DNA of 64,000 bases from Rhizobium sp. CF080 (GTDB lineage Bacteria; Pseudomonadota; Alphaproteobacteria; Rhizobiales; Rhizobiaceae). Below the pieces are notes generated by a model, which made no database searches, had not been told where the DNA came from, and was given only the letters and a program-made list of their open reading frames with translations. The position numbers and the translations under genes are program-made. Numbering within the stretch: the stretch's first letter is position 1; each line of letters opens with the position of its first letter. The stretch is taken from positions 186,001 to 250,000 of the forward strand of contig NZ_AKKC02000009.1 of NCBI RefSeq assembly GCF_000282095.2, read 5' to 3'. Below are positions 1-64,000 of the stretch, one piece after another.

Positions 1-1
1 G

Positions 2-1120
2 GAAGTGCCCCTCGACCGCCGGCGGGACGAGATCGGCGAAATGAACCAGGCCATCCACATTTTCCGCGAAAACGGGCTGGAGCGGGATCGTCTCGATGCC
101 GAACGGCGGGCCGACCAGCTGACCAAGGATCTCATTCTGCAGATGATGCACCGCCTGCAGGCCTGCCAGGCGCAGGGCGAGCTGGCGGATGTCGTCTCCC
201 GTTTCGCGCCGCAGATCTTTCCGAACCTTGCCGGCCAGCTTTATGTGCTGAACGACAGCCGAACGCTGCTCACCGAGATAGGCTCCTGGCTCGACCCGCA
301 GCTTTCGGGGGCGTCCTTCCCGACCAGCGCCTGCTGGGGATTGCGCCGCGGGCGACCGCACCTGAGCCATCACGGCCAAGGCGACATTCCCTGTCAGCAT
401 CTCGGCGAAAGCGATGTCGCCGGGCTCTGCGTGCCCCTGACGGCGCAGGGCGATTCGATCGGCCTTCTCTATTTCGAAGAGCGTCCCGGCCATCAGATGG
501 CGGCGGAAGGCTCGCGCCTCTACCTCGAACTGATCGCCGAGAATATCGGCCTTGCGGTCGCCAACCTGCAGCTTCGCGACAGGCTGACCAACCTCGCCGT
601 GCGCGATGCGCTGACCGGCCTTCTCAACCGCCGCTGCCTCGACGAGACACTTGCGCGCCACGGGCGCGATCATGCGGGCCAGCCGCTCGCCTGCCTGATG
701 ATGGATATCGACCGCTTCAAGCGCTTCAACGACGAGTTCGGGCACGACGCCGGCGACGTGGTGATGCAATATGTCGCGCAGATGATGTTCGATACCGTCG
801 GCCAGGCGGGGACCTGTTACCGCTTCGGCGGCGAGGAATTCACGATACTCCTGCCGGATACGGCGGAGGCCGCCGCCTTCGAGCTTGCCGAACGGCTGCG
901 GCAAAAGATCGCCACCACGCCGCTTTCGCACGGCGGCCGCATCCTCGGCCTGGTGTCGGTTTCGATCGGCGTCGCGGGCTCGCCCGTCGAGGGGCCGGTG
1001 TCGACGCTGCTGACGCGGGCGGATGCCGCACTTCTCGAAGCCAAGGCCGGTGGGCGGAATCAGACCGTGCTTGCCGGCGCGGTAAAACTTAACGAGCAGG
1101 CGAGCCGCACCTCGGCTTGA
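2..1120 (+). CDS. Diguanylate cyclase, HAMP-GAF-GGDEF, 5'-truncated by window edge
   Basis: Only the C-terminal part is present; the frame is open to base 2, so the membrane and sensor part lies left of the window. The visible part starts in the end of a HAMP linker (DEIGEMNQAI), passes through a GAF-like domain and ends in a GGDEF domain. The active-site loop reads GGEEF (bases 827-841), a catalytically competent variant, so it probably makes cyclic di-GMP from GTP at the inner membrane. The RxxD product-inhibition site expected just before the loop is absent (the residues there are QAGTCYRF). The GAF domain has several Cys and His residues and could bind a cofactor, but this is inference. 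The signalling genes downstream are separated by about 145 bp, so an operon is uncertain. Confidence 0.9.
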   Translation, partial: EVPLDRRRDEIGEMNQAIHIFRENGLERDRLDAERRADQLTKDLILQMMHRLQACQAQGELADVVSRFAPQIFPNLAGQLYVLNDSRTLLTEIGSWLDPQLSGASFPTSACWGLRRGRPHLSHHGQGDIPCQHLGESDVAGLCVPLTAQGDSIGLLYFEERPGHQMAAEGSRLYLELIAENIGLAVANLQLRDRLTNLAVRDALTGLLNRRCLDETLARHGRDHAGQPLACLMMDIDRFKRFNDEFGHDAGDVVMQYVAQMMFDTVGQAGTCYRFGGEEFTILLPDTAEAAAFELAERLRQKIATTPLSHGGRILGLVSVSIGVAGSPVEGPVSTLLTRADAALLEAKAGGRNQTVLAGAVKLNEQASRTSA

Positions 1121-1264
1121 AACAGATCGGCGATAGAACGCCGCGGCAGCCGATGTCCACTCTTGATCTGCCCATTCTTCAGCCTTTGCTTGACAACCGA
1201 CGCGGTAGCGACAAGTTCTGCCCTCCATTCACTTGCCCTCCCGTTCACTTGCCGGCCGGTATCC

Positions 1265-2764
1265 ATGCCCTTTTCGAATTCCACCTTCGCCCGATCCTCG
1301 CTGCTGATGCTTCTGGTCGGAGGCGCCGTCCTGGTGGCGATCGTGCTGTCGTCCTTTTTCCTTGCGCGCACGACGCAGGTCTATTTCCAGGACGTGGTGA
1401 AGCTGCGCGAGCTGCGAAGCGCCGCCGCCGACATCCAGCTTTTCCTGCGTGCGGCCGAATCCGGCCAGCGCGGCTACGTGCTGACGCAGGATGCCGAATT
1501 CCTGAAGCCCTATACGACTGCGAGTGCGGGCATTCCGCGACTGCGCGAGCGGTTGAAGACGTCTGCCGACAACCTGGGCGGCATGCAGGTTCCCTTTGCC
1601 GAACTCGATCCGCTGATCGACGACAAGCTCGCAGAAATGCAGTCGACGGTGGAGATGGTGCAGAAGGGCAATGCCGTCGGGGCGATCGAAGTCGTCCGCG
1701 GCGCCTACGGCCGCCAGCTGATGGAAGGCATCACGGCGATCCTCGGCAGACTGATCCGCGACCTGGATGTGCGGCTCGGGGCCGGCATCGACGATCTCAA
1801 CGATTCGGCGTCGGCGCTGCAATGGATCACCATCGGCGGCGGCCTGATGATCATCCTGGTCATCGGCGGCGCGATCCTGATCGTTGGCCAGCATGTCCGC
1901 GAGCTTCAACGGGCCCGGTCCGAAGTCGAACTGCTCAATGAAGGGCTTGAGGAACGCGTCACGGAGCGCACCGAGGATCTGATCCAGGCAAACCGCGAGA
2001 TCCAGCGCTATGCCTATATCGTCTCTCACGACCTGCGCGCGCCGCTGGTCAACATCATGGGTTTCACCAGCGAGCTCGACACGACGCTGAAATCGATCCG
2101 CACCTATGTGCTGGCCGAAGGCGCGCCGCTGTCCGAGAGCGACGTGAACGACGCCCGCGTCGCCGTCGAGGAGGATCTGCCGGAGGCGATCGCCTTCATC
2201 CGCTCCTCCACCAAGAAGATGGACGGGCTGATCAACGCCATCCTGAAGATTTCCCGCGACGGACGGCGCGAGCTGAAGCCGGAGAGGATCGATCTCGGGG
2301 AGCAGCTGGAAGCGACGGCCGCCAGCGTCTATCACCAGGTGAGCGAAGCGGGCGGCGAGGTGAATATTTCGGTCGGCCAGGCGCGTGGCCTTATTACCGA
2401 CCGATTTTCAATGGAACAGATTTTCGGCAATCTCTTCGACAATGCGGTGAAGTACAAGCATCCGGAACGGCCGCTGAACCTTTCGGTCAAGGCCATGCCG
2501 ATCGGCCGCGCTACGATCAGAATAGAGGTTGCGGACAACGGCCGGGGCATCGCCCCGGAGGATCACGAGAGGGTTTTCGAGCTTTTCCGCCGCTCGGGGG
2601 TTCAGGACCAGCAGGGCGAGGGCATCGGCCTTGCGCATGTGCGTTCATTAGTTAGAAATTTAGGCGGTGAGATTACGGTGACGTCCACATTGGGCGGCGG
2701 GACGACATTCGTCATCCGGCTGCCCACGGATTTGTCCCAGTATGTCAGGAGTAACGGGTCATGA
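1265..2764 (+). CDS. CHASE3-domain sensor histidine kinase
   Basis: 499-residue membrane kinase. There are transmembrane segments at about residues 12-34 and 187-208, with a CHASE3 periplasmic sensor between them (the ESGQRGYVLT block is typical). A short coiled coil follows, then HisKA with H255 in SHDLRAP, then a HATPase_c domain with the N-box FDNAVKYKHPE and the G-box DNGRGI. The ATG at 1265 is preferred because it leaves a normal N-terminal membrane anchor; the reading frame is open further upstream. It overlaps the next gene, a receiver, by four bases (ATGA), so the two are probably translated together and the receiver is the likely phosphoacceptor. The ligand is unknown. Confidence 0.88.
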   Translation: MPFSNSTFARSSLLMLLVGGAVLVAIVLSSFFLARTTQVYFQDVVKLRELRSAAADIQLFLRAAESGQRGYVLTQDAEFLKPYTTASAGIPRLRERLKTSADNLGGMQVPFAELDPLIDDKLAEMQSTVEMVQKGNAVGAIEVVRGAYGRQLMEGITAILGRLIRDLDVRLGAGIDDLNDSASALQWITIGGGLMIILVIGGAILIVGQHVRELQRARSEVELLNEGLEERVTERTEDLIQANREIQRYAYIVSHDLRAPLVNIMGFTSELDTTLKSIRTYVLAEGAPLSESDVNDARVAVEEDLPEAIAFIRSSTKKMDGLINAILKISRDGRRELKPERIDLGEQLEATAASVYHQVSEAGGEVNISVGQARGLITDRFSMEQIFGNLFDNAVKYKHPERPLNLSVKAMPIGRATIRIEVADNGRGIAPEDHERVFELFRRSGVQDQQGEGIGLAHVRSLVRNLGGEITVTSTLGGGTTFVIRLPTDLSQYVRSNGS

Positions 2765-3204
2765 AGGCTGCCGGCAAAGAAGTCACCATCGTGATGATCG
2801 AGGACGATGAAGGTCATGCGCGCCTGATCGAGAAGAATGTCCGTCGCGCAGGCGTCAACAACGAGATCGTTCCTTTTACCAACGGCAATGCGGCTCTCGA
2901 TTTTATTCTTGGCGCGGACCGTTCCGGAAACTCAAACCAGGATCGCCATCTGCTGATCCTTCTCGACCTCAACCTGCCGGACATGTCGGGTATTGACATC
3001 CTGGAGAAGGTGAAGTCCAACCCTCATTCCAAGCGTCTGCCGGTGGTCATCCTCACGACCACGGACGATGAGCGGGAGATCCAGCGCTGCTACGATCTCG
3101 GCGCCAACGTCTATATCACCAAGCCGGTGGACTACGACAGTTTTGCGCATGCCATCCGACAGCTCGGGCTGTTCTTTGCCGTCATGCAGATACCCGGACA
3201 ATAA
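2761..3204 (+). CDS. Single-domain response regulator (Rcp1-like)
   Basis: 147-residue stand-alone receiver with no output domain. The acidic pocket is E14-D15-D16, the phosphoacceptor is D69 in LLDLNLPDMSG, and the conserved Thr (ILTTTDD) and Lys (ITKPVDY) are present. The long loop before D69 (about residues 52-62) is typical of the Rcp1 / phytochrome-partner receiver class. It overlaps the CHASE3 kinase stop and is followed after 9 bp by a receiver-kinase hybrid, so it probably shuttles phosphate between the two kinases or acts by protein contact. The specific partner is inferred from gene order only. Confidence 0.9.
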   Translation: MKAAGKEVTIVMIEDDEGHARLIEKNVRRAGVNNEIVPFTNGNAALDFILGADRSGNSNQDRHLLILLDLNLPDMSGIDILEKVKSNPHSKRLPVVILTTTDDEREIQRCYDLGANVYITKPVDYDSFAHAIRQLGLFFAVMQIPGQ

Positions 3205-3213
3205 CGAGACGCG

Positions 3214-4242
3214 ATGCCGCAAACCATACTCTATGTCGACGACGACCTTGCTCTTGCTCGACTGGCCGAACGCCATTTCGGGCGCGCCGGCTATCAGGTT
3301 GTCCATGCCGTCAACGCGGCATCGGCAATGGAGGCGGTTGAAAAGGGCGGTGTCGACGCGATCGTCCTCGATCACTACCTGAAGACCGAAACCGGGCTCG
3401 ACATCCTTCACAGGCTGAGGGATCAGGGCTCGGCCATTCCGGTCATCTACGTCACCGGTTCCAGCGACGCGACGATCGCCATCGATGCGCTGAAGAGCGG
3501 CGCGTCCGACTATGTCATCAAGACGGTGGGCGAAGAGTTCTGGCCGCTGATGGAGAGCGCGATTGCGCAAGGCATCGCCAATGCCGAATTGCGGCGGGCC
3601 AAGGAAAAGGCCGAGCAGGAGATCCGCCTCGGCAAGGAACGCGCCGAGGTTCTGCTCGCCGAGGTGAACCATCGGGTGGCAAACAGCCTGGCACTGGTTG
3701 CGGCGCTCATCCGCCTGCAGGCGTCCAGCAGCAAGAACGACGACGTGAAGGCAGCGCTTTCCGAGACCCAGGCACGCATCAGCGCGATCGCCGGTATGCA
3801 TCGCAGCCTCTACACGTCCGACGACGTCCGGCATGTGGAGATGGACAAATATCTGGGCACCCTGGTGCGCGAGGTGCAGGGTTCCGTCAACGACGACCAG
3901 GGGCCGTCGATCCGCCTCGAGGCCGAACCGTTGTCGCTGACCTCCGACCGCGCCGTCTCGGTCGGCATGATCGTTACGGAACTGCTCACCAATGCGCTGA
4001 AATACGCCTATCCGGCCGGCACCGAAGGCGAAGTGCGGGTGCTGCTCAAGCGTCAGGACGAGGGCAGCGCGCTTCTCGCCGTCGAGGACGACGGGATCGG
4101 CTGGCGCGAGGGCGACGCGCCCAAGGGCACCGGGCTCGGCAGCCGTATCGTCAAGTCGATGGCCGCGACGCTTGGCTCGACGATCCACTATGTGCCTTCT
4201 CTTTCCGGCACCCGCGCCGAGTTGACGGTCAGCCTCCACTAG
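3214..4242 (+). CDS. Hybrid response regulator / HisKA_2-type histidine kinase
   Basis: 342 residues. An N-terminal receiver has D9-D10 and phosphoacceptor D53 in IVLDHYL. A helical linker is followed by a HisKA_2 (HWE-like) kinase core with H153 in EVNHRVANSLALV and a compact HATPase (ELLTNALKYAYP; EDDGIGW). There is no membrane segment or DNA-binding domain, so it is cytoplasmic. Kinases of this class in alphaproteobacteria often feed the PhyR general-stress pathway, but no phyR or ecf gene is seen in this window. Co-directional and 9 bp after the lone receiver, it completes a three-gene phosphorelay. Confidence 0.88.
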   Translation: MPQTILYVDDDLALARLAERHFGRAGYQVVHAVNAASAMEAVEKGGVDAIVLDHYLKTETGLDILHRLRDQGSAIPVIYVTGSSDATIAIDALKSGASDYVIKTVGEEFWPLMESAIAQGIANAELRRAKEKAEQEIRLGKERAEVLLAEVNHRVANSLALVAALIRLQASSSKNDDVKAALSETQARISAIAGMHRSLYTSDDVRHVEMDKYLGTLVREVQGSVNDDQGPSIRLEAEPLSLTSDRAVSVGMIVTELLTNALKYAYPAGTEGEVRVLLKRQDEGSALLAVEDDGIGWREGDAPKGTGLGSRIVKSMAATLGSTIHYVPSLSGTRAELTVSLH

Positions 4243-4506
4243 GCTGCGGGATAAGCAGTTGCGCGGTTTTTGCAACGGCCCAAGCCGTTCATTTTGTTCC
4301 CACCATTGCAATGCCCGAATGGCGACCCTATGATTTCGCGATGCGAGTGAAGGTGCATAGCTCCGAGAACCGGCCTCGGTTCTCTGAACTGTGCGCGAAA
4401 CATCGCGGACGAGGCGCTTCGGCGCGGTCGTATTGATGCGGGCTGATCTTGCGATCGGCACATTCGTTTCGCGTGCAGGCATATTGTTCCAATCAAAGAG
4501 TTTCTC

Positions 4507-5790
4507 TTGTTAACCGAAATACTCATCGTCATTGCCCTCACCGTTTTGAACGGTGTCCTCGCGATGTCGGAACTTGCCGTCGTCTCTTCCCGCCCGGTGC
4601 GGCTTCGGATCATGGCCGAGCAAGGTAACCGCGGCGCGGCAACAGCCATACGGCTTGCGGAAGATCCCGGCCGCTTCCTCTCCTCGGTCCAGATCGGCAT
4701 CACCCTTGTCGGCGTGCTGTCCGGCGCATTCTCGGGCGCCACGCTCGGCGCGCGGCTGACCACCTGGCTGGAAGCGCAGGGAATGTCCGACAATCTCGCC
4801 GACTGGCTGGGCGTCGGTACCGTCGTCGTCGTCATCACCTATCTGTCGCTGATCATCGGCGAACTGGTGCCGAAGCAGATTGCGCTTCGGGCGCCGGAAG
4901 CGGTTGCCGCCCGGGTCGCGCCAGCCATGAAACTGCTGGCGACGGTCGGCGCTCCGATCGTCTGGTTCCTCGATGTTTCCGGCCGGCTGGTTCTGACCAT
5001 GCTCGGCCAGCGGGGCGAGTCGGGCGAGCGGGTCACCGACGAGGAAATCCGCACCGTGCTGGCCGAAGCCCAGAGCGCCGGCGTCATCGAGACGGAAGAA
5101 TCCGCGATGATCTCCGGCGTCATGCGGCTTGCCGACCGCACCGCGCGCGGCCTGATGACGCCGCGCCGCGATGTCGAGGTCATCGATATCGAGGACAATT
5201 CGGATGAGATCCGCGAGCAGCTTCGCGCCACCCAGCGCTCCCGCCTGCCGATCCGCAACGGCAGTTCGGACGAGATCATGGGCACGCTTTTTGTCAAGGA
5301 CGCCTATGACTTCATCGCCGGCGGCAAGACGCTGGATATCCGCGGCATCATGCGCGAGGCGCCCGTCGTCTCCGACCTGACCGGCGCGCTCGACGTCATC
5401 CAGGCGCTGCGCCGCGCGCCGGCCCATATGGTGCTGGTCTACGACGAATACGGCCATTTCGAAGGCATCATCACGTCGGGCGACATCCTCGAGGCGATCA
5501 CCGGCGTCTTCCAGGAGGAGGAGGACGAAGAACCTGCGATCGTGTCGCGTGACGACGGTTCTTTCCTGATCGCCGGCTGGATGCCGGTCGACGAATTCGC
5601 CGACCAGATGGGTTTTTCGCTCGGAGACGATCCGGGTTATGAGACGGTCGCGGGCTTCGTGCTCGACGAGATGAAGCGCCTGCCGGAACTCGGCGAGAGC
5701 TTCACCAAGAACGGCTGGACATTCGAGGTCATCGATCTCGACGGCCGCCGCATCGACAAGCTGCTGGTCAAGCGGTCGGACAGGCTGTGA
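4507..5790 (+). CDS. CNNM/CorC-type membrane protein with CBS pair (hemolysin-like)
   Basis: 427 residues: an N-terminal DUF21/CNNM membrane domain (about four hydrophobic segments, residues 1-170), a CBS pair (about residues 200-330) and a C-terminal CorC/HlyC domain (about 340-420). Family members act in magnesium or cobalt efflux; the old name hemolysin is historical. The start is TTG, chosen because AAAGAG lies six bases upstream and the N-terminus MLTEILIVIALT matches the family. The stop overlaps the next gene (TGATG), suggesting co-translation with the folate enzyme. The real transport substrate is not proven. Confidence 0.88.
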   Translation: MLTEILIVIALTVLNGVLAMSELAVVSSRPVRLRIMAEQGNRGAATAIRLAEDPGRFLSSVQIGITLVGVLSGAFSGATLGARLTTWLEAQGMSDNLADWLGVGTVVVVITYLSLIIGELVPKQIALRAPEAVAARVAPAMKLLATVGAPIVWFLDVSGRLVLTMLGQRGESGERVTDEEIRTVLAEAQSAGVIETEESAMISGVMRLADRTARGLMTPRRDVEVIDIEDNSDEIREQLRATQRSRLPIRNGSSDEIMGTLFVKDAYDFIAGGKTLDIRGIMREAPVVSDLTGALDVIQALRRAPAHMVLVYDEYGHFEGIITSGDILEAITGVFQEEEDEEPAIVSRDDGSFLIAGWMPVDEFADQMGFSLGDDPGYETVAGFVLDEMKRLPELGESFTKNGWTFEVIDLDGRRIDKLLVKRSDRL

Positions 5791-6389
5791 TGGACGGCTT
5801 GACGACCAAGGCGGAGCTTCGCGCCGGGCGGCTCGCCGCACGGGACGCCATCCCGCCGGTCGATCGCATCGAAAAGAGCCTTGTCATCGCATCGCACGGG
5901 GCAGAGGTGATCAGCTTCGAGGCCGGCGCGATTGTCTCCGGCTTCCTGCCGATCCGCTCGGAAGTCGATGTGCGGCCGCTGATGGCCTATCTGCGCGACC
6001 GCAGCGCGCGGCTCTGCGTGCCGGTCATCCTCGACAAGCAGACCATCATTTTTCGCGAGCTGGTGCGCGGCGCCGAGCTGGTGCCGGGCGTGTTCGGCAC
6101 GTTCGGGCCGGGGCCCGACGCGGCGGAGCTCGAGCCGCAGGTGATGCTGGTGCCGCTGTCAGCCTTCGACGCGGCGGGGCACCGGATCGGCTATGGCGGC
6201 GGTTATTACGACCGGGCGATCCATCGCCTGCAGCAAAAAGGCCTGAACCCGAAGCTGATCGGGATTGCCTTCGACTGCCAGGAAGTGGCATCTGTTCCCA
6301 CTGAACCTCACGATATCAGACTAGACGCTGTCCTGACGGAGAGCGGTTACCGGCCCTTCGAAGATATGGGCCGCGCACAGATTGGATAA
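5790..6389 (+). CDS. 5-formyltetrahydrofolate cyclo-ligase
   Basis: 199 residues. It converts 5-formyl-THF to 5,10-methenyl-THF with ATP, recycling a folate storage form in the cytoplasm. The family signature GYGGGYYDRAI is present near residue 133, followed by the conserved GIAFDCQ strand. The ATG at 5790 shares bases with the previous stop, which is preferred over an in-frame GTG one codon earlier. It is followed 2 bp later by a YmdB-type phosphoesterase. This gene pair is common in Rhizobiales. Confidence 0.92.
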   Translation: MDGLTTKAELRAGRLAARDAIPPVDRIEKSLVIASHGAEVISFEAGAIVSGFLPIRSEVDVRPLMAYLRDRSARLCVPVILDKQTIIFRELVRGAELVPGVFGTFGPGPDAAELEPQVMLVPLSAFDAAGHRIGYGGGYYDRAIHRLQQKGLNPKLIGIAFDCQEVASVPTEPHDIRLDAVLTESGYRPFEDMGRAQIG

Positions 6390-6391
6390 GA

Positions 6392-7216
6392 ATGCGCCTT
6401 TTGTTCCTGGGTGACATGGTGGGCAAGACCGGCCGCGTGGCGGTATGGGAAAAGCTGCCCGGCCTCGTCGCCGACCTCAATCTCGACTTCGTCATCGTCA
6501 ACGGCGAGAATGCCGCCGGCGGCTTCGGCATTACCGAGGATATCTTTCTTGAGACGATCAATGCCGGCGCCGACGTGGTGACGACCGGCAACCATGTCTG
6601 GGACCAGAAGGAAGCGGTGAGCTTTGCCGGCCGCCACGAGCAGTTTCTGCGCCCTGCCAACTATCCCGCCGGCACGCCGGGCAAGGGATCGGGCATCTTT
6701 TACGCCCGCAATGGCGCACGTATTCTGGTCGCCAACATCATGGGGCGGGTGTTCATGCATCCCGAACTCGACGACCCCTTCAAGAGCGCCGAGACGATCC
6801 TTGCCGCGGCACCCCTGAAGGAACAGGCCGACGCGATCATCTTCGACTTCCATGCGGAGGCGACCAGCGAAAAGCAGTGCTTCGGGCATTTCGTCGACGG
6901 CCGCGCCAGCCTGGTGGTCGGCACCCACACGCATGTGCCGACGGCCGATTGCCAGATCCTCAACGGCGGCACCGGCTACATGTCGGATGCCGGCATGTGC
7001 GGCGACTACGATAGTTCGCTCGGCATGGACAAGGAAGAGCCGCTCAACCGCTTCATTTCGAAAATGCCGAAGGGCCGTTTCGAGGCGGCGACCGGACCCG
7101 CGACCATCTGCGGCCTCGGCATCGAGATTTCAGATACGACCGGGCTTGCGGAAAAGATCGAGCCGCTCCGGATCGGGCCGCGGCTTGCGGAGACCATTCC
7201 GTCCTTCTGGCGGTGA
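6392..7216 (+). CDS. YmdB-family metallophosphoesterase (TIGR00282)
   Basis: 274 residues, the usual family length. The metal-binding blocks are all visible: GDMVGKTGR at the N-terminus, NGENAAGG, GNHVWDQKE, DFHAEATSEK and GTHTHVPT. Bacillus YmdB is a 2',3'-cyclic nucleotide phosphodiesterase affecting RNA turnover and biofilm formation; the substrate here is inferred. It is cytoplasmic with no signal peptide. It lies 2 bp downstream of the folate cyclo-ligase and is probably in the same transcript as the CNNM gene. Confidence 0.9.
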   Translation: MRLLFLGDMVGKTGRVAVWEKLPGLVADLNLDFVIVNGENAAGGFGITEDIFLETINAGADVVTTGNHVWDQKEAVSFAGRHEQFLRPANYPAGTPGKGSGIFYARNGARILVANIMGRVFMHPELDDPFKSAETILAAAPLKEQADAIIFDFHAEATSEKQCFGHFVDGRASLVVGTHTHVPTADCQILNGGTGYMSDAGMCGDYDSSLGMDKEEPLNRFISKMPKGRFEAATGPATICGLGIEISDTTGLAEKIEPLRIGPRLAETIPSFWR

Positions 7217-7259
7217 TAGAAGGACAGCTATCTTGAGCCGCCGGATAAGGGTGAATATC

Positions 7260-7680
7260 TCAACATACGATCACTTCGAGATATTCGGGTGAGGCGAGAT
7301 CTAGCATGACGGTATCGCGCGTTATGATGGGGACTTTCTTGATCCGTGCGGTGGCGATCAGGTAGCAGTCGCCCGGGTCCTTATGTCCGGTATCCATCAC
7401 CACGGCCGCTGCCTCGCAGGCGATGCGATGCTTGATTGGAACAATTTTCGTCCCGGTTGCCGCGACGGCCCTCGAAAACCATTGGGCCGGCGATTTTTGG
7501 CGGGTCCCTGTGTGCCGGCTTACGGGAAGCGATTGTCAACTCCCAGGCTGTAATTGGTGACACGTAGAGTGTGCCCGCAGTCTGGTTGTCGGCGATCGCG
7601 ATGAGCGCTTCTTCCGACAGCGTCTCGACAGCCGTTACCAGCCAATAAAACGTATGGGTATCGAGCAGCGCGCCCGGCAA
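7260..7680 (-). pseudogene. Frameshifted PIN-domain toxin (VapC-like)
   Basis: The frame from a TTG at 7680 encodes a good PIN N-terminus (LLDTHTFYWLV, then VSPITAWELTIA) and then loses similarity near base 7475. The missing C-terminal half continues in the next frame down to the stop at 7260-7262: WFSRAVAATG, HKDPGDCYLIATARI and IITRDTVMLDL. The acidic residues of the PIN active site are thus split over two frames. One extra base in the GC-rich stretch around 7470-7485 would explain it, giving an intact protein of about 139 residues. It starts 2 bp after the partner gene's stop, so the unit was an ordinary toxin-antitoxin pair. A sequencing error cannot be excluded. Confidence 0.75.
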
Positions 7681-7682
7681 GA

Positions 7683-7892
7683 TCAGTTCTTCACGGAGAA
7701 CTTACGCGACCTGGATGGGTCGTCTTCAAGGGCCTGTTCGGCAATCGGCTTCGTGAGATCGACGCTCTTCTTGAGAGGGAGCTGCGACGACTTCATCGAG
7801 TCGGCACCGCGCACTTCGACAAAGCGGCCGCTCTTTGAATCGCGCACCACCCACTTGCCAGTCGGTTCTCGTTTGAGTTCTGCCTTTGCCAC
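7683..7892 (-). CDS. Probable antitoxin partner of the broken PIN toxin
   Basis: 69 residues, GTG start with AAAGAG just upstream and a CTATAT -10-like box at 7902-7910. The protein is small and charged (KWVVRDSKSGRFVEVRG, then LTKPIAEQALEDD). It does not show an AbrB or Phd signature I can name with confidence. Its position immediately upstream of a PIN toxin, with a 2-bp gap, is the main support for an antitoxin role. Because the toxin is frameshifted, this gene may now be a solitary antitoxin. Confidence 0.6.
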   Translation of the reverse strand: MAKAELKREPTGKWVVRDSKSGRFVEVRGADSMKSSQLPLKKSVDLTKPIAEQALEDDPSRSRKFSVKN

Positions 7893-7998
7893 GGCTCTTT
7901 ATATAGCGCGCAATCGTTGCCAGAGCCAGTCCTGAGAAGGTTTTGATCGGAGGCCCGATTGCGTTGGGCGGAGATCGTGCCGTGCCTCCGACGTCCGG

Positions 7999-8598
7999 CT
8001 AAAGTTGCTGCCGGAGAAAAAACCATTCCTCGAATTCCGCGGTGGTCTTCACGTCATGATCGAGCACGGCCTCGTAGACGAGCGCGCTCGGCGCCGGCTT
8101 GCCGTCCTTCGGCGTCGTGGCGGCGAGTTCGGCCTTGATGGCGAGGATCGTTTTCCGAACCGTGTCGGTCAAGCGCGGCAGGAGCGTCTTCAGGTGTCTG
8201 AGGTCGGGCTGGCGGTCCGGTTCGTCGATGAACCAGATGTCGAAATTCCAGTCCTCGCCCTTTTCCGTCCGATAGGTGAGGCCAAGATAGAGGCCGTCCG
8301 GGTAGTTTTGCGGCTCGATGTTCCAGACGCCGCTGTCGTTGCGGTAGCGTAGCGCGCCGACGTGGCTGTCGAGCATCAGTTCGCCGGCGATCTCGGCGAC
8401 GGTTCGGCGGGGGGCGGGGTCCAGCCTTTCGCAAGCCACGGTGATGTCGATGTCGCGGCGGACCATCAGGCCGAGCGCGGAGCTTCCGACCCGGACCGGA
8501 TCGCCTGCGGTGCGAAGCAGGGCGTCGAGGCCGAGGGCGCTGACGATCGCATCCGCCTGCGCTTGCAGTTCGGCCTGCTTTTCCAAAATGCCCGGCAT
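7999..8598 (-). CDS. Nucleotidyltransferase-fold protein
   Basis: 199 residues. Residues around 34-55 (VGSSALGLMVRRDIDITV) carry the GS-x(9)-DxD signature of the polymerase-beta nucleotidyltransferase fold, and a further acidic strand follows (FDIWFID). No second domain is evident, so this is probably a minimal transferase of the aminoglycoside-adenylyltransferase/GrpB-like kind with unknown substrate. The ATG at 8598 has a strong GGAGAAGG upstream; the same frame is open much further but that part is antisense to the helicase gene. It diverges from the helicase gene across about 200 bp. Confidence 0.75.
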   Translation of the reverse strand: MPGILEKQAELQAQADAIVSALGLDALLRTAGDPVRVGSSALGLMVRRDIDITVACERLDPAPRRTVAEIAGELMLDSHVGALRYRNDSGVWNIEPQNYPDGLYLGLTYRTEKGEDWNFDIWFIDEPDRQPDLRHLKTLLPRLTDTVRKTILAIKAELAATTPKDGKPAPSALVYEAVLDHDVKTTAEFEEWFFLRQQL

Positions 8599-8700
8599 GG
8601 CCTTCTCCGCTCGATTTCCTCCCAACGGTAGATTTACGTCAGATATTAAGCTTATGGCGTCAATAGCGGCCCCGGCCGATGCCCCGCATGGACATGCTCT

Positions 8701-8729
8701 TTGACATTTGCGCTGCAAAAAAGTAGGAA
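8701..8729 (+). promoter_or_regulatory. Possible promoter of the DEAD-box helicase gene
   Basis: TTGACA at 8701-8706 followed by 17 bp and TAGGAA. The -35 is perfect and the -10 is weak. The resulting 5' UTR of about 65 nt contains a GGCTGC/GCAGCC hairpin (8742-8760), which could influence expression of the helicase. Nothing else is seen in the gap. Confidence 0.45.
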
Positions 8730-8799
8730 CGGCGCAAGTTCGGCTGCGAGTGTTGCAGCCACAGCGCTTTGCGCGCGGCAATCCGAAAGACAGATTTAG

Positions 8800-10734
8800 A
8801 TGACCGACTACAACGGCGCCGTTCCGGCGATCGCCAAGGCATTGGCGAAACGGGGCTATGTTACGCTGACCCCCGTCCAGAAATCCATGCTGGACCCGGC
8901 TCTCATCCTCTCCGATGCGCTGGTTTCGGCCCAGACCGGCTCGGGCAAGACCGTCGCCTTCGGGCTTGCGATCGCACCGACACTGCTCGGCGACGCGGAG
9001 AAGTTCGGCCCGGCGCGGCAGCCCCTGGCGCTCGTCATCGCCCCGACCCGCGAACTGGCGATGCAGGTCACCCGCGAGCTTGAATGGCTCTACGAGATGA
9101 CCGGTGCGGTCATCACCAGCTGCGTCGGCGGCATGGATATCCGCAGCGAACGGCGCGCGCTCGAACGCGGCGCCCATATCGTCGTCGGCACGCCCGGCCG
9201 TCTCTGCGACCATATCCGCCGCCACGCGCTCGACATGTCGGCCCTGAAGGTCGCCGTGCTCGACGAGGCGGACGAGATGCTCGATCTGGGTTTCCGCGAG
9301 GACCTGGAATTCATCCTGGAATCGGCCCCCGCCGAGCGCCGCACCCTGATGTTCTCGGCAACCGTTCCTGCCGCCATTGCCAAGCTCGCCAAGAGCTACC
9401 AGCGCGATGCGGTCCGCATCGCGACGTCTGCCGAGGAAAAGCAGCATGTCGATATCGAATATCGCGCGCTCACTGTGGCATCGGCCGACCGTGAGAATGC
9501 GATCATCAACGTGCTTCGTTATTACGAAGCCACCAATGCGATCGTGTTCTGCTCGACGCGTGCGGCCGTCAACCATCTGACGGCGCGGTTCAACAACCGC
9601 AATTTCGCGGTCGTGGCGCTCTCCGGCGAGTTGACGCAGAACGAGCGGACCCATGCGCTGCAGGCGATGCGCGACGGACGCGCCCGCGTCTGCATCGCGA
9701 CCGACGTCGCCGCCCGCGGCATCGATCTGCCGGGCCTCGACCTCGTCATCCATGCCGACCTGCCGAGCAACCCGGAAACGCTGCTCCACCGCAGCGGCCG
9801 CACCGGCCGCGCCGGGCGCAAGGGCATCAGCGCACTGATCGTGCCGGTCAATGCCCGCCGCAAGGCCGAGCGCCTGCTCGGCGGTGCCGGCATTTCCGCC
9901 ACCTGGGCCCGCCCGCCGTCTGCCGAAGACGTGACGCGTCGCGACGACGAGCGTCTGCTGGCCGATCCGATTTTCACCGAAAAGCCGCGCGAGGAGGAGC
10001 AGGACCTCATCGCGAAGCTGGTCGAGAGCCATGGCGCGGAAAAGCTGGCTTCCGCCTTCGTCAATCTCTACCGCACCAAATATTCGGCGCCTGAGGATCT
10101 GATCGAGGTCTCGGTGCAGCAGGATACCCGCAAGCCGCGCGAGCGGACCGGCGGTGAGGGCGATTTCCCGATGACGCCGCGCCCGTCGCGCGACGAATTC
10201 GGCCCGGCCGTGTGGTTCTCCCTGTCGGTCGGCCGCAAGCAGAATGCTGAGCCGCGCTGGCTGATCCCGATGCTCTGCCGCAACGGCAACGTCACCAAGC
10301 GCGAGATCGGCGCGATCAAGATGCAGCAGGACGAAACCTTCGTCGAGATCGCCGCCGATCACGCCGACGCCTTCATGCAGGCGGTCGGCAAGGACAAGGC
10401 GCTGGAACGGGGCATCCGCGTCACCCGGCTGGCGAGCGCGCCGGACCTCAGCCGTCCGGCACCGGCCAAGCCCTATGTCAAGAAGTCCTACGACGATCGC
10501 CCGAAAGAGCCTCGCGGCGACGACTGGTCGAAGGGCAAGCCGCGGAAGAATACGTCCAACGCGGCCGGTCCGGGCGGCCCCAAGGCAGCCGAGGCTCGCG
10601 ACGGAAAGCCCTTCAACAAGGACGCCAAGCCATTTCGCAAGGACGCCCAACCCTTCAAGAAGGACGACAAGCCTTTCAAGAAGAAGGACAAGCCGAAACT
10701 GGCCAACAGCAGCAATTTCGAGCGCCGGAAGTAG
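8800..10734 (+). CDS. DEAD-box ATP-dependent RNA helicase with DbpA-type RNA-binding domain
   Basis: 644 residues. The helicase core shows the Q motif, Walker A AQTGSGKT, PTRELAMQV, VGTPGRL, DEADEML, SAT, ARGIDLPG and HRSGRTGRAG. A DbpA-like RNA-binding domain follows (about residues 465-540). The tail of about 90 residues is Lys/Pro-rich, with repeated KPFKKD/KPFRKD units that should bind RNA nonspecifically. Proteins like this act in ribosome assembly and RNA turnover, often in the cold. It is monocistronic, with an intrinsic terminator 46 bp after the stop. Confidence 0.92.
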   Translation: MTDYNGAVPAIAKALAKRGYVTLTPVQKSMLDPALILSDALVSAQTGSGKTVAFGLAIAPTLLGDAEKFGPARQPLALVIAPTRELAMQVTRELEWLYEMTGAVITSCVGGMDIRSERRALERGAHIVVGTPGRLCDHIRRHALDMSALKVAVLDEADEMLDLGFREDLEFILESAPAERRTLMFSATVPAAIAKLAKSYQRDAVRIATSAEEKQHVDIEYRALTVASADRENAIINVLRYYEATNAIVFCSTRAAVNHLTARFNNRNFAVVALSGELTQNERTHALQAMRDGRARVCIATDVAARGIDLPGLDLVIHADLPSNPETLLHRSGRTGRAGRKGISALIVPVNARRKAERLLGGAGISATWARPPSAEDVTRRDDERLLADPIFTEKPREEEQDLIAKLVESHGAEKLASAFVNLYRTKYSAPEDLIEVSVQQDTRKPRERTGGEGDFPMTPRPSRDEFGPAVWFSLSVGRKQNAEPRWLIPMLCRNGNVTKREIGAIKMQQDETFVEIAADHADAFMQAVGKDKALERGIRVTRLASAPDLSRPAPAKPYVKKSYDDRPKEPRGDDWSKGKPRKNTSNAAGPGGPKAAEARDGKPFNKDAKPFRKDAQPFKKDDKPFKKKDKPKLANSSNFERRK

Positions 10735-10780
10735 GCCAGGCACAGCGTGCCAACCGGAATTGCGAGATTTCAGTGAGACC

Positions 10781-10812
10781 AGGGGCGGCCCGAAGCCGCC
10801 CCTTTGTCGTTT
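10781..10812 (+). terminator. Intrinsic terminator after the helicase gene
   Basis: Nine-bp perfect stem AGGGGCGGC/GCCGCCCCT (10781-10789 with 10795-10803), followed by TTGTCGTTT. It lies just before the convergent dienelactone hydrolase stop and may serve both directions. Confidence 0.7.
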
Positions 10813-11543
10813 CAGAGGGTCTCTTCAAACAGGGTGAGCAGGCGCTTGAAGTGGCGCTCGGAACCGTCCTTGTTGTAGACGCTGTGGTCCGGCACCGCCC
10901 AGCCATGCGCCATGCCGACATAGTTTTCGACCGCATGATCGACGCCGGCGACGCGAAAAGCTTCGGCGAAGCGGGCTGACTGTTCCGGGGGAAAGCTGTT
11001 GTCCACGCCGGCGACGCCTACATAGACGCGTGCCTTGATCCTGTCCGCCAGCCTGTGCGGGCTGTCCTGCGCCTCGCTTGCGAGATTGCCGCCGTGGAAA
11101 CTCGCCGCCGCCTTGATGCGTTCCGGATAGTGGGCCGCGGCGGTGATCGCGCGGGCGCCGCCCATGCAGTAACCGACCGTTCCGATCGCGCCGGTAACGC
11201 CTTCGGCCTCCAGCGCTTCGATGAAGGCGGCGCCGTCCTGCGCCGTCAGTGCCTGGGTGGCTGTCTGCATCATGGCCCTGATCCGGGTTTTGGTACTTTC
11301 CTCGCTGAAGGCGGTCCGGGCGATGAACGGGCCATATTCGCCGGAGCGGTAGTAGAGGTCGGGAACGAGCACGGTGTAACCGGCATCGGCGATGCGCTGG
11401 CCCATCCAGTAGAGGGCCTCGCGGGGTCCGAAGGCATCCATGTAGAGGATGACGCCCTTGGTCGTCGCCGCGCCGTCTTCCGGCTTGATGACGGCAGCCT
11501 TGGCGGTGCCGTCCTGGGTCTTGATTGCAATCTCGTGCTTCAT
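10812..11543 (-). CDS. Dienelactone hydrolase family protein
   Basis: 243 residues with an alpha/beta-hydrolase fold. The nucleophile elbow is GYCMGGARA (Cys nucleophile, as in dienelactone hydrolases), with Asp (VAGVDNSFPPEQ) and His (GMAHGWAVPD) completing the triad. It probably hydrolyses a lactone or small ester in the cytoplasm; the substrate is unknown. The ATG at 11543 is chosen because GAGAGGAT lies at the right distance. The frame is open upstream, but without start support. Confidence 0.88.
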   Translation of the reverse strand: MKHEIAIKTQDGTAKAAVIKPEDGAATTKGVILYMDAFGPREALYWMGQRIADAGYTVLVPDLYYRSGEYGPFIARTAFSEESTKTRIRAMMQTATQALTAQDGAAFIEALEAEGVTGAIGTVGYCMGGARAITAAAHYPERIKAAASFHGGNLASEAQDSPHRLADRIKARVYVGVAGVDNSFPPEQSARFAEAFRVAGVDHAVENYVGMAHGWAVPDHSVYNKDGSERHFKRLLTLFEETL

Positions 11544-11747
11544 GAAAAATATCCTCTCGCGCTTTTCAATCCGGATGCCGGCAAACTCATGTCGGGCGTT
11601 GCCCCCGCTTCTCAATAATCAATTCCATGACCTCGACCAATGACAGAATTGTGAGGCCGGCCTTCGCGATTGCGGCTGGACCGACCTTTCGCATTGCCGC
11701 ATGTTTTCGCCCGGGAATGAGCATGAACGCAGTTCTTTGGGATCAGC

Positions 11748-12593
11748 ATGATGCTACGGGCTCTCGCACTCGGCCTTTCCGGCCTCCTTCTCTCCGCCTT
11801 GGCCGCGTTCGCTCAGGATGGCCTGCCCGTCAGTCAGTGCCAGGCGATCGCCCAGAAGCTGCCCAGCGTCACCTTTGCGAGCTTCAATCCCGCGGGCCTG
11901 CAGTTCGCCCAGGCGAAGAAGAGCCTTGCGCTGGCCGAGAGGGAAGAGGTGAAGATCACCTTTGTCGGGCATTCCACCTATTTCATCGAGACGCCCGGCG
12001 GGATCGGTATCGCCACCGACTATAGCGGCGCCTACCGGCCGTCGCGCCTGCCCGACGTCGCGACCATGAACAAGGCGCATTCCACCCATTTTACACTCAG
12101 CCCCGATTCCGGGATCAAGCATGTCCTGCATGGCTGGGGTGCGGTGCCGGGCGAAAAGATCCAGCACAAGCTGATGGTGGGGGACGTCTATATCCGCAAC
12201 GTCATGTCGGATATCCGCAACTGGGGCGGCGGCATCGAGGAGAACGGCAATTCGATCTTCATCTTCGAGGTGGCGGGCCTGTGCATCGGCCATCTCGGCC
12301 ATCTGCATTTCGAGTTGAACGAGGCCCAGTATACCGAGATCGGCCGCCTCGACATCCTGATGGTGCCGGTCGACGGCGGGTTGACGATGGGGGCGGACAG
12401 CATGAGCCGGGTGGTGCAGCGGCTGCGTTCGTCGCTCATCCTGCCGATGCATCGCTGGGGTCCGCCGCTCGACAATTTCATCGCCATGTTCGATGCCAAG
12501 TTCGACATCGCCTATGCGAAGGACCCGACGATCCGGGTATCGATGCGCAGCCTGCCGAAAAAGCCGACGATATTGGTGCCGCAGGGGCTCTAG
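11748..12593 (+). CDS. Exported MBL-fold metal-dependent hydrolase (UlaG-like)
   Basis: 281 residues. A clear signal peptide (residues 1-22, cleavage near AFAQ) sends it to the periplasm. The body resembles the UlaG-type metallo-beta-lactamase fold: GHSTYFIET, then TDYSG, an AHSTHF block in the position of HxxHxD, GHLGH, and MHRWG near the end. The metal ligands are therefore present, although the first motif is atypical. The substrate is unknown. Two adjacent ATG codons exist (11748 and 11751) and cannot be separated. It appears to be a single-gene unit. Confidence 0.82.
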   Translation: MMLRALALGLSGLLLSALAAFAQDGLPVSQCQAIAQKLPSVTFASFNPAGLQFAQAKKSLALAEREEVKITFVGHSTYFIETPGGIGIATDYSGAYRPSRLPDVATMNKAHSTHFTLSPDSGIKHVLHGWGAVPGEKIQHKLMVGDVYIRNVMSDIRNWGGGIEENGNSIFIFEVAGLCIGHLGHLHFELNEAQYTEIGRLDILMVPVDGGLTMGADSMSRVVQRLRSSLILPMHRWGPPLDNFIAMFDAKFDIAYAKDPTIRVSMRSLPKKPTILVPQGL

Positions 12594-12732
12594 TTCGCCA
12601 CAGCCGATAGCTCACGCGACACATCAAATTTATGTAACAGCGGGCGTTGAATACGAGGAGTTGCTACGTGCTGGCAACCATACGTTAAGTCGTTGACTTT
12701 AAATAGCAAGTGTTCAGCTTTAGGGGGTTTTG

Positions 12733-12948
12733 ATGGACAAATTTGTTGCCCTACTTGATGCTTACTCCGTATTTTGCGCGCTTATGATCGCTCCTCGCAG
12801 CCTCGTACAATTACGGGGTGGCAAGAACGTCTACGAACTTAAGAAGGATGCTGAGGCCAGGAGTTACAATACCTTTTGGGCTTTTGGGTACTACGGTGCG
12901 TTCGCCACCGCCGCGCTGTCTTTGATAATGAAGACATTCGTGATGTGA
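12733..12948 (+). CDS. Small hypothetical membrane protein
   Basis: 71 residues, ATG preceded by AGGGGG. Two hydrophobic stretches (about residues 4-18 and 46-66) are separated by a charged loop (GGKNVYELKKDAEARS), suggesting a small inner-membrane protein. I do not recognise the family. The surrounding bases (12600-13080) are clearly more AT-rich than the neighbours, which fits a horizontally acquired or decaying segment. The bases from 12949 to 13081 hold nothing I can assign. Confidence 0.45.
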   Translation: MDKFVALLDAYSVFCALMIAPRSLVQLRGGKNVYELKKDAEARSYNTFWAFGYYGAFATAALSLIMKTFVM

Positions 12949-13081
12949 TGCTTTCTGGGGGCGGGGACAGTCCGCGAATTGGTGGCAACCAAATTACCGC
13001 TCACTATCCCCGCAATCCTTGGAGTAGTACTACTGCAAGCGCTTCAACTAGACTATGGCTCGTGGGCTATTAATCCAGACT

Positions 13082-13594
13082 CTAGTGGAACTGCGGGAAG
13101 GCGAGGTGCTGCTTGACGCCGACATCCGGCATCTTCTCGTCATGCAGGTTGGCCTTGGCGATCTCCCAGCCGAATTTCAGGGTGCTGTCGGTGGAGGCCC
13201 AGATTTCCGCGTCGTTGACCCGGAAGGCGAGCAGGGTCAGGAGCGGGTCTTCCTTGCCGTGCTCGAACCAGGCCGATGTCACAGCGCTCCAATATTCGTC
13301 GATCTTGGCGCGATCGTTGCGGACTTCCAGCGTGCCGGACAGGCAGGCGTGGTAGTCGTGGCTCTTGCCGATCACGACGAAGTGCGCCCGGCTGCCGGCC
13401 TGGATGGCGCGCACCAGATCCGTGTCGGACTTGGTGAAGAACCAGATGGTGTTCGACTTCGGATCGGCATTCGGCGCCATCGGCTGGAAATGCATGTGCG
13501 AACCCTCGATACCCAGCATGCCGGCATGGATATTGTTGATCTCGTCCCAGAGTTGACGTTCGGGCGCTTCGCGGGCTTCGGTCAGGCTTGCCAT
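13082..13594 (-). CDS. Pyridoxamine 5'-phosphate oxidase-fold (general stress) FMN-binding protein
   Basis: 170 residues, split-barrel flavin-binding fold as in the general stress protein 26 group: WFFTKSDTDLVRAI and HFVVIGKSHDYHACLSGTLEV. It probably binds FMN or another flavin in the cytoplasm; the catalytic role is unknown. The start ATG at 13594 has an upstream AAAGGAGA. The gene is divergent from yebC across about 180 bp, and both promoters must lie in that gap. Confidence 0.85.
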   Translation of the reverse strand: MASLTEAREAPERQLWDEINNIHAGMLGIEGSHMHFQPMAPNADPKSNTIWFFTKSDTDLVRAIQAGSRAHFVVIGKSHDYHACLSGTLEVRNDRAKIDEYWSAVTSAWFEHGKEDPLLTLLAFRVNDAEIWASTDSTLKFGWEIAKANLHDEKMPDVGVKQHLAFPQFH

Positions 13595-13777
13595 GGATTA
13601 TCTCCTTTGTTGTTTGTCTCGGTGAACAAACGGCAAGGCTTTGGCTTTGTTCCGGGCCTTGCTTCGGCGAGGCGGTATCGGGAAAAGGCTCGACTTAGCC
13701 AGGAAATGCCCTTGAACGGCTTCGGCTTCGAAATTATAAGGCGCCATTCCAGAACAAGTTAAAGTGTCAGGGGTGCC

Positions 13778-14524
13778 ATGGCTGGCCATTCACAGTTCAA
13801 AAACATCATGCACCGCAAGGGCAAGCAGGATTCGATCCGGTCGAAGATGTTTTCCAAGCTTGCGCGCGAAATCACCGTCGCCGCCAAGACGGGTCTGCCT
13901 GATCCGACCATGAACGCGGCGCTGCGCCTGGCGATCCAGAACGCCAAGGCGCAGTCCATGCCCAAGGACAATATCGACCGGGCGATCAAGAAGGCCTCCG
14001 GCTCGGATGCGGAAAACTACGATTCCGTCCGTTACGAGGGTTACGGCCCGGGCGGCACCGCCGTCATCGTCGAGGCGCTCACCGACAACCGCAACCGCAC
14101 CGCCTCCAACGTCCGCTCGATCTTTACCAAGGCGGGCGGCGTGCTCGGTGAAACCGGCTCGGTTTCCTTCTCCTTCGACCATGTGGGCGAAATCACCTAC
14201 AAGGCGAGCGTCGGCGATGCGGACAAGGTGATGGAAGCGGCGATCGAGGCCGGTGCCGACGACGTGACCACCGACGAGGACGGCCACACGATCATCTGCG
14301 CTTTCGAAAGCCTCGGCGAAGTGTCGAAGGCGCTCGAAGCGACGCTCGGCCAGGCCGAGACGGTCAAGGTGATCTGGCGGCCGCAGAACACGATCGAAGT
14401 GGATGAGGAGAAGGCGCAGTCGCTGCTGAAGCTCATCGACAACCTGGAAGACGACGACGACGTGCAGAGCGTCTATTCGAACTTCGAGGTTTCCGAAGAG
14501 GTCATGGCCAAGCTTTCGGCCTGA
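13778..14524 (+). CDS. yebC: YebC/PmpR family regulator / translation factor
   Basis: 248 residues, standard length, with the near-invariant start [15 protein letters not shown] and the blocks [17 protein letters not shown] and [19 protein letters not shown]. The family is annotated as a transcriptional regulator; recent work links members to relief of ribosome stalling at prolines. In many proteobacteria yebC sits directly upstream of ruvC. Here it is 2.8 kb upstream with two minus-strand genes in between, so that cluster is broken. Confidence 0.95.
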
Positions 14525-14550
14525 TCCGTTCTCGACTGAACAGTTTTGAA

Positions 14551-14582
14551 GACGGGCTGGCATGACCAGCCCGTCCTTGTTT
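14551..14582. terminator. Terminator between yebC and the LLM oxidoreductase gene
   Basis: Ten-bp perfect stem GACGGGCTGG/CCAGCCCGTC (14551-14560 and 14566-14575) followed by CTTGTTTT. It lies between convergent genes and can serve yebC; the opposite direction lacks a good T-run. Confidence 0.75.
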
Positions 14583-15583
14583 TATGCCTGGACTTTTTCC
14601 ATCATCGGGAGCGTCGCGAACAGTTCGACGGACCGCAGCCGGGCCTCGACATCGTGGATCGGCATCGAGATGATCAGTTCGTCAGCGCCGGTTTCTCCCA
14701 GGAAATCCCTGAGCTTTGCCTCGACGGTCGCAACGGAGCCGACCGCGGCGTAACGCAGCGTGTGCTCGACATTCATCTTTTCCATCGGCGTCCAGAAACC
14801 TTCCATACTGTCGATCGGCTTGGGGAAGCGGGTGCGGACGTTCTTGCGCAGGTTGACGAACTGCTGCTGCGACGAGGTGAAATGGCGCTGCGCTTCGGCA
14901 TCGGTCTCCGACGCGACGCCCATGACGCCGACCATCATATAGGGCTTGTCGAGTTCGAGCGACGGCTGGAAACGGTCGCGGTAGATCGAGATCGCTTCCA
15001 TCAGCATGTCGGGTGCGAAATGCGAGGCAAACGCATAGGGCAGGCCAAGCGCTGCGGCAAGGTGGGCGCTGTAGACGCTCGATCCGAGCAGCCAGATCGG
15101 CACATGCGAATCCATGCCTGGGGTGGCGAGCAGCCCCTGATCCTTTTCGGGCGTGCCGAGCAGGCGCTGCAGCTCGAGAATGTCGTGCGGAAAACTCTCG
15201 GCGCCGGCCTCGAGATTGCGGCGCAGCGCGCTTGCGGTGCGCATGTCGGTTCCCGGCGCCCGGCCGAGGCCGAGGTCGACGCGGCCCGGCAGCAGCGCTT
15301 CCAGCGTGCCGAACTGTTCGGCGATGACGAGCGGCGAATGGTTGGGGAGCATGATGCCGCCGGAGCCGACGCGGATGGTCTTGGTCGCGGCACCGACATG
15401 GCCGATCACCAGCGCCGTTGCGGCGCTCGCAATGCCCGGCATGCCGTGGTGCTCGGCGAGCCAGACGCGTTTGTAACCCTGCTCCTCTGCCTTGATCGCC
15501 AGGCGGCGGGACTGGTCGAGCGCGTCGCTCACGGAATATCCTTCACCGACGGGTGAAAGATCGAGAATGGAAAAAGGGATCAT
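14582..15583 (-). CDS. LLM-class flavin-dependent oxidoreductase
   Basis: 333 residues, luciferase-like TIM-barrel monooxygenase family. Characteristic blocks are [27 protein letters not shown] and [13 protein letters not shown]. It uses FMNH2; the substrate is unknown. An in-frame GTG lies two codons upstream at 15589, but the CCAGGAC Shine-Dalgarno is better spaced for the ATG at 15583. It appears monocistronic. Confidence 0.88.
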
Positions 15584-15714
15584 CGGCACGTCCTGGAGGC
15601 GGAATAACTGACAGAGTGTTCCACTTATCTAGGCAGCCTTGTCCAGAAATACGACCCCACAGCCGGCGGAAAAACGACCGTCCCGCAGGACCATGGGAGA
15701 CGGCTTCTCCGACG

Positions 15715-17127
15715 TCACGATTTGACGAGCCGGAGGTGCGAACCGGGTTTCACGGGTTTGCGGCTTTCCGGCACCGCCACGCCTCCCGGGCTCAGGATCG
15801 TGACCGGGGTGAAGCGTGCGGCATGATGGGCCATCGCGCCGATTTCGCGGCTCATGCGGCCGACCTTCGTCGTCAGCGCATCCAGGGCTCCGACCTGATC
15901 GCGGCTTGCCTTGGCAAGCGTCGTCATCGTGGTCCTGACGGCTGCAACCGCCTCGATTTCCTTCACGGAGTGTGCCGCGATCGCCTCCACATGGCCCTGC
16001 AAGGCATCCGCATAGACCGTCATCGCATCCAGCTCTCCGCCCGCCTTGGCGACCGACCTGCCACCGACTTCGGCCGCTTCCGCCGACCTGCGGGACAATC
16101 CGGAGATCTCCTTCGCCGCCTCGGCGGCCCGCTCGGCAAGCCCGCGGATTTCCTTGGCCACCGTCTTGAAATCTCTCTCGGTCTCCCCCGAACGGGCCGC
16201 TTCTATACCGGCGTTGAGGGCGAGCATGTTGGCCTGGAAAGCGATGTCCTGGATCGTCGCGGTGGCGGGCTCGATCTTCAGCGATGCCTTGCGGACGGCC
16301 TCCATCGCCACTGTTGCGGCCTGCATCATCTGCTTCGATGGACGCATGTCGAGCCGGGCATTGTGGGCGATGTCGGCAGTGTGTTGTGCCTGCATCTTTC
16401 GCACCTTGAGCGTTTCGGCGAGCGCCCCGACGTCGGCGGCGGTCTTGGCGAGGGCTGCCGTCAGGCGGCCGCCGGCCTCGGCGGTTTCCGCCATGCCGTC
16501 GCGGGTTGCGGCGCAGGTCGTGTAAAGGCCATGCGCGCCGTTGCCGATCACTCCGAGTACGTCTTCAAGGGTCGTCAGGGCATGGTTGAAATCGGCGCGC
16601 AGGCCCTCGTATTCTTCGGGAAACGGCATCTCGAGCCGGACGGTGAGATCGCCGACCGCAAGCCGCCGCAGGCCGCCGTTGAGCGCTTCGACCACGGTCG
16701 TCAGATCGCGTGCCTCATCTCGGGCAGCCTCGATGTCGCGCGCGTGGACTTTCTCCGCGACCGCCTCCCGCCGTTCGCGTTCCTCTTCGTCTTCGATCAG
16801 GCGGGTGAGATGATCGCGGCAAAGCCGCTCCAGCGACCGGGAGATCGAGCCGATTTCGTCGGTGCGCGCCAGGTGTTCGGGTGGCACCGCCGTATGGCCG
16901 GCGGCGATCTCCGAAGCGGTTCCGGCGACCTTTCGCAACGGATTGATGAGCGCGGCGGCCAGAGCGACGGTGACGAGGGACAGGGTGATCAACGACACCG
17001 TGATGCCCAGCATCTCGAAAGACGTCAGCTCATCGGCGACATAAAAGAGGAGCCCCGCGAGAATCCCATTCTGCGCCAGCACAAGCCCGATCACCTTGAC
17101 GGATAGGGAATGATGTCTGCCTATCAT
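15715..17127 (-). CDS. Methyl-accepting chemotaxis protein lacking a periplasmic sensor domain
   Basis: 470 residues. Two hydrophobic segments (about residues 8-30 and 38-62) are separated by only a few residues, so there is no periplasmic ligand domain. HAMP-like helices and a second HAMP (about 145-200) precede an MCP signalling hairpin around residue 310, with the tip IAFQANMLALNAGIEAARSG. The hairpin diverges from consensus just after the tip (GETERDFKTVAKEI). No CheR pentapeptide is present at the C-terminus (LRLVKS). It may sense redox, membrane or cytoplasmic cues, or act as a signalling adaptor. ATG 17127 has AGGAGGCAGCC upstream. Confidence 0.85.
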   Translation of the reverse strand: MIGRHHSLSVKVIGLVLAQNGILAGLLFYVADELTSFEMLGITVSLITLSLVTVALAAALINPLRKVAGTASEIAAGHTAVPPEHLARTDEIGSISRSLERLCRDHLTRLIEDEEERERREAVAEKVHARDIEAARDEARDLTTVVEALNGGLRRLAVGDLTVRLEMPFPEEYEGLRADFNHALTTLEDVLGVIGNGAHGLYTTCAATRDGMAETAEAGGRLTAALAKTAADVGALAETLKVRKMQAQHTADIAHNARLDMRPSKQMMQAATVAMEAVRKASLKIEPATATIQDIAFQANMLALNAGIEAARSGETERDFKTVAKEIRGLAERAAEAAKEISGLSRRSAEAAEVGGRSVAKAGGELDAMTVYADALQGHVEAIAAHSVKEIEAVAAVRTTMTTLAKASRDQVGALDALTTKVGRMSREIGAMAHHAARFTPVTILSPGGVAVPESRKPVKPGSHLRLVKS

Positions 17128-17261
17128 GGCTGCCTCCTCACATTGCGTTCAAGCCGCGGAATTGCAACGCGCGGGGCGTGCAGCCGTTGCCGCCGGCAGG
17201 CTCAAAACGGGAAAACCTTCCCGACATGGTTACTCAAAGGTAAACGGCGGCCCCAAACCTC

Positions 17262-17276
17262 GTTTTCGGTTTGTTC
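17262..17276 (+). promoter_or_regulatory. Putative LexA (SOS) box upstream of ruvC
   Basis: GTTT-N7-GTTC, one mismatch from the alphaproteobacterial LexA consensus GTTC-N7-GTTC, 39 bp before the ruvC start. ruvCAB is a known LexA target in several alphaproteobacteria. One site with a mismatch is only moderate evidence. Confidence 0.5.
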
Positions 17277-17314
17277 ACATTCTCATGGCACTGGATAGGG
17301 CTTCAGGATAGGGT

Positions 17315-17830
17315 ATGGGCATGACAGGCACGATTCGCATCATCGGCATCGACCCGGGGCTTCGGCGCACCGGCTGGGGCATCATCGAGACGCTCGGCAA
17401 CAGCCTGAAATTCGTTGCTTCCGGCACGGTGACCTCGGATGGCGACATGGATCTCGCCTCCCGCCTCTGTCAGCTGCACGACGGGCTTGCGGAAGTGGTG
17501 CATGCCTACCAGCCGGACGAGGCAGCCGTCGAACAGACCTTCGTGAACAAGGACGCCGTCGCGACGCTGAAGCTCGGCCAGGCGAGGGGCGTCGTCATGC
17601 TGGTGCCGGCAAGGGCCGGGCTACCGGTTGCCGAATATGCGCCGAACGCGGTCAAGAAATCGGTGATCGGAGTCGGCCACGGCGAAAAGCAGCAGATCCA
17701 CATGATGCTGAAGATCCTGATGCCCAAGGCGGAGTTCAAGGGCAATGACGCGGCCGACGCGCTGGCGATCGCCATATGCCACGCCCATAACCGCGGCGGC
17801 CAGCGCATGCGCGCGGCCCTCGCCGGCTAG
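17315..17830 (+). CDS. ruvC: Holliday junction resolvase RuvC
   Basis: 171-residue endonuclease that cuts Holliday junctions with RuvAB. Catalytic acids are visible: D13 in [13 protein letters not shown]73 in AAVEQTF, and the C-terminal [16 protein letters not shown] block. The start ATG at 17315 or the one at 17321 are both possible. It heads the ruvC-ruvA-ruvB unit, but a complete vapBC pair separates it from ruvA. A near-consensus SOS box precedes it. Confidence 0.96.
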
Positions 17831-17885
17831 TTTGTTCTTGACTTGTTCCGGGTGGGCCGATAAGTAATACTTCAGAGGTATTACC

Positions 17886-18134
17886 ATGCGTGTCACGGAA
17901 AAAGGCCAGGTTACGATCCCCAAAAATGTCCGTTCCAATCTGGGGATTGAACCGGGCAGCGAGGTGGAATTTGTTCTTCGCGAGGGTGAGGCCGTGCTTC
18001 GCCGTGTTGAGCCGTCTCGCGAGGAGGTGGAACGCAATGTTCGCGCGCTCGTGGATCACCTCAGGCGGCATCAGGGGTCCATGTCTCTCGGCGATATGAG
18101 CGGCGAGGAATTTTATCGTCTTCTGAGGGACTGA
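17886..18134 (+). CDS. vapB: AbrB-type antitoxin (VapB)
   Basis: 82 residues. The N-terminal half is a swapped-hairpin AbrB/SpoVT DNA-binding domain (RVTEKGQVTIPKNVRSNLGI). The C-terminal half is charged and helical (SREEVERNVRALVDHLRRH), as expected for toxin neutralisation. It starts 55 bp after ruvC and 4 bp before a PIN toxin. Antitoxins of this kind normally autoregulate their promoter together with the toxin; the AT-richer gap 17831-17885 (AAGTAATACTTCAGAGGTATTACC, read in two halves, forms an inverted repeat) is a plausible operator. Confidence 0.88.
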   Translation: MRVTEKGQVTIPKNVRSNLGIEPGSEVEFVLREGEAVLRRVEPSREEVERNVRALVDHLRRHQGSMSLGDMSGEEFYRLLRD

Positions 18135-18138
18135 TTTT

Positions 18139-18552
18139 ATGGCGACCCTTGTCGATACGAATGTCCTGATCGACGTGTTCCACACGCGGAGCGCCTTCAC
18201 CGAATGGTCGACCGAACAATTGGCGGCTGCCCAGATAAACGGGCCGCTGCTGATCAATCCGTTGATTTATGCGGAAATGGCTGCCGGTTACGCGACGAGC
18301 GAAGAGCTGGAATCGGCACTAGCGCCCAGTCTTTTCAGGCGGGAGGATCTCCCTTGGCAGGCTGCCTACGCGGCAGGCCACGCCTTTCTGCAGTACCGCC
18401 GCCTGGGCGGTGACAAACGTTCGCCGCTTCCCGATTTCTACATTGGTGCCCATGCGGTGGTCAAAGGCTACAGGCTGCTCAGCCGGGATGTCGCAAGGTA
18501 CCGGACCTATTTTCCTTTGATTTCCATCATCTCCCCCGAAACCCATCCCTGA
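18139..18552 (+). CDS. vapC: PIN-domain toxin (VapC)
   Basis: 137 residues, complete PIN fold. D6 (LVDTNVLIDVF), E in NPLIYAEMAAGY, and the acidic LPDFYIGAHA region provide the metal site of a ribonuclease. Members cleave tRNAs or rRNA and inhibit translation. It follows its antitoxin by 4 bp and ends 12 bp before ruvA, so the pair appears to be embedded in the ruv transcript. No damage is visible, so the module should be functional. Confidence 0.88.
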   Translation: MATLVDTNVLIDVFHTRSAFTEWSTEQLAAAQINGPLLINPLIYAEMAAGYATSEELESALAPSLFRREDLPWQAAYAAGHAFLQYRRLGGDKRSPLPDFYIGAHAVVKGYRLLSRDVARYRTYFPLISIISPETHP

Positions 18553-18564
18553 CGGACATCTTTC

Positions 18565-19182
18565 ATGATCGGCAAGCTCAAAGGCACTATCGATGAGATC
18601 GGCGACGACTATGTGCTCGTCGACGTTCATGGTGTTTGTTACGAGGTTTTCTGCTCGTCACGGGTGCTGTCGAAGATGGGGTCGGCCGGCGAAGCGGTGG
18701 TGCTGTTCATCGAGACCTATGTGCGCGAGGACCAGTTCAAGCTTTTCGGCTTCCTGACGGCGCTGGAGCGGGAATGGTTCAACCTGCTGCAGAGCGTGCA
18801 GGGCGTCGGCGCCAAGGTGGCGCTTGCCGTGCTCTCGACCTTGACCCCGTCCGAGCTCGCCAATGCGATCGCGCTGCAGGACAAGACGACGGTTTCGCGC
18901 GCGCCGGGTGTCGGGCCGAAGGTCGCGGTGCGTATCGTCACCGAACTCAAGAACAAGGCGCCCGCCTTTGCCGGCGAAGCCTCGGTCAATATCGGCCTCA
19001 AGCAGGAGCTTGGCGAGGGCGTGGCGGCGGCACCGGTCGCCGACGCCGTCTCGGCGCTCACCAATCTCGGTTATTCGCGCGACCAGGCGGCGAATGCGGT
19101 TGCCGCGGCGCTCAAGAACGGCGGCGAGGGGGGCGACAGTGCGAAGCTCATTCGGTTGGGACTGAAGGAGCTGGCGCGGTGA
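18565..19182 (+). CDS. ruvA: Holliday junction branch migration protein RuvA
   Basis: 205 residues, usual length. The N-terminal OB fold begins [21 protein letters not shown], with the helix-hairpin-helix region [18 protein letters not shown] and [17 protein letters not shown]. The C-terminal UBA-like domain III ([17 protein letters not shown]) contacts RuvB. It forms a tetramer around the four-way junction. It is flanked on both sides by toxin-antitoxin pairs, an unusual arrangement for this operon. Confidence 0.96.
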
Positions 19183-19255
19183 GTGGATAATTTGTGATTT
19201 TGTCGGAATAATCGTATTATTTCCGCCAATTGTAGTTTTGTTGGAGAAGTGCGCC

Positions 19256-19540
19256 ATGGGTTGGACGCTTACGCTTTCTGCCAAGGGGCAGTTGACGATA
19301 CCCAAAGACGTGCGGGAGATGATCAATTTGCATCCGGGGGATGAGGTTGTTTATTCGGTGGTGAACGGAGATCTCGTGATCACGCCAAAAAACATCGATT
19401 TCGGCGATCTTGTCGGTCTTCTCGGCAACCCACCGAACGGGCCTGCAACATTGGAGGAAATCGATGCCGCCGTGATGACCGCTGGCGGAGCCAACGTCCT
19501 CGATACCGGCGACGATGAACAGGCGGATGCAGCAGAATGA
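19256..19540 (+). CDS. AbrB-type antitoxin, second ruv-embedded pair
   Basis: 94 residues from ATG 19256, which has GGAGAAG seven bases upstream; an in-frame TTG at 19238 is less likely. The AbrB/MazE-like domain reads LTLSAKGQLTIPKDVREMI. The C-terminal tail is long and acidic ([12 protein letters not shown]), unlike the first vapB in this operon. Its last bases overlap the toxin start (ATGA), a typical coupling. The gap before it (19183-19255) is AT-rich compared with its surroundings. Confidence 0.85.
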   Translation: MGWTLTLSAKGQLTIPKDVREMINLHPGDEVVYSVVNGDLVITPKNIDFGDLVGLLGNPPNGPATLEEIDAAVMTAGGANVLDTGDDEQADAAE

Positions 19541-19941
19541 TCTTGCTGGGACTTGATACCAACGTCATTTTGCGAACGCTGATCGCGGATAACGCACTCC
19601 AAGTGGCGGCCGTGGCGGAGTTTGCAAAAGGACTGGGCCGAGAATATTCTGCTTTCGTGACACTGATCAGCCTGCTCGAACTCGATTGGGCCCTTCGTTC
19701 CCAATACGGTTTCAAGAAGAAGGAAGTCGTACTTGCCATTGGAAAGCTGCTGCGGACGCGCGGTCTTGTCATAGAAAACCAGGCCCTTGTCGTCGCTGCG
19801 CTCTGGCAGGTTGAAAACACGAACATGGATTTCGCAGATGCCCTCATCGCCGGGCGCTCACTGGAAGAGGGATGCAAATCCATTAAAACCTTCGATAAAA
19901 AGGCGGCTTCGCACATCCCCGGAATGGAACTTCTCGCATGA
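19537..19941 (+). CDS. PIN-domain toxin, second ruv-embedded pair
   Basis: 134 residues. PIN active-site acids are visible: D7 ([11 protein letters not shown]), E in [11 protein letters not shown], and D in [11 protein letters not shown] followed by TFDKKAA. This is the VapC subclass whose members carry LELxW. It overlaps its antitoxin upstream and the ruvB start downstream (ATGA at 19938), so ruvB translation is probably coupled to toxin translation. It is not closely similar to the first PIN toxin, pointing to two separate acquisitions. Confidence 0.87.
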
Positions 19942-20978
19942 GTGAACCCGCCCGCCTGATAACGCCGGAAAAGCGGGGCGAGGACCTGGATACGACGCTG
20001 CGCCCGCAGTCGCTGGACGAGTTCACCGGCCAGGCGGAGGCGCGCGCCAACCTCAAGGTGTTCATCGAGGCGGCGAAGAACCGCGGCGAGGCGCTGGATC
20101 ACGTGCTGTTCGTCGGCCCGCCGGGGCTTGGGAAGACCACGCTGGCGCAGATCATGGCCAAGGAACTCGGGGTCAATTTCCGCTCCACCTCCGGCCCGGT
20201 CATCGCCAAGGCGGGCGATCTGGCGGCGCTGCTCACCAATCTCGAAGACCGCGACGTGCTTTTCATCGACGAAATCCACCGGCTCAATCCGGCGGTCGAG
20301 GAAATCCTCTATCCGGCGATGGAGGACTTTCAACTCGACCTGATCATCGGCGAAGGTCCGGCGGCGCGGTCGGTGAAGATCGACCTGTCGAAATTCACGC
20401 TGGTTGCCGCCACCACGCGTCTCGGCCTCCTGACCACGCCGCTGCGCGACCGCTTCGGCATTCCGGTGCGTCTGGCATTCTACACGGTCGACGAGCTGGA
20501 ACTGATCGTGCGGCGTGGGGCGCGGCTGATGGGCCTGCCGATCACCGATGACGGCGCCCGCGAGATCGCCCGCCGTGCCCGCGGCACGCCGCGTATCGCC
20601 GGGCGGCTCTTGCGCCGGGTGCGCGATTTCGCCGAGGTGGCGAGGGCCGAGGCGGTGACGAAGGAGATCGCCGACGAGGCGCTGACCCGCCTTCTGGTCG
20701 ACAATATGGGCCTCGACCAGCTCGACAAACGCTACCTCAACATGATCGCCGTCAATTTCGGCGGCGGCCCTGTCGGCATCGAGACGATCGCAGCCGGTCT
20801 TTCCGAACCGCGCGATGCGATCGAGGACATTATCGAGCCCTACATGATCCAGCAGGGTTTCATCCAGCGCACGCCGCGGGGCCGCGTTTTGACCGCAAAT
20901 GCGTGGAAACATCTTGGGCTCCAGCCGCCCAAGGATCTCGAGGCGGCGCAATTCCGGATGTTCACTGAGGATGATTGA
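19938..20978 (+). CDS. ruvB: Holliday junction branch migration ATPase RuvB
   Basis: 346 residues, AAA+ motor driving branch migration. Walker A is [11 protein letters not shown], Walker B IDEIHRLN, sensor 1 AATTRLG, the arginine-finger region LRDRFG, and the winged-helix domain ends [16 protein letters not shown]. The ATG overlaps the upstream PIN toxin stop. The TGA is directly followed by a TTG-started phosphoesterase, so the transcript probably continues. Confidence 0.96.
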
Positions 20979-21875
20979 TTGATTTCCCGCCGCGGGTTCC
21001 TGACGTCTCTTACGGGCAGTGTCGCGGCGTTTCTGGCGTTGGCCGGATATGCGGTGGCCGAGCCGCTGGTGCGGCTGAGGGTCGCCCGGAATGCGCTGAC
21101 GCCGCCGGGCTGGACGCCGGGGCTGAAGCTGCGGATCGTGGCGCTGGCGGACTTTCATGCCTGCAAACCCTGGATGCCGGCTGAGCGGATCGCCTCGATC
21201 TGCGAAGCCGCCAATGCGCTCGAACCCGATGTCATCCTGCTGCTCGGCGATTATATCTCGGGCATGCGTTTCATCACCGATCACGTTCCGCCGGACGCCT
21301 GGGCCGGTGCGCTTTCGACCCTGAAGGCGCCGCTCGGCACCCATGCCATTCTCGGCAATCACGACTGGTGGGAGGATAGCGAGGTCCAGGCGAGCGGCGA
21401 TGGCATCCCCTTCGGCCGTACGGCGCTCGAAGCGGCGGGCATTCCCGTCTACAGCAATCGGGCGGCGCGGTTCGAGAAGGATGGCAGGCCTTTCTGGCTG
21501 GCCGGCGTCGAGGACCAGATCGCGCTGCTTCCCGACCAGAAGACGCGTCGCTGGACGCGCGGCAAGGATGACCTTCCGGCCACGCTTGCGCAGATCACGG
21601 ACGATGCTCCCGTCATCCTGATGGCCCATGAGCCGGACATCTTCCCCAAAGTCCCCGAACGGGTGTCGCTCACCCTTTCCGGCCATACCCATGGCGGGCA
21701 GGTGCGGTTGCTCGGTTATACCCCGGTCGTTCCGTCCCGGTATGGCAACCGTTATGTCTACGGGCACGTGCAGGAAGGCGGGCGCAATATCATCATTTCC
21801 AGCGGGCTCGGCTGTTCCGGTCTGCCCATCCGCTTCGGCGTGCCGCCGGAAATCAACGTGATCGATCTAGGATAA
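20979..21875 (+). CDS. Exported metallophosphoesterase with Tat-like signal
   Basis: 298 residues. All calcineurin-fold metal motifs are present: ADFHACKPW, LLGDYISG, ILGNHDWWED and SGHTHGGQVRL. The N-terminus MISRRGFLTSLTGSVAAFLAL carries SRRGFL, a twin-arginine motif followed by a hydrophobic core, so export by Tat or anchoring in the inner membrane is likely. The start is TTG immediately after the ruvB stop, with no other start keeping the signal. The family (YkuE-like) includes lipid and nucleotide phosphohydrolases; the substrate is unknown. Confidence 0.85.
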   Translation: MISRRGFLTSLTGSVAAFLALAGYAVAEPLVRLRVARNALTPPGWTPGLKLRIVALADFHACKPWMPAERIASICEAANALEPDVILLLGDYISGMRFITDHVPPDAWAGALSTLKAPLGTHAILGNHDWWEDSEVQASGDGIPFGRTALEAAGIPVYSNRAARFEKDGRPFWLAGVEDQIALLPDQKTRRWTRGKDDLPATLAQITDDAPVILMAHEPDIFPKVPERVSLTLSGHTHGGQVRLLGYTPVVPSRYGNRYVYGHVQEGGRNIIISSGLGCSGLPIRFGVPPEINVIDLG

Positions 21876-21879
21876 CCGC

Positions 21880-22392
21880 ATGGCAGGCCGCACCCGCATC
21901 CGCATCAAGACGAAGAACAAACGCATCTTTCAGATGCGGATCGCCGGGCTCGGCTTTCGGGACGGGTATGTGCTGGTGCATCGGGCCGTGGACGAGGCGT
22001 TCTGGACGTTTCCGGGCGGCAGGGCGGAGATCGGCGAGACATCGGAAGATACGCTCAGGCGCGAGATGGTCGAGGAAATCGGTGTCGAGGTGACGGTCGG
22101 GCGGCTGCTCTGGTCGGTCGAGAATTTCTTCCACTACGAAGACCGCGACTGGCATGAGCTCGGTTATTATTACCTGATGGAGATTCCCGAGACGTTTCCG
22201 TTTCATGCGACCGACATCGTCCACCGGATCAAGGATGAGCACGATCTGGAATTCAAATGGGTGCCGGCGACGACCGAGGCGCTCCGGGCACTCGACATCC
22301 CGCCCTATTTCATCGCCGAAGAGATCGAGAACCTGCCGGCAAGCCCGCGTCATCTCGTCTGGCGCGACGGCGATCTCGACCTGAAATCCTAA
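21880..22392 (+). CDS. NUDIX hydrolase
   Basis: 170 residues. The Nudix box GGRAEIGETSEDTLRREMVEEIGV fits Gx5Ex7REUxEExGU (quoted here only as a pattern match near residues 46-68). It should hydrolyse a nucleoside diphosphate linked to another moiety, with Mg2+. It lies 4 bp after the phosphoesterase and is probably cotranscribed. The specific substrate cannot be read from the sequence. Confidence 0.88.
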   Translation: MAGRTRIRIKTKNKRIFQMRIAGLGFRDGYVLVHRAVDEAFWTFPGGRAEIGETSEDTLRREMVEEIGVEVTVGRLLWSVENFFHYEDRDWHELGYYYLMEIPETFPFHATDIVHRIKDEHDLEFKWVPATTEALRALDIPPYFIAEEIENLPASPRHLVWRDGDLDLKS

Positions 22393-22537
22393 ATACGGAT
22401 TGTTCGGCATTCGGTTGGACTTGAGAGGCCGCTACCGGCGCCTTTCATGGAACGCGTGCCGCAGGCGCTTTCGCTCGCCCGCATTCCGGCGGGAACATCT
22501 GCGCGTGGCTTTCCGTTCTCCCCGAAAGGAGAACGCC

Positions 22538-22759
22538 ATGCAGAAGATCGAGGTCGAAAACGAGGTCGCATGGACCTGGGGGCGATCCGAAGCCCGGGGC
22601 AAGGTCACCCAAAAGTTCACCGGCGACGTGGAGCGCAGGATCAAGGGTAAGACGATCAAGCGCAAGGCGAATGCCGATGAGCCCGCCTTTTTGATCGAGC
22701 AGGAAGATGGTGACCGCGTTCTCAAGAGTCAGTCCGAACTGAGGAAGACCCATGGATAG
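22538..22759 (+). CDS. DUF2945 (HVA1/Tudor-like) protein
   Basis: 73 residues. The small beta-barrel-like family is recognisable from TWGRSEARGKVTQKFTG, VERRIKGKTIKRKA and PAFLIEQEDGDRVLKS. ATG 22538 is preceded by AAAGGAGA. Function is unknown; fungal relatives are called hypervirulence-associated. The end overlaps the next ORF by 8 bp in another frame, implying translational coupling. Confidence 0.8.
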   Translation: MQKIEVENEVAWTWGRSEARGKVTQKFTGDVERRIKGKTIKRKANADEPAFLIEQEDGDRVLKSQSELRKTHG

Positions 22760-23117
22760 CGAAATCCCCGATCATATCCCGCCCGCCGAAGTGGCGCAGG
22801 CTGCCGAAAAGGGCTTGAAGCTCCGCTCCCAGTACCGCCGTGGCGGCACGATGGTCGGCGTGGCCAGGGCCCGCGACCTGAAGAACCGCAAGTCGATCTC
22901 GGAAAAGACGGTGCGGCGGATGGTGAGCTATTTTTCCCGCCACAAGGCGGACAAGCGGGCCGAGAATTTCGGCGACGACGAAAATCCCTCGACCGGTTAT
23001 ATCGCCTGGCTGCTCTGGGGTGGCGATGCCGGCCAGAAATGGGCCGAGGAACACAAGAAGGCGATCGAAAAGGCAAAGAACGAGGCGAAGATGCGGCGCT
23101 TCACGCAGTCGCATTGA
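22752..23117 (+). CDS. Conserved protein of unknown function, partner of DUF2945
   Basis: 121 residues, no signal or membrane segment. A conserved core reads YRRGGTMVGVARARDLKNR, VRRMVSYFSRHK and STGYIAWLLWGGDAG, ending in a charged helix. The same core occurs in phage head-region proteins and in small bacterial genes next to DUF2945, from memory of the family. It overlaps the DUF2945 gene, so the pair probably works together. Its last bases overlap the end of sqdC on the other strand. Confidence 0.72.
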   Translation: MDSEIPDHIPPAEVAQAAEKGLKLRSQYRRGGTMVGVARARDLKNRKSISEKTVRRMVSYFSRHKADKRAENFGDDENPSTGYIAWLLWGGDAGQKWAEEHKKAIEKAKNEAKMRRFTQSH

Positions 23118-23988
23118 GAGAGCGTGCAAGCTCCTCGATCGTTTGCCGCAAGAGATCGGCCCCGCCGGGTTGCCAGCCGAGCGCCCGCAACCTGTCCGTC
23201 GACATGAGACTGACCGCGCCGCGATCTGCGGACGGCGGCAGATCATGGAGGACACCCGGCAGGTGGCCGAGGATTTCAGTCGTGTCGGTCAGGATGTCCG
23301 ACGCGTTGAAAACCTGGCCGGCGATCCTGCCGGTTTCGGTTTCCAGCAGGAGACGAACGGCGGCGGCGACATCGCGGCCGTGGATCTCCGTTCCCGCACG
23401 CGACGGAACCGGCCGACCGGCCAGGTAATCCGCAAACAGCCCATCCCATTTGTTGGGGCGAAGATTGCCGTAGACGCCGGTAAGCCTGAGAGACGATGTG
23501 GCAAAGCCAGGGGCCGACAGGTGTGCCAATGCCTGCTCGGCACAGAGCTTGATCTCGCCGTAGAGGCTGCCGGGCTCCAAGACAATATCTTCGCTGAGCA
23601 GCGTTCCCGCTGCTTGTCCGTCATAAACGGCCCGGCTCGACAGGAAGACTGTGCGGCGTGTGCCGGCCTTCCTGGCCGTCTCGAACAGCTTCACTGTGCC
23701 GTCGAGGTTCAGCCGGCGGAAGCGTTCGGGATCGTCGCCTTCGCCGCCGCGGTATTTTCCGGGCAGATGGTCGAAGGCGGCGTGGACGAAGAAATAGGCC
23801 TCGTCGAAAGCGTCGATCTGGTCGAGGGCGGGATCGAGCGAGAGGGAGACGAATTCGACAGGTCTGGAAAAGAAGTCAGGCGCCGGCGGCGTGCGGCCTC
23901 CGACAATCACCTGATATCCGGCATCCAGCAGGCCTTCGACGATATAACGCCCGACCAGGCCGGTCCCGCCGGAGACCAGAACCTTCAT
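23101..23988 (-). CDS. sqdC: NAD(P)-dependent epimerase/reductase SqdC
   Basis: 295 residues, short-chain/extended Rossmann protein starting MKVLVSGGTGLVGRYIVEGL (GxxGxxG cofactor loop). It is third in a sqdB-sqdD-sqdC operon, the order known in Sinorhizobium meliloti for sulfoquinovosyl diacylglycerol synthesis. SqdC is needed for normal sulfolipid production, though its exact reaction is unsettled. The start ATG at 23988 has GGGAGAG and overlaps the sqdD stop by four bases. The gene symbol rests partly on the operon context. Confidence 0.8.
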   Translation of the reverse strand: MKVLVSGGTGLVGRYIVEGLLDAGYQVIVGGRTPPAPDFFSRPVEFVSLSLDPALDQIDAFDEAYFFVHAAFDHLPGKYRGGEGDDPERFRRLNLDGTVKLFETARKAGTRRTVFLSSRAVYDGQAAGTLLSEDIVLEPGSLYGEIKLCAEQALAHLSAPGFATSSLRLTGVYGNLRPNKWDGLFADYLAGRPVPSRAGTEIHGRDVAAAVRLLLETETGRIAGQVFNASDILTDTTEILGHLPGVLHDLPPSADRGAVSLMSTDRLRALGWQPGGADLLRQTIEELARSLNATA

Positions 23989-24809
23989 CGAGGCTCTCCC
24001 GGCGTCGGCAGGGAGGCGAGGGCGGGGATCTCGCGGCCCTCGTAAAACGCCTGCCAGAGGTCGATCAGTGGCCGCAGCCGGTCCGCCTTCGGGTGATCCT
24101 TCTCCCACGGCTTCTCATACTGGTAGTGCAGCACGCCGATCCTCTCCCAGTTCCAGAGATCCGGCATGTTGAACCAGACATATTGCAGCATGTTCATGAA
24201 GATCGGCAGTCCATGCCAGTCGGGGAAGAACGTCTCCAGAAACGTCTGGTCGGTGCGGCGCCAGAAGGCGTCCGACCGGTCGAGCGCCGCGAGCATCCTG
24301 TCGAATGTCTCGCCGGAAGGTTTGGCGACGAAGACGCCGGAATTCAGCCGGTGAAAGTCCGAGAGGTTTTGGTAGACGTTCGGGGCGGCGGAGAATTCCG
24401 GATAGGAAAACAGCTTGTCGATCGGCTTCAGCACCAGGGCATCTGCATCAATGAATACGCAGGTCTCGTATTCGGTGAGCAGCCAGAGCCTGAGCTTGCA
24501 GAAATTGTCGAGCGGCGTGTGAAAGTCCGGCTTGCGGCCCTTGGTGAAGGGCGCGGCGCCGTGGAGGCTCTTTCGCTGATGCCGTTCGTTGAAGGCGTCG
24601 GATAGCGGCAGGTGTTCGACCTTCACCATCCGGCAGCCGAGGGCCTCGAGCGGGGCGAGGGAGGGGCGCTCGACGCCGCCGGTATGGAGGACGACGATAT
24701 CGGCCTCGGTACCGGTGCGGCGGATGGAGCGGGCAAGGGCGGTGGCGCCCATCGCGTAGTCGGCATTGGTGACAAGGGTGACGAAGGCGTTGGTCATGAT
24801 GTCGCTCAT
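23985..24809 (-). CDS. sqdD: Glycosyltransferase family 8, sulfolipid synthesis SqdD
   Basis: 274 residues, glycogenin-like GT8 fold. FVTLVTNADYAMGA opens the nucleotide-sugar domain, the DxD metal site is FIDADALVL, and HRLNSGVFV and the C-terminal HYQYEKPW complete it. SqdD is thought to transfer sulfoquinovose from UDP-sulfoquinovose to diacylglycerol or an intermediate. ATG 24809 is chosen with GGAGGG upstream; ATG 24797 is the alternative. A 137-bp palindromic repeat lies between it and sqdB. Confidence 0.85.
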   Translation of the reverse strand: MSDIMTNAFVTLVTNADYAMGATALARSIRRTGTEADIVVLHTGGVERPSLAPLEALGCRMVKVEHLPLSDAFNERHQRKSLHGAAPFTKGRKPDFHTPLDNFCKLRLWLLTEYETCVFIDADALVLKPIDKLFSYPEFSAAPNVYQNLSDFHRLNSGVFVAKPSGETFDRMLAALDRSDAFWRRTDQTFLETFFPDWHGLPIFMNMLQYVWFNMPDLWNWERIGVLHYQYEKPWEKDHPKADRLRPLIDLWQAFYEGREIPALASLPTPGEPR

Positions 24810-24834
24810 GGGGTGCGGTGCCCTCCACACGCTC

Positions 24835-24971
24835 CCTCATTCCTGTGCTTGTCACAGGAATCCAGTGCGCCCAAGTCCTTGGGCGCGAGATATGCGCTTG
24901 ATGTGGAAGAAGAGCCTTTCACGGCGCAGACGCGCCGTGGCTGGATTCCTGTGACAAGCACAGGAATGAGG
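24835..24971. repeat. Nested palindromic intergenic repeat
   Basis: Two 31-bp arms, 24835-24865 and 24941-24971, are perfect reverse complements. Each arm itself contains the small palindrome CCTGTGCTTGTCACAGG or its complement. Between them are two more hairpins, GCGCCCAAG/CTTGGGCGC (24868-24887) and CACGGCGC/GCGCCGTG (24920-24939). The whole can fold into a cruciform. It looks like a rhizobial REP/RIME-class element inserted in the sqd transcript. Confidence 0.8.
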
Positions 24972-25005
24972 CAGGGTGGGGCGAGCCGCGGCATTCCCGT
25001 CCCGC

Positions 25006-26226
25006 TCACGACACAGACTTCAACCGCACACCCTCCGGGTCATGCTCCACCTTCGCCGCAATATCCCTGGTCCAGGCGGAGACGGCCGGAACGCGTGATC
25101 TGTCAACGCGATAGGCGTATTTCTTGGCAACATCGACGATCTCGCCAAGCAGCCCCTCGCCGAGCGTTGTCGGTTCGAGGCCGAGGCCAAGGAATTTCTC
25201 GTTCTTCACCACCAGCTCGTTTTCCGGCGCTTCCTTGCGCGGGTTGGGCAGCCAGGCGATCCGCGAACCGGTCATTTTCGAGATCATCTCGGCAAGATCG
25301 CGCACCCGGTGGGTCTCGGTCATCTGGTTGAAGATCTCGACGCGGCTGCTCCGTGCCGGCGGATTGTCGAGTGCGATCTCGATGCAGCGGACCGAATCCT
25401 GGATGTGGATGAAGGCGCGGGTCTGGCCGCCGGTACCGTGGACGGTGAGCGGATAACCGATGGCCGCCTGGATGAGAAAACGATTCAAGACCGTTCCGTA
25501 ATCCCCGTCATAGTCGAATCTATTGATCAATTGCGGGTGGCGGCGGGTCTGCTCGGTATGGGTGCCCCAGACGATGCCCTGATGCAGGTCGGTGATCCGC
25601 AATCCGTCGTTCTTCGCGTAGAACTGGAAGAGCTGCTGATCGAGGCATTTGGTCATGTGGTAGATCGAGCCGGGATTGCTCGGATAGAGGATTTCCTGGG
25701 AGACGGTGCGGCCGTCGGCGGTCTCGATGCCGACCGGCAGGTAACCTTCCGGGATCGCCGCGCCGACCGTCGAATAGCCGTAGACGCCCATCGTGCCGAG
25801 ATGCACGAGATGCGCGTCGAGATCGAGTTCGACCAATGCATTCAAAAGGTTATGGGTGGCGTTTACATTGTTGCTGACGGTGTAGTTCTTGTGCCGGTCG
25901 CTCTTCATCGAATAGGGCGCGGCGCGCTGCTCGGCGAAATGGATGACGGCGTCAGGGCGGTGTTTCGCCAGCCAGCCCTTCAGGAGCTCGTAGTCTTTGG
26001 CAAGATCGATCAGGTGGAAATGGATGCGGCGGCCGGTTTCGGCATGCCAGATGCGGGTGCGTTCCTGGATGCTGTCCATCGGCGTCAGCGACTGGACGCC
26101 GAGTTCGGTATCGATCCAGCGGCGGGAGAGGTTGTCGAGGATATGGATCTCGTGACCGGCATCGGACAGGTGAAGCGATGTCGGCCAGCCGACGAAACCG
26201 TCACCGCCCAGAACTGCAATCTTCAT
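25006..26226 (-). CDS. sqdB: UDP-sulfoquinovose synthase SqdB
   Basis: 406 residues. It makes UDP-sulfoquinovose from UDP-glucose and sulfite using tightly bound NAD+. The N-terminal Rossmann loop is AVLGGDGFVGWPTSLHL, followed by the SqdB-specific DNLSRRWIDTELG and HFAEQRAAPYSMKS. The active-site Thr region is LGTMGVYG and the YxxxK motif is YHMTK. First gene of the minus-strand sqdBDC operon. Sulfolipid replaces phospholipid under phosphate limitation; no Pho box was identified with confidence in the 120-bp divergent gap to ybgC. Confidence 0.94.
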   Translation of the reverse strand: MKIAVLGGDGFVGWPTSLHLSDAGHEIHILDNLSRRWIDTELGVQSLTPMDSIQERTRIWHAETGRRIHFHLIDLAKDYELLKGWLAKHRPDAVIHFAEQRAAPYSMKSDRHKNYTVSNNVNATHNLLNALVELDLDAHLVHLGTMGVYGYSTVGAAIPEGYLPVGIETADGRTVSQEILYPSNPGSIYHMTKCLDQQLFQFYAKNDGLRITDLHQGIVWGTHTEQTRRHPQLINRFDYDGDYGTVLNRFLIQAAIGYPLTVHGTGGQTRAFIHIQDSVRCIEIALDNPPARSSRVEIFNQMTETHRVRDLAEMISKMTGSRIAWLPNPRKEAPENELVVKNEKFLGLGLEPTTLGEGLLGEIVDVAKKYAYRVDRSRVPAVSAWTRDIAAKVEHDPEGVRLKSVS

Positions 26227-26348
26227 GGGTTACTCTCCGCTGGTTTTCGACTGATTTCCTGATAGGGAGGATATGTGACAGGACTTCGAAACTGGGGCGA
26301 GATTACGGGCTTATCCAGTGGAGCAGAGGAAATTTCCAAGGCAAGGCC

Positions 26349-26816
26349 ATGAAGGAATACAATTTTCTGCTATCGGGCGAGTTGATGGAAGGCGGCCATC
26401 GGCTGGCCCAGCGCGTCTATTATGAAGACACGGATTTTTCGGGCCTCGTCTATCACGCCCGCTACCTGCACTTCCTGGAGCGCGGCCGCACCGACTATCT
26501 GCGCTGCCTCGGCTGCGAGCAGAGCGCGCTGCTTTCCGCCGAGGAGGAGGGGCTGGTCTTCGTCGTCCACCGGATGGAGATCGACTTCAAGCAGCCGGCC
26601 CGCATGGACGATATCCTGATGATCCAGACGGTCACCGAAAAGGCGGGCGGCGCCAAGATGGTGCTCAACCAGGAGATCCGTCGCGGAGACACGCTGCTGA
26701 TCGCCGCGAAAGTGGTGATCGCCGTGATCAACAGGCACGGGCGTCCGCGCCGGCTGCCGGAAAGCGTGGCGGAAAAGTTCCTCGGGCGATCGGCCGAGCA
26801 GGTTAATCCGATTTAA
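26349..26816 (+). CDS. ybgC: Tol-Pal-associated acyl-CoA thioesterase YbgC
   Basis: 155 residues, hot-dog fold. The catalytic motif is RVYYEDTDFSGLVYHARYLHFLER (key Asp in YEDTD, Tyr and His nearby), here given only for its position at about residues 19-42. It is a cytoplasmic thioesterase associated with the Tol-Pal locus and phospholipid metabolism. ATG 26349 follows AAGGCAAGG; the frame is open upstream but overlaps the sqdB promoter. A minus-strand gene separates it from tolQ, so it cannot simply share a short tol leader. Confidence 0.9.
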   Translation: MKEYNFLLSGELMEGGHRLAQRVYYEDTDFSGLVYHARYLHFLERGRTDYLRCLGCEQSALLSAEEEGLVFVVHRMEIDFKQPARMDDILMIQTVTEKAGGAKMVLNQEIRRGDTLLIAAKVVIAVINRHGRPRRLPESVAEKFLGRSAEQVNPI

Positions 26817-26824
26817 GACGGGAC

Positions 26825-27505
26825 CTACATGCCGCCGCAGGCATGTTGCGAATCGGCCATCGCCCAGCTCTGGCCGGTGCGGGCATTGGTGACGAAATAT
26901 TCGCGGCCCCGGTCGTCGCCCGGCGGGCAGCGTTTGGGAATGGAAATCAGGCACATGGTCACCTTGTCGCCGGGCTTCGAGGCGATCAGCGCCTCTTCGC
27001 GTGCGTAGGAGACCTGGTAGCCGTCATTGGCGTATTCGATGCCGGTGCCGGCATTGTAGTCCTCGTCCTTGACGGGATCCTCGCCGACTCGCGGATGGAC
27101 GCCGGTCACGTTCGTCACCGTGCACTGGCCGATCTTCATGGGCAATGTGGGGGAGGGCTTGGCCCGCCCGGCCGCGATCGCGCTGGCGGTGATGTCCGCC
27201 GGGATGCTCTTAGGCCCGCCGAGTTCTCCGAGGATCGCGATATACGTGCTCAGCACGCAGGATCGGTCGGAGCCGCAGGCTGACCGGTCACTCTTGAAAT
27301 CGCGCAGCACTTGGCGCGTCTCCACCTTGCGCTCCTTTTCGGCCTTTTCCTGGACCCGCGGAAGCACCGTATCCAGCGCCGAAAGAAGCGGATCGTTGCA
27401 GACGATCCGTTCATCCGGGGAGGGCACCCCCTTGCAGTCGGACGGGGCGGCATGGGCCGCCCCCGCGACCAACATCGTCAAGGCTATCATCACTGCGCGC
27501 CACAT
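26825..27505 (-). CDS. Secreted LprI-like (DUF1311-type) protein
   Basis: 226 residues with a clear signal peptide (residues 1-19, cleaved near AHA-APS). The mature N-terminus has spaced cysteines in the DC...PDERIVCNDPLLSALD pattern of the LprI/DUF1311 group, which includes lysozyme inhibitors. A second, unassigned Cys-containing domain fills the C-terminal half (IGQCTVTNVTGVHPRVGED, ending QHACGGM). Likely periplasmic. It lies on the opposite strand between ybgC and tolQ, splitting the usual block. The start ATG at 27505 is where the signal begins; the open frame upstream is not needed. Confidence 0.75.
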   Translation of the reverse strand: MWRAVMIALTMLVAGAAHAAPSDCKGVPSPDERIVCNDPLLSALDTVLPRVQEKAEKERKVETRQVLRDFKSDRSACGSDRSCVLSTYIAILGELGGPKSIPADITASAIAAGRAKPSPTLPMKIGQCTVTNVTGVHPRVGEDPVKDEDYNAGTGIEYANDGYQVSYAREEALIASKPGDKVTMCLISIPKRCPPGDDRGREYFVTNARTGQSWAMADSQHACGGM

Positions 27506-27854
27506 GGTTTGTCCCCAAAAATCCGATTTCGCAGTGTCATAATCCCTGAATGAGAAAAAACTAAGTTGTGAGTCGCCGGCTTTCCTTGTCCCAACTTCAA
27601 GTGATCTGGGAACTCGCGATTGCAAGGCCCGCCTAAACCTTTCGTTAACGATAATGGTGTCTTACTGAGACATGAGGAATTTGTGCAACGCACGCCTTCC
27701 TTTGACCAAAATTGAAAGCGAGAAGCCAAGCTTGAAGCTCAGGGTATCTTGGGGTTAGGGCTAAGCGCTTCCGGCGATCAAAGACATACTCGCGAGAGCG
27801 CGCTTTTGAACCGCCCGGTCCTTAAAGCCGGGCGTTTGGATTCGGGGATAGTAG

Positions 27855-28574
27855 ATGGAACAGGTAGGTTTGGCGGCAGCGGCGAGCGAAGTGAGCCTCT
27901 GGTCGCTGTTCATGCAGGCTGGTCTGGTCGTCAAACTGGTGATGATCGGCCTTATCGGCGCATCGGTCTGGACCTGGGCGATCGTGATCGACAAATATAT
28001 CAGCTTCGGCAAGGCCAAGCGTCAGTTCGACCAGTTCGAGCAGGTGTTCTGGTCCGGCCAGTCGCTGGAAGAGCTTTACCGCACGCTGTCGGAGCGCACG
28101 AACACAGGCCTTGCGGCGATTTTCGTCGCCGCCATGCGCGAGTGGAAAAAAAGCTTCGAGCGCGGTGCGCGCTCGCCGATCGGTCTGCAGATGCGTATCG
28201 ACCGGGCGATGGACGTCACCATGTCGCGCGAGGCGGAAACCTACGAGGCGCGCCTCGGTTCGCTGGCGACGATCGGTTCCGCTGGTCCCTTCATCGGCCT
28301 GTTCGGTACCGTCGTCGGCATCATGACCTCGTTCCAGGCGATCGCCGGTTCGAAGTCCACCAACCTTGCGGTCGTCGCGCCGGGTATCGCCGAAGCGCTG
28401 CTCGCCACCGCGATCGGCCTCGTCGCCGCCATTCCGGCAGTTATCGCCTACAACAAGTTCACCGCCGATGCCGGCAAGCTTTCGGGCCGCATGGAAGGTT
28501 TTGCGGACGAGTTCTCCGCCATCCTGTCGCGCCAGATCGACGAGAAGCTGCAGCCGCGCCAGGCGGCGCAGTAA
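27855..28574 (+). CDS. tolQ: Tol-Pal system proton channel subunit TolQ
   Basis: 239 residues, MotA/TolQ/ExbB family. TM1 lies at about residues 20-42 and the conserved TM2-TM3 hairpin from about 130 to 200 (GSAGPFIGLFGTVVGIMTSF, then ATAIGLVAAIPAVIAYN). With TolR it uses the proton gradient to energise TolA, holding the outer membrane to the cell wall at division. First gene of tolQRAB. The preceding 230 bp (27626-27854) hold no gene and must carry the promoter. Confidence 0.95.
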   Translation: MEQVGLAAAASEVSLWSLFMQAGLVVKLVMIGLIGASVWTWAIVIDKYISFGKAKRQFDQFEQVFWSGQSLEELYRTLSERTNTGLAAIFVAAMREWKKSFERGARSPIGLQMRIDRAMDVTMSREAETYEARLGSLATIGSAGPFIGLFGTVVGIMTSFQAIAGSKSTNLAVVAPGIAEALLATAIGLVAAIPAVIAYNKFTADAGKLSGRMEGFADEFSAILSRQIDEKLQPRQAAQ

Positions 28575-28606
28575 AGGCCTTTCGGGCTCTCGAGGAGTAA
28601 CGTCTC

Positions 28607-29062
28607 ATGGGTATGTCTGCCGGAGGAGCAAAGTCATCGGGTGGCGGTCGTCGCAGGCGCGGCGGACGGCGCGGCGGTGCGATCAGCGAAATCAACGTGA
28701 CGCCGCTTGTCGACGTCATGCTCGTGCTGCTCATCATCTTCATGGTGGCGGCACCGATGATGACCGTCGGCGTGCCGATTGACCTGCCGGAAACGCAGGC
28801 GAAGCCGATGAACGCCGATACCCAGCCGATCACCGTTTCGGTCAATCCGAAGGGCGAGATCTATCTGCAGGAAACGCCGATCGCCCTCGAGGAGATCGTG
28901 CCGAAGCTGCAGGCGATCGCCACCACAGGCTATAACGAGCGCATCTACGTGCGCGGCGATACGACCGCGGCCTACGGCGTCGTGATGAAGGTCATGGCCC
29001 GCATTTCTTCTGCCGGTTACAAGAATATCGGCCTCGTCACTCTTCAAGAACAGGCGAAGTGA
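28607..29062 (+). CDS. tolR: Tol-Pal system protein TolR
   Basis: 151 residues, ExbD/TolR family. A basic Gly/Arg-rich N-terminus precedes one membrane helix containing the proton-binding Asp (INVTPLVDVMLVLLIIF), then a periplasmic domain (VSVNPKGEIYLQE). It partners TolQ. Start ATG 28607 is preceded by GAGGAGTAACG. 10 bp separate it from tolA. Confidence 0.95.
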   Translation: MGMSAGGAKSSGGGRRRRGGRRGGAISEINVTPLVDVMLVLLIIFMVAAPMMTVGVPIDLPETQAKPMNADTQPITVSVNPKGEIYLQETPIALEEIVPKLQAIATTGYNERIYVRGDTTAAYGVVMKVMARISSAGYKNIGLVTLQEQAK

Positions 29063-29072
29063 TCGCGGCGCC

Positions 29073-30305
29073 ATGAAGGTCAGTCTCGGCACATCGCTGG
29101 TCCTACACTCGCTGGTCCTCGGCCTGGCGCTCGTGTCGCTGAGCGCGCCGGCGTCTTTCGAGGTGGCCGACGTCGAGGCCGTGCCTGTCGAGATCATCTC
29201 CGACACCCAGATGATGCAGGGCGACAAGAAGGCTCCGCCGGCTGAAAAGCCGTCCGTAAAGCCGACGACCAACAAGAAGGTCGTCGATAATGCCCAGAAT
29301 TCCGGCGAAAATGACGTTGATCTGAAGAGCCCGCCGACGCCCACGAGGAAACCGGTGCAGAACGAGACGGCGGCCGCGCAGAAGCCCGTCGAGCGCCCGG
29401 TTCCGACCCCGACCGAAGAGCAGAACCAGGTTAAGGACGTGGTGAAGGAGGAGACTGCGCCGAAGCCGGCGGAAGTCGCCGCTCTGCCGCAGCCGAAGCC
29501 GGAGATCACCCCGCCGATCCCGAAGCCGGAGCCGACACCGCCGGTCCCGACCCCTGCAAAGCCCGAGCCGAAGCCGGAGGCCGCAAAGCCGACGCCTGCG
29601 CCGGTGCAGGCCGAAAACACGTCCGATACGGGCGAGTTGCCGCCGCAGGTGGCGACACCGGTCTCCAAGCCGACGCCGCCGAAGCCCGAGCCGCCGAAGC
29701 CGGAACCGCCCAAGGAACAGGCGAAGCCGGTGGAAAAGCCGCAGCCGCCGAAACCCGATACCAAGCCGGCCGAGACCGCCACCGCGATGGACAGCAAGGC
29801 GACCCAAAGCGCGCCACAGACCGACAAGAAGGATGGCAAGAAGCAGGAGACCGCCAAGGCCTCGTCTTCGAAGTCCAGCGACTTCAATGCCGACCAGATC
29901 GCCTCGCTGCTCAACAAGCAGGATGCGTCGGGTGGCGGCGCCAAGCGCTCGTCGACGCCGGTCTCGACAGGCAGCACGAAGCCGTCCAGCGGTGCCAAGC
30001 TCAGCCTGAGCGAGATGGATGCGCTGCGCGGCCAGATCGCCAACAACTGGAACACCATTGCCGGCCTCGACGGCCTCAAGGGCATGGTCATCCGTGTCAG
30101 GATGAAGCTCGATCAGTCGGGCGCGATCGTCGGAGATCCGGAAGTATCGTCGAGCGGTGGTTCCGACAATGTTCGCAGCACCATGGAGGCCAGCGCCCGC
30201 CGCGCGGTGTTGCGGTCTTCTCCCTTCAAGAATCTTCCTTCGGAAAAATATGACTCTTGGAGCGAAGTCGTCGTCAATTTCGATCCCAGCGACCTGGGTC
30301 TCTAA
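29073..30305 (+). CDS. tolA: Cell envelope integrity protein TolA
   Basis: 410 residues. One N-terminal membrane helix (about 7-25) is followed by a long Pro/Lys/Glu-rich periplasmic spacer with many PKPEP-type repeats (about residues 50-270), and a TonB/TolA C-terminal domain (about 310-410, GLKGMVIRVRMKLDQSG). It bridges inner and outer membranes and contacts Pal and TolB. The spacer is Pro-rich rather than the Ala/Lys helix of the enterobacterial protein, as is usual for rhizobia. Several long antisense ORFs over this gene are composition artefacts. Confidence 0.92.
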   Translation: MKVSLGTSLVLHSLVLGLALVSLSAPASFEVADVEAVPVEIISDTQMMQGDKKAPPAEKPSVKPTTNKKVVDNAQNSGENDVDLKSPPTPTRKPVQNETAAAQKPVERPVPTPTEEQNQVKDVVKEETAPKPAEVAALPQPKPEITPPIPKPEPTPPVPTPAKPEPKPEAAKPTPAPVQAENTSDTGELPPQVATPVSKPTPPKPEPPKPEPPKEQAKPVEKPQPPKPDTKPAETATAMDSKATQSAPQTDKKDGKKQETAKASSSKSSDFNADQIASLLNKQDASGGGAKRSSTPVSTGSTKPSSGAKLSLSEMDALRGQIANNWNTIAGLDGLKGMVIRVRMKLDQSGAIVGDPEVSSSGGSDNVRSTMEASARRAVLRSSPFKNLPSEKYDSWSEVVVNFDPSDLGL

Positions 30306-30333
30306 TAGGAAGTAGCTGAAAGGCTTTAGTATT

Positions 30334-31638
30334 ATGATCAGACGTTTCTTCCTCGGCCTCATGTTGGCCGTTGCCGGCGTGGCGGCAATCTCCTCCCCGG
30401 CCAACGCTCTCGTCGAGATCAACATCAACAAGGGCAATGTTCAGCCGCTGCCGATCGCGGTGACGGATTTCCTGTCGAACAACGAGCTCGGTGCCCAGAT
30501 TTCCCAGGTGATCGCCGCAGACCTGCAGCGCTCCGGGCTTTTCGCGCCGATCAACAAGAGCGCCTTCATCGAGAAGATCTCCGATCCCAACAAGGCGCCT
30601 CGCTTCGAGGACTGGAAGGTCATCAATGCGCAGGCACTGGTGACGGGCCGGATCACCCGCGAAGGCGACGGGCGCCTGCGGGCCGAGTTCCGCCTGTGGG
30701 ATACGTTTGCCGGCAGCCAGATGACCGGCCAGCAGTTCTTCACCCAGCCGGAGAACTGGCGCCGTGTCGCACATATCATCGCCGATGCGATCTACAAGCA
30801 GATCACCGGTGAGAACGGCTATTTCGACACCCGCGTCGTGTTCGTCTCGGAAAGCGGGCCAAAGACCGCCCGCCAGCGTCAGCTGGCGATCATGGACCAG
30901 GACGGCTTCAACGTCCGCATGCTGACCAACACCAAGGATATCGTGCTGACGCCGCGCTTCTCGCCGAGCCGGCAGGAAGTCACCTACATGTCGTTCGAGG
31001 GCAACCAGCCGCGGGTCTACCTGCTGCAGCTGGAGACCGGGCAGCGCGAAGTGGTCGGCAATTTTCCGGGCATGACGTTTTCGCCGCGGTTCTCTCCGGA
31101 CGGCCAGAAGGTCATCATGAGCCTGCAGCAGGAAGGCAATTCCAACATCTATACGATGGACCTGCGCTCGCGCACCACGACGCGGCTCACCTCCACCGCC
31201 GCGATCGACACGTCGCCGTCCTATGCGCCGGATGGCGGGCGCATCGCGTTTGAAAGCGACCGCGGCGGCCGCCCGCAGATCTACGTGATGAACGCGGACG
31301 GCTCCGGCCAGACCCGCATCTCCTTCGGCGACGGCTCCTATTCGACGCCGGTCTGGTCGCCGCGCGGCGATCTGATCGCCTTCACCAAGCAGTCGGGCGG
31401 CAAGTTCTCGATCGGCGTCATGAAGCCGGACGGTTCGGGCGAGCGCATCCTGACGAGCGGCTTCCACAACGAAGGTCCGACCTGGGCGCCGAACGGCCGC
31501 GTGCTGATGTTCTTCCGCCAGAATGCCGGCGCCGGCGGTCCGCAGCTCTATTCCATCGACCTGACCGGCTATAACGAACTCCAGGTCAAGACCCCGTCCT
31601 ACGGTTCGGATCCGGCCTGGTCGCCGCTGCTCGAATAG
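30334..31638 (+). CDS. tolB: Tol-Pal system beta-propeller protein TolB
   Basis: 434 residues. A signal peptide (residues 1-24, NAL cleavage region) is followed by the TolB N-terminal domain ([15 protein letters not shown]) and a six-bladed beta-propeller of PD40 repeats ([34 protein letters not shown]). Periplasmic; binds Pal and TolA. Length is normal. A hairpin terminator follows directly, so pal probably has its own promoter as well. Confidence 0.95.
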
Positions 31639-31650
31639 GCGATTGAGGCA

Positions 31651-31677
31651 AAAGAGGCGGTTTTGCGCCTCTTTCCC
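31651..31677 (+). terminator. Hairpin after tolB
   Basis: Perfect 9-bp stem AAAGAGGCG/CGCCTCTTT (31651-31659 with 31666-31674). The T-run is short (CTTTCCC), so it may attenuate rather than stop transcription into pal. Confidence 0.6.
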
Positions 31678-31725
31678 GCCCCAATCTGCTGGAAATGAAC
31701 GAAAATGGACACCGGGAATATTTTG

Positions 31726-31753
31726 TTAACCATAAGAATTTGATCATGGTTAA
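31726..31753. promoter_or_regulatory. Inverted repeat TTAACCAT-N12-ATGGTTAA upstream of pal
   Basis: Perfect 8-bp inverted repeat, 58 bp before the pal start. Both arms carry TTAACC, the CtrA half-site, but the spacing is not the classical N7. It could be an operator of pal; the factor is not known. Confidence 0.4.
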
Positions 31754-31810
31754 CCGAACCCGGTTAGAATCTGGAAACTCTGAAAGTTACTGATCAAGGA
31801 GAGACCGGCC

Positions 31811-32344
31811 ATGAGCCGCATCGATACTTCGGCCATGAGCCGCATGCAGATCCTCGCCCGCAATCCTGCCGTCATCGCGCTGACGCTGGCACTTGCGCTC
31901 GCCGGCTGCGCCAACAAGAAGAACCTGCCGAACAATGCCGGTGAGCTCGGCCTCAACGGCGCCGGCGCCGCAACGCCCGGCTCGACCCAGGACTTCACCG
32001 TCAATGTCGGCGACCGCATCTTCTTCGACACCGATAGCACCTCGATCCGCGCCGACGCTCAGCAGACGCTCGACCGTCAGGCCCAGTGGCTGGCCCGCTA
32101 TCCGAACTACGCGATCACGGTCGAAGGCCATGCCGACGAACGCGGTACGCGCGAGTACAATCTCGCGCTCGGCGCCCGCCGTGCTGCCGCCACCAAGGAA
32201 TATCTCGCCTCGCGCGGTGTTCCGGCGAATCGCATGAAGACCATCTCCTACGGCAAGGAACGCCCGGTTGCCGTCTGCGACGACATCTCGTGCTGGTCGC
32301 AGAACCGTCGCGCCGTCACCGTTCTCGGCGGCGCTGGTATGTGA
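31811..32344 (+). CDS. pal: Peptidoglycan-associated lipoprotein Pal
   Basis: 177 residues. The lipobox LALAGC places the lipidated Cys at about residue 33, and an OmpA-like peptidoglycan-binding domain fills the C-terminal half (FFDTDSTSIRADAQQTLDRQ, VEGHADERGTREYNLALGARRA, GKERPV). It anchors the outer membrane to peptidoglycan and interacts with TolB/TolA. The start at 31811 has GGAGAGACCGG upstream; in-frame ATGs 24 and 33 bases later are alternatives. A strong terminator follows. Confidence 0.94.
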   Translation: MSRIDTSAMSRMQILARNPAVIALTLALALAGCANKKNLPNNAGELGLNGAGAATPGSTQDFTVNVGDRIFFDTDSTSIRADAQQTLDRQAQWLARYPNYAITVEGHADERGTREYNLALGARRAAATKEYLASRGVPANRMKTISYGKERPVAVCDDISCWSQNRRAVTVLGGAGM

Positions 32345-32365
32345 TCCGCGCCACAGGCTGATAAT

Positions 32366-32399
32366 AAAAGGCGGTCTTCGGGCCGCCTTTTTGTTTTTT
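32366..32399 (+). terminator. Intrinsic terminator after pal
   Basis: Stem AAAAGGCGG/CCGCCTTTT (32366-32374 and 32383-32391) with a TCTTCGGG loop and the T-run TTTTTGTTTTTT. Strong rho-independent signal on the plus strand. Confidence 0.88.
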
Positions 32400-32519
32400 C
32401 CATAGTTTGGCCCTGTTTTCCGGGATTTTTGATCTGGAACTCGGTTGCTTTTTGCCGGCAGTTGGAAAAATCTCCTCTCGCGCCAATCCGGCGCAGACTA
32501 AAGAGCAGGACGGACAAAG

Positions 32520-33575
32520 ATGAAGAAACTTGTCTTGGCAGCGATGCTGGGGCTGATGGCGACGAGCGCCCCGGCCGGGGCTTTGTCGCTGCCGAAACTC
32601 TTCCAGGGCAGCAATCAGCCTGCTGCAGAACAGCCGCGGGAAGCCACTCCGCCCCCGGTCATTCTGGCGCAGAGCAATGAGGCAGTCCGTATCCAGCAGC
32701 TCCAGGAACAGATCCGGCAGTTGAACGGGCGGATCGAGGAAATGAGTTTTCAGCTGCTGCAGATGCAGGAGCAGATCCGCAAGACGCAGGAAGACAACGA
32801 ATTCCGCTTCCAGGACCTGGAAAAGAAGAAGAGAACCGAAGTTGACGACGCGGCCGGGAAACCGGCCGTGGCGTCCAATCGGCTTCCCGCCGCCCAACCT
32901 CCGTCGCAGCCGTCGACCGCTCCCGTCCAATCCTCCGACGATGTCGCCCGGATCATCGAATCGCCGTCCGACCAGGGCCTCGGCGCGGCGACCGCACCCG
33001 GCCGCGCCCCGCCACCGACGACGCTCGGTTCGATCGAACTCGACCAGAGCGGCAATCCCCGCGGCGCGTCGCGTAACGACCGGGCCAACAATGCCGCCGG
33101 CCTTCCGGGCGTCGATACCGGTCCCCAGGTTTCGCCCCGGGCGCCGTCGACGCCGACGGGCAGACCCGACCCGCAGCAGACCGCCTCGCTCGGCAGCGAG
33201 AACGATGCCTATCAGACCGCCTACAACCATGTGCTGGCCGGCGACTATCCGCTCGCCGAGAAGGAATTCAACGGCTACCTGGCGGCCTATCCGAAGGGCG
33301 CCAAGGTGGCGGATGCAAGCTTCTGGCTCGGCGAGTCGCAGTATTCCCAGGGCAAGTACAACGACGCCGCCAAGACCTTCCTCAACGCGCACCAGACTTA
33401 CGGCAAGTCGCCCAAGGCGCCGGAAATGCTCCTGAAGCTCGGCATGTCGCTGGCCGCGCTCGACAATACCGACACCGCCTGCGCCACCCTCAAGGAAGTC
33501 AGCCGCCGTTATCCGAGTGCGCCCAAGGCCGTGCTCGCCAAGGTGGGCAGCGAACAGAAGCGTCTCGCCTGCTGA
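32520..33575 (+). CDS. cpoB: Cell division coordinator CpoB (YbgF)
   Basis: 351 residues. A signal peptide (1-22), a coiled-coil segment rich in Gln/Glu (about 58-100, RIQQLQEQIRQLNGRIEEM), a Pro-rich linker, and a C-terminal TPR region (about 225-345, AYQTAYNHVLAGDYPLAEKEF) match YbgF/CpoB. Periplasmic; links peptidoglycan synthesis to Tol-Pal constriction. The linker is long compared with enterobacterial CpoB. tilS starts 7 bp after the stop. Confidence 0.92.
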   Translation: MKKLVLAAMLGLMATSAPAGALSLPKLFQGSNQPAAEQPREATPPPVILAQSNEAVRIQQLQEQIRQLNGRIEEMSFQLLQMQEQIRKTQEDNEFRFQDLEKKKRTEVDDAAGKPAVASNRLPAAQPPSQPSTAPVQSSDDVARIIESPSDQGLGAATAPGRAPPPTTLGSIELDQSGNPRGASRNDRANNAAGLPGVDTGPQVSPRAPSTPTGRPDPQQTASLGSENDAYQTAYNHVLAGDYPLAEKEFNGYLAAYPKGAKVADASFWLGESQYSQGKYNDAAKTFLNAHQTYGKSPKAPEMLLKLGMSLAALDNTDTACATLKEVSRRYPSAPKAVLAKVGSEQKRLAC

Positions 33576-33582
33576 TCCGCCC

Positions 33583-34944
33583 GTGACCGCCGGCCCGAAG
33601 ATCCTGTCACCCGAACAGGCGGCCGAGCGGCTGATCGCCGATATCGCCAGACCCGCGCGCCTTCTCGTCGCGGTTTCCGGGGGCAGCGATTCCACCGGGC
33701 TTCTGATCGCCCTTTCGAATTTCATTTCCGACGGTTCCGGCCTGTCGCTTTTCGCGGCGACGATCGATCATGCGCTGAGACCCGAATCCGCGGACGAGGC
33801 GCGTGCCGTCGCGGCCCTTTGCGGCAAACTCGGCATCCCGCATTTCATCCGCCGCTGGGAAGGGGAGAAACCCCCGACCGGCGTTTCCGCCGCCGCTCGC
33901 GAGGCACGCTACCGGCTGCTGATGGACGTCGCCGACGCGATCGATGCGACTGCGATCGTCACCGGCCATACGATCGACGACCAGGCGGAAACCATCGCCA
34001 TGCGTGCCGCTCGCAACGAGGGCGAGGAAAATTCGGGCCTCGCCGGCATGGCGCAGGCGGTGCTTCTCGATCGCCGCCGCTGGCTGCTCAGGCCGTTTCT
34101 CGGCAGCCGCCGGGCCGATATCCGCGACTTCCTCACGAGACAGCGGCAGGGCTGGATCGACGACCCCAGCAATATCGATCCACACTACGAGCGGGTGAGG
34201 GTGCGTGGCCAGCTGGAGCAGGAAAGCCCGTTCGATACCGCCGCCCAGGCATTGGCCGCCGCGCGGCGCACGGCGCTTTCCGACGAGGCCGCGCGGCTGC
34301 TTCGTGAGCATGTGACGATCGCCCATGGTGTTTTGGCGCATATCGATCCCGTGGGACTGCAGGGGGATGCGGCGGTACGGCGGCATGCATTGTCCTTGCT
34401 CGCGGCGGTGCTCGGTGGCAGGGCACATGCGCTCGGCAGCGACAGCCTGGACCGGGTCATGGCCTTTCTCGACGGCGGCCAGCCCGGCCGCATCACCGCT
34501 GGCCGGGTGATCTTCGACCGGCGCCGCGACGGGCTCTATCTTGTGCGCGAAAACCGCGGCATACTGCCGCTGCATGTTCCGCCGGGCGGCACCGTCATCT
34601 GGGACGGCCGCTACCGCATCACGAACCCGGCCTCTGCCGACATCGTCGTCGGCCCGACCGCACCGGATCGCGACGAAGCATTGGCCCTTTTTCCAGATGT
34701 GCCGCCCGCGATCGCCATGCGCGCCGTGGCAGCGATGCCTTTCATCGAATCCAATGCCCTTCTTTCGACGGAGGATCGCCAAAACAAAGGGGTGGCCGAA
34801 CGAAGTATCGTCCAGCCTCTCCTTGCGCCTTTCGACCGTTTTTTGCCGCAGTTCGAGCTTACTCTCGGCATTCAGTTCGCGGTTTTGCTCGGATGCGACG
34901 TTTTCCCCCGGCTACCAGTTAAGGATTCCTCACGGAAAAGGTAG
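33583..34944 (+). CDS. tilS: tRNA(Ile) lysidine synthetase TilS
   Basis: 453 residues from a GTG at 33583. It modifies C34 of tRNA-Ile(CAU) to lysidine with ATP. The PP-loop is AVSGGSDSTGL, followed by TIDHALRPES and GHTIDDQAETIAMR. The start is uncertain: an in-frame ATG at 33517 would overlap cpoB by 59 bp, and neither has a strong Shine-Dalgarno. The C-terminal part after about residue 400 is weakly conserved. Confidence 0.9.
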   Translation: MTAGPKILSPEQAAERLIADIARPARLLVAVSGGSDSTGLLIALSNFISDGSGLSLFAATIDHALRPESADEARAVAALCGKLGIPHFIRRWEGEKPPTGVSAAAREARYRLLMDVADAIDATAIVTGHTIDDQAETIAMRAARNEGEENSGLAGMAQAVLLDRRRWLLRPFLGSRRADIRDFLTRQRQGWIDDPSNIDPHYERVRVRGQLEQESPFDTAAQALAAARRTALSDEAARLLREHVTIAHGVLAHIDPVGLQGDAAVRRHALSLLAAVLGGRAHALGSDSLDRVMAFLDGGQPGRITAGRVIFDRRRDGLYLVRENRGILPLHVPPGGTVIWDGRYRITNPASADIVVGPTAPDRDEALALFPDVPPAIAMRAVAAMPFIESNALLSTEDRQNKGVAERSIVQPLLAPFDRFLPQFELTLGIQFAVLLGCDVFPRLPVKDSSRKR

Positions 34945-35049
34945 GCGGCGACACCGGTTCGCCTTGGCAAGGACTTGCCGCAACCCTATGTTATGCGGCA
35001 AGCAAGGCGGCCGCCTCAAGAAGCTGGCCGTCGCAGTCCGGGGAGTTCA

Positions 35050-36984
<1,935 letters not shown>

Positions 36985-37004
36985 ACCTTCCTCACTCAAT
37001 TTGA

Positions 37005-37038
37005 AAGCCGCCGTGGAGCGATCCGCGGCGGCTTTTGC
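37005..37038 (+). terminator. Intrinsic terminator after ftsH
   Basis: Nine-bp stem AAGCCGCCG/CGGCGGCTT (37005-37013 and 37026-37034) followed by TTGCTT. It separates ftsH from glmM. The remaining gap to 37217 is AT-rich and holds no gene. Confidence 0.75.
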
Positions 37039-37217
37039 TTGGAAGGGTTTATTTATGAGTAACGGGATATAATCGATTTTGACGCTAATTTATGTGCTTG
37101 TGCCGTTAATCTATGGCATGAGCCAAGCTTCAGGCCGGTTTTGCCGTCTAACATGGAGCGGGGTTCGATTCCCTGGCTTAGGCCGCGACGTTCAGGCGCG
37201 ATGACGAAGGAGCTTAT

Positions 37218-38570
37218 ATGACACGCCGCTATTTTGGCACCGATGGCATTCGCGGACAGTCCAACATCCATCCGATGACGCCGGATCTGGCGATGCGCGT
37301 CGGCATCGCCGTCGGCACGATCTTTCGCAACGGCAATCATCGCCACCGGGTGGTGATCGGCAAGGATACGCGCCTCTCCGGCTACATGCTGGAAAACGCC
37401 ATGGTGGCAGGTTTCACCGCCGCCGGTCTCGACGTCTTCCTCCTCGGGCCGATCCCGACGCCAGCCGTCGCCATGCTCACCCGCTCGCTGCGTGCCGATG
37501 TCGGCGTGATGATCTCCGCCTCGCACAATCCTTACGAGGACAATGGCATCAAGCTGTTCGGCCCGGACGGCTATAAGCTTTCCGACGAGCTCGAAATGCG
37601 CATCGAGGACCTGCTCGACAGCGACCTGCATTCGCAGCTCGCCAAATCCGGCGATATCGGCCGGGCCAAGCGCGTCGAGGGCGACATTTACCGCTATATC
37701 GAACATGTGAAGCGCACGCTGCCGCGCGACGTCACGCTGCATGGCCTGCGCGTCGCGATCGATTGCGCCAATGGCGCGGCCTACAAGGTGGCTCCGTTGG
37801 CGCTGTGGGAACTCGGCGCCGAGGTGGTGACGATCGGCAACGAGCCCAACGGTACCAACATCAATCTCGACTGTGGCTCGACCAGCCCGGAAGCGCTGCA
37901 GAAGAAGGTGCATGAAGTGCGCGCTGATATCGGCATCGCACTCGATGGTGACGCCGACCGGGTGATCATCGTCGACGAGCGCGGCGAGATCGTCGATGGC
38001 GACCAGCTGATGGCTGTCATCGCGGAGAGCTGGGCCGAGGACCGGAAGCTCAAGGGCGGCGGTATCGTTGCGACCGTGATGTCCAATCTCGGCCTTGAAC
38101 GTTTCCTTAATGCCAAGGGTCTCGATCTGGCCCGCACCAAGGTCGGTGACCGTTATGTCGTCGAGCACATGCGCAATAACGATTTCAACGTCGGCGGCGA
38201 GCAGTCCGGCCATATCGTGCTTTCCGATTTCGGCACGACCGGCGACGGCCTCGTCGCGGGCCTGCAGGTTTTGGCGCGGGCGAAGCGCCTCGGCCGACCG
38301 ATCAGCGAGGTCTGCCGCCGTTTCGATCCCGTGCCGCAGCTTCTGAAAAATGTCCGCTTCCAGGGCGGCAAGCCGCTGGAGGACGTGATCGTCCGCCAGG
38401 CTATCGCCGACGCGGAAGCCGAGCTCGCCGCCAAGGGCCGCCTGGTCATCCGCCCGTCCGGCACCGAGCCGTTGATCCGGGTGATGGCGGAAGGCGACGA
38501 TCGCGGACAGATCGAACGCATCGTCGACGGCCTCGTCGGCGTCATCGCCAACGTCCGCAACGCGGCCTGA
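37218..38570 (+). CDS. glmM: Phosphoglucosamine mutase GlmM
   Basis: 450 residues, alpha-phosphohexomutase. Interconverts glucosamine-6-P and glucosamine-1-P for peptidoglycan and LPS precursors. The catalytic Ser lies in [14 protein letters not shown], the metal loop is DGDADR, the sugar-binding loop GGEQSGHI, and the phosphate loop [12 protein letters not shown]. Start ATG 37218 has AAGGAG upstream. The ftsH-glmM adjacency is conserved among bacteria. Confidence 0.95.
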
Positions 38571-38587
38571 GGACATGGTCTCAATGA

Positions 38588-38620
38588 AAAGGCCACCCGC
38601 GGTTTTCGCGGGTGGCCTTT
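38588..38620. terminator. Bidirectional terminator after glmM
   Basis: A perfect 14-bp stem (38588-38601 with 38607-38620), flanked by A-run and T-run on opposite sides, between glmM and a convergent chemoreceptor gene. The symmetry allows it to act on both strands. Confidence 0.85.
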
Positions 38621-38669
38621 ATCGTTGCGGACAGTTCCGGATGCCCGAAAATTCCCGTTCTTGCAGCCT

Positions 38670-40637
38670 TTAGAACTCTTCCCAATCCTGCTTTACGGCA
38701 GCGGCATTGCCCTGGAATGACTGCGCGACTTTCGCGACCATTTTGCGGGCCGGCGATTCCGTCGGGCGGTGGCCGCCGGATGCGAGTGCGGGCGAGGCCC
38801 GATGCGAGGAGGTTGCCGCTACAGCTGCGCCGCCGATATGGAATTGCGACAGAAGCTGGAAGAGTTCTTCCGCTTCCCGGGCAAGATTGTGCGCCGCCGC
38901 CGTTGCTTCCTCGACCATGGCCGCATTCTGCTGCGTACCCTGATCCATCGTGTTGACCGACGTATTGATCTCCTTGAGACCGGTGGCCTGTTCCTTCGAG
39001 GCATCCACGATGGCCTCGACATTGCCATTCACCTGCTGGACCTGGACGACGATCTCTTCGAGGGCCTTGCCGGTTTCCCCGACCAGAGCCACGCCGCTCT
39101 TCACATGGTCGTTGGAGGTGTGGATCAGTTCCTTGATCTCTTTTGCCGCCTTGGCGGAACGCTGGGCGAGTTCCCGCACTTCCTGCGCCACCACCGCGAA
39201 ACCCTTGCCGGCCTCGCCGGCACGGGCTGCCTCGACGCCGGCATTCAGCGCCAGCAGGTTTGTCTGGAAGGCGATCTCGTCGATGACGCCGATGATGTTG
39301 CCGATCTCGACGGCGGACGAGTCGATCTTGCCCATCGCTGCGACGGCATCACGGACGACCCGGCCGGAACGCTCGGCATTCTCCTTGGTCATGCGCACGA
39401 GGTTGCCGGCCTCCTGAGCCCGGTGGCTGGAGTCGGAAACCGTCGTGGTGATCTCTTCCAGGGCCGCGGCAGTTTCTTCGACGGAAGCCGCCTGCTGTTC
39501 GGTGCGTTTGGCGAGGTCGTCGGAGGCTGAGCGGATTTCCTGGGCGCCGGCGGCGATTGCACTCGCATTTTCGGCGACCTTCTGCATCGCTTCGCGAAGT
39601 TTCGCCACCGCGGCGTTGAAGTCCACCCTCAACTGATCAAGCGAGGGAATGAACGGTGTGTTGATCTGCCGGGTCAGATCGCCGTTCGCCAGGGCCTGCA
39701 GGGCGTCGGCGAGCTGGCGGACAGCCTGGCCCGTCTGTTCGGCAAGCGCGCTACGCTCGGTCGCTTCCTGTTCCATCCTGTGGCGTTCTCCCACGGACCG
39801 CTTCGCCTCGGCATCCGCTTCGCGCTCCGCCTTGACGGAGATGGCATCCCTCAGGGCGGCCACGGCGCGGGCGAGCATGCCGATCTCGTCGCCGCGCGCC
39901 TCGATCGTGCGGTCGCCTTCGAGGCTGCCCGCAGCCATGGCTTTCAGCGACTGCTGCAGCTTGGAGAGCGGTCCAATGATCGAGCGGGCCGTCAGGAAGG
40001 CGGCAATGATCGATAGCAGGGCGGCTATGCCGAGGCCGATCAGCGCAAGCTCTCTAAAGCCGCTCGCCGCGTCGCGGACATCGCCACCGATCGATTTGTT
40101 GAGCGCTTCCTGATAATCGATGAACTTGTTGATCGCGCCGAGCCAGGAAACGAAGAGCGGACGGGCCTGTTCCAGCAGGACCTTGCGAGCCGCCTCGCCA
40201 TCGCCTTTTACCTGCAGCGAAATGATCTGGGCGACCAGCGGATTGGTCTTGGACTGAATGTCGGCGATTTCCGCCAATATCGTCTTTTCCCGATCCGTTG
40301 CGCCGGCAGGGGAGCCGACCATTTCCGCCATGCGTTTCTCGTTTTCCGCATAGGAGGCCGCCAGCTTGGCGATCAGCGCTTCCGCTTCCTTGCGCTCGGC
40401 CTCGGAGGTGACAAGCGTCACGTCGCGGATGGCGATCGCCCGGTCGTGCACGCTGCCGCGATAGTTGATGGCAAAGCGCTGCTTGACGCTGTTGACGTCA
40501 TTCACGGTCGCGAGGTTGTTGTCGATCGTCTCGACCTGGCCGATGGAATAGAAAGTCAGGCCGATCATCAGGAGAAGTAAGAAGCCGAACCCGACAGCCA
40601 GTCGGAATGCGATGCCGAATGTTATGAGTTTGCTCAT
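38670..40637 (-). CDS. Methyl-accepting chemotaxis protein with CheR-binding pentapeptide
   Basis: 655 residues. TM1 (about 8-30), a four-helix-bundle periplasmic domain (about 32-185), TM2 (about 190-212), HAMP, and an MCP signalling domain with the tip IDEIAFQTNLLALNAGVEA. The extreme C-terminus is DWEEF, matching the NWETF-type tether for CheR/CheB, so this is probably a high-abundance receptor. The ligand is unknown. ATG 40637 starts at MSKLITFG; an in-frame GTG nine codons earlier is less likely. The AT-rich upstream region should hold its promoter. Confidence 0.9.
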   Translation of the reverse strand: MSKLITFGIAFRLAVGFGFLLLLMIGLTFYSIGQVETIDNNLATVNDVNSVKQRFAINYRGSVHDRAIAIRDVTLVTSEAERKEAEALIAKLAASYAENEKRMAEMVGSPAGATDREKTILAEIADIQSKTNPLVAQIISLQVKGDGEAARKVLLEQARPLFVSWLGAINKFIDYQEALNKSIGGDVRDAASGFRELALIGLGIAALLSIIAAFLTARSIIGPLSKLQQSLKAMAAGSLEGDRTIEARGDEIGMLARAVAALRDAISVKAEREADAEAKRSVGERHRMEQEATERSALAEQTGQAVRQLADALQALANGDLTRQINTPFIPSLDQLRVDFNAAVAKLREAMQKVAENASAIAAGAQEIRSASDDLAKRTEQQAASVEETAAALEEITTTVSDSSHRAQEAGNLVRMTKENAERSGRVVRDAVAAMGKIDSSAVEIGNIIGVIDEIAFQTNLLALNAGVEAARAGEAGKGFAVVAQEVRELAQRSAKAAKEIKELIHTSNDHVKSGVALVGETGKALEEIVVQVQQVNGNVEAIVDASKEQATGLKEINTSVNTMDQGTQQNAAMVEEATAAAHNLAREAEELFQLLSQFHIGGAAVAATSSHRASPALASGGHRPTESPARKMVAKVAQSFQGNAAAVKQDWEEF

Positions 40638-41228
40638 GGACAGTTCTTTCTTTCGCGGCGCCACGCGCAGCTATAGGCGGTCAATCTTCTCCGGCGGGGC
40701 ATTTGGACAATTCCATCGCTGCAATCGTCGATGGTAGTTGTTTGCTCGATGGACAAGATATTGCCGGATTGAACTGTATCTCTAGTCTAAACCACAAGCT
40801 CAGAATGCTCTAAAGCTTTGGTTGTACTCCTCCAGTCGTTCGGCTTTATCGATTCCCCCGTAATTCCCAGTTCGGAATATGCTAAAAATAGCCATCTATA
40901 GTTGATAAAGCCTTAATTGTTTATCTAAGCTTAAATTACCTTTTTCTACTGAAGTATGGCGGTCAATAGTCTGAGGCTGTCGTGGATATGGCGGCCCCGC
41001 CTGGTCGGCGGACGGATGGAAATCCCTCGCCTCTGCGGAGCGGGCGCCCTTGTGCAGGTCTGCGGATATACCGTTGCTTGTAGAATTTCCTGCCGGTTTA
41101 GGAAAACGCGCGGTAAATAAGCATGGTTAAGCGAGACTTAACCTTTGTCGATCATCATCCACGGCGGATCAACCCGTTGGCTGCGCGCTTTGCACGCCAT
41201 ACGCGATACGAGCTTTGGAGATGAACCC
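40638..41228. other. Long AT-rich divergent intergenic region
   Basis: About 590 bp between the minus-strand chemoreceptor and the plus-strand outer-membrane gene. No ORF with a plausible ribosome site is seen. The stretch 40720-40970 is much more AT-rich than its surroundings. A full CtrA-type site lies at 41127-41142; nothing else can be assigned. Confidence 0.6.
41127..41142 (+). promoter_or_regulatory. CtrA box TTAA-N7-TTAAC
   Basis: TTAA at 41127-41130 and TTAAC at 41138-41142 with exactly seven bases between, inside the larger perfect inverted repeat GGTTAAG-N5-CTTAACC (41125-41143). This is the consensus for the cell-cycle regulator CtrA. It lies about 87 bp before the outer-membrane protein start, a normal position for direct control. 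Confidence 0.6.
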
Positions 41229-42065
41229 ATGAGAAAGTTGCTGGCCAGCGCGTTTGCGCTGACACTGACGGTGAGCGCCGCCAATTCCGCCGATCTTTAC
41301 CAGCCGCAGCCGGAGCCCTATCAGGATGCGCCGGAAGTGACCGTCCAGGAGGCGACCGGCTGGTACCTTCGCGGTGACGTTGGTTATTCCTTCAAGAAGT
41401 CGCGCGGCACCGAATTCTACCAGGGCACCGGAGCCCCCGGCGTGGCGCTTGCGGAATTCGGTCGTTCCGATCTTCGCGACGCCTTCACGCTCGGCGGCGG
41501 TGTCGGTTACCAGATCAACAGCTACCTGCGCACCGACGTCACCCTCGACTACATGTTCAACAGCAAGTTCCGTGGCTCGACCTCCGGCAGTTGCGGTGTC
41601 GCCGCCGCGTGTACCTCGACCGACCTTGCCTCGATGCACGCCTATTCGCTGCTGGCCAACGCGTACGTCGATCTCGGCACCTATGGCTACTTCACCCCTT
41701 ATGTCGGTGGCGGTATCGGCGGCACCTACGTCAAGTGGTCTAACCTGCGCAACACCTCGTGCGCCGACAGCGGCGCCGGTTGCGACCCGGAAGTGAGCCA
41801 TGGTGGCGAAAAGAGCTGGCGCTTCACCTATGCGCTGATGGCTGGCGCTTCGATCGACATCACCTGCAACGTCAAGGCCGATGTCGGCTATCGCTTCCGC
41901 CATGTCACAGGCGGCGACATGTTCGGTCTGGCATCGGGCGGCGGCCCGGGCAAGGACAAGGGTTTCTATTCGCATGAAGCGCGCGTCGGCGCCCGCTACA
42001 TCTTCGGCGGCTGCGACACGCCGCCGGCTTACGAGCCCCCGCCGCAGCCGATCGTCTACAAGTAA
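41229..42065 (+). CDS. Outer-membrane beta-barrel protein (Omp25/OmpA-like surface antigen)
   Basis: 278 residues. Signal peptide (1-22, ending ANSA-DLY), then a Gly/aromatic-rich beta-barrel domain (WYLRGDVGYSFKKS, DAFTLGGGVGYQINSYLRTDVTLDYMF) with the usual short Pro-rich end (YEPPPQPIVYK). It resembles rhizobial/Brucella Omp25-Omp31-type proteins. ATG 41229 follows GGAGATGAACCC. The four Cys residues (GSCGVAAACTS and CADSGAGC) may form loop disulphides. Preceded by a CtrA box and followed by a strong terminator. Confidence 0.88.
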   Translation: MRKLLASAFALTLTVSAANSADLYQPQPEPYQDAPEVTVQEATGWYLRGDVGYSFKKSRGTEFYQGTGAPGVALAEFGRSDLRDAFTLGGGVGYQINSYLRTDVTLDYMFNSKFRGSTSGSCGVAAACTSTDLASMHAYSLLANAYVDLGTYGYFTPYVGGGIGGTYVKWSNLRNTSCADSGAGCDPEVSHGGEKSWRFTYALMAGASIDITCNVKADVGYRFRHVTGGDMFGLASGGGPGKDKGFYSHEARVGARYIFGGCDTPPAYEPPPQPIVYK

Positions 42066-42085
42066 GATCTATCCATCTCCAAGCG

Positions 42086-42113
42086 AAAGCCGCCTCCGGG
42101 CGGCTTTTTGCGT
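42086..42113 (+). terminator. Intrinsic terminator after the outer-membrane gene
   Basis: Nine-bp stem AAAGCCGCC/GGCGGCTTT (42086-42094 and 42099-42107), TCCG tetraloop, followed by TTGCGTTT. Confidence 0.85.
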
Positions 42114-42164
42114 TTCGCGTGGCAAAGCTGCGGCAGAAATTTATCCGTTGGCGACATCACCCGC

Positions 42165-42248
42165 TTGACTGTGAAGACGGAGAGGCATATCCACGGCGGC
42201 GGGACACCTCTCCCCAACGAGAGGCCATCTATCTGGAAGGATAGCCAT
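42165..42248 (+). ncRNA. Putative serC leader RNA motif
   Basis: The untranslated leader of serC can form two clean hairpins: CCTCTC-N6-GAGAGG (42207-42224) and CTATC-N6-GATAG (42229-42244). The second hairpin has the GGAAGG ribosome-binding sequence in its loop and arm, immediately before the serC ATG. A conserved serC leader motif was described in alphaproteobacteria (Rfam serC family), and this matches its position and general form. The 5' boundary is approximate and I have not aligned it to the covariance model. Confidence 0.6.
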
Positions 42249-43427
42249 ATGGCAAACGCCGCGAAGCCGGACCTGCGTCCGAACAACACCCACTTTTCTT
42301 CTGGCCCTTGCTCGAAGCGCCCCGGTTGGTCGCTCGAAGCGCTTTCCGATGCTCCGCTCGGTCGTTCGCACCGCGCCAAGATCGGCAAGGCAAAGCTCAA
42401 GCAGGCCATCGACCTCACCCGTGAAATTCTGAACGTGCCGGCGGACTACCGCATCGGCATCGTGCCGGCTTCCGATACCGGCGCCGTCGAAATGGCGCTC
42501 TGGTCGCTGCTCGGCGAGCGCGGCGTCGACATGCTGTCCTGGGAAAGCTTTGGCGCCGGCTGGGTCACCGACGTCGTCAAGCAGCTGAAGCTGAAGGACG
42601 TCCGCAAGATCGAAGCCGGATACGGCCTGCTTCCGGACCTTTCCACGGTCGATTTCGACCGCGACGTGGTCTTCACCTGGAACGGCACGACCTCGGGCGT
42701 GCGCGTGCCCAACGCCGATTTCATCCCGGCAGACCGCAAGGGCCTGACCATCTGCGACGCCACTTCGGCGGCTTTCGCGCAGGACATGGACTTTGCCAAG
42801 CTCGACGTCGTCACCTTCTCCTGGCAGAAGGTTCTGGGCGGCGAGGGCGGTCACGGCATGCTGATCCTCAGCCCCCGCGCTGTCGAGCGACTGCAGACCT
42901 ACGTTCCGGCCTGGCCGCTGCCGAAAATCTTCCGCCTCACCTCGGGCGGCAAGCTGATCGAAGGCATCTTCGTCGGCGAGACGATCAACACGCCGTCGAT
43001 GCTTTGCGTCGAGGACTATATCGATGCGCTTAACTGGGCGAAGTCGGTCGGCAGCCTTGAAGGCCTGATTGCCCGCGCCGATGCCAATGCCAAGGTCATC
43101 CACGATTTCGTGGCCGCCAACGCCTGGATCGACAACCTTGCCGTCGACCCGGCGACGCGCTCCAACACCTCGGTCTGCCTGAAGATCGCCGACGCTGATG
43201 TCGCCGCTCTCGATTCCGACGCGCAGGAAGCCTTTGCCAAGGGCATGGTGTCCATCCTCGAAAAGGAAGGCGTCGCTCTCGACATCGGTGCCTATCGCGA
43301 CGCGCCGTCCGGCCTTCGCATCTGGGCGGGCGCCACGATCGACGCGGCCGACATGAAGGCTCTGATGCCCTGGCTGACCTATGCTTTCGAAACGCAGAAG
43401 GCTGCGCTTTCCAAGGCCGCCGCTTAA
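42249..43427 (+). CDS. serC: Phosphoserine aminotransferase SerC
   Basis: 392 residues, PLP-dependent class V fold, of the larger alphaproteobacterial type. The PLP lysine lies in [15 protein letters not shown] and [12 protein letters not shown] opens the protein. Converts 3-phosphohydroxypyruvate to phosphoserine. ATG 42249 is set by the GGAAGG in the leader hairpin. Followed 81 bp later by serA, forming the serine biosynthesis operon under the serC leader. Confidence 0.95.
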
Positions 43428-43508
43428 AGCAAGTCGCGTATCGGCTCCGCTGACGAAGCGGAGCCCATTTCCTCATTCACGACAGAAACTTTTTCAGGAG
43501 GCCCACTG

Positions 43509-45104
43509 ATGGCACCTCGCGTTCTCGTATCCGACGAATTGTCGGAAACCGCCGTCCAGATCTTTCGCGATCGCGGCGTCGAAGTCGATTTCCAGCCGAA
43601 GCTCGGCAAGGACAAGGAAAAGCTTGCCGAAATCATCGGCAACTATGACGGCCTTGCGATCCGCTCCGCCACCAAGGCGACCGAAAAGCTGATCGCGGCT
43701 GCGACCAACCTTAAGGTCATCGGCCGCGCCGGCATCGGCGTCGACAATGTCGATATCCCGGCCGCCTCGCGCCGCGGCATCATCGTTATGAACACGCCGT
43801 TCGGCAACTCGATTACGACAGCCGAGCATGCGATCGCCCTGATGTTCGCCGTCGCCCGCCAGCTTCCGGCGGCCGACGCCTCGACCCAGGCCGGCAAGTG
43901 GGAAAAGTCGCGCTTCATGGGCGTCGAGATCACCGGCAAGATCCTCGGCGTCATCGGCGCCGGCAATATCGGCGGCATCGTCTGCAAGAAGGCGATCGGC
44001 ATCGGCATGCACGTTCTTGCCTATGACCCCTTCCTGTCGGCCGAGCGCGCCGAGGAAATGGGCGTCACCAAGGTCGAGCTCGACGAGCTGCTGGCCCAGG
44101 CCGATTTCATCACCCTGCACGTGCCGATGACCGACAAGACCCGTGGCATCCTCGGCAAGGAAGCCCTTGCCAAGACCAAGCCCGGCGTGCGCATCATCAA
44201 CTGCGCCCGCGGCGGCCTCGTCGATGAGGCAGCACTTGCCGAAGCCATCAAGTCCGGCCATGTCGCCGGCGCCGGCTTCGACGTGTTCGAAGTCGAACCC
44301 GCCACCGAAAGCCCGCTGTTCGGCCTCGAAAACGTCGTCTGCACCCCGCATCTCGGCGCATCGACCACCGAAGCGCAGGAAAACGTAGCGCTGCAGGTCG
44401 CCGAACAGATGTCGGATTACCTGGTCAAGGGCGCCGTCTCCAACGCCATCAACATGCCGTCGATCACGGCGGAAGAAGCGCCGCGCCTGAAGCCGTTCAT
44501 CAGGCTTGCCGACGTGCTCGGCGCCTTCGTCGGCCAGGTCACCGAGGATGCGATCAAGGAAATCGAGATCCTCTATGACGGCTCGACCGCCTCGATGAAC
44601 ACCAAGGCGCTGACGAGCGCACTGCTCGCCGGCCTGATCCGCAGCCAGGTCTCCGACGTCAACATGGTTTCGGCGCCGATCATGATCAAGGAAAAGGGCA
44701 TCATCCTGTCCGAAGCCAAGCGCGACAAGTCGGGCGTCTTCGATGGCTACATCAAGCTGACGGTGACCACTGACACCAGGACCCGCTCGGTTGCCGGCAC
44801 GGTCTTCTCGGACGGCAAGCCGCGCTTCATCCAGATCAAGGGCATCAACCTCGATGCGGATGTCGGCACCAACATGGTCTATATCGCCAATACCGACGTG
44901 CCGGGCATGATCGGCTTCATCGGCACGACGCTCGGCAATGCCGGCGTCAACATCGCCAACTTCCATCTCGGCCGCGACCAGGAAGGCGGCGACGCGATCG
45001 CTCTCCTTTATGTCGATGGTCCGGTTCCGGCTGACGTGCTGGCGAAACTGACCGCCAACCCGGCGATCCGCCAGGCCAAGCCGCTGGCGTTCAACGTCGA
45101 GTAA
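43509..45104 (+). CDS. serA: D-3-phosphoglycerate dehydrogenase SerA
   Basis: 531 residues, the long form. N-terminal substrate domain (ADNL-like IRSATKATEKLI), Rossmann NAD loop GVIGAGNIGGIV, active-site CARGGLVDE and HLGAST, then an intervening domain and a C-terminal ACT domain (VPGMIGFIGTTLGNAGVNIANFHLGR) that probably senses serine. First committed step of serine synthesis. AGGAGGCCCACTG precedes the ATG. Confidence 0.96.
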   Translation: MAPRVLVSDELSETAVQIFRDRGVEVDFQPKLGKDKEKLAEIIGNYDGLAIRSATKATEKLIAAATNLKVIGRAGIGVDNVDIPAASRRGIIVMNTPFGNSITTAEHAIALMFAVARQLPAADASTQAGKWEKSRFMGVEITGKILGVIGAGNIGGIVCKKAIGIGMHVLAYDPFLSAERAEEMGVTKVELDELLAQADFITLHVPMTDKTRGILGKEALAKTKPGVRIINCARGGLVDEAALAEAIKSGHVAGAGFDVFEVEPATESPLFGLENVVCTPHLGASTTEAQENVALQVAEQMSDYLVKGAVSNAINMPSITAEEAPRLKPFIRLADVLGAFVGQVTEDAIKEIEILYDGSTASMNTKALTSALLAGLIRSQVSDVNMVSAPIMIKEKGIILSEAKRDKSGVFDGYIKLTVTTDTRTRSVAGTVFSDGKPRFIQIKGINLDADVGTNMVYIANTDVPGMIGFIGTTLGNAGVNIANFHLGRDQEGGDAIALLYVDGPVPADVLAKLTANPAIRQAKPLAFNVE

Positions 45105-45156
45105 CAATCATCGAAGCTGCTTACGCCCCTTGTGGTGGTGAGGGTTTTCCGAACAA

Positions 45157-45201
45157 GACGAAGGCCTCCGGCGAAAACAGCCGGAGGCCTTCGTCATTTT
45201 A
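45157..45201. terminator. Terminator between serA and the AlaRS-like gene
   Basis: A perfect 16-bp stem (45157-45172 with 45180-45195), GAAAACA loop, followed by ATTTTAT. It ends right at the convergent gene's stop codon. Confidence 0.85.
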
Positions 45202-45939
45202 TCCGTCCGGCATGTCCTGCATGTCGGAAAGCTCGATGCCATGCGTATCGAACCACCATTCGGGGCTCATGCCGGGATGCCTTTCCCGCAGGCGCAGGTA
45301 TTTTGCCCGAAGCCGTTCCTGGCGCTGGACCTCCCCGATGAAGAAAGGATGGTCGAGCGTGCCGCCCATCCGATGCAGGCGGCGGAGCAGTTTGCGCAGG
45401 ACGTAACCCTGCTCCTTGTTTCCCGGAGGGTAGCCGCTTTCGATGATCTTCATGATCGCACTGCCGAGCGTTTCGAGCGCATCCTCCGGCGGCGTGCCGT
45501 TGATGAGCATGTCGAGACGGTCGGCGCCAAAGCCGACATCGATGCAGGTTCCGAGCGGATTGACGATGTTTCCGATCTCCACCCCGTCCTTGTAGAACTC
45601 GGTACTGTATCCGGTGATGCTGCCATCGCTCCAGGTGCATTCCGGATCCGGGACGATCGGAATGCGCTCGCGGTAAAGCGGCGTCCAGTCGGTGAGGCGG
45701 TCCGGATGAATGGTGACATGATCCGGCGTGAGACCGACCGTTCGCAAGAACTCGAGCCAGAAATCGATGGCACCGCCAACGCTCATCTCCCGGAAGGAGA
45801 AGAGGCCGAGCATGGTGAAGTGAAGGAAGTGGGTTCCGTCTCCGATTTCGTCTAGGTCGCCCAGACGCAGGCATGCCTGGCTGTTTGCGACGGTTCCTCT
45901 GTGGGAGGGATCGGAGAAGAGGGGTTTGTACTGCTGCAT
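45199..45939 (-). CDS. Free-standing alanyl-tRNA-synthetase-like catalytic core
   Basis: 246 residues from ATG 45939, but similarity to AlaRS begins earlier. In-frame sequence from about 46058 reads VTAGRLIRHYRDFCLSKG and then HDATTLFCSAGMQQYKPLF, matching AlaRS positions 1-50. A perfect AAAGGAGG-N6-ATG at 46061 is out of frame by one base, so either a frameshift separates it or a nonstandard start is used. Class II motifs are visible: NSQACLRLGD, GTHFLHFTMLGLFSF, IDVGFGADRLDML, GYVLRKLLRR and WWFDTHGIEL. Editing and C-Ala domains are absent. It probably activates alanine or a related acid for something other than standard tRNA charging; that is inference. Confidence 0.72.
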   Translation of the reverse strand: MQQYKPLFSDPSHRGTVANSQACLRLGDLDEIGDGTHFLHFTMLGLFSFREMSVGGAIDFWLEFLRTVGLTPDHVTIHPDRLTDWTPLYRERIPIVPDPECTWSDGSITGYSTEFYKDGVEIGNIVNPLGTCIDVGFGADRLDMLINGTPPEDALETLGSAIMKIIESGYPPGNKEQGYVLRKLLRRLHRMGGTLDHPFFIGEVQRQERLRAKYLRLRERHPGMSPEWWFDTHGIELSDMQDMPDG

Positions 45940-46348
45940 GCCAGCGCTGCAGAAGAGCGTGGTGGCGTCATGCGGCCTTACGGATTGAATGCATGTGAAG
46001 TCGATGCCCTTTGAAAGGCAGAAGTCTCGATAGTGCCGGATCAGGCGTCCCGCGGTGACATAGGCAACCTCCTTTGCGTTTGTGTGCCTAGCAAGAGGGT
46101 AGTGGCATTCTGCACGCGGCGCAATCCGGTCTGCGGGGGCATCTTTTGAAGCAGAGACCCCGCGCCTGGATATCGCAGGCTGATATCCGGAATGTATGCT
46201 TTTGGTTGTATTTTTGATGCTTGGCTCCCGTTTGAAACTCCGTTATCTACTTCGACGGGAAAAATGGAGGATGGGCCTAAAATTCGGATGGCCGCCTCTC
46301 TATATAAATCGGGAATACCGCGCTTGAGCGGTCTATGAGGAGAAAACG

Positions 46349-47395
46349 ATGTTATCGAACCTTCGGCGTTTCAAGAACCTGTTCGCGATCCTGGCGATCG
46401 GAATGGCGGTTTCCTTGACCGCCGTGGACATGGCTGAGGCGCGCCGCGCCAGCGGTGGTTTCGGCAGCCGCGGAACGCGCACATTCTCGGCTCCGGCGAC
46501 CACCAACACCGCCCCCACGGCGCCGACCGGCATCAACCGGACGATGACGCCCAATACGCAGCAGAACGCCACGACGCCGCAGAACGGCCTTGGCCAGCAG
46601 GCGGCACAGCCTCGTCGCGGCCTGTTCGGTGGCATGTTTGGCGGCCTGCTTGGCGGTCTCGCCCTTGGCGGCCTGATCGGTATGTTCATGGGCACCGGTT
46701 TCGGTGGCATGGCCGGCATGCTCGGCATGCTGCTGCAGATCGCCCTGATCGGTGGTCTCGCCATGCTGGCGTTTCGTTGGTTCGCCCGCCGTCAGCAGAC
46801 GGCCGGCGGTCCGGCAGGCGGGATGAACACCGGTTTTGGCCAGCCGCGCAACGCCTATAACGCGCCGAGCCAGAACACCTCGTCCTTCCAGATCCCGAAG
46901 ATTGGGTCGCTGGGCGGCGGCGGTGCTCAAGGCGGCTTCGGTGGCGGCCATAATGCGGCTCCGCGCCAGGCCGGGCCGGAGACGGACGAGATCGGCATCA
47001 CCAATCGCGACCTCGACCAGTTCGAGAAGCTGTTGACCAACGTTCAGTCGGCCTATGGCGAAGAGGACTATGCCAAGCTGCGCAGCCTCACGACGCCGGA
47101 GGCGATGTCCTATCTGGCGGAAGAGCTCGGCGAGAACGCTACAAATGGCGTCAAGAACGAGGTGAAGGACGTCAAGCTGCTCCAGGGCGACCTTGCGGAA
47201 GCCTGGCGCGAAAACGGCCAGGACTATGCGACCGTCGCGATGCGCTACTCGAGCATCGACTACATGAAGGACCGCAATACCGGCGCAGTCGCCGAAGGCG
47301 ATCCGAACGCGGTGACCGAAACCGTCGAAGTCTGGACCTTCGTGCGCAAGCCCGCCAACGACTGGCAGCTTTCGGCGATCCAGGCGGCCGCTTAA
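46349..47395 (+). CDS. Tim44-domain membrane protein
   Basis: 348 residues. An N-terminal signal or anchor (about 10-30) is followed by a Thr/Pro/Gln-rich region, a Gly/Met-rich hydrophobic stretch (GGMFGGLLGGLALGGLIGMF, then a TM near 125-145), a flexible linker, and a C-terminal Tim44-like domain (NRDLDQFEKLLTNVQSAYGEEDY to EVWTFVRKP). Bacterial relatives are membrane-associated and of uncertain role. ATG 46349 has GAGGAG upstream. Its stop overlaps the convergent DUF1810 stop by three bases. Confidence 0.85.
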   Translation: MLSNLRRFKNLFAILAIGMAVSLTAVDMAEARRASGGFGSRGTRTFSAPATTNTAPTAPTGINRTMTPNTQQNATTPQNGLGQQAAQPRRGLFGGMFGGLLGGLALGGLIGMFMGTGFGGMAGMLGMLLQIALIGGLAMLAFRWFARRQQTAGGPAGGMNTGFGQPRNAYNAPSQNTSSFQIPKIGSLGGGGAQGGFGGGHNAAPRQAGPETDEIGITNRDLDQFEKLLTNVQSAYGEEDYAKLRSLTTPEAMSYLAEELGENATNGVKNEVKDVKLLQGDLAEAWRENGQDYATVAMRYSSIDYMKDRNTGAVAEGDPNAVTETVEVWTFVRKPANDWQLSAIQAAA

Positions 47396-47811
47396 CTTCG
47401 AAGCAGCGCAACGGTCTTTTCGTCGCGCTCGCCGTCAAAGAACTGTTCAAGGGCTCGCTCGAAAGGCGAGCCCTTTTCGCTGACCGCCTCGAACAGCGTC
47501 ATCGAGCTCTTGAATTTCATGTCGTCGGGCGAACCGAGGATAGCGTGCGCCGAAAGGCCCGGATGGGAGAGCATCGCGTCGGTGCATTCGATGAGCCGGG
47601 GCCCAAGCAGGGGATGTTCCAGATAGGCTGTCGCCTCCGCCCTCGAGCCGATTGCGAAACGCTGGGACATGATTGAAAAACCGAGGCCCCCGACCTGGGG
47701 GAAGACGTACCACATCCAGTGGGAGCGCTTTTTGCCGTCGCGCAGCTCGCCGATGACGCGCGCATAGACAGGCGCCTGCGCGTCGACAAAGCGCATGAGA
47801 TCGAATTGCAT
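47392..47811 (-). CDS. DUF1810 protein
   Basis: 139 residues, compact cytoplasmic family with HWMWYVFPQVGGLGFS and FAIGSRAEATAYLEHPLLGPRL blocks. Function unknown; some members are called calpastatin-like by old annotation without evidence. Length and motifs are complete. Stop codon overlaps that of the Tim44 gene. Confidence 0.88.
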   Translation of the reverse strand: MQFDLMRFVDAQAPVYARVIGELRDGKKRSHWMWYVFPQVGGLGFSIMSQRFAIGSRAEATAYLEHPLLGPRLIECTDAMLSHPGLSAHAILGSPDDMKFKSSMTLFEAVSEKGSPFERALEQFFDGERDEKTVALLRS

Positions 47812-47923
47812 AGTCTTTCCGTCCCGATCGCCCTGTTGCTACAAATCACCCCACGCCATGAAGGCTCCCAAATCATGAAATTTTTGCGGCCGCTCTTTTC
47901 GATGCTGCATCGCACCCTAGCTG

Positions 47924-49051
47924 ATGGGGATGGAACGCTTCATTCAGGAATTCCGGAATGACAGGGCCTGGCTGCCGGACTGGCTGGTCAGCTGCGGTGT
48001 AATGGCCGTCGCATTTCTGCTCGGCCTTGCCATCCAGCGCTTCGGATTTCGTTTTCTGACGCGGCTGGTCGAGAGCAGGGACCTGTTCTGGCGGTCGCTG
48101 GTGTCGCGTACGCGGCGGCCGATGCGGCTGGCGATCCTCACCTGGACGCTGTCGCTCGGTGCGACGATCGCGCCGCTCAGCAGCGATCAGGCGGAGGTGA
48201 TACGGCATCTGCTGCTGCTCGGCTTCATCATTGTCGTCGGCTGGATGGCGAAGATCGCCCTGCATGTGTGGATGATCGTCTATCTGCGCCGCTTCAAGCT
48301 CGATACGGAAGACAATCTGCTCGCCCGCACGCATGTCACTCAATCGCGGATCGCCGAGCGGATCGCCAGCTTCATGATTGTGGCGATCACCATTGCAGCG
48401 ACGCTGATGACCTTCCCCGCCGTGCAGCAATACGGGGTCAGCCTGCTCGCATCGGCCGGGGTCGCCGGCATCGTGCTCGGCCTTGCGCTGCAGCCGGTGC
48501 TGAAGAACATCTTTGCCGGCATCCAGCTTGCGATCACCCAGCCGATCCGCATCGACGACGCGCTGATCGTCGAGGGTGAGTGGGGCAATGTCGAGGAGAT
48601 CACCTCCACCTATGTGGTGGTGAAATTGTGGGACTGGCGGCGGATGATCCTGCCGCTCAGCTATTTCATCGAGACCCCGTTTCAGAACTGGACGCGCGAC
48701 AGTTCGGAGCTGATCGGCACGGTGATGATCTATCTCGACTATTCGGTTCCGGTGAATGCGGTCCGTCGCAAGGTCGAGGAGATTGCTGCAACGTCAAAGC
48801 TCTGGGACAGGCGTGTGGTGGCCGTGCAGGTGACGGATTTCAGGGAAAACGTCATGGAGATCCGCATCCTCGTCTCGGCCTCCAACGCACCAAGGACCTT
48901 CGATCTGAGATGCGAGGTCCGCGAAAAGATCATCGACTTCATCCAGCGTGAATATTCGGCAAGCCTGCCTCGGGTGCGGGCGGAAGGCACCGCCAGCGCC
49001 GTCAGGACGGCTGCCGGGAAGGCCGTACGGCACGGGACGCTGCAGTCCTGA
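47924..49051 (+). CDS. MscS-family mechanosensitive channel
   Basis: 375 residues. Membrane helices at about 22-42, 65-85, 92-110 and 140-160. The pore helix and beta domain follow: LLASAGVAGIVLGLALQPVLKNIFAGIQLAITQPIRIDD is the MscS signature region (positions about 165-205), then VEEITSTYVVVKLWDWRRMILPLSYF. The C-terminal alpha/beta domain is normal length. Relieves osmotic downshock. ATGs at 47924 and 47930 are both possible. Transcribed alone. Confidence 0.88.
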   Translation: MGMERFIQEFRNDRAWLPDWLVSCGVMAVAFLLGLAIQRFGFRFLTRLVESRDLFWRSLVSRTRRPMRLAILTWTLSLGATIAPLSSDQAEVIRHLLLLGFIIVVGWMAKIALHVWMIVYLRRFKLDTEDNLLARTHVTQSRIAERIASFMIVAITIAATLMTFPAVQQYGVSLLASAGVAGIVLGLALQPVLKNIFAGIQLAITQPIRIDDALIVEGEWGNVEEITSTYVVVKLWDWRRMILPLSYFIETPFQNWTRDSSELIGTVMIYLDYSVPVNAVRRKVEEIAATSKLWDRRVVAVQVTDFRENVMEIRILVSASNAPRTFDLRCEVREKIIDFIQREYSASLPRVRAEGTASAVRTAAGKAVRHGTLQS

Positions 49052-49197
49052 ATTCCGATCTCCCCATCTCCCCATCCTTGTCCATGTCGCGCATGTTGCA
49101 CGGGCGTTGGACTTGTATCAGGTCGCTTACCCGCAATCGGTGCGGCGTGAGGCCTCGACCGTTCTTTCCTAAGCCGCGCCTACGATTTGCGCTTCTC

Positions 49198-49226
49198 CTT
49201 GCGCGGGCCACAAATCCTTTCTATAT
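49198..49226 (+). promoter_or_regulatory. Probable mnmA promoter
   Basis: CTTGCG at 49198-49203, 17-bp spacer, CTATAT at 49221-49226. This is close to the rhizobial sigma70 consensus CTTGAC-N17-CTATAT and lies about 95 bp before the mnmA start. Confidence 0.6.
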
Positions 49227-49325
49227 CCCACAACAATTGCCTCCGACGGCCGATCCCGCCGCAGGCCCCGAACATGCTGCCCTCCCATCATGGACCGGCG
49301 GCTTGAGAGACCGAGAGAGTTACCC

Positions 49326-50522
49326 GTGAATACGCTGGATTTTGACAAGAGGCCGGAAGACACACGTGTTGTCGTTGCCATGTCGGGGGGAGTGGATTCC
49401 TCCGTCGTCGCCGGTCTGCTCAAACGCCAGGGCTATGACGTGCTCGGCATCACGCTGCAGCTTTACGATCATGGCGCGGCCGTGCACCGCGCCGGTTCGT
49501 GCTGCGCCGGCCAGGATATCGACGATGCCCGGCGTGTCTCCGAAACGCTCGGAATCCCCCATTACGTGCTCGATTACGAAAAGCGGTTCCGCGAGACGGT
49601 GATCAATCCCTTCGCCGAAGCCTATGCGATGGGCGAAACGCCGGTCCCCTGCGTTGCCTGCAACCAGACGGTCAAGTTCGCCGATCTTCTGGCGACGGCA
49701 CGAGAGCTCGGCGCCGATGCGCTGGCGACCGGCCACTATATCCGTTCTTCCGCCAATCCGTCGCCGGGCAATCCGAACCGCCGCGCGCTGTTCCGCCCGA
49801 TCGACAGCGATCGCGACCAGAGCTGGTTCCTGTTTGCGACGACCCAGGAGCAGATCGACTACCTGCGTTTCCCGCTCGGCGGCATGTCGAAGGCGCAGGT
49901 GCGCGATCTCGCCGAGGAAATGGGCCTGGTGGTCGCCAAGAAGGCAGACAGTCAGGACATCTGTTTCGTGCCGCAGGGCAAGTATGCCGACATCATCGCC
50001 AAGGTGAAGCCGAACGCGGCGCTCGCCGGTGATATCGTGCATATGGACGGGCGCGTGCTCGGCCGCCACGAGGGGATCGTGCATTATACGATCGGTCAGC
50101 GCCGCGGTATCGGCATCGCCACCGGCGAGCCGCTCTACGTCGTTTATCTCGATGCCCGCTCGCGCCGGGTGATCGTCGGACCGAAGGAAGCGCTCGATAC
50201 GCACCGCGTCTATCTGCGCGACGTCAACTGGATCGGCGACGGTGCTCTCGGCGAGGATGCGAAGGGTGGTTTCGCCTGTTTTGCCAAGGTGCGCTCGACG
50301 CGCCCGCCGACACCGGCCACCCTCCACTGCGACGATCACGGCGTCTATGTCGATTTGGCAATCGGAGAGGCGGGCGTGGCACCGGGTCAGGCCTGCGTGC
50401 TCTACTCCGCCGAAGGTGCGGATGCGCGGGTTTATGGCGGCGGTTTCATCGAACGTTCGGAACGGGCAGCCGAGGCAGAAACCGCTCTGAAGACCCTGCT
50501 GTCGACACCGGTTGCCGCCTGA
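49326..50522 (+). CDS. mnmA: tRNA 2-thiouridylase MnmA
   Basis: 398 residues from GTG 49326 ([17 protein letters not shown], the typical rhizobial start). It thiolates U34 of tRNA-Glu/Gln/Lys. PP-loop [15 protein letters not shown]; catalytic Cys pair in [14 protein letters not shown] and [25 protein letters not shown] near the tRNA-binding region. An ATG at 49290 is in frame but lacks support. Monocistronic, followed by the tRNA-Met promoter. Confidence 0.94.
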
Positions 50523-50577
50523 GACCGGCGCCAGCCACGCGGCACGAAATTGCCGCCGGTTTTTGCCCAAACCCTGC

Positions 50578-50606
50578 TTGACACTTTGGTGACGGGGGAC
50601 TTATAA
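50578..50606 (+). promoter_or_regulatory. Promoter of tRNA-Met
   Basis: TTGACA (50578-50583), 17 bp, TTATAA (50601-50606), about 50 bp upstream of the tRNA 5' end. A strong constitutive sigma70 promoter. Confidence 0.75.
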
Positions 50607-50657
50607 GCCGCACGACCAAAGCGGAACCGGGGATGCCGGAACTTCCGCAGTCCCTGT

Positions 50658-50734
50658 GGCGGGGTAGCTCAGTTGGTGAGAGCGCAGGATTCATAACCCT
50701 GAGGTCGGCAGTTCAATTCTGCCTCCCGCTACCA
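50658..50734 (+). tRNA. tRNA-Met (CAT anticodon)
   Basis: 77 nt including an encoded CCA. Acceptor GGCGGGG pairs with the TCCCGCT strand (two G-U pairs), D-loop TCAGTTGGTGAGAGC, anticodon stem-loop around ATTCATAAC with anticodon CAT, and T-arm GGCAG-TTCAATT-CTGCC. Elongator methionine is most likely; initiator features (C1 mismatch, GGG-CCC anticodon stem) are absent, and tRNA-Ile2 cannot be fully excluded. It forms the left end of a prophage whose integrase gene ends inside it. Confidence 0.93.
50691..50734. other. Probable prophage attachment core (attL) in tRNA-Met
   Basis: The 3' part of the tRNA, from the anticodon loop to CCA, overlaps the integrase C-terminus on the opposite strand. 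Insertion at a tRNA 3' end with restoration of the gene is the usual pattern. The matching direct repeat at the other prophage end lies outside this window, so the exact core is inferred. Confidence 0.6.
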
Positions 50735-52292
50735 CCTCAACAGCCGACAACTCAGGTCCGGCTATTGAGGACAATTTTCCCCTGATTTCGTATTTATAAT
50801 CGGCTCCGGGTCTTCTCGGATGCACTGTAATGCTGGTGACAATCTCTCTGATCATCGTGCCTGCTTCATGAGGAAGTTCGCCCAGCTTATTCTGTAGGAG
50901 CTCTGTGAGGTTTTGGATCACGTAGCGGAACCGATCTATGGCGAGCGGCTTCAGATACAGGACATTGGTGGTCGGCTCCGTGGTTGCAAGTTCCGCTTTG
51001 ATCCGGTCGCGTTCCTTCCGCAGCTTCGGCATGATGGCCGCAACGTCGTCATCTTCAATTAGGCCGCGCGAAATTTGGTCGACGATAGCGGTGATGCGGT
51101 CTTGCACGTCAGTCAAGGCAGTCTCCAGCGTCGCGCGAGTGCCGCGCCATTCGGCTGCCTTGCGGCGGCTGTGGGCCTCATATTCAGTCAAGAAACCGTC
51201 GATATATTTGGTGTCTGAAAATATGCTCCGGAGCCGGTCGACAACGTCGTCTTCGATTTTCTGGAGGTAATAACGACCGCTGTTCGCGCAGTCGCCGGAC
51301 TCCCGGTACCGACTGCACATGATGCGCGGGCCCGACTTGTCGGTGCTAGTCGTGGTCAATGCCCCACCGCACGATGCACAGCGCAATAGGCCTGTTAGCA
51401 TTCGCTTGGCCCGAGGCATGTACTTGCCGCGCGGACCGCCAACTGCTTCCTTGCGAGCCCTTGCCGCCTCATAGATCTCGTCGGAAACGACCCGCAAATG
51501 AGGGGCTTCCGAATATTCATATTCGTTGACGTCGTTTTCCCTGGAGACCCGTCGGCCCGTCGCAGGGTCTTTCACCATCCGCACGCGGTTCCAGACCCGC
51601 TTGCCCACATAGAGCGGATTGCGCAGGATGCCGTGGCCTCGCTTCTCATTGCCGTTGATAGTCGAAGCGTTCCACTGCCGACCGCGGGGGGCGGGGATGT
51701 TGTCGTGATTCAGGATCGAAGCGATTGCTCGCGGGCTCACGCGGGCCACATAGAGATCGAACACTCGGCGGATTACTTCTGCTTCGGCCTCAACGATCCT
51801 TAATTCCCCCGGCTCACCGGGAACAGGTTCATAGCCGTATGATTTGCCGCCGGCATTGCGCCCCTCGCGGATCACGCCGAGCATGCCGCGCTTCGTCTTC
51901 TTTGCTCCTTCCTCCCGCTGCATCTGCCCGATAACGCCGTACATACCCACCTGGACGGTGTCCAACAAGCCGCCATTCACGCAGTTGATTGCCACACCGC
52001 GGAACTTCAGCGTTTTGTGGACATGGGCGAGATCGGCGATGTCGCGCGATATACGGTCGGGCGCTTCCGAAATGACGATGTCGAATTCGTTCCGCTCTGC
52101 CGCCTGCATGAGGTGAGCCAGCCCGGGACGGCCGAACATCGAGGCCCCTGATTTTGCCCGATCAGAATATTCACCTACGAGCTCGAACCCAGATCGTTCG
52201 GCATAGGCTTGGCAAAGCCTGATCTGGTCCTCAACCGATCTGTCGTTCTGGAGGTCGGTGGAATAACGGGCGTAAATGATTGCGCGGTTCAT
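50691..52292 (-). CDS. Large serine recombinase (prophage integrase)
   Basis: 533 residues. Resolvase domain with catalytic Ser in IIYARYSTD (S11) and the block EAPDRISRD. A Recombinase domain (about 165-280), a zinc ribbon (LLRCASCGG, later CSRYRESGDC) and a coiled coil (about 375-440) follow, as in large serine integrases. The last residues GGRIELPTSGL are encoded by the antisense of the tRNA gene and the TGA lies over the anticodon loop, so the C-terminus is supplied by the attachment site. It is the last gene of the leftward operon. Confidence 0.92.
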   Translation of the reverse strand: MNRAIIYARYSTDLQNDRSVEDQIRLCQAYAERSGFELVGEYSDRAKSGASMFGRPGLAHLMQAAERNEFDIVISEAPDRISRDIADLAHVHKTLKFRGVAINCVNGGLLDTVQVGMYGVIGQMQREEGAKKTKRGMLGVIREGRNAGGKSYGYEPVPGEPGELRIVEAEAEVIRRVFDLYVARVSPRAIASILNHDNIPAPRGRQWNASTINGNEKRGHGILRNPLYVGKRVWNRVRMVKDPATGRRVSRENDVNEYEYSEAPHLRVVSDEIYEAARARKEAVGGPRGKYMPRAKRMLTGLLRCASCGGALTTTSTDKSGPRIMCSRYRESGDCANSGRYYLQKIEDDVVDRLRSIFSDTKYIDGFLTEYEAHSRRKAAEWRGTRATLETALTDVQDRITAIVDQISRGLIEDDDVAAIMPKLRKERDRIKAELATTEPTTNVLYLKPLAIDRFRYVIQNLTELLQNKLGELPHEAGTMIREIVTSITVHPRRPGADYKYEIRGKLSSIAGPELSAVEVVAGGRIELPTSGL

Positions 52293-52303
52293 TTCGTACT
52301 CAC

Positions 52304-52489
52304 TTAACGATGTTTTTCATACATATTGGAGGGCCTGAGGGAGGAGGCGTCAAGCTCAGCCTGATGGCGTGCGAGAATTTTGATCAGCTCCATCAGCGGA
52401 TCTCGCTCCTTAAGGGGAGACGTTACCCCGGAATGCGTGGGGCGAGACGGCGTAGGTTTTGGTCGGTCGATCATCTCAAAGGTTTCCAT
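52304..52489 (-). CDS. Small hypothetical phage protein
   Basis: 61 residues, ATG 52489, 18 bp after the previous gene and 11 bp before the integrase. Polar, Pro/Ser-rich N-terminus and a helical stretch (LMELIKILARHQAELD). No recognised family. No good Shine-Dalgarno is visible, so it rests mostly on position. An excisionase role would fit the location next to the integrase but nothing in the sequence shows it. Confidence 0.45.
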   Translation of the reverse strand: METFEMIDRPKPTPSRPTHSGVTSPLKERDPLMELIKILARHQAELDASSLRPSNMYEKHR

Positions 52490-52507
52490 AATTGGAGGGG
52501 GTGACGG

Positions 52508-52765
52508 TCAGGCGTTGCCGACTGTCGGGTAGGTGAGAGCATCGTAAAGGCCCCATGTTTCCACGAGGCCCTTGGCGTATTCGAGATCCCCGATGGCGCC
52601 GAAGCGTCGGAGCTGCGTGGTCGGGTAATAGGTTCCGTCGATCGACCAGAAGACGCTGCCCACGGCAGCCTTACCGACAACAAACTGAATGATGTAACTG
52701 CCGGTCGGGTAGCCGTCGCTGTCAACCAGCCGCATTGTCGGAGTCCATTCGCAGGCGTAGGGCAT
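52508..52765 (-). CDS. Hypothetical phage protein
   Basis: 85 residues, start overlapping the J-domain gene's stop by one base (ATGA). Aromatic-rich, no membrane segment: MRLVDSDGYPTGSYIIQF and SVFWSIDGTYYPTTQL suggest a small beta-rich protein. No family recognised. Confidence 0.65.
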   Translation of the reverse strand: MPYACEWTPTMRLVDSDGYPTGSYIIQFVVGKAAVGSVFWSIDGTYYPTTQLRRFGAIGDLEYAKGLVETWGLYDALTYPTVGNA

Positions 52766-53346
52766 CAGGCGCGCAGCTCCTTCAGCGCCTCGTCCCTGGC
52801 AACGTTGAGTTCGGCCATTGCCTCGGCACTGCCGCCGGCGTCAGGGTGAGCTTTGCGAGCCAACTCCTTGTAGGCTTGCTCGATAGCATCGGCCGAGGGG
52901 ACGCCGTTCGATCCCTCGAGTCCAAGCACCTCGCGCCAGTTCTTCTTGGTCGGTGCCGGCAGAGCCAGCAGACCGGTGAAGGTGGCACGCACGATGTGCA
53001 GGCCTCCATGGCGGAGTTCCGTCCGCCGGCCGTCGATGATGTGATAGATCGCCTGGACATTGTCCTCGACCTTCGGATAGCGATCGACGGCGATGCAGAC
53101 TGACATCCCATCCCATGTGAACCAGACAGCAACGCCAGTGTCGGACGGCCGATCCTCGCCGAGTGTGACGTTCGAAGAGATCGTGATGTTCTCGACTTTT
53201 CTGCCGGAGTCAGCGGCGAACAGGTGCAATGACGACCGCACGTTCTTCAGAGCGCCTGGCAAGCCAGTCTTGAATTTCGAGGCGGTCTTGTTCTTGGTCC
53301 GCGGGATGTTGTGCGGCCAGGTGAGCGGGTAAGCGGTAGGTTCCAT
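52765..53346 (-). CDS. Phage protein with C-terminal J domain
   Basis: 193 residues. The N-terminal about 130 residues are an unassigned domain (WPHNIPRTKNKTAS; GVAVWFTWDGMSVCIAVDRYPKVEDN). The C-terminal about 55 residues form a J domain with the HPD motif in KELARKAHPDAGG, preceded by NWREVLGL. J domains stimulate host DnaK. The N-terminal part may bind the client. In phages such proteins support replication or assembly by recruiting host Hsp70; the target here is unknown. It lies 1 bp after the helicase gene. Confidence 0.78.
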   Translation of the reverse strand: MEPTAYPLTWPHNIPRTKNKTASKFKTGLPGALKNVRSSLHLFAADSGRKVENITISSNVTLGEDRPSDTGVAVWFTWDGMSVCIAVDRYPKVEDNVQAIYHIIDGRRTELRHGGLHIVRATFTGLLALPAPTKKNWREVLGLEGSNGVPSADAIEQAYKELARKAHPDAGGSAEAMAELNVARDEALKELRA

Positions 53347-53347
53347 G

Positions 53348-54454
53348 TCAGATCACCAGGGTTAGATGTTCAGCCGCCCGGGTCGCCGCCGTGTAGAGCC
53401 AGCGATCGCGGTCTTCTCGGAATGCGCTGCTCTCGTCGAACACGCACACGTTCTGCCATTGCGAGCCCTGCGATTTGTGGCAGGTGATCGCGTAGCCGTA
53501 TGTGAATTGCTGGGTGTCGCGCAGCTCCTTGAAGGGGATCTTCTGCGCCTCCACATCGTCGTCGAAGAACTCCTTGCGGACGGCTACCTTGATGGGGTCT
53601 TTCATTCGGTCAGGGTCGTCCGACATGATCGACAGGCTCACCGACTTCTTGAGCGCGCGGCGGCTCACGACTTCGAAGATTTCTCCGTTGGAGATCTTCT
53701 TGTCCTTGTCGTTGCGGAGGCAGATCAGCGGCTCGCCCTTCATCGGCAGGGGATCTTCCTTGCCGGCACGCATGCGTAGGCGCTTGTTGTAGGCCTGCCG
53801 CGTGCTGTTGCGCCCGACCAGCACTATGTTCGCGCCGGTGACCAGTTGAGGGTCAAGGTGCTGCCTGTCGGTGACGATCAGCCCGTCGGTGTTCATGTGC
53901 TCACCGCGGAACCTGCCCTCGCGGATCTGTGTGGCGAGCCAGACGATCGGGCTTTCGGCGGCCTGGCGGTGCACCTCCGTGAGGAGGTAATCCGGCTTCT
54001 GCTCGGTGAAGTAGCCGCCGCCCTTGACCGGCGGGAGTTGCCCCGGGTCTCCAAGGACGATGACGGGCTTCCCGAACGAGAGAAGTGCCTTGCCAACTTC
54101 CTCGTCTACCATGGAGCACTCGTCGATGACGATCAGCTTGAACTTGTCGAGCGCATCCGGTTCTCGGAGGGTGGTTTCCAAATCGCCGGTGACCGGGTGG
54201 ATTTCGGTCTTGTAGATCAGCGAGTGAATGGTGCGGGCGCCTTTGCACCCCTTCTGCCGCATGACGCTGGCGGCCTTGCCGGTGTAAGCCGCGAAGGCGA
54301 CCCTACCGTCGACGTGCTCGGCGAGATGCATGGCGAGGGTGGTCTTGCCGGTACCGGCGTAACCGGACAGGTAGAAGGTGGGCTTGTAACGCATGCGCAG
54401 CCAAGCGCCGGCAAGCGAGAGGGCTTCATTCTGTTGAGGACTCCATTGGGTCAT
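53348..54454 (-). CDS. SF1 DNA helicase (RecD/Dda-like)
   Basis: 368 residues. Walker A GYAGTGKTTLA, Walker B LIVIDECSMVD, VILGDPGQLPPV (motif III), and the UvrD_C_2-type C-terminal helicase motif YGYAITCHKSQGSQW with VYTAATRA-like ending (YTAATRAAEHL). Size and motifs fit Dda-type 5'-3' helicases used in phage replication and recombination. The start overlaps the stop of a 49-residue membrane protein gene by four bases. Confidence 0.88.
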   Translation of the reverse strand: MTQWSPQQNEALSLAGAWLRMRYKPTFYLSGYAGTGKTTLAMHLAEHVDGRVAFAAYTGKAASVMRQKGCKGARTIHSLIYKTEIHPVTGDLETTLREPDALDKFKLIVIDECSMVDEEVGKALLSFGKPVIVLGDPGQLPPVKGGGYFTEQKPDYLLTEVHRQAAESPIVWLATQIREGRFRGEHMNTDGLIVTDRQHLDPQLVTGANIVLVGRNSTRQAYNKRLRMRAGKEDPLPMKGEPLICLRNDKDKKISNGEIFEVVSRRALKKSVSLSIMSDDPDRMKDPIKVAVRKEFFDDDVEAQKIPFKELRDTQQFTYGYAITCHKSQGSQWQNVCVFDESSAFREDRDRWLYTAATRAAEHLTLVI

Positions 54455-54600
54455 GGCGCCCCCGCATAGATCAGTAGCACGAGGCCGAGGAAGACGACGG
54501 TGAAGACAATGGCGCCGCCCTTGATCCCGCCAAGGTTCGGGAACGCCCTATGCAAGACGAAAGCGAAGACAGCGCCGAGTACGAGAAGAGCAAAAAGCAT
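54451..54600 (-). CDS. 49-residue membrane protein
   Basis: Short gene with a good Shine-Dalgarno (CAGGAGT, 5 bp before ATG 54600), stop overlapping the helicase start (ATGA) and 1 bp downstream of the previous stop. Two hydrophobic helices (LFALLVLGAVFAFVL and IVFTVVFLGLVLLIYA) flank a HRAFPNLGGIKGG loop. A two-helix hairpin in the inner membrane is predicted. No family recognised; size suggests an accessory or host-takeover role rather than a holin, because the lysis genes are normally in the late region. Confidence 0.72.
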   Translation of the reverse strand: MLFALLVLGAVFAFVLHRAFPNLGGIKGGAIVFTVVFLGLVLLIYAGAP

Positions 54601-54601
54601 G

Positions 54602-55060
54602 TCAGACTCCTGTGAGTGGTGCGTCCATTTTCAGGACGGGGACGAACCAGTTGATTCGGATGTTCTTCTGGTCACCGAAATCTTTTGCCTCAAATTCCCC
54701 GACGATCCAGGTTGGCTTTTCGCACCGCCGGTCATAGGCTCCATCCTGCCGGCGCCACCGCTTCCCGCCTGTCGTGCCGGTCGGAAGAGTGGCGCTGTAT
54801 TCGGGTAAGGCTTCGAACTCCGCCTTGGTCAGGTGCAGCGGAGGGAGGCTGGCGTAATCGAAGCCGTGGCTGTTGCACTCACGAGCGTCCTTGCACATCT
54901 CCCTGTGCAGCTTCGCGTGGTCGTTGTCGCCGTAGTCCGAATCTCCACACTCCCTGCAGCTGTAGACCGGGATTGAACAGGCCGCGTCCGGATAGCATCC
55001 GCAGTTGGCGCCGCCGAGGATGACCATTAGGTGGCCGTTGGCGCAGTAGCGTTCGGTCAT
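54602..55060 (-). CDS. Cysteine-rich hypothetical phage protein
   Basis: 152 residues. The N-terminal half has ten cysteines, including ANCGCYPDAACSIPVYSCRECG and MCKDARECNSHG, which look like one or two zinc ribbons. The C-terminal half is basic and aromatic (GGKRWRRQDGAYDRRCEKP, NIRINWFVPVLK). Likely nucleic-acid or protein binding. No family recognised. Overlaps the HTH gene start by four bases. Confidence 0.68.
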   Translation of the reverse strand: MTERYCANGHLMVILGGANCGCYPDAACSIPVYSCRECGDSDYGDNDHAKLHREMCKDARECNSHGFDYASLPPLHLTKAEFEALPEYSATLPTGTTGGKRWRRQDGAYDRRCEKPTWIVGEFEAKDFGDQKNIRINWFVPVLKMDAPLTGV

Positions 55061-55290
55061 TTCTTTTTCCCCTTCTCGATTGGCTCCAGGACCAAACGGT
55101 ATCCGAGCTCGTTCGCCATCTCCTCGACGTCCATGATGCTTGGGCTGCGGTAGCCGTGGCGCCAGTGGCGAACGGCGTTGAAATGGCGATTGATGCGGAA
55201 GGCCATGGCCTTGAGGCTGATCTTGCGGGCGCCCATCTCTGTGAAGAGCGCCTTCAATATTGGTGATGCCGTCCTTGGCTCTAATGTCAT
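55057..55290 (-). CDS. Helix-turn-helix phage regulator
   Basis: 77 residues. A single XRE-like HTH: ISLKAMAFRINRHFNAVRHWRHG, then SPSIMDVEEMANELGYRLVL, with a Lys-rich tail. Small enough to be a Cro-like DNA-binding protein, but it lies deep in the early operon rather than next to the repressor, so a role in early/late switching or in antagonising the host is more likely. Function inferred from the fold only. Confidence 0.66.
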   Translation of the reverse strand: MTLEPRTASPILKALFTEMGARKISLKAMAFRINRHFNAVRHWRHGYRSPSIMDVEEMANELGYRLVLEPIEKGKKK

Positions 55291-55496
55291 TTTATTGGCA
55301 CCTCGAGGCCGTGCTGATTGATGAGCTCGGCGAGCCGGCGGGCGATCGCGTGGGTCTGTTCTTTCGAGATACCGTTGGTGGTACCCATCAGCGCGATCTG
55401 AAATTGTGCTCGGCCTTGGGCGTCGAGCAGCAGCAGGCCACCACCCACGATGCCGGAGTAGGGGATGATGCGGGCGTCGACCTTCATTGTGGTCAT
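55287..55496 (-). CDS. Hypothetical phage protein
   Basis: 69 residues from ATG 55496, which overlaps the previous stop (ATGA). Reads MKVDARIIPYSGIVGGGLLLLD, then QFQIALMGTTNG and a helix (KEQTHAIARRLAELINQHG). Soluble alpha/beta protein; no family recognised. The frame is open 16 codons upstream but this would sit inside the upstream gene. Confidence 0.66.
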   Translation of the reverse strand: MTTMKVDARIIPYSGIVGGGLLLLDAQGRAQFQIALMGTTNGISKEQTHAIARRLAELINQHGLEVPIK

Positions 55497-55966
55497 GCGA
55501 AAATCCTCCAGATGCCGTAGGCTACGAGCGCGATTGCTGCCCACAGACCAATTGAGACGAGGAACGCTGGCCGGAAGCGCCTGACAGGGACGGTGATCGC
55601 CTCCTCAGTCTCCCTCAGCTTTTTCGTGAGATCGTTTTGGCTCCGCACCCGTCTGATGGCGATGTCGATGTCAGCGGGGTCGAGGTTCTGGATGACCTGA
55701 AGATCCACCGAGCTGATCAGCACCTTGTGGTCGACGGCTGCCTCGCACATCGTTCTGATCTCTGCCGCCTTCCTCAAACGCGGCCGCAATGGATCGCCCA
55801 TGGTAACCGCTAAGAGACCGCGGCCGCCGATCGAGCGCCATTCTTCAGTGGCTTCGTCGTAGTCGGATTTGTGTTTGCTGAAGGCGAAAAGGAACGGGTC
55901 GATCTTCGACAGCAGATCGTAGGTCGAAACCCATGCCATGGCGGACAATGCAGCGGTGCCGGTCAT
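55493..55966 (-). CDS. Hypothetical phage protein with C-terminal membrane helix
   Basis: 157 residues. The cytoplasmic part is mostly helical and charged (SKHKSDYDEATEEW; RRVRSQNDLTKKLRETEE), ending in one membrane helix (about 133-153, FLVSIGLWAAIALVAYGIW). A tail-anchored topology is predicted. No family recognised. Overlaps both neighbours by four bases. Confidence 0.66.
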   Translation of the reverse strand: MTGTAALSAMAWVSTYDLLSKIDPFLFAFSKHKSDYDEATEEWRSIGGRGLLAVTMGDPLRPRLRKAAEIRTMCEAAVDHKVLISSVDLQVIQNLDPADIDIAIRRVRSQNDLTKKLRETEEAITVPVRRFRPAFLVSIGLWAAIALVAYGIWRIFA

Positions 55967-56130
55967 GCTGCACCGCCCTTCAGGCGCTTCACCTTGTCGA
56001 TGATGATGCGCGGGTAGCGCTGCTTGAAAATGTCCCGGGCCTCGTTCGGGTCTTTGGCTTCGATGTCGATGTGCCCGCCGCCGTCGTAGTGGACGCGGAA
56101 CAGGGTCAGTTCCTCAGTTTGAGATTTCAT
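55963..56130 (-). CDS. Small hypothetical phage protein
   Basis: 55 residues from ATG 56130, which has GGAGAACC upstream. Reads as a beta strand pair then a helix (LTLFRVHYDGGGHIDIEAK, DPNEARDIFKQRYP). No family recognised. Overlaps both neighbours. Confidence 0.65.
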   Translation of the reverse strand: MKSQTEELTLFRVHYDGGGHIDIEAKDPNEARDIFKQRYPRIIIDKVKRLKGGAA

Positions 56131-56552
56131 TTCGGTTCTCCGGGTTTCGCATATTTGCGGGGTTGGAAGGGACGGGAGGGCCACTTGCTCTTGCGTGGTG
56201 GCGGCTCTTCGCCCTGGTCCTTCGCCAACAAGCGGCGTCGGAAGTTCTCCTCTGAGTCAGAGACTCGGTGCATTTTTGCGATTTTGCCGACGTCGCCGTC
56301 TGCGGTAGTGATCCGTTTCTCCCCGCCGCGCCCAAAGGTCTTTTCCTTGTGCTCGGCGAGAAGCAGCATATCGATGTGGTCCGGGTCGTTGGCTGGTGGG
56401 ACCGTGTCACCTGTATGTGGATTGATGGGCCGGAGCGCGAGTGCCGGGTTGTGGTCGAACTGAACGTCAGCGACGCTCAGTCCGAACCTTCGGAGGGCAG
56501 CTATGAGTTTGACGCGGTCCGGTATCGCTTTGCGCTTTACCTTCTCTCGCAT
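56127..56552 (-). CDS. HNH-like phage protein
   Basis: 141 residues. The block VQFDHNPALALR, then DPDHIDMLL, HKEKTFG and GDVGKIAKMHRVSD resembles HNH-type proteins found in rhizobial and related phages (D-H pair followed by His residues in spaced positions). The C-terminal tail is basic and Pro-rich (PPPRKSKWPSRPFQPRKY). Nuclease activity is plausible but the metal site is not complete to my eye. Confidence 0.6.
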   Translation of the reverse strand: MREKVKRKAIPDRVKLIAALRRFGLSVADVQFDHNPALALRPINPHTGDTVPPANDPDHIDMLLLAEHKEKTFGRGGEKRITTADGDVGKIAKMHRVSDSEENFRRRLLAKDQGEEPPPRKSKWPSRPFQPRKYAKPGEPK

Positions 56553-56557
56553 CCGTC

Positions 56558-56755
56558 TCAGAGCCGCCCGCCTCCGTTCTGGTAATTATTGAGGAGGTTG
56601 GCGATGGTCTCCGCCTTGCTCGGGTCAACCATGTGGCAGACCACGCCCTCTTCGTTACCCTCCAAGATGTGCCGTCCGGTGACGCGTGACTCGACCACGT
56701 AGGTCTGGTCTTCATCGGAGAGGTGGATAGTAATCGTCTTATAGCGCGCCTCCAT
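56558..56755 (-). CDS. Small hypothetical phage protein
   Basis: 65 residues from ATG 56755 with GGAGGCG upstream. Beta-rich: YKTITIHLSDEDQTYVVES, RHILEGNEEGVVCHMVD, then a helix. No family recognised. Confidence 0.62.
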   Translation of the reverse strand: MEARYKTITIHLSDEDQTYVVESRVTGRHILEGNEEGVVCHMVDPSKAETIANLLNNYQNGGGRL

Positions 56756-56757
56756 GA

Positions 56758-57117
56758 TTACGCCTCCACAACAGGGGTTTCGGTGGCTTTGCCCTGTTCG
56801 GGCTCGAGCGGCTTCAGCTTGCGGGTCAGGTGAACCGCCTTGAGGGAGGCGAAGCTGCCGCTCTCGTCGCGAACCCACACCATTTCGTCGTGGACCGCGA
56901 GCACCGTGACCTTCTCGAGTTCCTTCCCGTCGATGCCAGCGGGGCGCCAGGCCTCATCGCCAACCGCGAAGAATGGGCGGACCAGCTTGAGCTCGTCGGC
57001 AGTGACCGCAAAGCCTTGGTATTGCACGTCGACATAGACACTTTCTGGCTTTGACTGATCGTACTTCACGACACCTGGCACCAGGACCAGGTCACCTTTG
57101 CGAAATTGCTGTTGCAT
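56758..57117 (-). CDS. Hypothetical phage protein
   Basis: 119 residues from ATG 57117, preceded by GAGGAGGCG. Beta-rich with repeated short motifs (FRKGDLVLVPGVVKYDQ, FAVGDEAWRPAGIDGKE, VLAVHDEMVWVRDESG) that look like a pair of SH3-like or KOW-like barrels. The C-terminal 25 residues are Lys/Glu/Pro-rich. No family recognised. Confidence 0.65.
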   Translation of the reverse strand: MQQQFRKGDLVLVPGVVKYDQSKPESVYVDVQYQGFAVTADELKLVRPFFAVGDEAWRPAGIDGKELEKVTVLAVHDEMVWVRDESGSFASLKAVHLTRKLKPLEPEQGKATETPVVEA

Positions 57118-57127
57118 AATCGCCTCC

Positions 57128-57856
57128 TCAAGCGAACGGTGTGCCGGCCAAGCCGCGCGATTGGTTGAGCCAGTGACGGGCGGTGTGCTTGGCCTCCGCA
57201 TCGATGTGTGCCGCCTTGTTGACGCACCAATCGAGAAAGCCGAAGTCCATCTCCTCCCACGTTTTCCCGTAGTTTTGGCCGAACCTGACGGTGAGCTGCA
57301 GAACCGGAGCGCCGGTTAGCTCGATCAGTTTTTGCGGATGCTTCATCAGCATCTGCCGCGCGAGTATGTGCGCCGTTACGTAGCAGTCTGGACCGGCACG
57401 GTGCGGGGGGAGCGTCAGCTCGGACCGCGCAAAGTCTTCCTCGAGGTTGAGGTAGTACCGGAGGGCTTGGTTGGAAAAGCTGGGCGCGTCAGGCCACAAG
57501 TGCTTGGCGCACTTCATTGTGCAAATCCAGGGGAAGGCCCCGCCGGCAAAGAACGACCGCTCGAACTCTGCATGGTGAGCGCAGAAGATGTCGCCGGGCT
57601 CCATGCCGTCCATCAGGATCATGCAAGCCTTGCCAGGGTCGATCGCGCCGGCGACCATGTCATCGCTGATATGATGAACTGCCCGAGCTTCGGGCGGGAT
57701 GGCGATTCCGGGATTGACGAGCATGGTCGTCGGGCGGGAAACGATCCCTGCCTCATCGACGTCGCAAAACGCGGCCTCGACAATGCCCACGGCCTTTCCT
57801 CTTTGGCGATCTTCCGGCGTCCCGGTAGTTTCGAAGTCAACCACGCGCAATTTCAT
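57128..57856 (-). CDS. DEDDh 3'-5' exonuclease (DnaQ/ExoX-like)
   Basis: 242 residues. Exo I motif VVDFETTGT (DxE), Exo II with CAHHAEFERSF, and Exo III HRAGPDCYVTAHIL (HxxxxD). This is a stand-alone proofreading-type exonuclease. The C-terminal about 60 residues (GQNYGKTWEEMDFGFLDWCV) resemble a domain often fused to ExoX-like proteins. Likely acts with the RecT/RecE-like genes in phage recombination. ATG 57856 follows GGAGG. Confidence 0.85.
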   Translation of the reverse strand: MKLRVVDFETTGTPEDRQRGKAVGIVEAAFCDVDEAGIVSRPTTMLVNPGIAIPPEARAVHHISDDMVAGAIDPGKACMILMDGMEPGDIFCAHHAEFERSFFAGGAFPWICTMKCAKHLWPDAPSFSNQALRYYLNLEEDFARSELTLPPHRAGPDCYVTAHILARQMLMKHPQKLIELTGAPVLQLTVRFGQNYGKTWEEMDFGFLDWCVNKAAHIDAEAKHTARHWLNQSRGLAGTPFA

Positions 57857-58152
57857 GGCCTCACCTCCACTGCCAGAGCATCGGCCATGACTGCGGCCTG
57901 CAGCTGCTCCTTGGCAGCCTGGAGGTCGTCGAGGGCCCATTTGGCGAGGCCTTTCAGGAGCGTCTCGCCCGGGAAGTGCTCCCGCGCCAGGGCCTCGATG
58001 GCATCCTTCATGGTGTAGTCACCGTGGTCGACGTGGATCGACATACGGTACCGGCCGCCTTCTTTTTCGAACCGGTGCACCGCATCAAGGACGCGCTCCT
58101 GTCGCGCGACCTTCTCGGTGAGTTGGAATATCTCTTCTGTGTATTTTCTCAC
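57853..58152 (-). CDS. Hypothetical phage protein
   Basis: 99 residues from GTG 58152, chosen because GAGGATTTAATC lies directly upstream; an ATG at 58185 in the same frame has no ribosome site. Helical protein (EEIFQLTEKVARQERVLDAV, EALAREHFPGETLLKGLAKW). No family recognised. Overlaps the exonuclease start. Confidence 0.6.
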   Translation of the reverse strand: MRKYTEEIFQLTEKVARQERVLDAVHRFEKEGGRYRMSIHVDHGDYTMKDAIEALAREHFPGETLLKGLAKWALDDLQAAKEQLQAAVMADALAVEVRP

Positions 58153-58200
58153 GATTAAATCCTCTGCCGTTTCACTCCCCAGCATTCGCGCTGAGGTTTA

Positions 58201-58223
58201 CGGAGCCCCTTGCAAGGGCTCCG
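58201..58223 (-). other. Intergenic hairpin after recT
   Basis: Perfect 8-bp stem CGGAGCCC/GGGCTCCG (58201-58208 and 58216-58223) just after the recT-like stop. No T-run follows on the minus strand, so it is not a classical terminator; it may protect or process the mRNA 3' side of recT. Confidence 0.5.
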
Positions 58224-58237
58224 ATTTCAATTCAGGG

Positions 58238-59491
58238 TTAGGGGTATTTGCCGACATTTAACTTTTCGACATCGAGCAGGGACTTGATTTTGTGGACGAA
58301 CATGGCGTGCTCGCCGGCCCACGCCTCCTCCTTCACCTGCTGCTGGATCGCCCAGTCGGACATGTCGATGCAGGCCTTTAGCAATGGATGCGTGTAGGCG
58401 GGTGTCGCTTCTTTCCAGTCGACCGCCGCCTGCTTGAGCACGCCGCGCCGGCCGCGAGGATCGAGATCTGGCAGGAGGGCAACGCCGAGTAGCTTCTCGG
58501 CGGCTTCAGCGGCTTTCGCCTTGTCCGCGGGGAAGACATCGACTTCTGGGACCGCTGGTGGCACCAAGTCCTTCTTGGTCTCGGTTTTGGTCTGCTGGGT
58601 GTTCCCGGCGTCTTTGTTCTCTGGCTGCCGCTCCTGCTTCCGCGATGCCCTCCCGTCGCCGGTGTTGTTGATCCGCTGCTGGCGTGGCTCCTGCTGGCTG
58701 CCCGCGGGCTGCGTCTCCCGCGGCTGCTGCATTGGGGGCTGCTGCTTGTTCTCGATCGATGGCGTGGCGTTGCCTTCGATGACTTCGCCCGTGAACGGGT
58801 TGGTCCGCTCGACCACGCGGTTCGGTGTGAAGTCGAACAACTCGTCCTGGCGCTCGAGGAGCGCGCGGATCTTGTCGTTGTTGACCGAGATATACTTGGC
58901 GCCGCGCCGGAGCACGGCCTTCTTGTACATTTCATTCGTCCAGTTCTTCCAGGCAGGCGAGTCGGGCGCCTTCGAAGCCTTCCGAACGTTCTCAAAGTCG
59001 ACGATCGACATGGTCTCGAGGTGCATGACCCGCTTATGCTCGTCTCGGAAGACAACGTAGCCGCCGACCACCTTGCCGCGGTCGGTAGCGAACCGGTCGG
59101 ACACATGGGAAAGGGAGTCGGGATCGGACTCGTCCAGCGTGAACACGTCCTTCTCGAAGACGAGGTTACAGACGATGTTGAAGACGCCGCCGAGTTCCTT
59201 CATCCGTTTGATGATGCCTTGCACCATCGGCTGATACTGAAGCTCACCCTTGTAGGGGATCATGGCGGCTTCTTTGTTGTCCGGCACGAGGCCGTCGGCC
59301 GCGCACTTCGAGATCTCGCGTTTGATACTGTTCTCGGAGCACTTGAGAATGTCCGGGTTCTGCTGAACGGCGATCATGAAGACGGACCGGAGGCGGTCGA
59401 AGCTCTTGCCGCTGTCTAGTACAAGCGGCTCGAGTTCAACGCGCAGGCCGTCGATCAGGCGGCCAGCTTCAACGGTTGTTAGGCTGTTCAT
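58238..59491 (-). CDS. RecT-family single-strand annealing protein
   Basis: 417 residues. The RecT core covers about residues 1-240: QNPDILKCSENSIKREISKCAADGLVPDNKEAAMIP, here noted by position 44-80, then YQPMVQGIIKRMKE and KKAVLRRGAKYI. A long Gln/Arg/Lys-rich linker follows (about 250-320) and a C-terminal helical tail (about 335-417) of unknown role. It should anneal complementary strands after resection by the neighbouring RecE-like nuclease. GAGGAATCC precedes the ATG. Confidence 0.9.
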   Translation of the reverse strand: MNSLTTVEAGRLIDGLRVELEPLVLDSGKSFDRLRSVFMIAVQQNPDILKCSENSIKREISKCAADGLVPDNKEAAMIPYKGELQYQPMVQGIIKRMKELGGVFNIVCNLVFEKDVFTLDESDPDSLSHVSDRFATDRGKVVGGYVVFRDEHKRVMHLETMSIVDFENVRKASKAPDSPAWKNWTNEMYKKAVLRRGAKYISVNNDKIRALLERQDELFDFTPNRVVERTNPFTGEVIEGNATPSIENKQQPPMQQPRETQPAGSQQEPRQQRINNTGDGRASRKQERQPENKDAGNTQQTKTETKKDLVPPAVPEVDVFPADKAKAAEAAEKLLGVALLPDLDPRGRRGVLKQAAVDWKEATPAYTHPLLKACIDMSDWAIQQQVKEEAWAGEHAMFVHKIKSLLDVEKLNVGKYP

Positions 59492-60596
59492 ACTGGATTC
59501 CTCGATTGTAGGAGGGCATGACCGAGTGGTTGAGCCGAAGCGGCGCCTTGGGCGGGGGCGTCCAGAGCTGAGCCGGACCCCACTGGTTCATGTAGGAGTG
59601 GTAAACTTCGACCGTGTCGGCCACGATGTTGCGAGCGTGCTCGAACATCCTGTCGGCGGTGTCGATCGAGAGGGTGACCGGGATCATCCCGGAGTCCTTG
59701 CGGATCATTACCCAAACCCACTCGACGCCGTCGCCCTCGAGTAAGCTCTTGATGAAACCATCGCGAGGAGCGTCACCGTAGACGGCGCCGTAGGCGAGGA
59801 GCTTCTTCGCTTCTTGGAAGAGCTCCATATATGCCGCGACCTGGATGTCGTAGCACATGTCGTAGACCTTAAAGATGCCGGCTTGCTCGTGCGTTCCGCC
59901 CTTGTAGGTGTCGAATGATTTGAGGTCGACGATCAATGACTTGACGCGATCGCCGGCCGGCGGGATGGCGTAGTCGAGACGGCACTTGCGCCGGACGCCG
60001 TTGATGGTGACGATGATGGACAGCTCGGCCGCACCACTGATGAGCGAGCCGGCGACCATGACAGACGCGAGGGTAGGATCGCGCGTCATATTAGCGACAG
60101 CATCCTCAATCTCCTGCACCTGTCGGTCGTCGAGGGTTTCGTGGTCCGGATGGTCGAAATACCAGCGGGCAAGGATTTCGTCGAAGAACGGCGGGCATTC
60201 GTCCAACTCTCGAGCTCGGGCCATCAGCTCCGGCTTGTTGCCGGTGAGCTTCTGCCCGTGCATGCGGAGGAACTCCTTGATCTGGTCAGTGGTGTTGAGT
60301 GCGTCCGGGTAGTCGCTCGGTACCGGCGGATTGGCATAACGCTCTTCGAACGCCGCCTTGCCCTCGAGCACGCGGCAATGCCACGCGCGGCCCCAGGTCA
60401 GATATTTCGGATCGCTCTTGCGCGGGCGGAGCCGGTCGTACTGCCACTTGCAGGGATCTTTCGCCAGCTGCATGAACGAGGTCGAGCCGATCGCCGTGTC
60501 GGCGTGGTAGATCTCCTCCGGAAGGCCGAAGTAGATGCCGTCCGGCAACTGGTAGCGGCCGTCGGCGTCTGGCTTGAAATCGAGGTAGGTTTTCAC
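59469..60596 (-). CDS. RecE-like PD-(D/E)XK exonuclease
   Basis: 375 residues from GTG 60596, which has GGAGGGTGG upstream and overlaps the previous stop (GTGA). The N-terminal block EIYHADTAIGSTSFMQLAKDP and the later RLDYAIPPAGDRVKSLIVDLKS place it in the RecE/DUF3799 group, with D in LDYAIP and DLK as the D-(x)n-DxK metal site. It should resect double-strand ends for RecT. It overlaps recT by 23 bp. Confidence 0.85.
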   Translation of the reverse strand: MKTYLDFKPDADGRYQLPDGIYFGLPEEIYHADTAIGSTSFMQLAKDPCKWQYDRLRPRKSDPKYLTWGRAWHCRVLEGKAAFEERYANPPVPSDYPDALNTTDQIKEFLRMHGQKLTGNKPELMARARELDECPPFFDEILARWYFDHPDHETLDDRQVQEIEDAVANMTRDPTLASVMVAGSLISGAAELSIIVTINGVRRKCRLDYAIPPAGDRVKSLIVDLKSFDTYKGGTHEQAGIFKVYDMCYDIQVAAYMELFQEAKKLLAYGAVYGDAPRDGFIKSLLEGDGVEWVWVMIRKDSGMIPVTLSIDTADRMFEHARNIVADTVEVYHSYMNQWGPAQLWTPPPKAPLRLNHSVMPSYNRGIQYEQPNNR

Positions 60597-61099
60597 AGGC
60601 CACCCTCCTTCGTCGTCACCCGGTACCGGATGATATCGCTGTTGAAATTCGAGTCGTCGGGATTGGAGTGCTTCCACCAGAGCCGCTGAACTCGAGCTTT
60701 GTCGGTGCGGCCGTCACGCGTCTGGATCTCGACGAGCGTATTGTCAGGAAGTTCCGGCTTCTCGCGATCGCCGGACCAAACGATAAAAGCCTCGTTTTCG
60801 AAGATGCCTTCCTCAAGGGGAGGAATGACGACGTCTGGCAGAGCGCCGTCCATCATGTCGGCCAGCGCGCGAAGCATGCGTGCTGACTTCTCGGCATCGC
60901 CGTGGAAGGAGCTGACGCGGGCGTGAAACTGATAGGCAGCGTCGACCTTGATCTCTGTGCCAACCTTGATGTCCCGGCCGCCGTTGAGCCGGGTCCATGC
61001 CTCGTCATAGGAGCTGGTGAAACCGGCCGCCTTGATGATCTCTTCCTGAGAGATCTCGACAACGAACCTCTCGCGGCCGGCTGCTGCGATGATCTTCAT
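60593..61099 (-). CDS. Hypothetical phage protein
   Basis: 168 residues. Two parts: an N-terminal alpha/beta region (FVVEISQEEIIKAAGF, RDIKVGTEIKVDAAYQFHAR) and a C-terminal region (LPDNTLVEIQTRDGRTDKARVQRLWWKHS). No motif I can name. Overlaps the RecE-like gene start and the next gene. Probably an accessory factor of the recombination module. Confidence 0.65.
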   Translation of the reverse strand: MKIIAAAGRERFVVEISQEEIIKAAGFTSSYDEAWTRLNGGRDIKVGTEIKVDAAYQFHARVSSFHGDAEKSARMLRALADMMDGALPDVVIPPLEEGIFENEAFIVWSGDREKPELPDNTLVEIQTRDGRTDKARVQRLWWKHSNPDDSNFNSDIIRYRVTTKEGGL

Positions 61100-61515
61100 G
61101 CGACACCGCCTTTAAGCAGGGTCACGCCGTCGACAAACCGCGAATCCCACATAGCTCGGAAATCCGTGTCGGGGCTCAAGGTGCCGGCGGAGATAGCCTC
61201 GAGGAGCTCGACAACGCGGGATTCGGCAGCCTCGTCGCTCTCCGCCTTGAACTGGTATCCGTGGTTGGCAGGCTCCAGTCTGTGCACGGGAGGCTCAACC
61301 GGATGGGCAGGGTCGAGCGCGAACACCAGGAGCTCGTGCGTCATCCCCTCTTTGTAGAGTGTGGGAGCCTGCTGGCCCGGGAGATCGGTCGTAAGGTCGT
61401 AGAGGAACACGACGTAGCAATCCCAAAGAGGGTGCGCCCAAGCCGCCTCGACGATCCACGTCTTGTTGAATGCGCCGGTGGCCGGCGCTGCGGGAATATG
61501 TTCGCGGAATGTCAT
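61096..61515 (-). CDS. Hypothetical phage protein
   Basis: 139 residues, acidic (KAESDEAAESRVVELLEAI) with a hydrophobic N-terminal third (WIVEAAWAHPLWDCYVVFLYDL) that looks like a beta-rich fold rather than a membrane segment. No family recognised. Overlaps the ATPase gene (ATGA). Confidence 0.64.
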   Translation of the reverse strand: MTFREHIPAAPATGAFNKTWIVEAAWAHPLWDCYVVFLYDLTTDLPGQQAPTLYKEGMTHELLVFALDPAHPVEPPVHRLEPANHGYQFKAESDEAAESRVVELLEAISAGTLSPDTDFRAMWDSRFVDGVTLLKGGVA

Positions 61516-62795
61516 TCGGCTGCCTCCAGCTGAGCGCCGGCAACACGACCGTCCTCGATGACGATCGCGGTATCGCGAGGCGACTGCACGGACTCGAGCC
61601 AGATCTGCATGTCCTGCTCTTCCGCGTAGGTAGCGAGCAGCTTCATCGAGTCGGTGTCGAGCAGCGAGCCGTCACGCACTCGGATGACGCGGAGCTTCGG
61701 GTTCATGGCGCCGGCAACAGCGACAGACACGCGAAGCTGCTCGGCGTCGCTCGCCTGATCGAAAGGCTGGCCGTTGACAAGGATCGAGTCATCGGTCAGC
61801 TCAAGGCCGCCGACAGGGAGCTCCGCGCGCCTGACCGCCCTGGAGGCCGCTTCCTTGCGGTCGTCGATGGCTTTGGTGTAGGCGGCGCTCTTCTCCTCGG
61901 CTGCCTTCAATTCGTTCTGCAGCGTCGCGCGCTGCTGCTTGCGGTCCACGTAGCGGTTGGTCTCTTCCGCCTTGGTGATCTGCTGGCGGATGGTCTCGAT
62001 GTCGACCTTCTCGCCGCTCGTGTCGATGCCATCGACTTCATCGCGCAGTTCCTCAATCGCCAGCTCGTCCGCAATGATGGCGGCTTGCAGAGTTTTGATC
62101 TGTGCCTTGCGGGTGGCGTTGATCGAGTCGAGGGACTGGATGCGCTGATCGATGTTCTGCCGTTTGGTGATGGCGGCATCGATCTTGCTATTGTGATCCA
62201 TCGCCCTGGAGAGCTCGCCCATTAGGGATTCGGCGCTGATCCGCTGGTCGGGGGTGTCCTCCGGCACGGCAATGGCGTCGATGCGGGCCTTCAGATCGCG
62301 AACGGTGCGGTTGACGTCGGTCCGGGCCTCGAAGTCCGCCTTGTTTTTGGCTTCGGCATCGGCGAAGTCATAGTCCTTCACCAGCGCCCGCAGCGCCACC
62401 ACCTGCTCCTGTGGCTTCATACGAGCGAAGGCGAGGGGGTCGAAGGTAAGGTCGCCGATGAAGGTCTCGAGCAGCTTGACCGGGCTGTCCGCCTTGAAGC
62501 CATCCTTGTTCTTCACCGTCAGGGCGATGGTGACGTCGCCGTCTGGCTTCCGCTTGAAGGTCTTGGTGACGATGTAGTCGCCAAGGTCGATCTCGACGAA
62601 CCCCTTCTCGGCACCTTCGCGGATTGGGCTCGACTGCACCACCTTGTTGGAGTCGAGCGCCCACCAGATCGCGTCTAGGATTGACGTCTTGCCCTGGCCG
62701 TTCTTGCCCGTGATCTCAACAAGATTGCCATCTGGTCGGATCTCGACGGCAACCAGCCGCTTAATATTTTCTGCCTGCAATGAAACGATCTTCAC
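61512..62795 (-). CDS. SMC/RecF-like ATPase of the phage recombination operon
   Basis: 427 residues. Walker A GKNGQGKTSILDAIWW at about residue 30-45 and an antiparallel coiled coil (about 165-300, IRQQITKAEETNRYV). Towards the C-terminus the ABC-type half site reads AEQLRVSVAVAGAMNPKLRVIRV followed by RDGSLLD, so the usual signature and Walker B acidic pair are degenerate. Likely loads onto or holds recombining DNA. Overlaps both neighbours. Such ATPases accompany phage exo/annealase genes, but the exact role is unknown. Confidence 0.82.
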   Translation of the reverse strand: MKIVSLQAENIKRLVAVEIRPDGNLVEITGKNGQGKTSILDAIWWALDSNKVVQSSPIREGAEKGFVEIDLGDYIVTKTFKRKPDGDVTIALTVKNKDGFKADSPVKLLETFIGDLTFDPLAFARMKPQEQVVALRALVKDYDFADAEAKNKADFEARTDVNRTVRDLKARIDAIAVPEDTPDQRISAESLMGELSRAMDHNSKIDAAITKRQNIDQRIQSLDSINATRKAQIKTLQAAIIADELAIEELRDEVDGIDTSGEKVDIETIRQQITKAEETNRYVDRKQQRATLQNELKAAEEKSAAYTKAIDDRKEAASRAVRRAELPVGGLELTDDSILVNGQPFDQASDAEQLRVSVAVAGAMNPKLRVIRVRDGSLLDTDSMKLLATYAEEQDMQIWLESVQSPRDTAIVIEDGRVAGAQLEAAE

Positions 62796-62798
62796 GAC

Positions 62799-63017
62799 TT
62801 AATCCTCAGTTGGATGATCTTCTGCTCTTGCTTCCGCGATGAAATTTTCGCGGACTTTCTCTGGCAATCGCCGCCATCGGCGGGCGCATGCCTGCTCCGG
62901 GGTCTCCGGGATCTGTTTGCCGTTGAGATTGAGCACCAGGCAGGAGCCAACCCCGAAGGCGATGAAGCGTTGGTAGATTTCGAAAGCGCGGCCTTCGATC
63001 AGCTCGTGGTCGGTCAA
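62799..63017 (-). CDS. Hypothetical phage protein
   Basis: 72 residues from TTG 63017, which overlaps the previous stop (TTGA) and has GGTGGATC upstream. Reads TDHELIEGRAFEIYQRFIAFG then a basic helix (ACARRWRRLPEKVRENF). Helical DNA-binding-like size, no family recognised. Confidence 0.6.
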   Translation of the reverse strand: MTDHELIEGRAFEIYQRFIAFGVGSCLVLNLNGKQIPETPEQACARRWRRLPEKVRENFIAEARAEDHPTED

Positions 63018-63184
63018 AGATCCACCCCATGCGCTCGTGCGAGGCACTGAACGCGGGACGATTCGATGAGCTCTTTCTGCCCGGCGGACAGCTGTTCGCC
63101 GCGGTGCCACGCCTTGATGGCCTCAACCGTGGCGGAGCGAACGTCGGAGGCTTTCGCCAATGCAGATTGTATTGAGTGAATCAT
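63014..63184 (-). CDS. First small gene of the early operon
   Basis: 56 residues from ATG 63184: MIHSIQSALAKASDVRSATV, then a polar helix and the end CLARAHGVDL. It starts about 37 nt after the predicted transcription start and its stop overlaps the next gene. In lambda the corresponding position holds small regulators such as N; this protein is not obviously Arg-rich, so the analogy is positional only. Confidence 0.6.
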   Translation of the reverse strand: MIHSIQSALAKASDVRSATVEAIKAWHRGEQLSAGQKELIESSRVQCLARAHGVDL

Positions 63185-63227
63185 GGGATCCGCGAAACTG
63201 CCGTTATCTACGTATCGAATGAACTAG

Positions 63228-63255
63228 ATAATACGCATCGTATCGTAGGTGTCAA
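63228..63255 (-). promoter_or_regulatory. Early leftward promoter (PL-like)
   Basis: On the minus strand TTGACA (63255-63250), a 16-bp spacer and TATTAT (63233-63228). Close to consensus. It drives the whole early operon. Operator O1 (63231-63243) overlaps the -10 and spacer; O2 lies 16 bp upstream of the -35. Confidence 0.78.
63231..63243. promoter_or_regulatory. Repressor operator O1
   Basis: ATACGCATCGTAT, a perfect 5-bp inverted repeat (ATACG/CGTAT) with a 3-bp centre, inside the PL-like promoter. Two near copies occur nearby (63271-63283 and 63408-63420), consistent with a dimeric phage repressor. Confidence 0.68.
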
Positions 63256-63270
63256 CGGTGCGGTAAATTA

Positions 63271-63283
63271 ATTCGCAACGTAT
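63271..63283. promoter_or_regulatory. Repressor operator O2
   Basis: ATTCGCAACGTAT, 9-10 of 13 positions shared with O1. Centre-to-centre distance to O1 is 40 bp, near four helical turns, as expected for cooperative repressor binding. Confidence 0.62.
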
Positions 63284-63308
63284 TGACTGTCGGCATGAGC
63301 GGGGAGCA

Positions 63309-63351
63309 TAAAAGAGAAAAGCCCCGCACCTCTTTGCAGGAGGTCGGGGCT
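63309..63351 (-). terminator. Intrinsic terminator between repressor region and early operon
   Basis: On the minus strand AGCCCCG + ACCTC pair with GAGGT + CGGGGCT (arms 63345-63351/63340-63344 with 63320-63326/63328-63332), followed by TTTTCTCTTTT. It stops leftward transcription before the PL-like promoter. Confidence 0.82.
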
Positions 63352-63400
63352 GAGACTGGAAGGCAAATTCGTTTCGCGGCGAAGATCTCCAGTAGCGCTG

Positions 63401-63428
63401 AATATACATACACAACGTATTATTTCAA
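63401..63428 (-). promoter_or_regulatory. Second operator-bearing promoter P2
   Basis: On the minus strand TTGAAA (63428-63423), a 16-bp spacer, TATATT (63406-63401). The operator-like site O3 fills the spacer (63408-63420). A transcript from here would reach the terminator after roughly 45-85 nt. Confidence 0.6.
63408..63420. promoter_or_regulatory. Repressor operator O3
   Basis: ATACACAACGTAT, 11 of 13 positions as in O1 or O2. Lies exactly between the -35 and -10 of P2. Confidence 0.6.
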
Positions 63429-63880
63429 GCTACTCGTCCTCGCTTTGTTCCAAATCCTGTCCAGTTTGCATCATGTGAATGACGCGAACCGGTTCGCCCA
63501 TGATGTAGATCCGAGCAAGAACGGGATTTGATCTGGCTCAAGGGGTTTCTGGCGGCGAAAGCTGGCAGCCTGCCCTGATCAACGGAGACGTCTCCGAAAA
63601 AGAGGCTGATATGGTGGGGCGGACGAGCACGCTGCCATCTGTGGGATAAGCGGTGGTCGGCTCGGTCGGGCAGATACTCCTTCCACTCCAGGGAACACGC
63701 TTCTACTCGGAGCGTGGTTCTTGGTTTGTGGGCATCACAGTGATCTCTCAATCGAGCAGGGGAAAGAAATTCAAGACTTCATGAAGGGTAGAGAAGGTAT
63801 TGATAGACCCCATGAGCTCTTAACGTTTACGCTCTGTGGTTGTCTCAAGCGGTCGATTCAGAAAAACGCGGACTCCGAAA

Positions 63881-64000
63881 TCAAATCGAGCGCCCGAACC
63901 ACATGACCCGGCCCGCAACATTGAGCAGATCGACTTCGCCTGAAGTGACTTCTTCCGCGGGGTACTTAGGGTTGTCGCTTATCAGTTGAAGGGAGCCATT
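63881..64000 (-). CDS. Phage repressor, S24 (CI/LexA-like) peptidase, C-terminal end only
   Basis: 39 residues before the stop at 63881: LQLISDNPKYPAEEV, then GEVDLLNVAGRVMWFGRSI. The L-x-LISDN-x-x-YP and GRVxW pattern is the end of the autoprocessing domain of CI/LexA-type repressors. The DNA-binding domain and catalytic Ser-Lys lie beyond the right edge. It is transcribed leftward, as lambda cI is. Confidence 0.8.
   Translation of the reverse strand, partial: NGSLQLISDNPKYPAEEVTSGEVDLLNVAGRVMWFGRSI

Follow-up and report, generated by a model that had tools for sequence, protein, structure and literature searches.

A conserved recoding cassette, probably phage in origin, precedes a minimal alanyl-tRNA synthetase gene (mini-AlaRS) at 45199–46061 on the minus strand of the window (the whole 64,000-nucleotide stretch analysed). 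Comparison across homologues shows that a two-frame layout and an X_XYZ_GCN site are conserved, that a usable in-frame start is lacking and that synonymous sites are constrained where the frames overlap. In X_XYZ_GCN, the codon XYZ opens with the same base as the one just before it and is followed by an alanine codon whose third base is free. The reading that we favour, with moderate confidence, is that mini-AlaRS is probably phage-derived and that its ribosomes undergo a programmed −1 frameshift within the first few codons.

Gene layout

The final base of the mini-AlaRS stop codon lies at 45199. Going back from there, the main frame stays open for 347 codons to a stop near 46243, and upstream of its first ATG (45939) it has no ATG, GTG or TTG as far as that stop. 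Similarity to homologues does continue 5′ of ATG 45939, as an earlier note on this DNA had read, and the methionine of MQQYKPLF there sits inside the conserved motif-1 block; homologues do not start at this methionine, the outcome that the note had named as speaking against it. The sole good start is AAAGGAGG with ATG 46061, out of the main frame. It opens a short ORF in what we call frame 0, which ends at TGA 46043–46041. The features are:

46068–46075, minus strand: Shine-Dalgarno (SD) sequence AAAGGAGG, ending six bases 5′ of ATG 46061–46059
46041–46061, minus strand: short frame-0 ORF ATG TCA CCG CGG GAC GCC TGA (MSPRDA, six codons)
46051–46053, minus strand: upstream GCN, here GCG (Ala in the main frame), seven bases 5′ of the frame-0 Ala codon
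46047–46050, minus strand: proposed slip site G_GAC, where P-site tRNA-Asp would move from GAC to GGA (X_XYZ in 99/99 5′ ends)
46044–46046, minus strand: frame-0 Ala codon GCC, the proposed A-site codon at the shift (GCN in 99/99, third base free)
45199–46047, minus strand: post-shift main frame of mini-AlaRS (CGC CTG ATC ...), 282 residues
45157–45195, no strand: inverted repeat GACGAAGGCCTCCGGC/GCCGGAGGCCTTCGTC between mini-AlaRS and serA, read by eye, likely a terminator

The predicted trans-frame product, computed from these coordinates, has 287 residues. A loose form of the cassette pattern matches five sites in the window's own genome; only the mini-AlaRS site resembles the cassette, the other four being judged from their matched letters only.

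A TTG and TATCTT-like letters, weakly conserved, stand about 60 and 40 bases 5′ of ATG 46061 and recur in homologues. They lie ahead of the SD and suggest that a promoter sits very near the start. Elsewhere in the window, a tRNA-Met gene (50658–50734) adjoins a 533-aa serine-recombinase-like ORF (50691–52292). Judged from the ORF sequence, this is probably an integrated element at the tRNA-Met gene.

Bacterial homologues

A contig scan found 43 loci in Rhizobium, Neorhizobium, a few ‘Rhizobiales bacterium’, two Phyllobacterium and one Caulobacteraceae MAG. Identity is 90–95% for Neorhizobium orthologues (the window's genome is of Neorhizobium type), 68–69% for Phyllobacterium and 61% for the MAG; a weak 35% match (L082) was left out of the homologue count. 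The gene occurs in 7/57 genomes of its own genus and 48/148 of genus g54, where its coordinates match those in named Rhizobium records. Outside these two genera, at the thresholds used, there were 0 matches in draws of genomes from the family (394), order (397) and class (385). It is an accessory gene, sitting on plasmids (pRL9, p42b) or larger contigs. No neighbour is constant: across the 42 named loci and the window, no family recurs beyond local synteny.

The 5′ block is present in 81 of the 82 scanned bacterial loci (it is missing in L081), which hold 53 distinct ORFs. The out-of-frame start reported earlier for the window is kept in all 53, as are GAC GCC and the frame-0 stop (TGA in 52, TAA in L071). 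The short-ORF start is ATG in 52/53 and ACG in R. lentis (L054/L117, 2/81 loci). Among 50 sequences with an intact main frame, positions −13 to +20 hardly vary: AGGAGG at −12 to −7 is the same in 50/50, positions +3, +6 and +7 alone vary freely and single exceptions occur elsewhere. A possible hairpin spans the start in bacteria, and because its letters are invariant it carries no covariation signal.

Synonymous sites in the overlap are constrained. Variation at main-frame codons A3 G4 R5 L6 is 0.010, compared with 0.295 for 75 comparable codons, and only 2 of 100000 random four-codon sets were as low. Broken or partial copies exist (e.g. L073, L078, L079 and L081); the first three have broken main frames and were excluded from these codon statistics.

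The earlier note had proposed either a one-base frameshift or a non-canonical start. Its premise stands, in that this is not a normal start. A single-base sequencing error is rejected because 53 distinct bacterial ORFs, and phages too, conserve the layout. A non-canonical start codon finds no support either, since the codons that follow the site in the main frame (CTG, AAT, AAC, ATT, AGA and others) are not conserved between families. An upstream in-frame start was considered and rejected: the window has no start codon there, and in L074 and L127 a stop just upstream closes the main frame. Existing annotations place the mini-AlaRS start at three different codons in NC_008379 (L087), CP007068 (L088) and NC_007763 (L472), one of them CTG.

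An AlaRS catalytic core

The earlier assignment to the AlaRS catalytic core is confirmed by a Pfam match to PF01411 (1.6e-21, over the cut-off). The size of about 285 residues then given also holds (about 286), and the editing and C-Ala domains are absent, the mini-AlaRS frame ending at residue 286. Full-length AlaRS is a separate gene elsewhere in the genome (G000:C2, open frame 890), and mini-AlaRS scores 73.5 against the NCBIfam alaS cut-off of 457.

An AlphaFold2 model built with 18 sequences is of moderate quality (pLDDT 73.8, pTM 0.60). The closest solved structures by Foldseek are AlaRS fragments (9jc7, 2.2e-13), and the VIA fold comparison with AlaRS gives Z 19.8 over 280 residues (rmsd 4.7). 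For AlaRS, the part of PMC12143591 used here describes ATP and alanine contacts at Arg68, Phe89, Arg232, Asp225 (E. coli Asp235) and Val204. The mini-AlaRS counterparts R65, F81, R181, D174 and V166 are each invariant in 58/58 proteins. The motif-2 arginine Arg68 of 9jc7 was equated with R65 of the window by residue count in the alignment, and V166 was placed through a different alignment block from R65. Mini-AlaRS has the class II core with the mapped ATP and alanine contacts, whose loss the earlier note had named as speaking against its reading. Activation of alanine with ATP is the most likely activity of the product; as acceptors, the earlier note had put forward a carrier protein, a small molecule or a special RNA as candidates.

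Phage homologues and probable origin

A profile scan of IMG/VR found 67 phage mini-AlaRS loci (40–67% identity), 64 of them with a readable start. Fifteen carry main-frame CGC preceded by GGA or AAA, and 49 do not. The 49 plain loci have an in-frame ATG, nearly always right at the first helix (further upstream in L158 and L179). Of the 15 recoded loci, 12 have no upstream in-frame ATG at all; in L126 such an ATG overlaps the SD, and in L162 and L164 the in-frame ATGs are distant. Counted as distinct phage homologues, 15/54 share the out-of-frame-start layout. A huge-phage record (LR745206, 634,780 bases) has a mini-AlaRS start of the recoded type.

A tree of 58 proteins nests the bacterial genes among the phage ones, with L126 beside the Rhizobium–Phyllobacterium clade and L127 beside the Caulobacteraceae MAG. 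The recoded start requires four changes on this tree. It is therefore old, and was gained or lost more than once. The gene and its cassette are probably phage-derived.

The cassette in other phage families

Two more phage families, F1 (42 loci) and F2 (7 loci), were collected by protein similarity alone to remove search bias. Their members mostly begin with the frameshift cassette, often amid tRNA genes. F1 contributes 28 counted 5′ ends (L452 also fits and stands outside the count); plain in-frame ATGs occur in L456, L458, L459, L460, L461 and Acidovorax phage ACF1. F1 (about 110–130 aa) and F2 (about 135 aa) share a C-terminal motif, LNxxVTMWxED...ELYxDxxxPxWW (L422–L469, A5/A6 alignments), and hhalign relates them with probability 83.5 over 39 columns. 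F1 has no similarity to mini-AlaRS. The cassette also leads phage ORFs of other kinds, a family F3 and singletons (L234, L339, L237, L215, L483). Pfam and PHROGs gave no match over the cut-off for F1, F2, F3 or three singletons.

Pooling 50 bacterial, 15 phage mini-AlaRS, 28 F1 and 6 F2 sequences gives 99 distinct recoded 5′ ends. X_XYZ_GCN lies inside the short ORF in 99/99, where the script searched the short ORF only and the 15 phage mini-AlaRS starts were picked by eye. The slip types are G_GAC (61), A_AAC (32), C_CAA (4), T_TTA (1) and A_AAA (1). The site is at codons 5–6 in 95/99, compared with 1/273 ordinary SD-started ORFs of the phage loci; elsewhere it is at codon 2 after a GTG start (L128, L143, L156) or codon 12 (L174). 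A frame-0 GCN is found in 99/99, and the −1 main frame would take over at this codon in all of them. All four alanine codons occur, so it is the amino acid that is kept, not the letters. The GC of the upstream GCN, seven bases before the frame-0 alanine codon, is present in 96/99 (absent in L128, L143 and L156). GGAGG is lacking in 5/15 recoded phage mini-AlaRS loci. The X_X repeat is the weaker rule: its background at the same place is 91/273, and the slip type has changed independently about four or five times.

Pattern scans extended the set. A pattern unspecified after NNGC gave 47 matches, some on the same contigs as earlier loci, and 29 of these are two-frame with a main frame above 60 codons. 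All 29 have X_X and, as codon 6, an alanine codon; the slip codons among them are AAC, GAC, CAA, TTA and AAA. Patterns derived from the cassette gave at least 158 sites, at least 65 of which combine a main frame above 60 codons with a short ORF in frame 0, some of them plainly chance. The last scan gave 11 two-frame matches: 7 with X_X and alanine, and 4 with neither and without GGAGG. It added G_GAA_GCA within a tRNA array (L483). L236 and L249 have the site with a main frame of 29 codons only. Of 28 phage records, which are often fragments, 25 contain the cassette pattern a single time; in the other three the known cassette falls outside the pattern. We found no description of this cassette in the open-licence literature.

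tRNA setting

tRNA genes are found in 29/38 cassette loci. For phage mini-AlaRS, a tRNA gene lies within 2.5 kb of 12/15 recoded genes versus 4/39 plain ones (Fisher 1.8e-6). tRNA-Ala next to the cassette shows no clear enrichment: it makes up 4 of the 26 tRNAs within 300 nt, a count that omits one tRNA-Ala touching the end of the L128 gene, versus 28/307 overall. In cassette-bearing phage tRNA arrays, ARAGORN also reports tRNAs with a two-letter anticodon (ta) and an odd anticodon loop:

L275, 9370–9444: two-letter-anticodon tRNA
L330, 10559–10633: two-letter-anticodon tRNA
L339, 3996–4070: two-letter-anticodon tRNA

Proposed mechanism

Ribosomes would initiate at ATG 46061 and decode M-S-P-R-D, still in frame 0. 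At that point tRNA-Asp would occupy GAC in the P site; while the A-site GCC stays unfilled, this tRNA would slip back one base (G_GAC to GGA). Decoding would then resume at CGC CTG ATC in the main frame, giving MSPRD-RLIRHY.... If alanyl-tRNA were accepted first, GCC would be read and the ribosome would reach the frame-0 stop.

Overlapping frames with a startless downstream frame, as expected for −1 frameshifting, are seen in 53/53 bacterial ORFs and 12/15 phage loci, and the slip site is conserved. The canonical X_XXY_YYZ heptamer is not seen in the seven bases before the Ala codon (e.g. GCGGGAC, GCTAAAC), so this is not the tandem-slippage subtype of programmed −1 frameshifting. From the comparisons we infer slippage as the event, its position at this codon and a rate dependent on charged tRNA-Ala. 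Frame, slip rule and alanine rule would all be accommodated most simply by −1 slippage in the P site with an unfilled Ala codon. Against it, a tRNA moving from GAC to GGA re-pairs imperfectly, and one moving from CAA to CCA poorly. A review, in the part cited here, gives slow A-site codons more weight in +1 than in −1 shifts (PMC5009743).

Tentatively, and with some doubt, we suggest that the cassette is a portable gauge. Scarce Ala-tRNA-Ala would shift ribosomes to −1 and turn on mini-AlaRS or F1/F2, and bacteria would have captured the mini-AlaRS version. Phages, mostly those with tRNA arrays, would have put GCN-XXYZ-GCN at the start of one gene. The suggestion comes from finding an alanine-type enzyme behind an alanine shift codon; against it, the F1 and F2 genes have no known link to alanine. 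If true, hungry-codon frameshifting would here turn on a natural gene, at a codon for the very amino acid that its product handles, and a slip codon plus one alanine codon would suffice as an aminoacyl-tRNA gauge. Deliberate use of starvation frameshifting, an old question, would become directly testable. It would also mean that annotation misses or mis-starts genes in phage tRNA arrays, and would hint that alanine charging matters in infection.

Alternative explanations

The strongest rival to slippage is doublet decoding, in which tRNA-Ser(GCU) pairs with just the first two bases, GC, of the Ala codon and sets the −1 frame in the A site without a P-site slip. Such decoding is known at GCA codons in E. 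coli, according to the part of PMC12202706 cited here. It would match the frame exactly, along with the invariant GC and free third base, and output would likewise depend on competition with Ala-tRNA-Ala. Still, it leaves the X_X repeat before the Ala codon (99/99) and the upstream GCN unexplained, and we consider it unlikely. The upstream GCN is instead central to a seven-base backward hop, in which peptidyl-tRNA-Ala would leave the frame-0 GCN and land on the main-frame one. Seven bases back is the correct frame and both codons are there in 96/99, but L128, L143 and L156 lack the landing codon, the Ala codon is not as a rule followed by a slow codon, and X_X again has no role. We find a hop hardly credible.

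Re-initiation after the short-ORF stop, at an overlapping non-AUG main-frame codon (CTGA: CTG, or ATC), would account for a frame-0 stop that is invariant in bacteria (53/53) with CTG or ATC at it, and the NCBI annotation of R. etli p42b does start the gene at the CTG overlapping that stop. It fits bacteria and not phages because the phage stop moves, from 0 to at least 9 codons past the Ala codon, and none of the main-frame codons at those stops is a near-cognate start. Even among bacteria, L071 has CTA, and L074 and L078 lack ATC. X_X and Ala would also go unexplained. We rate re-initiation as quite improbable. The patchy distribution of a sometimes broken gene (above) and the drawable hairpin would suit a duller account: a sequencing error or decaying gene, an overlap kept by descent or by RNA or protein binding, and protein made from an unrecognised in-frame start. 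Set against this are an active site invariant across wide divergence, the recurrence of the site ahead of protein families that share no detectable similarity, and the upstream stop that shuts the main frame in L074 and L127. We give this account very little weight, and keep P-site slippage as the preferred reading.

Comparison with known systems

Mini-AlaRS resembles AlaRS (alaS, PF01411) in its class II core, motifs 1–3, mapped ATP/alanine residues and best fold match. It differs in length (about 286 versus about 890 residues), in lacking the editing and C-Ala domains and in its shortened acceptor-binding part. AcmF of ascamycin biosynthesis is, in the section of PMC12945691 used here, likewise an AlaRS relative reduced to N-terminal domains; it is said there to have lost most ATP/alanine residues and to use Ala-tRNA, whereas mini-AlaRS keeps five mapped ATP/alanine residues invariant. 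Amino acid:carrier-protein ligases are also class II synthetase cores without a tRNA-binding domain, and an AlaRS-type entry is included among them in the cited portion of PMC9437257. Unlike these, mini-AlaRS has no constant neighbour gene.

The frameshifts of prfB and antizyme are autoregulatory. The cassette would be like them in that the shift would occur more or less often according to how much of a decoding factor is available. The same likeness holds for hungry-codon frameshifting, for which the review, as cited in part, knows of no trans-frame proteins with a starvation-specific function (PMC5009743); the mini-AlaRS cassette would be a candidate for such a function. Doublet decoding by tRNA-Ser3 at GCA, as described in the cited part of PMC12202706, is similarly a −1 shift at an Ala codon in competition with tRNA-Ala. 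Here, however, a conserved slip codon precedes the Ala codon, and the site belongs to the architecture of the gene.
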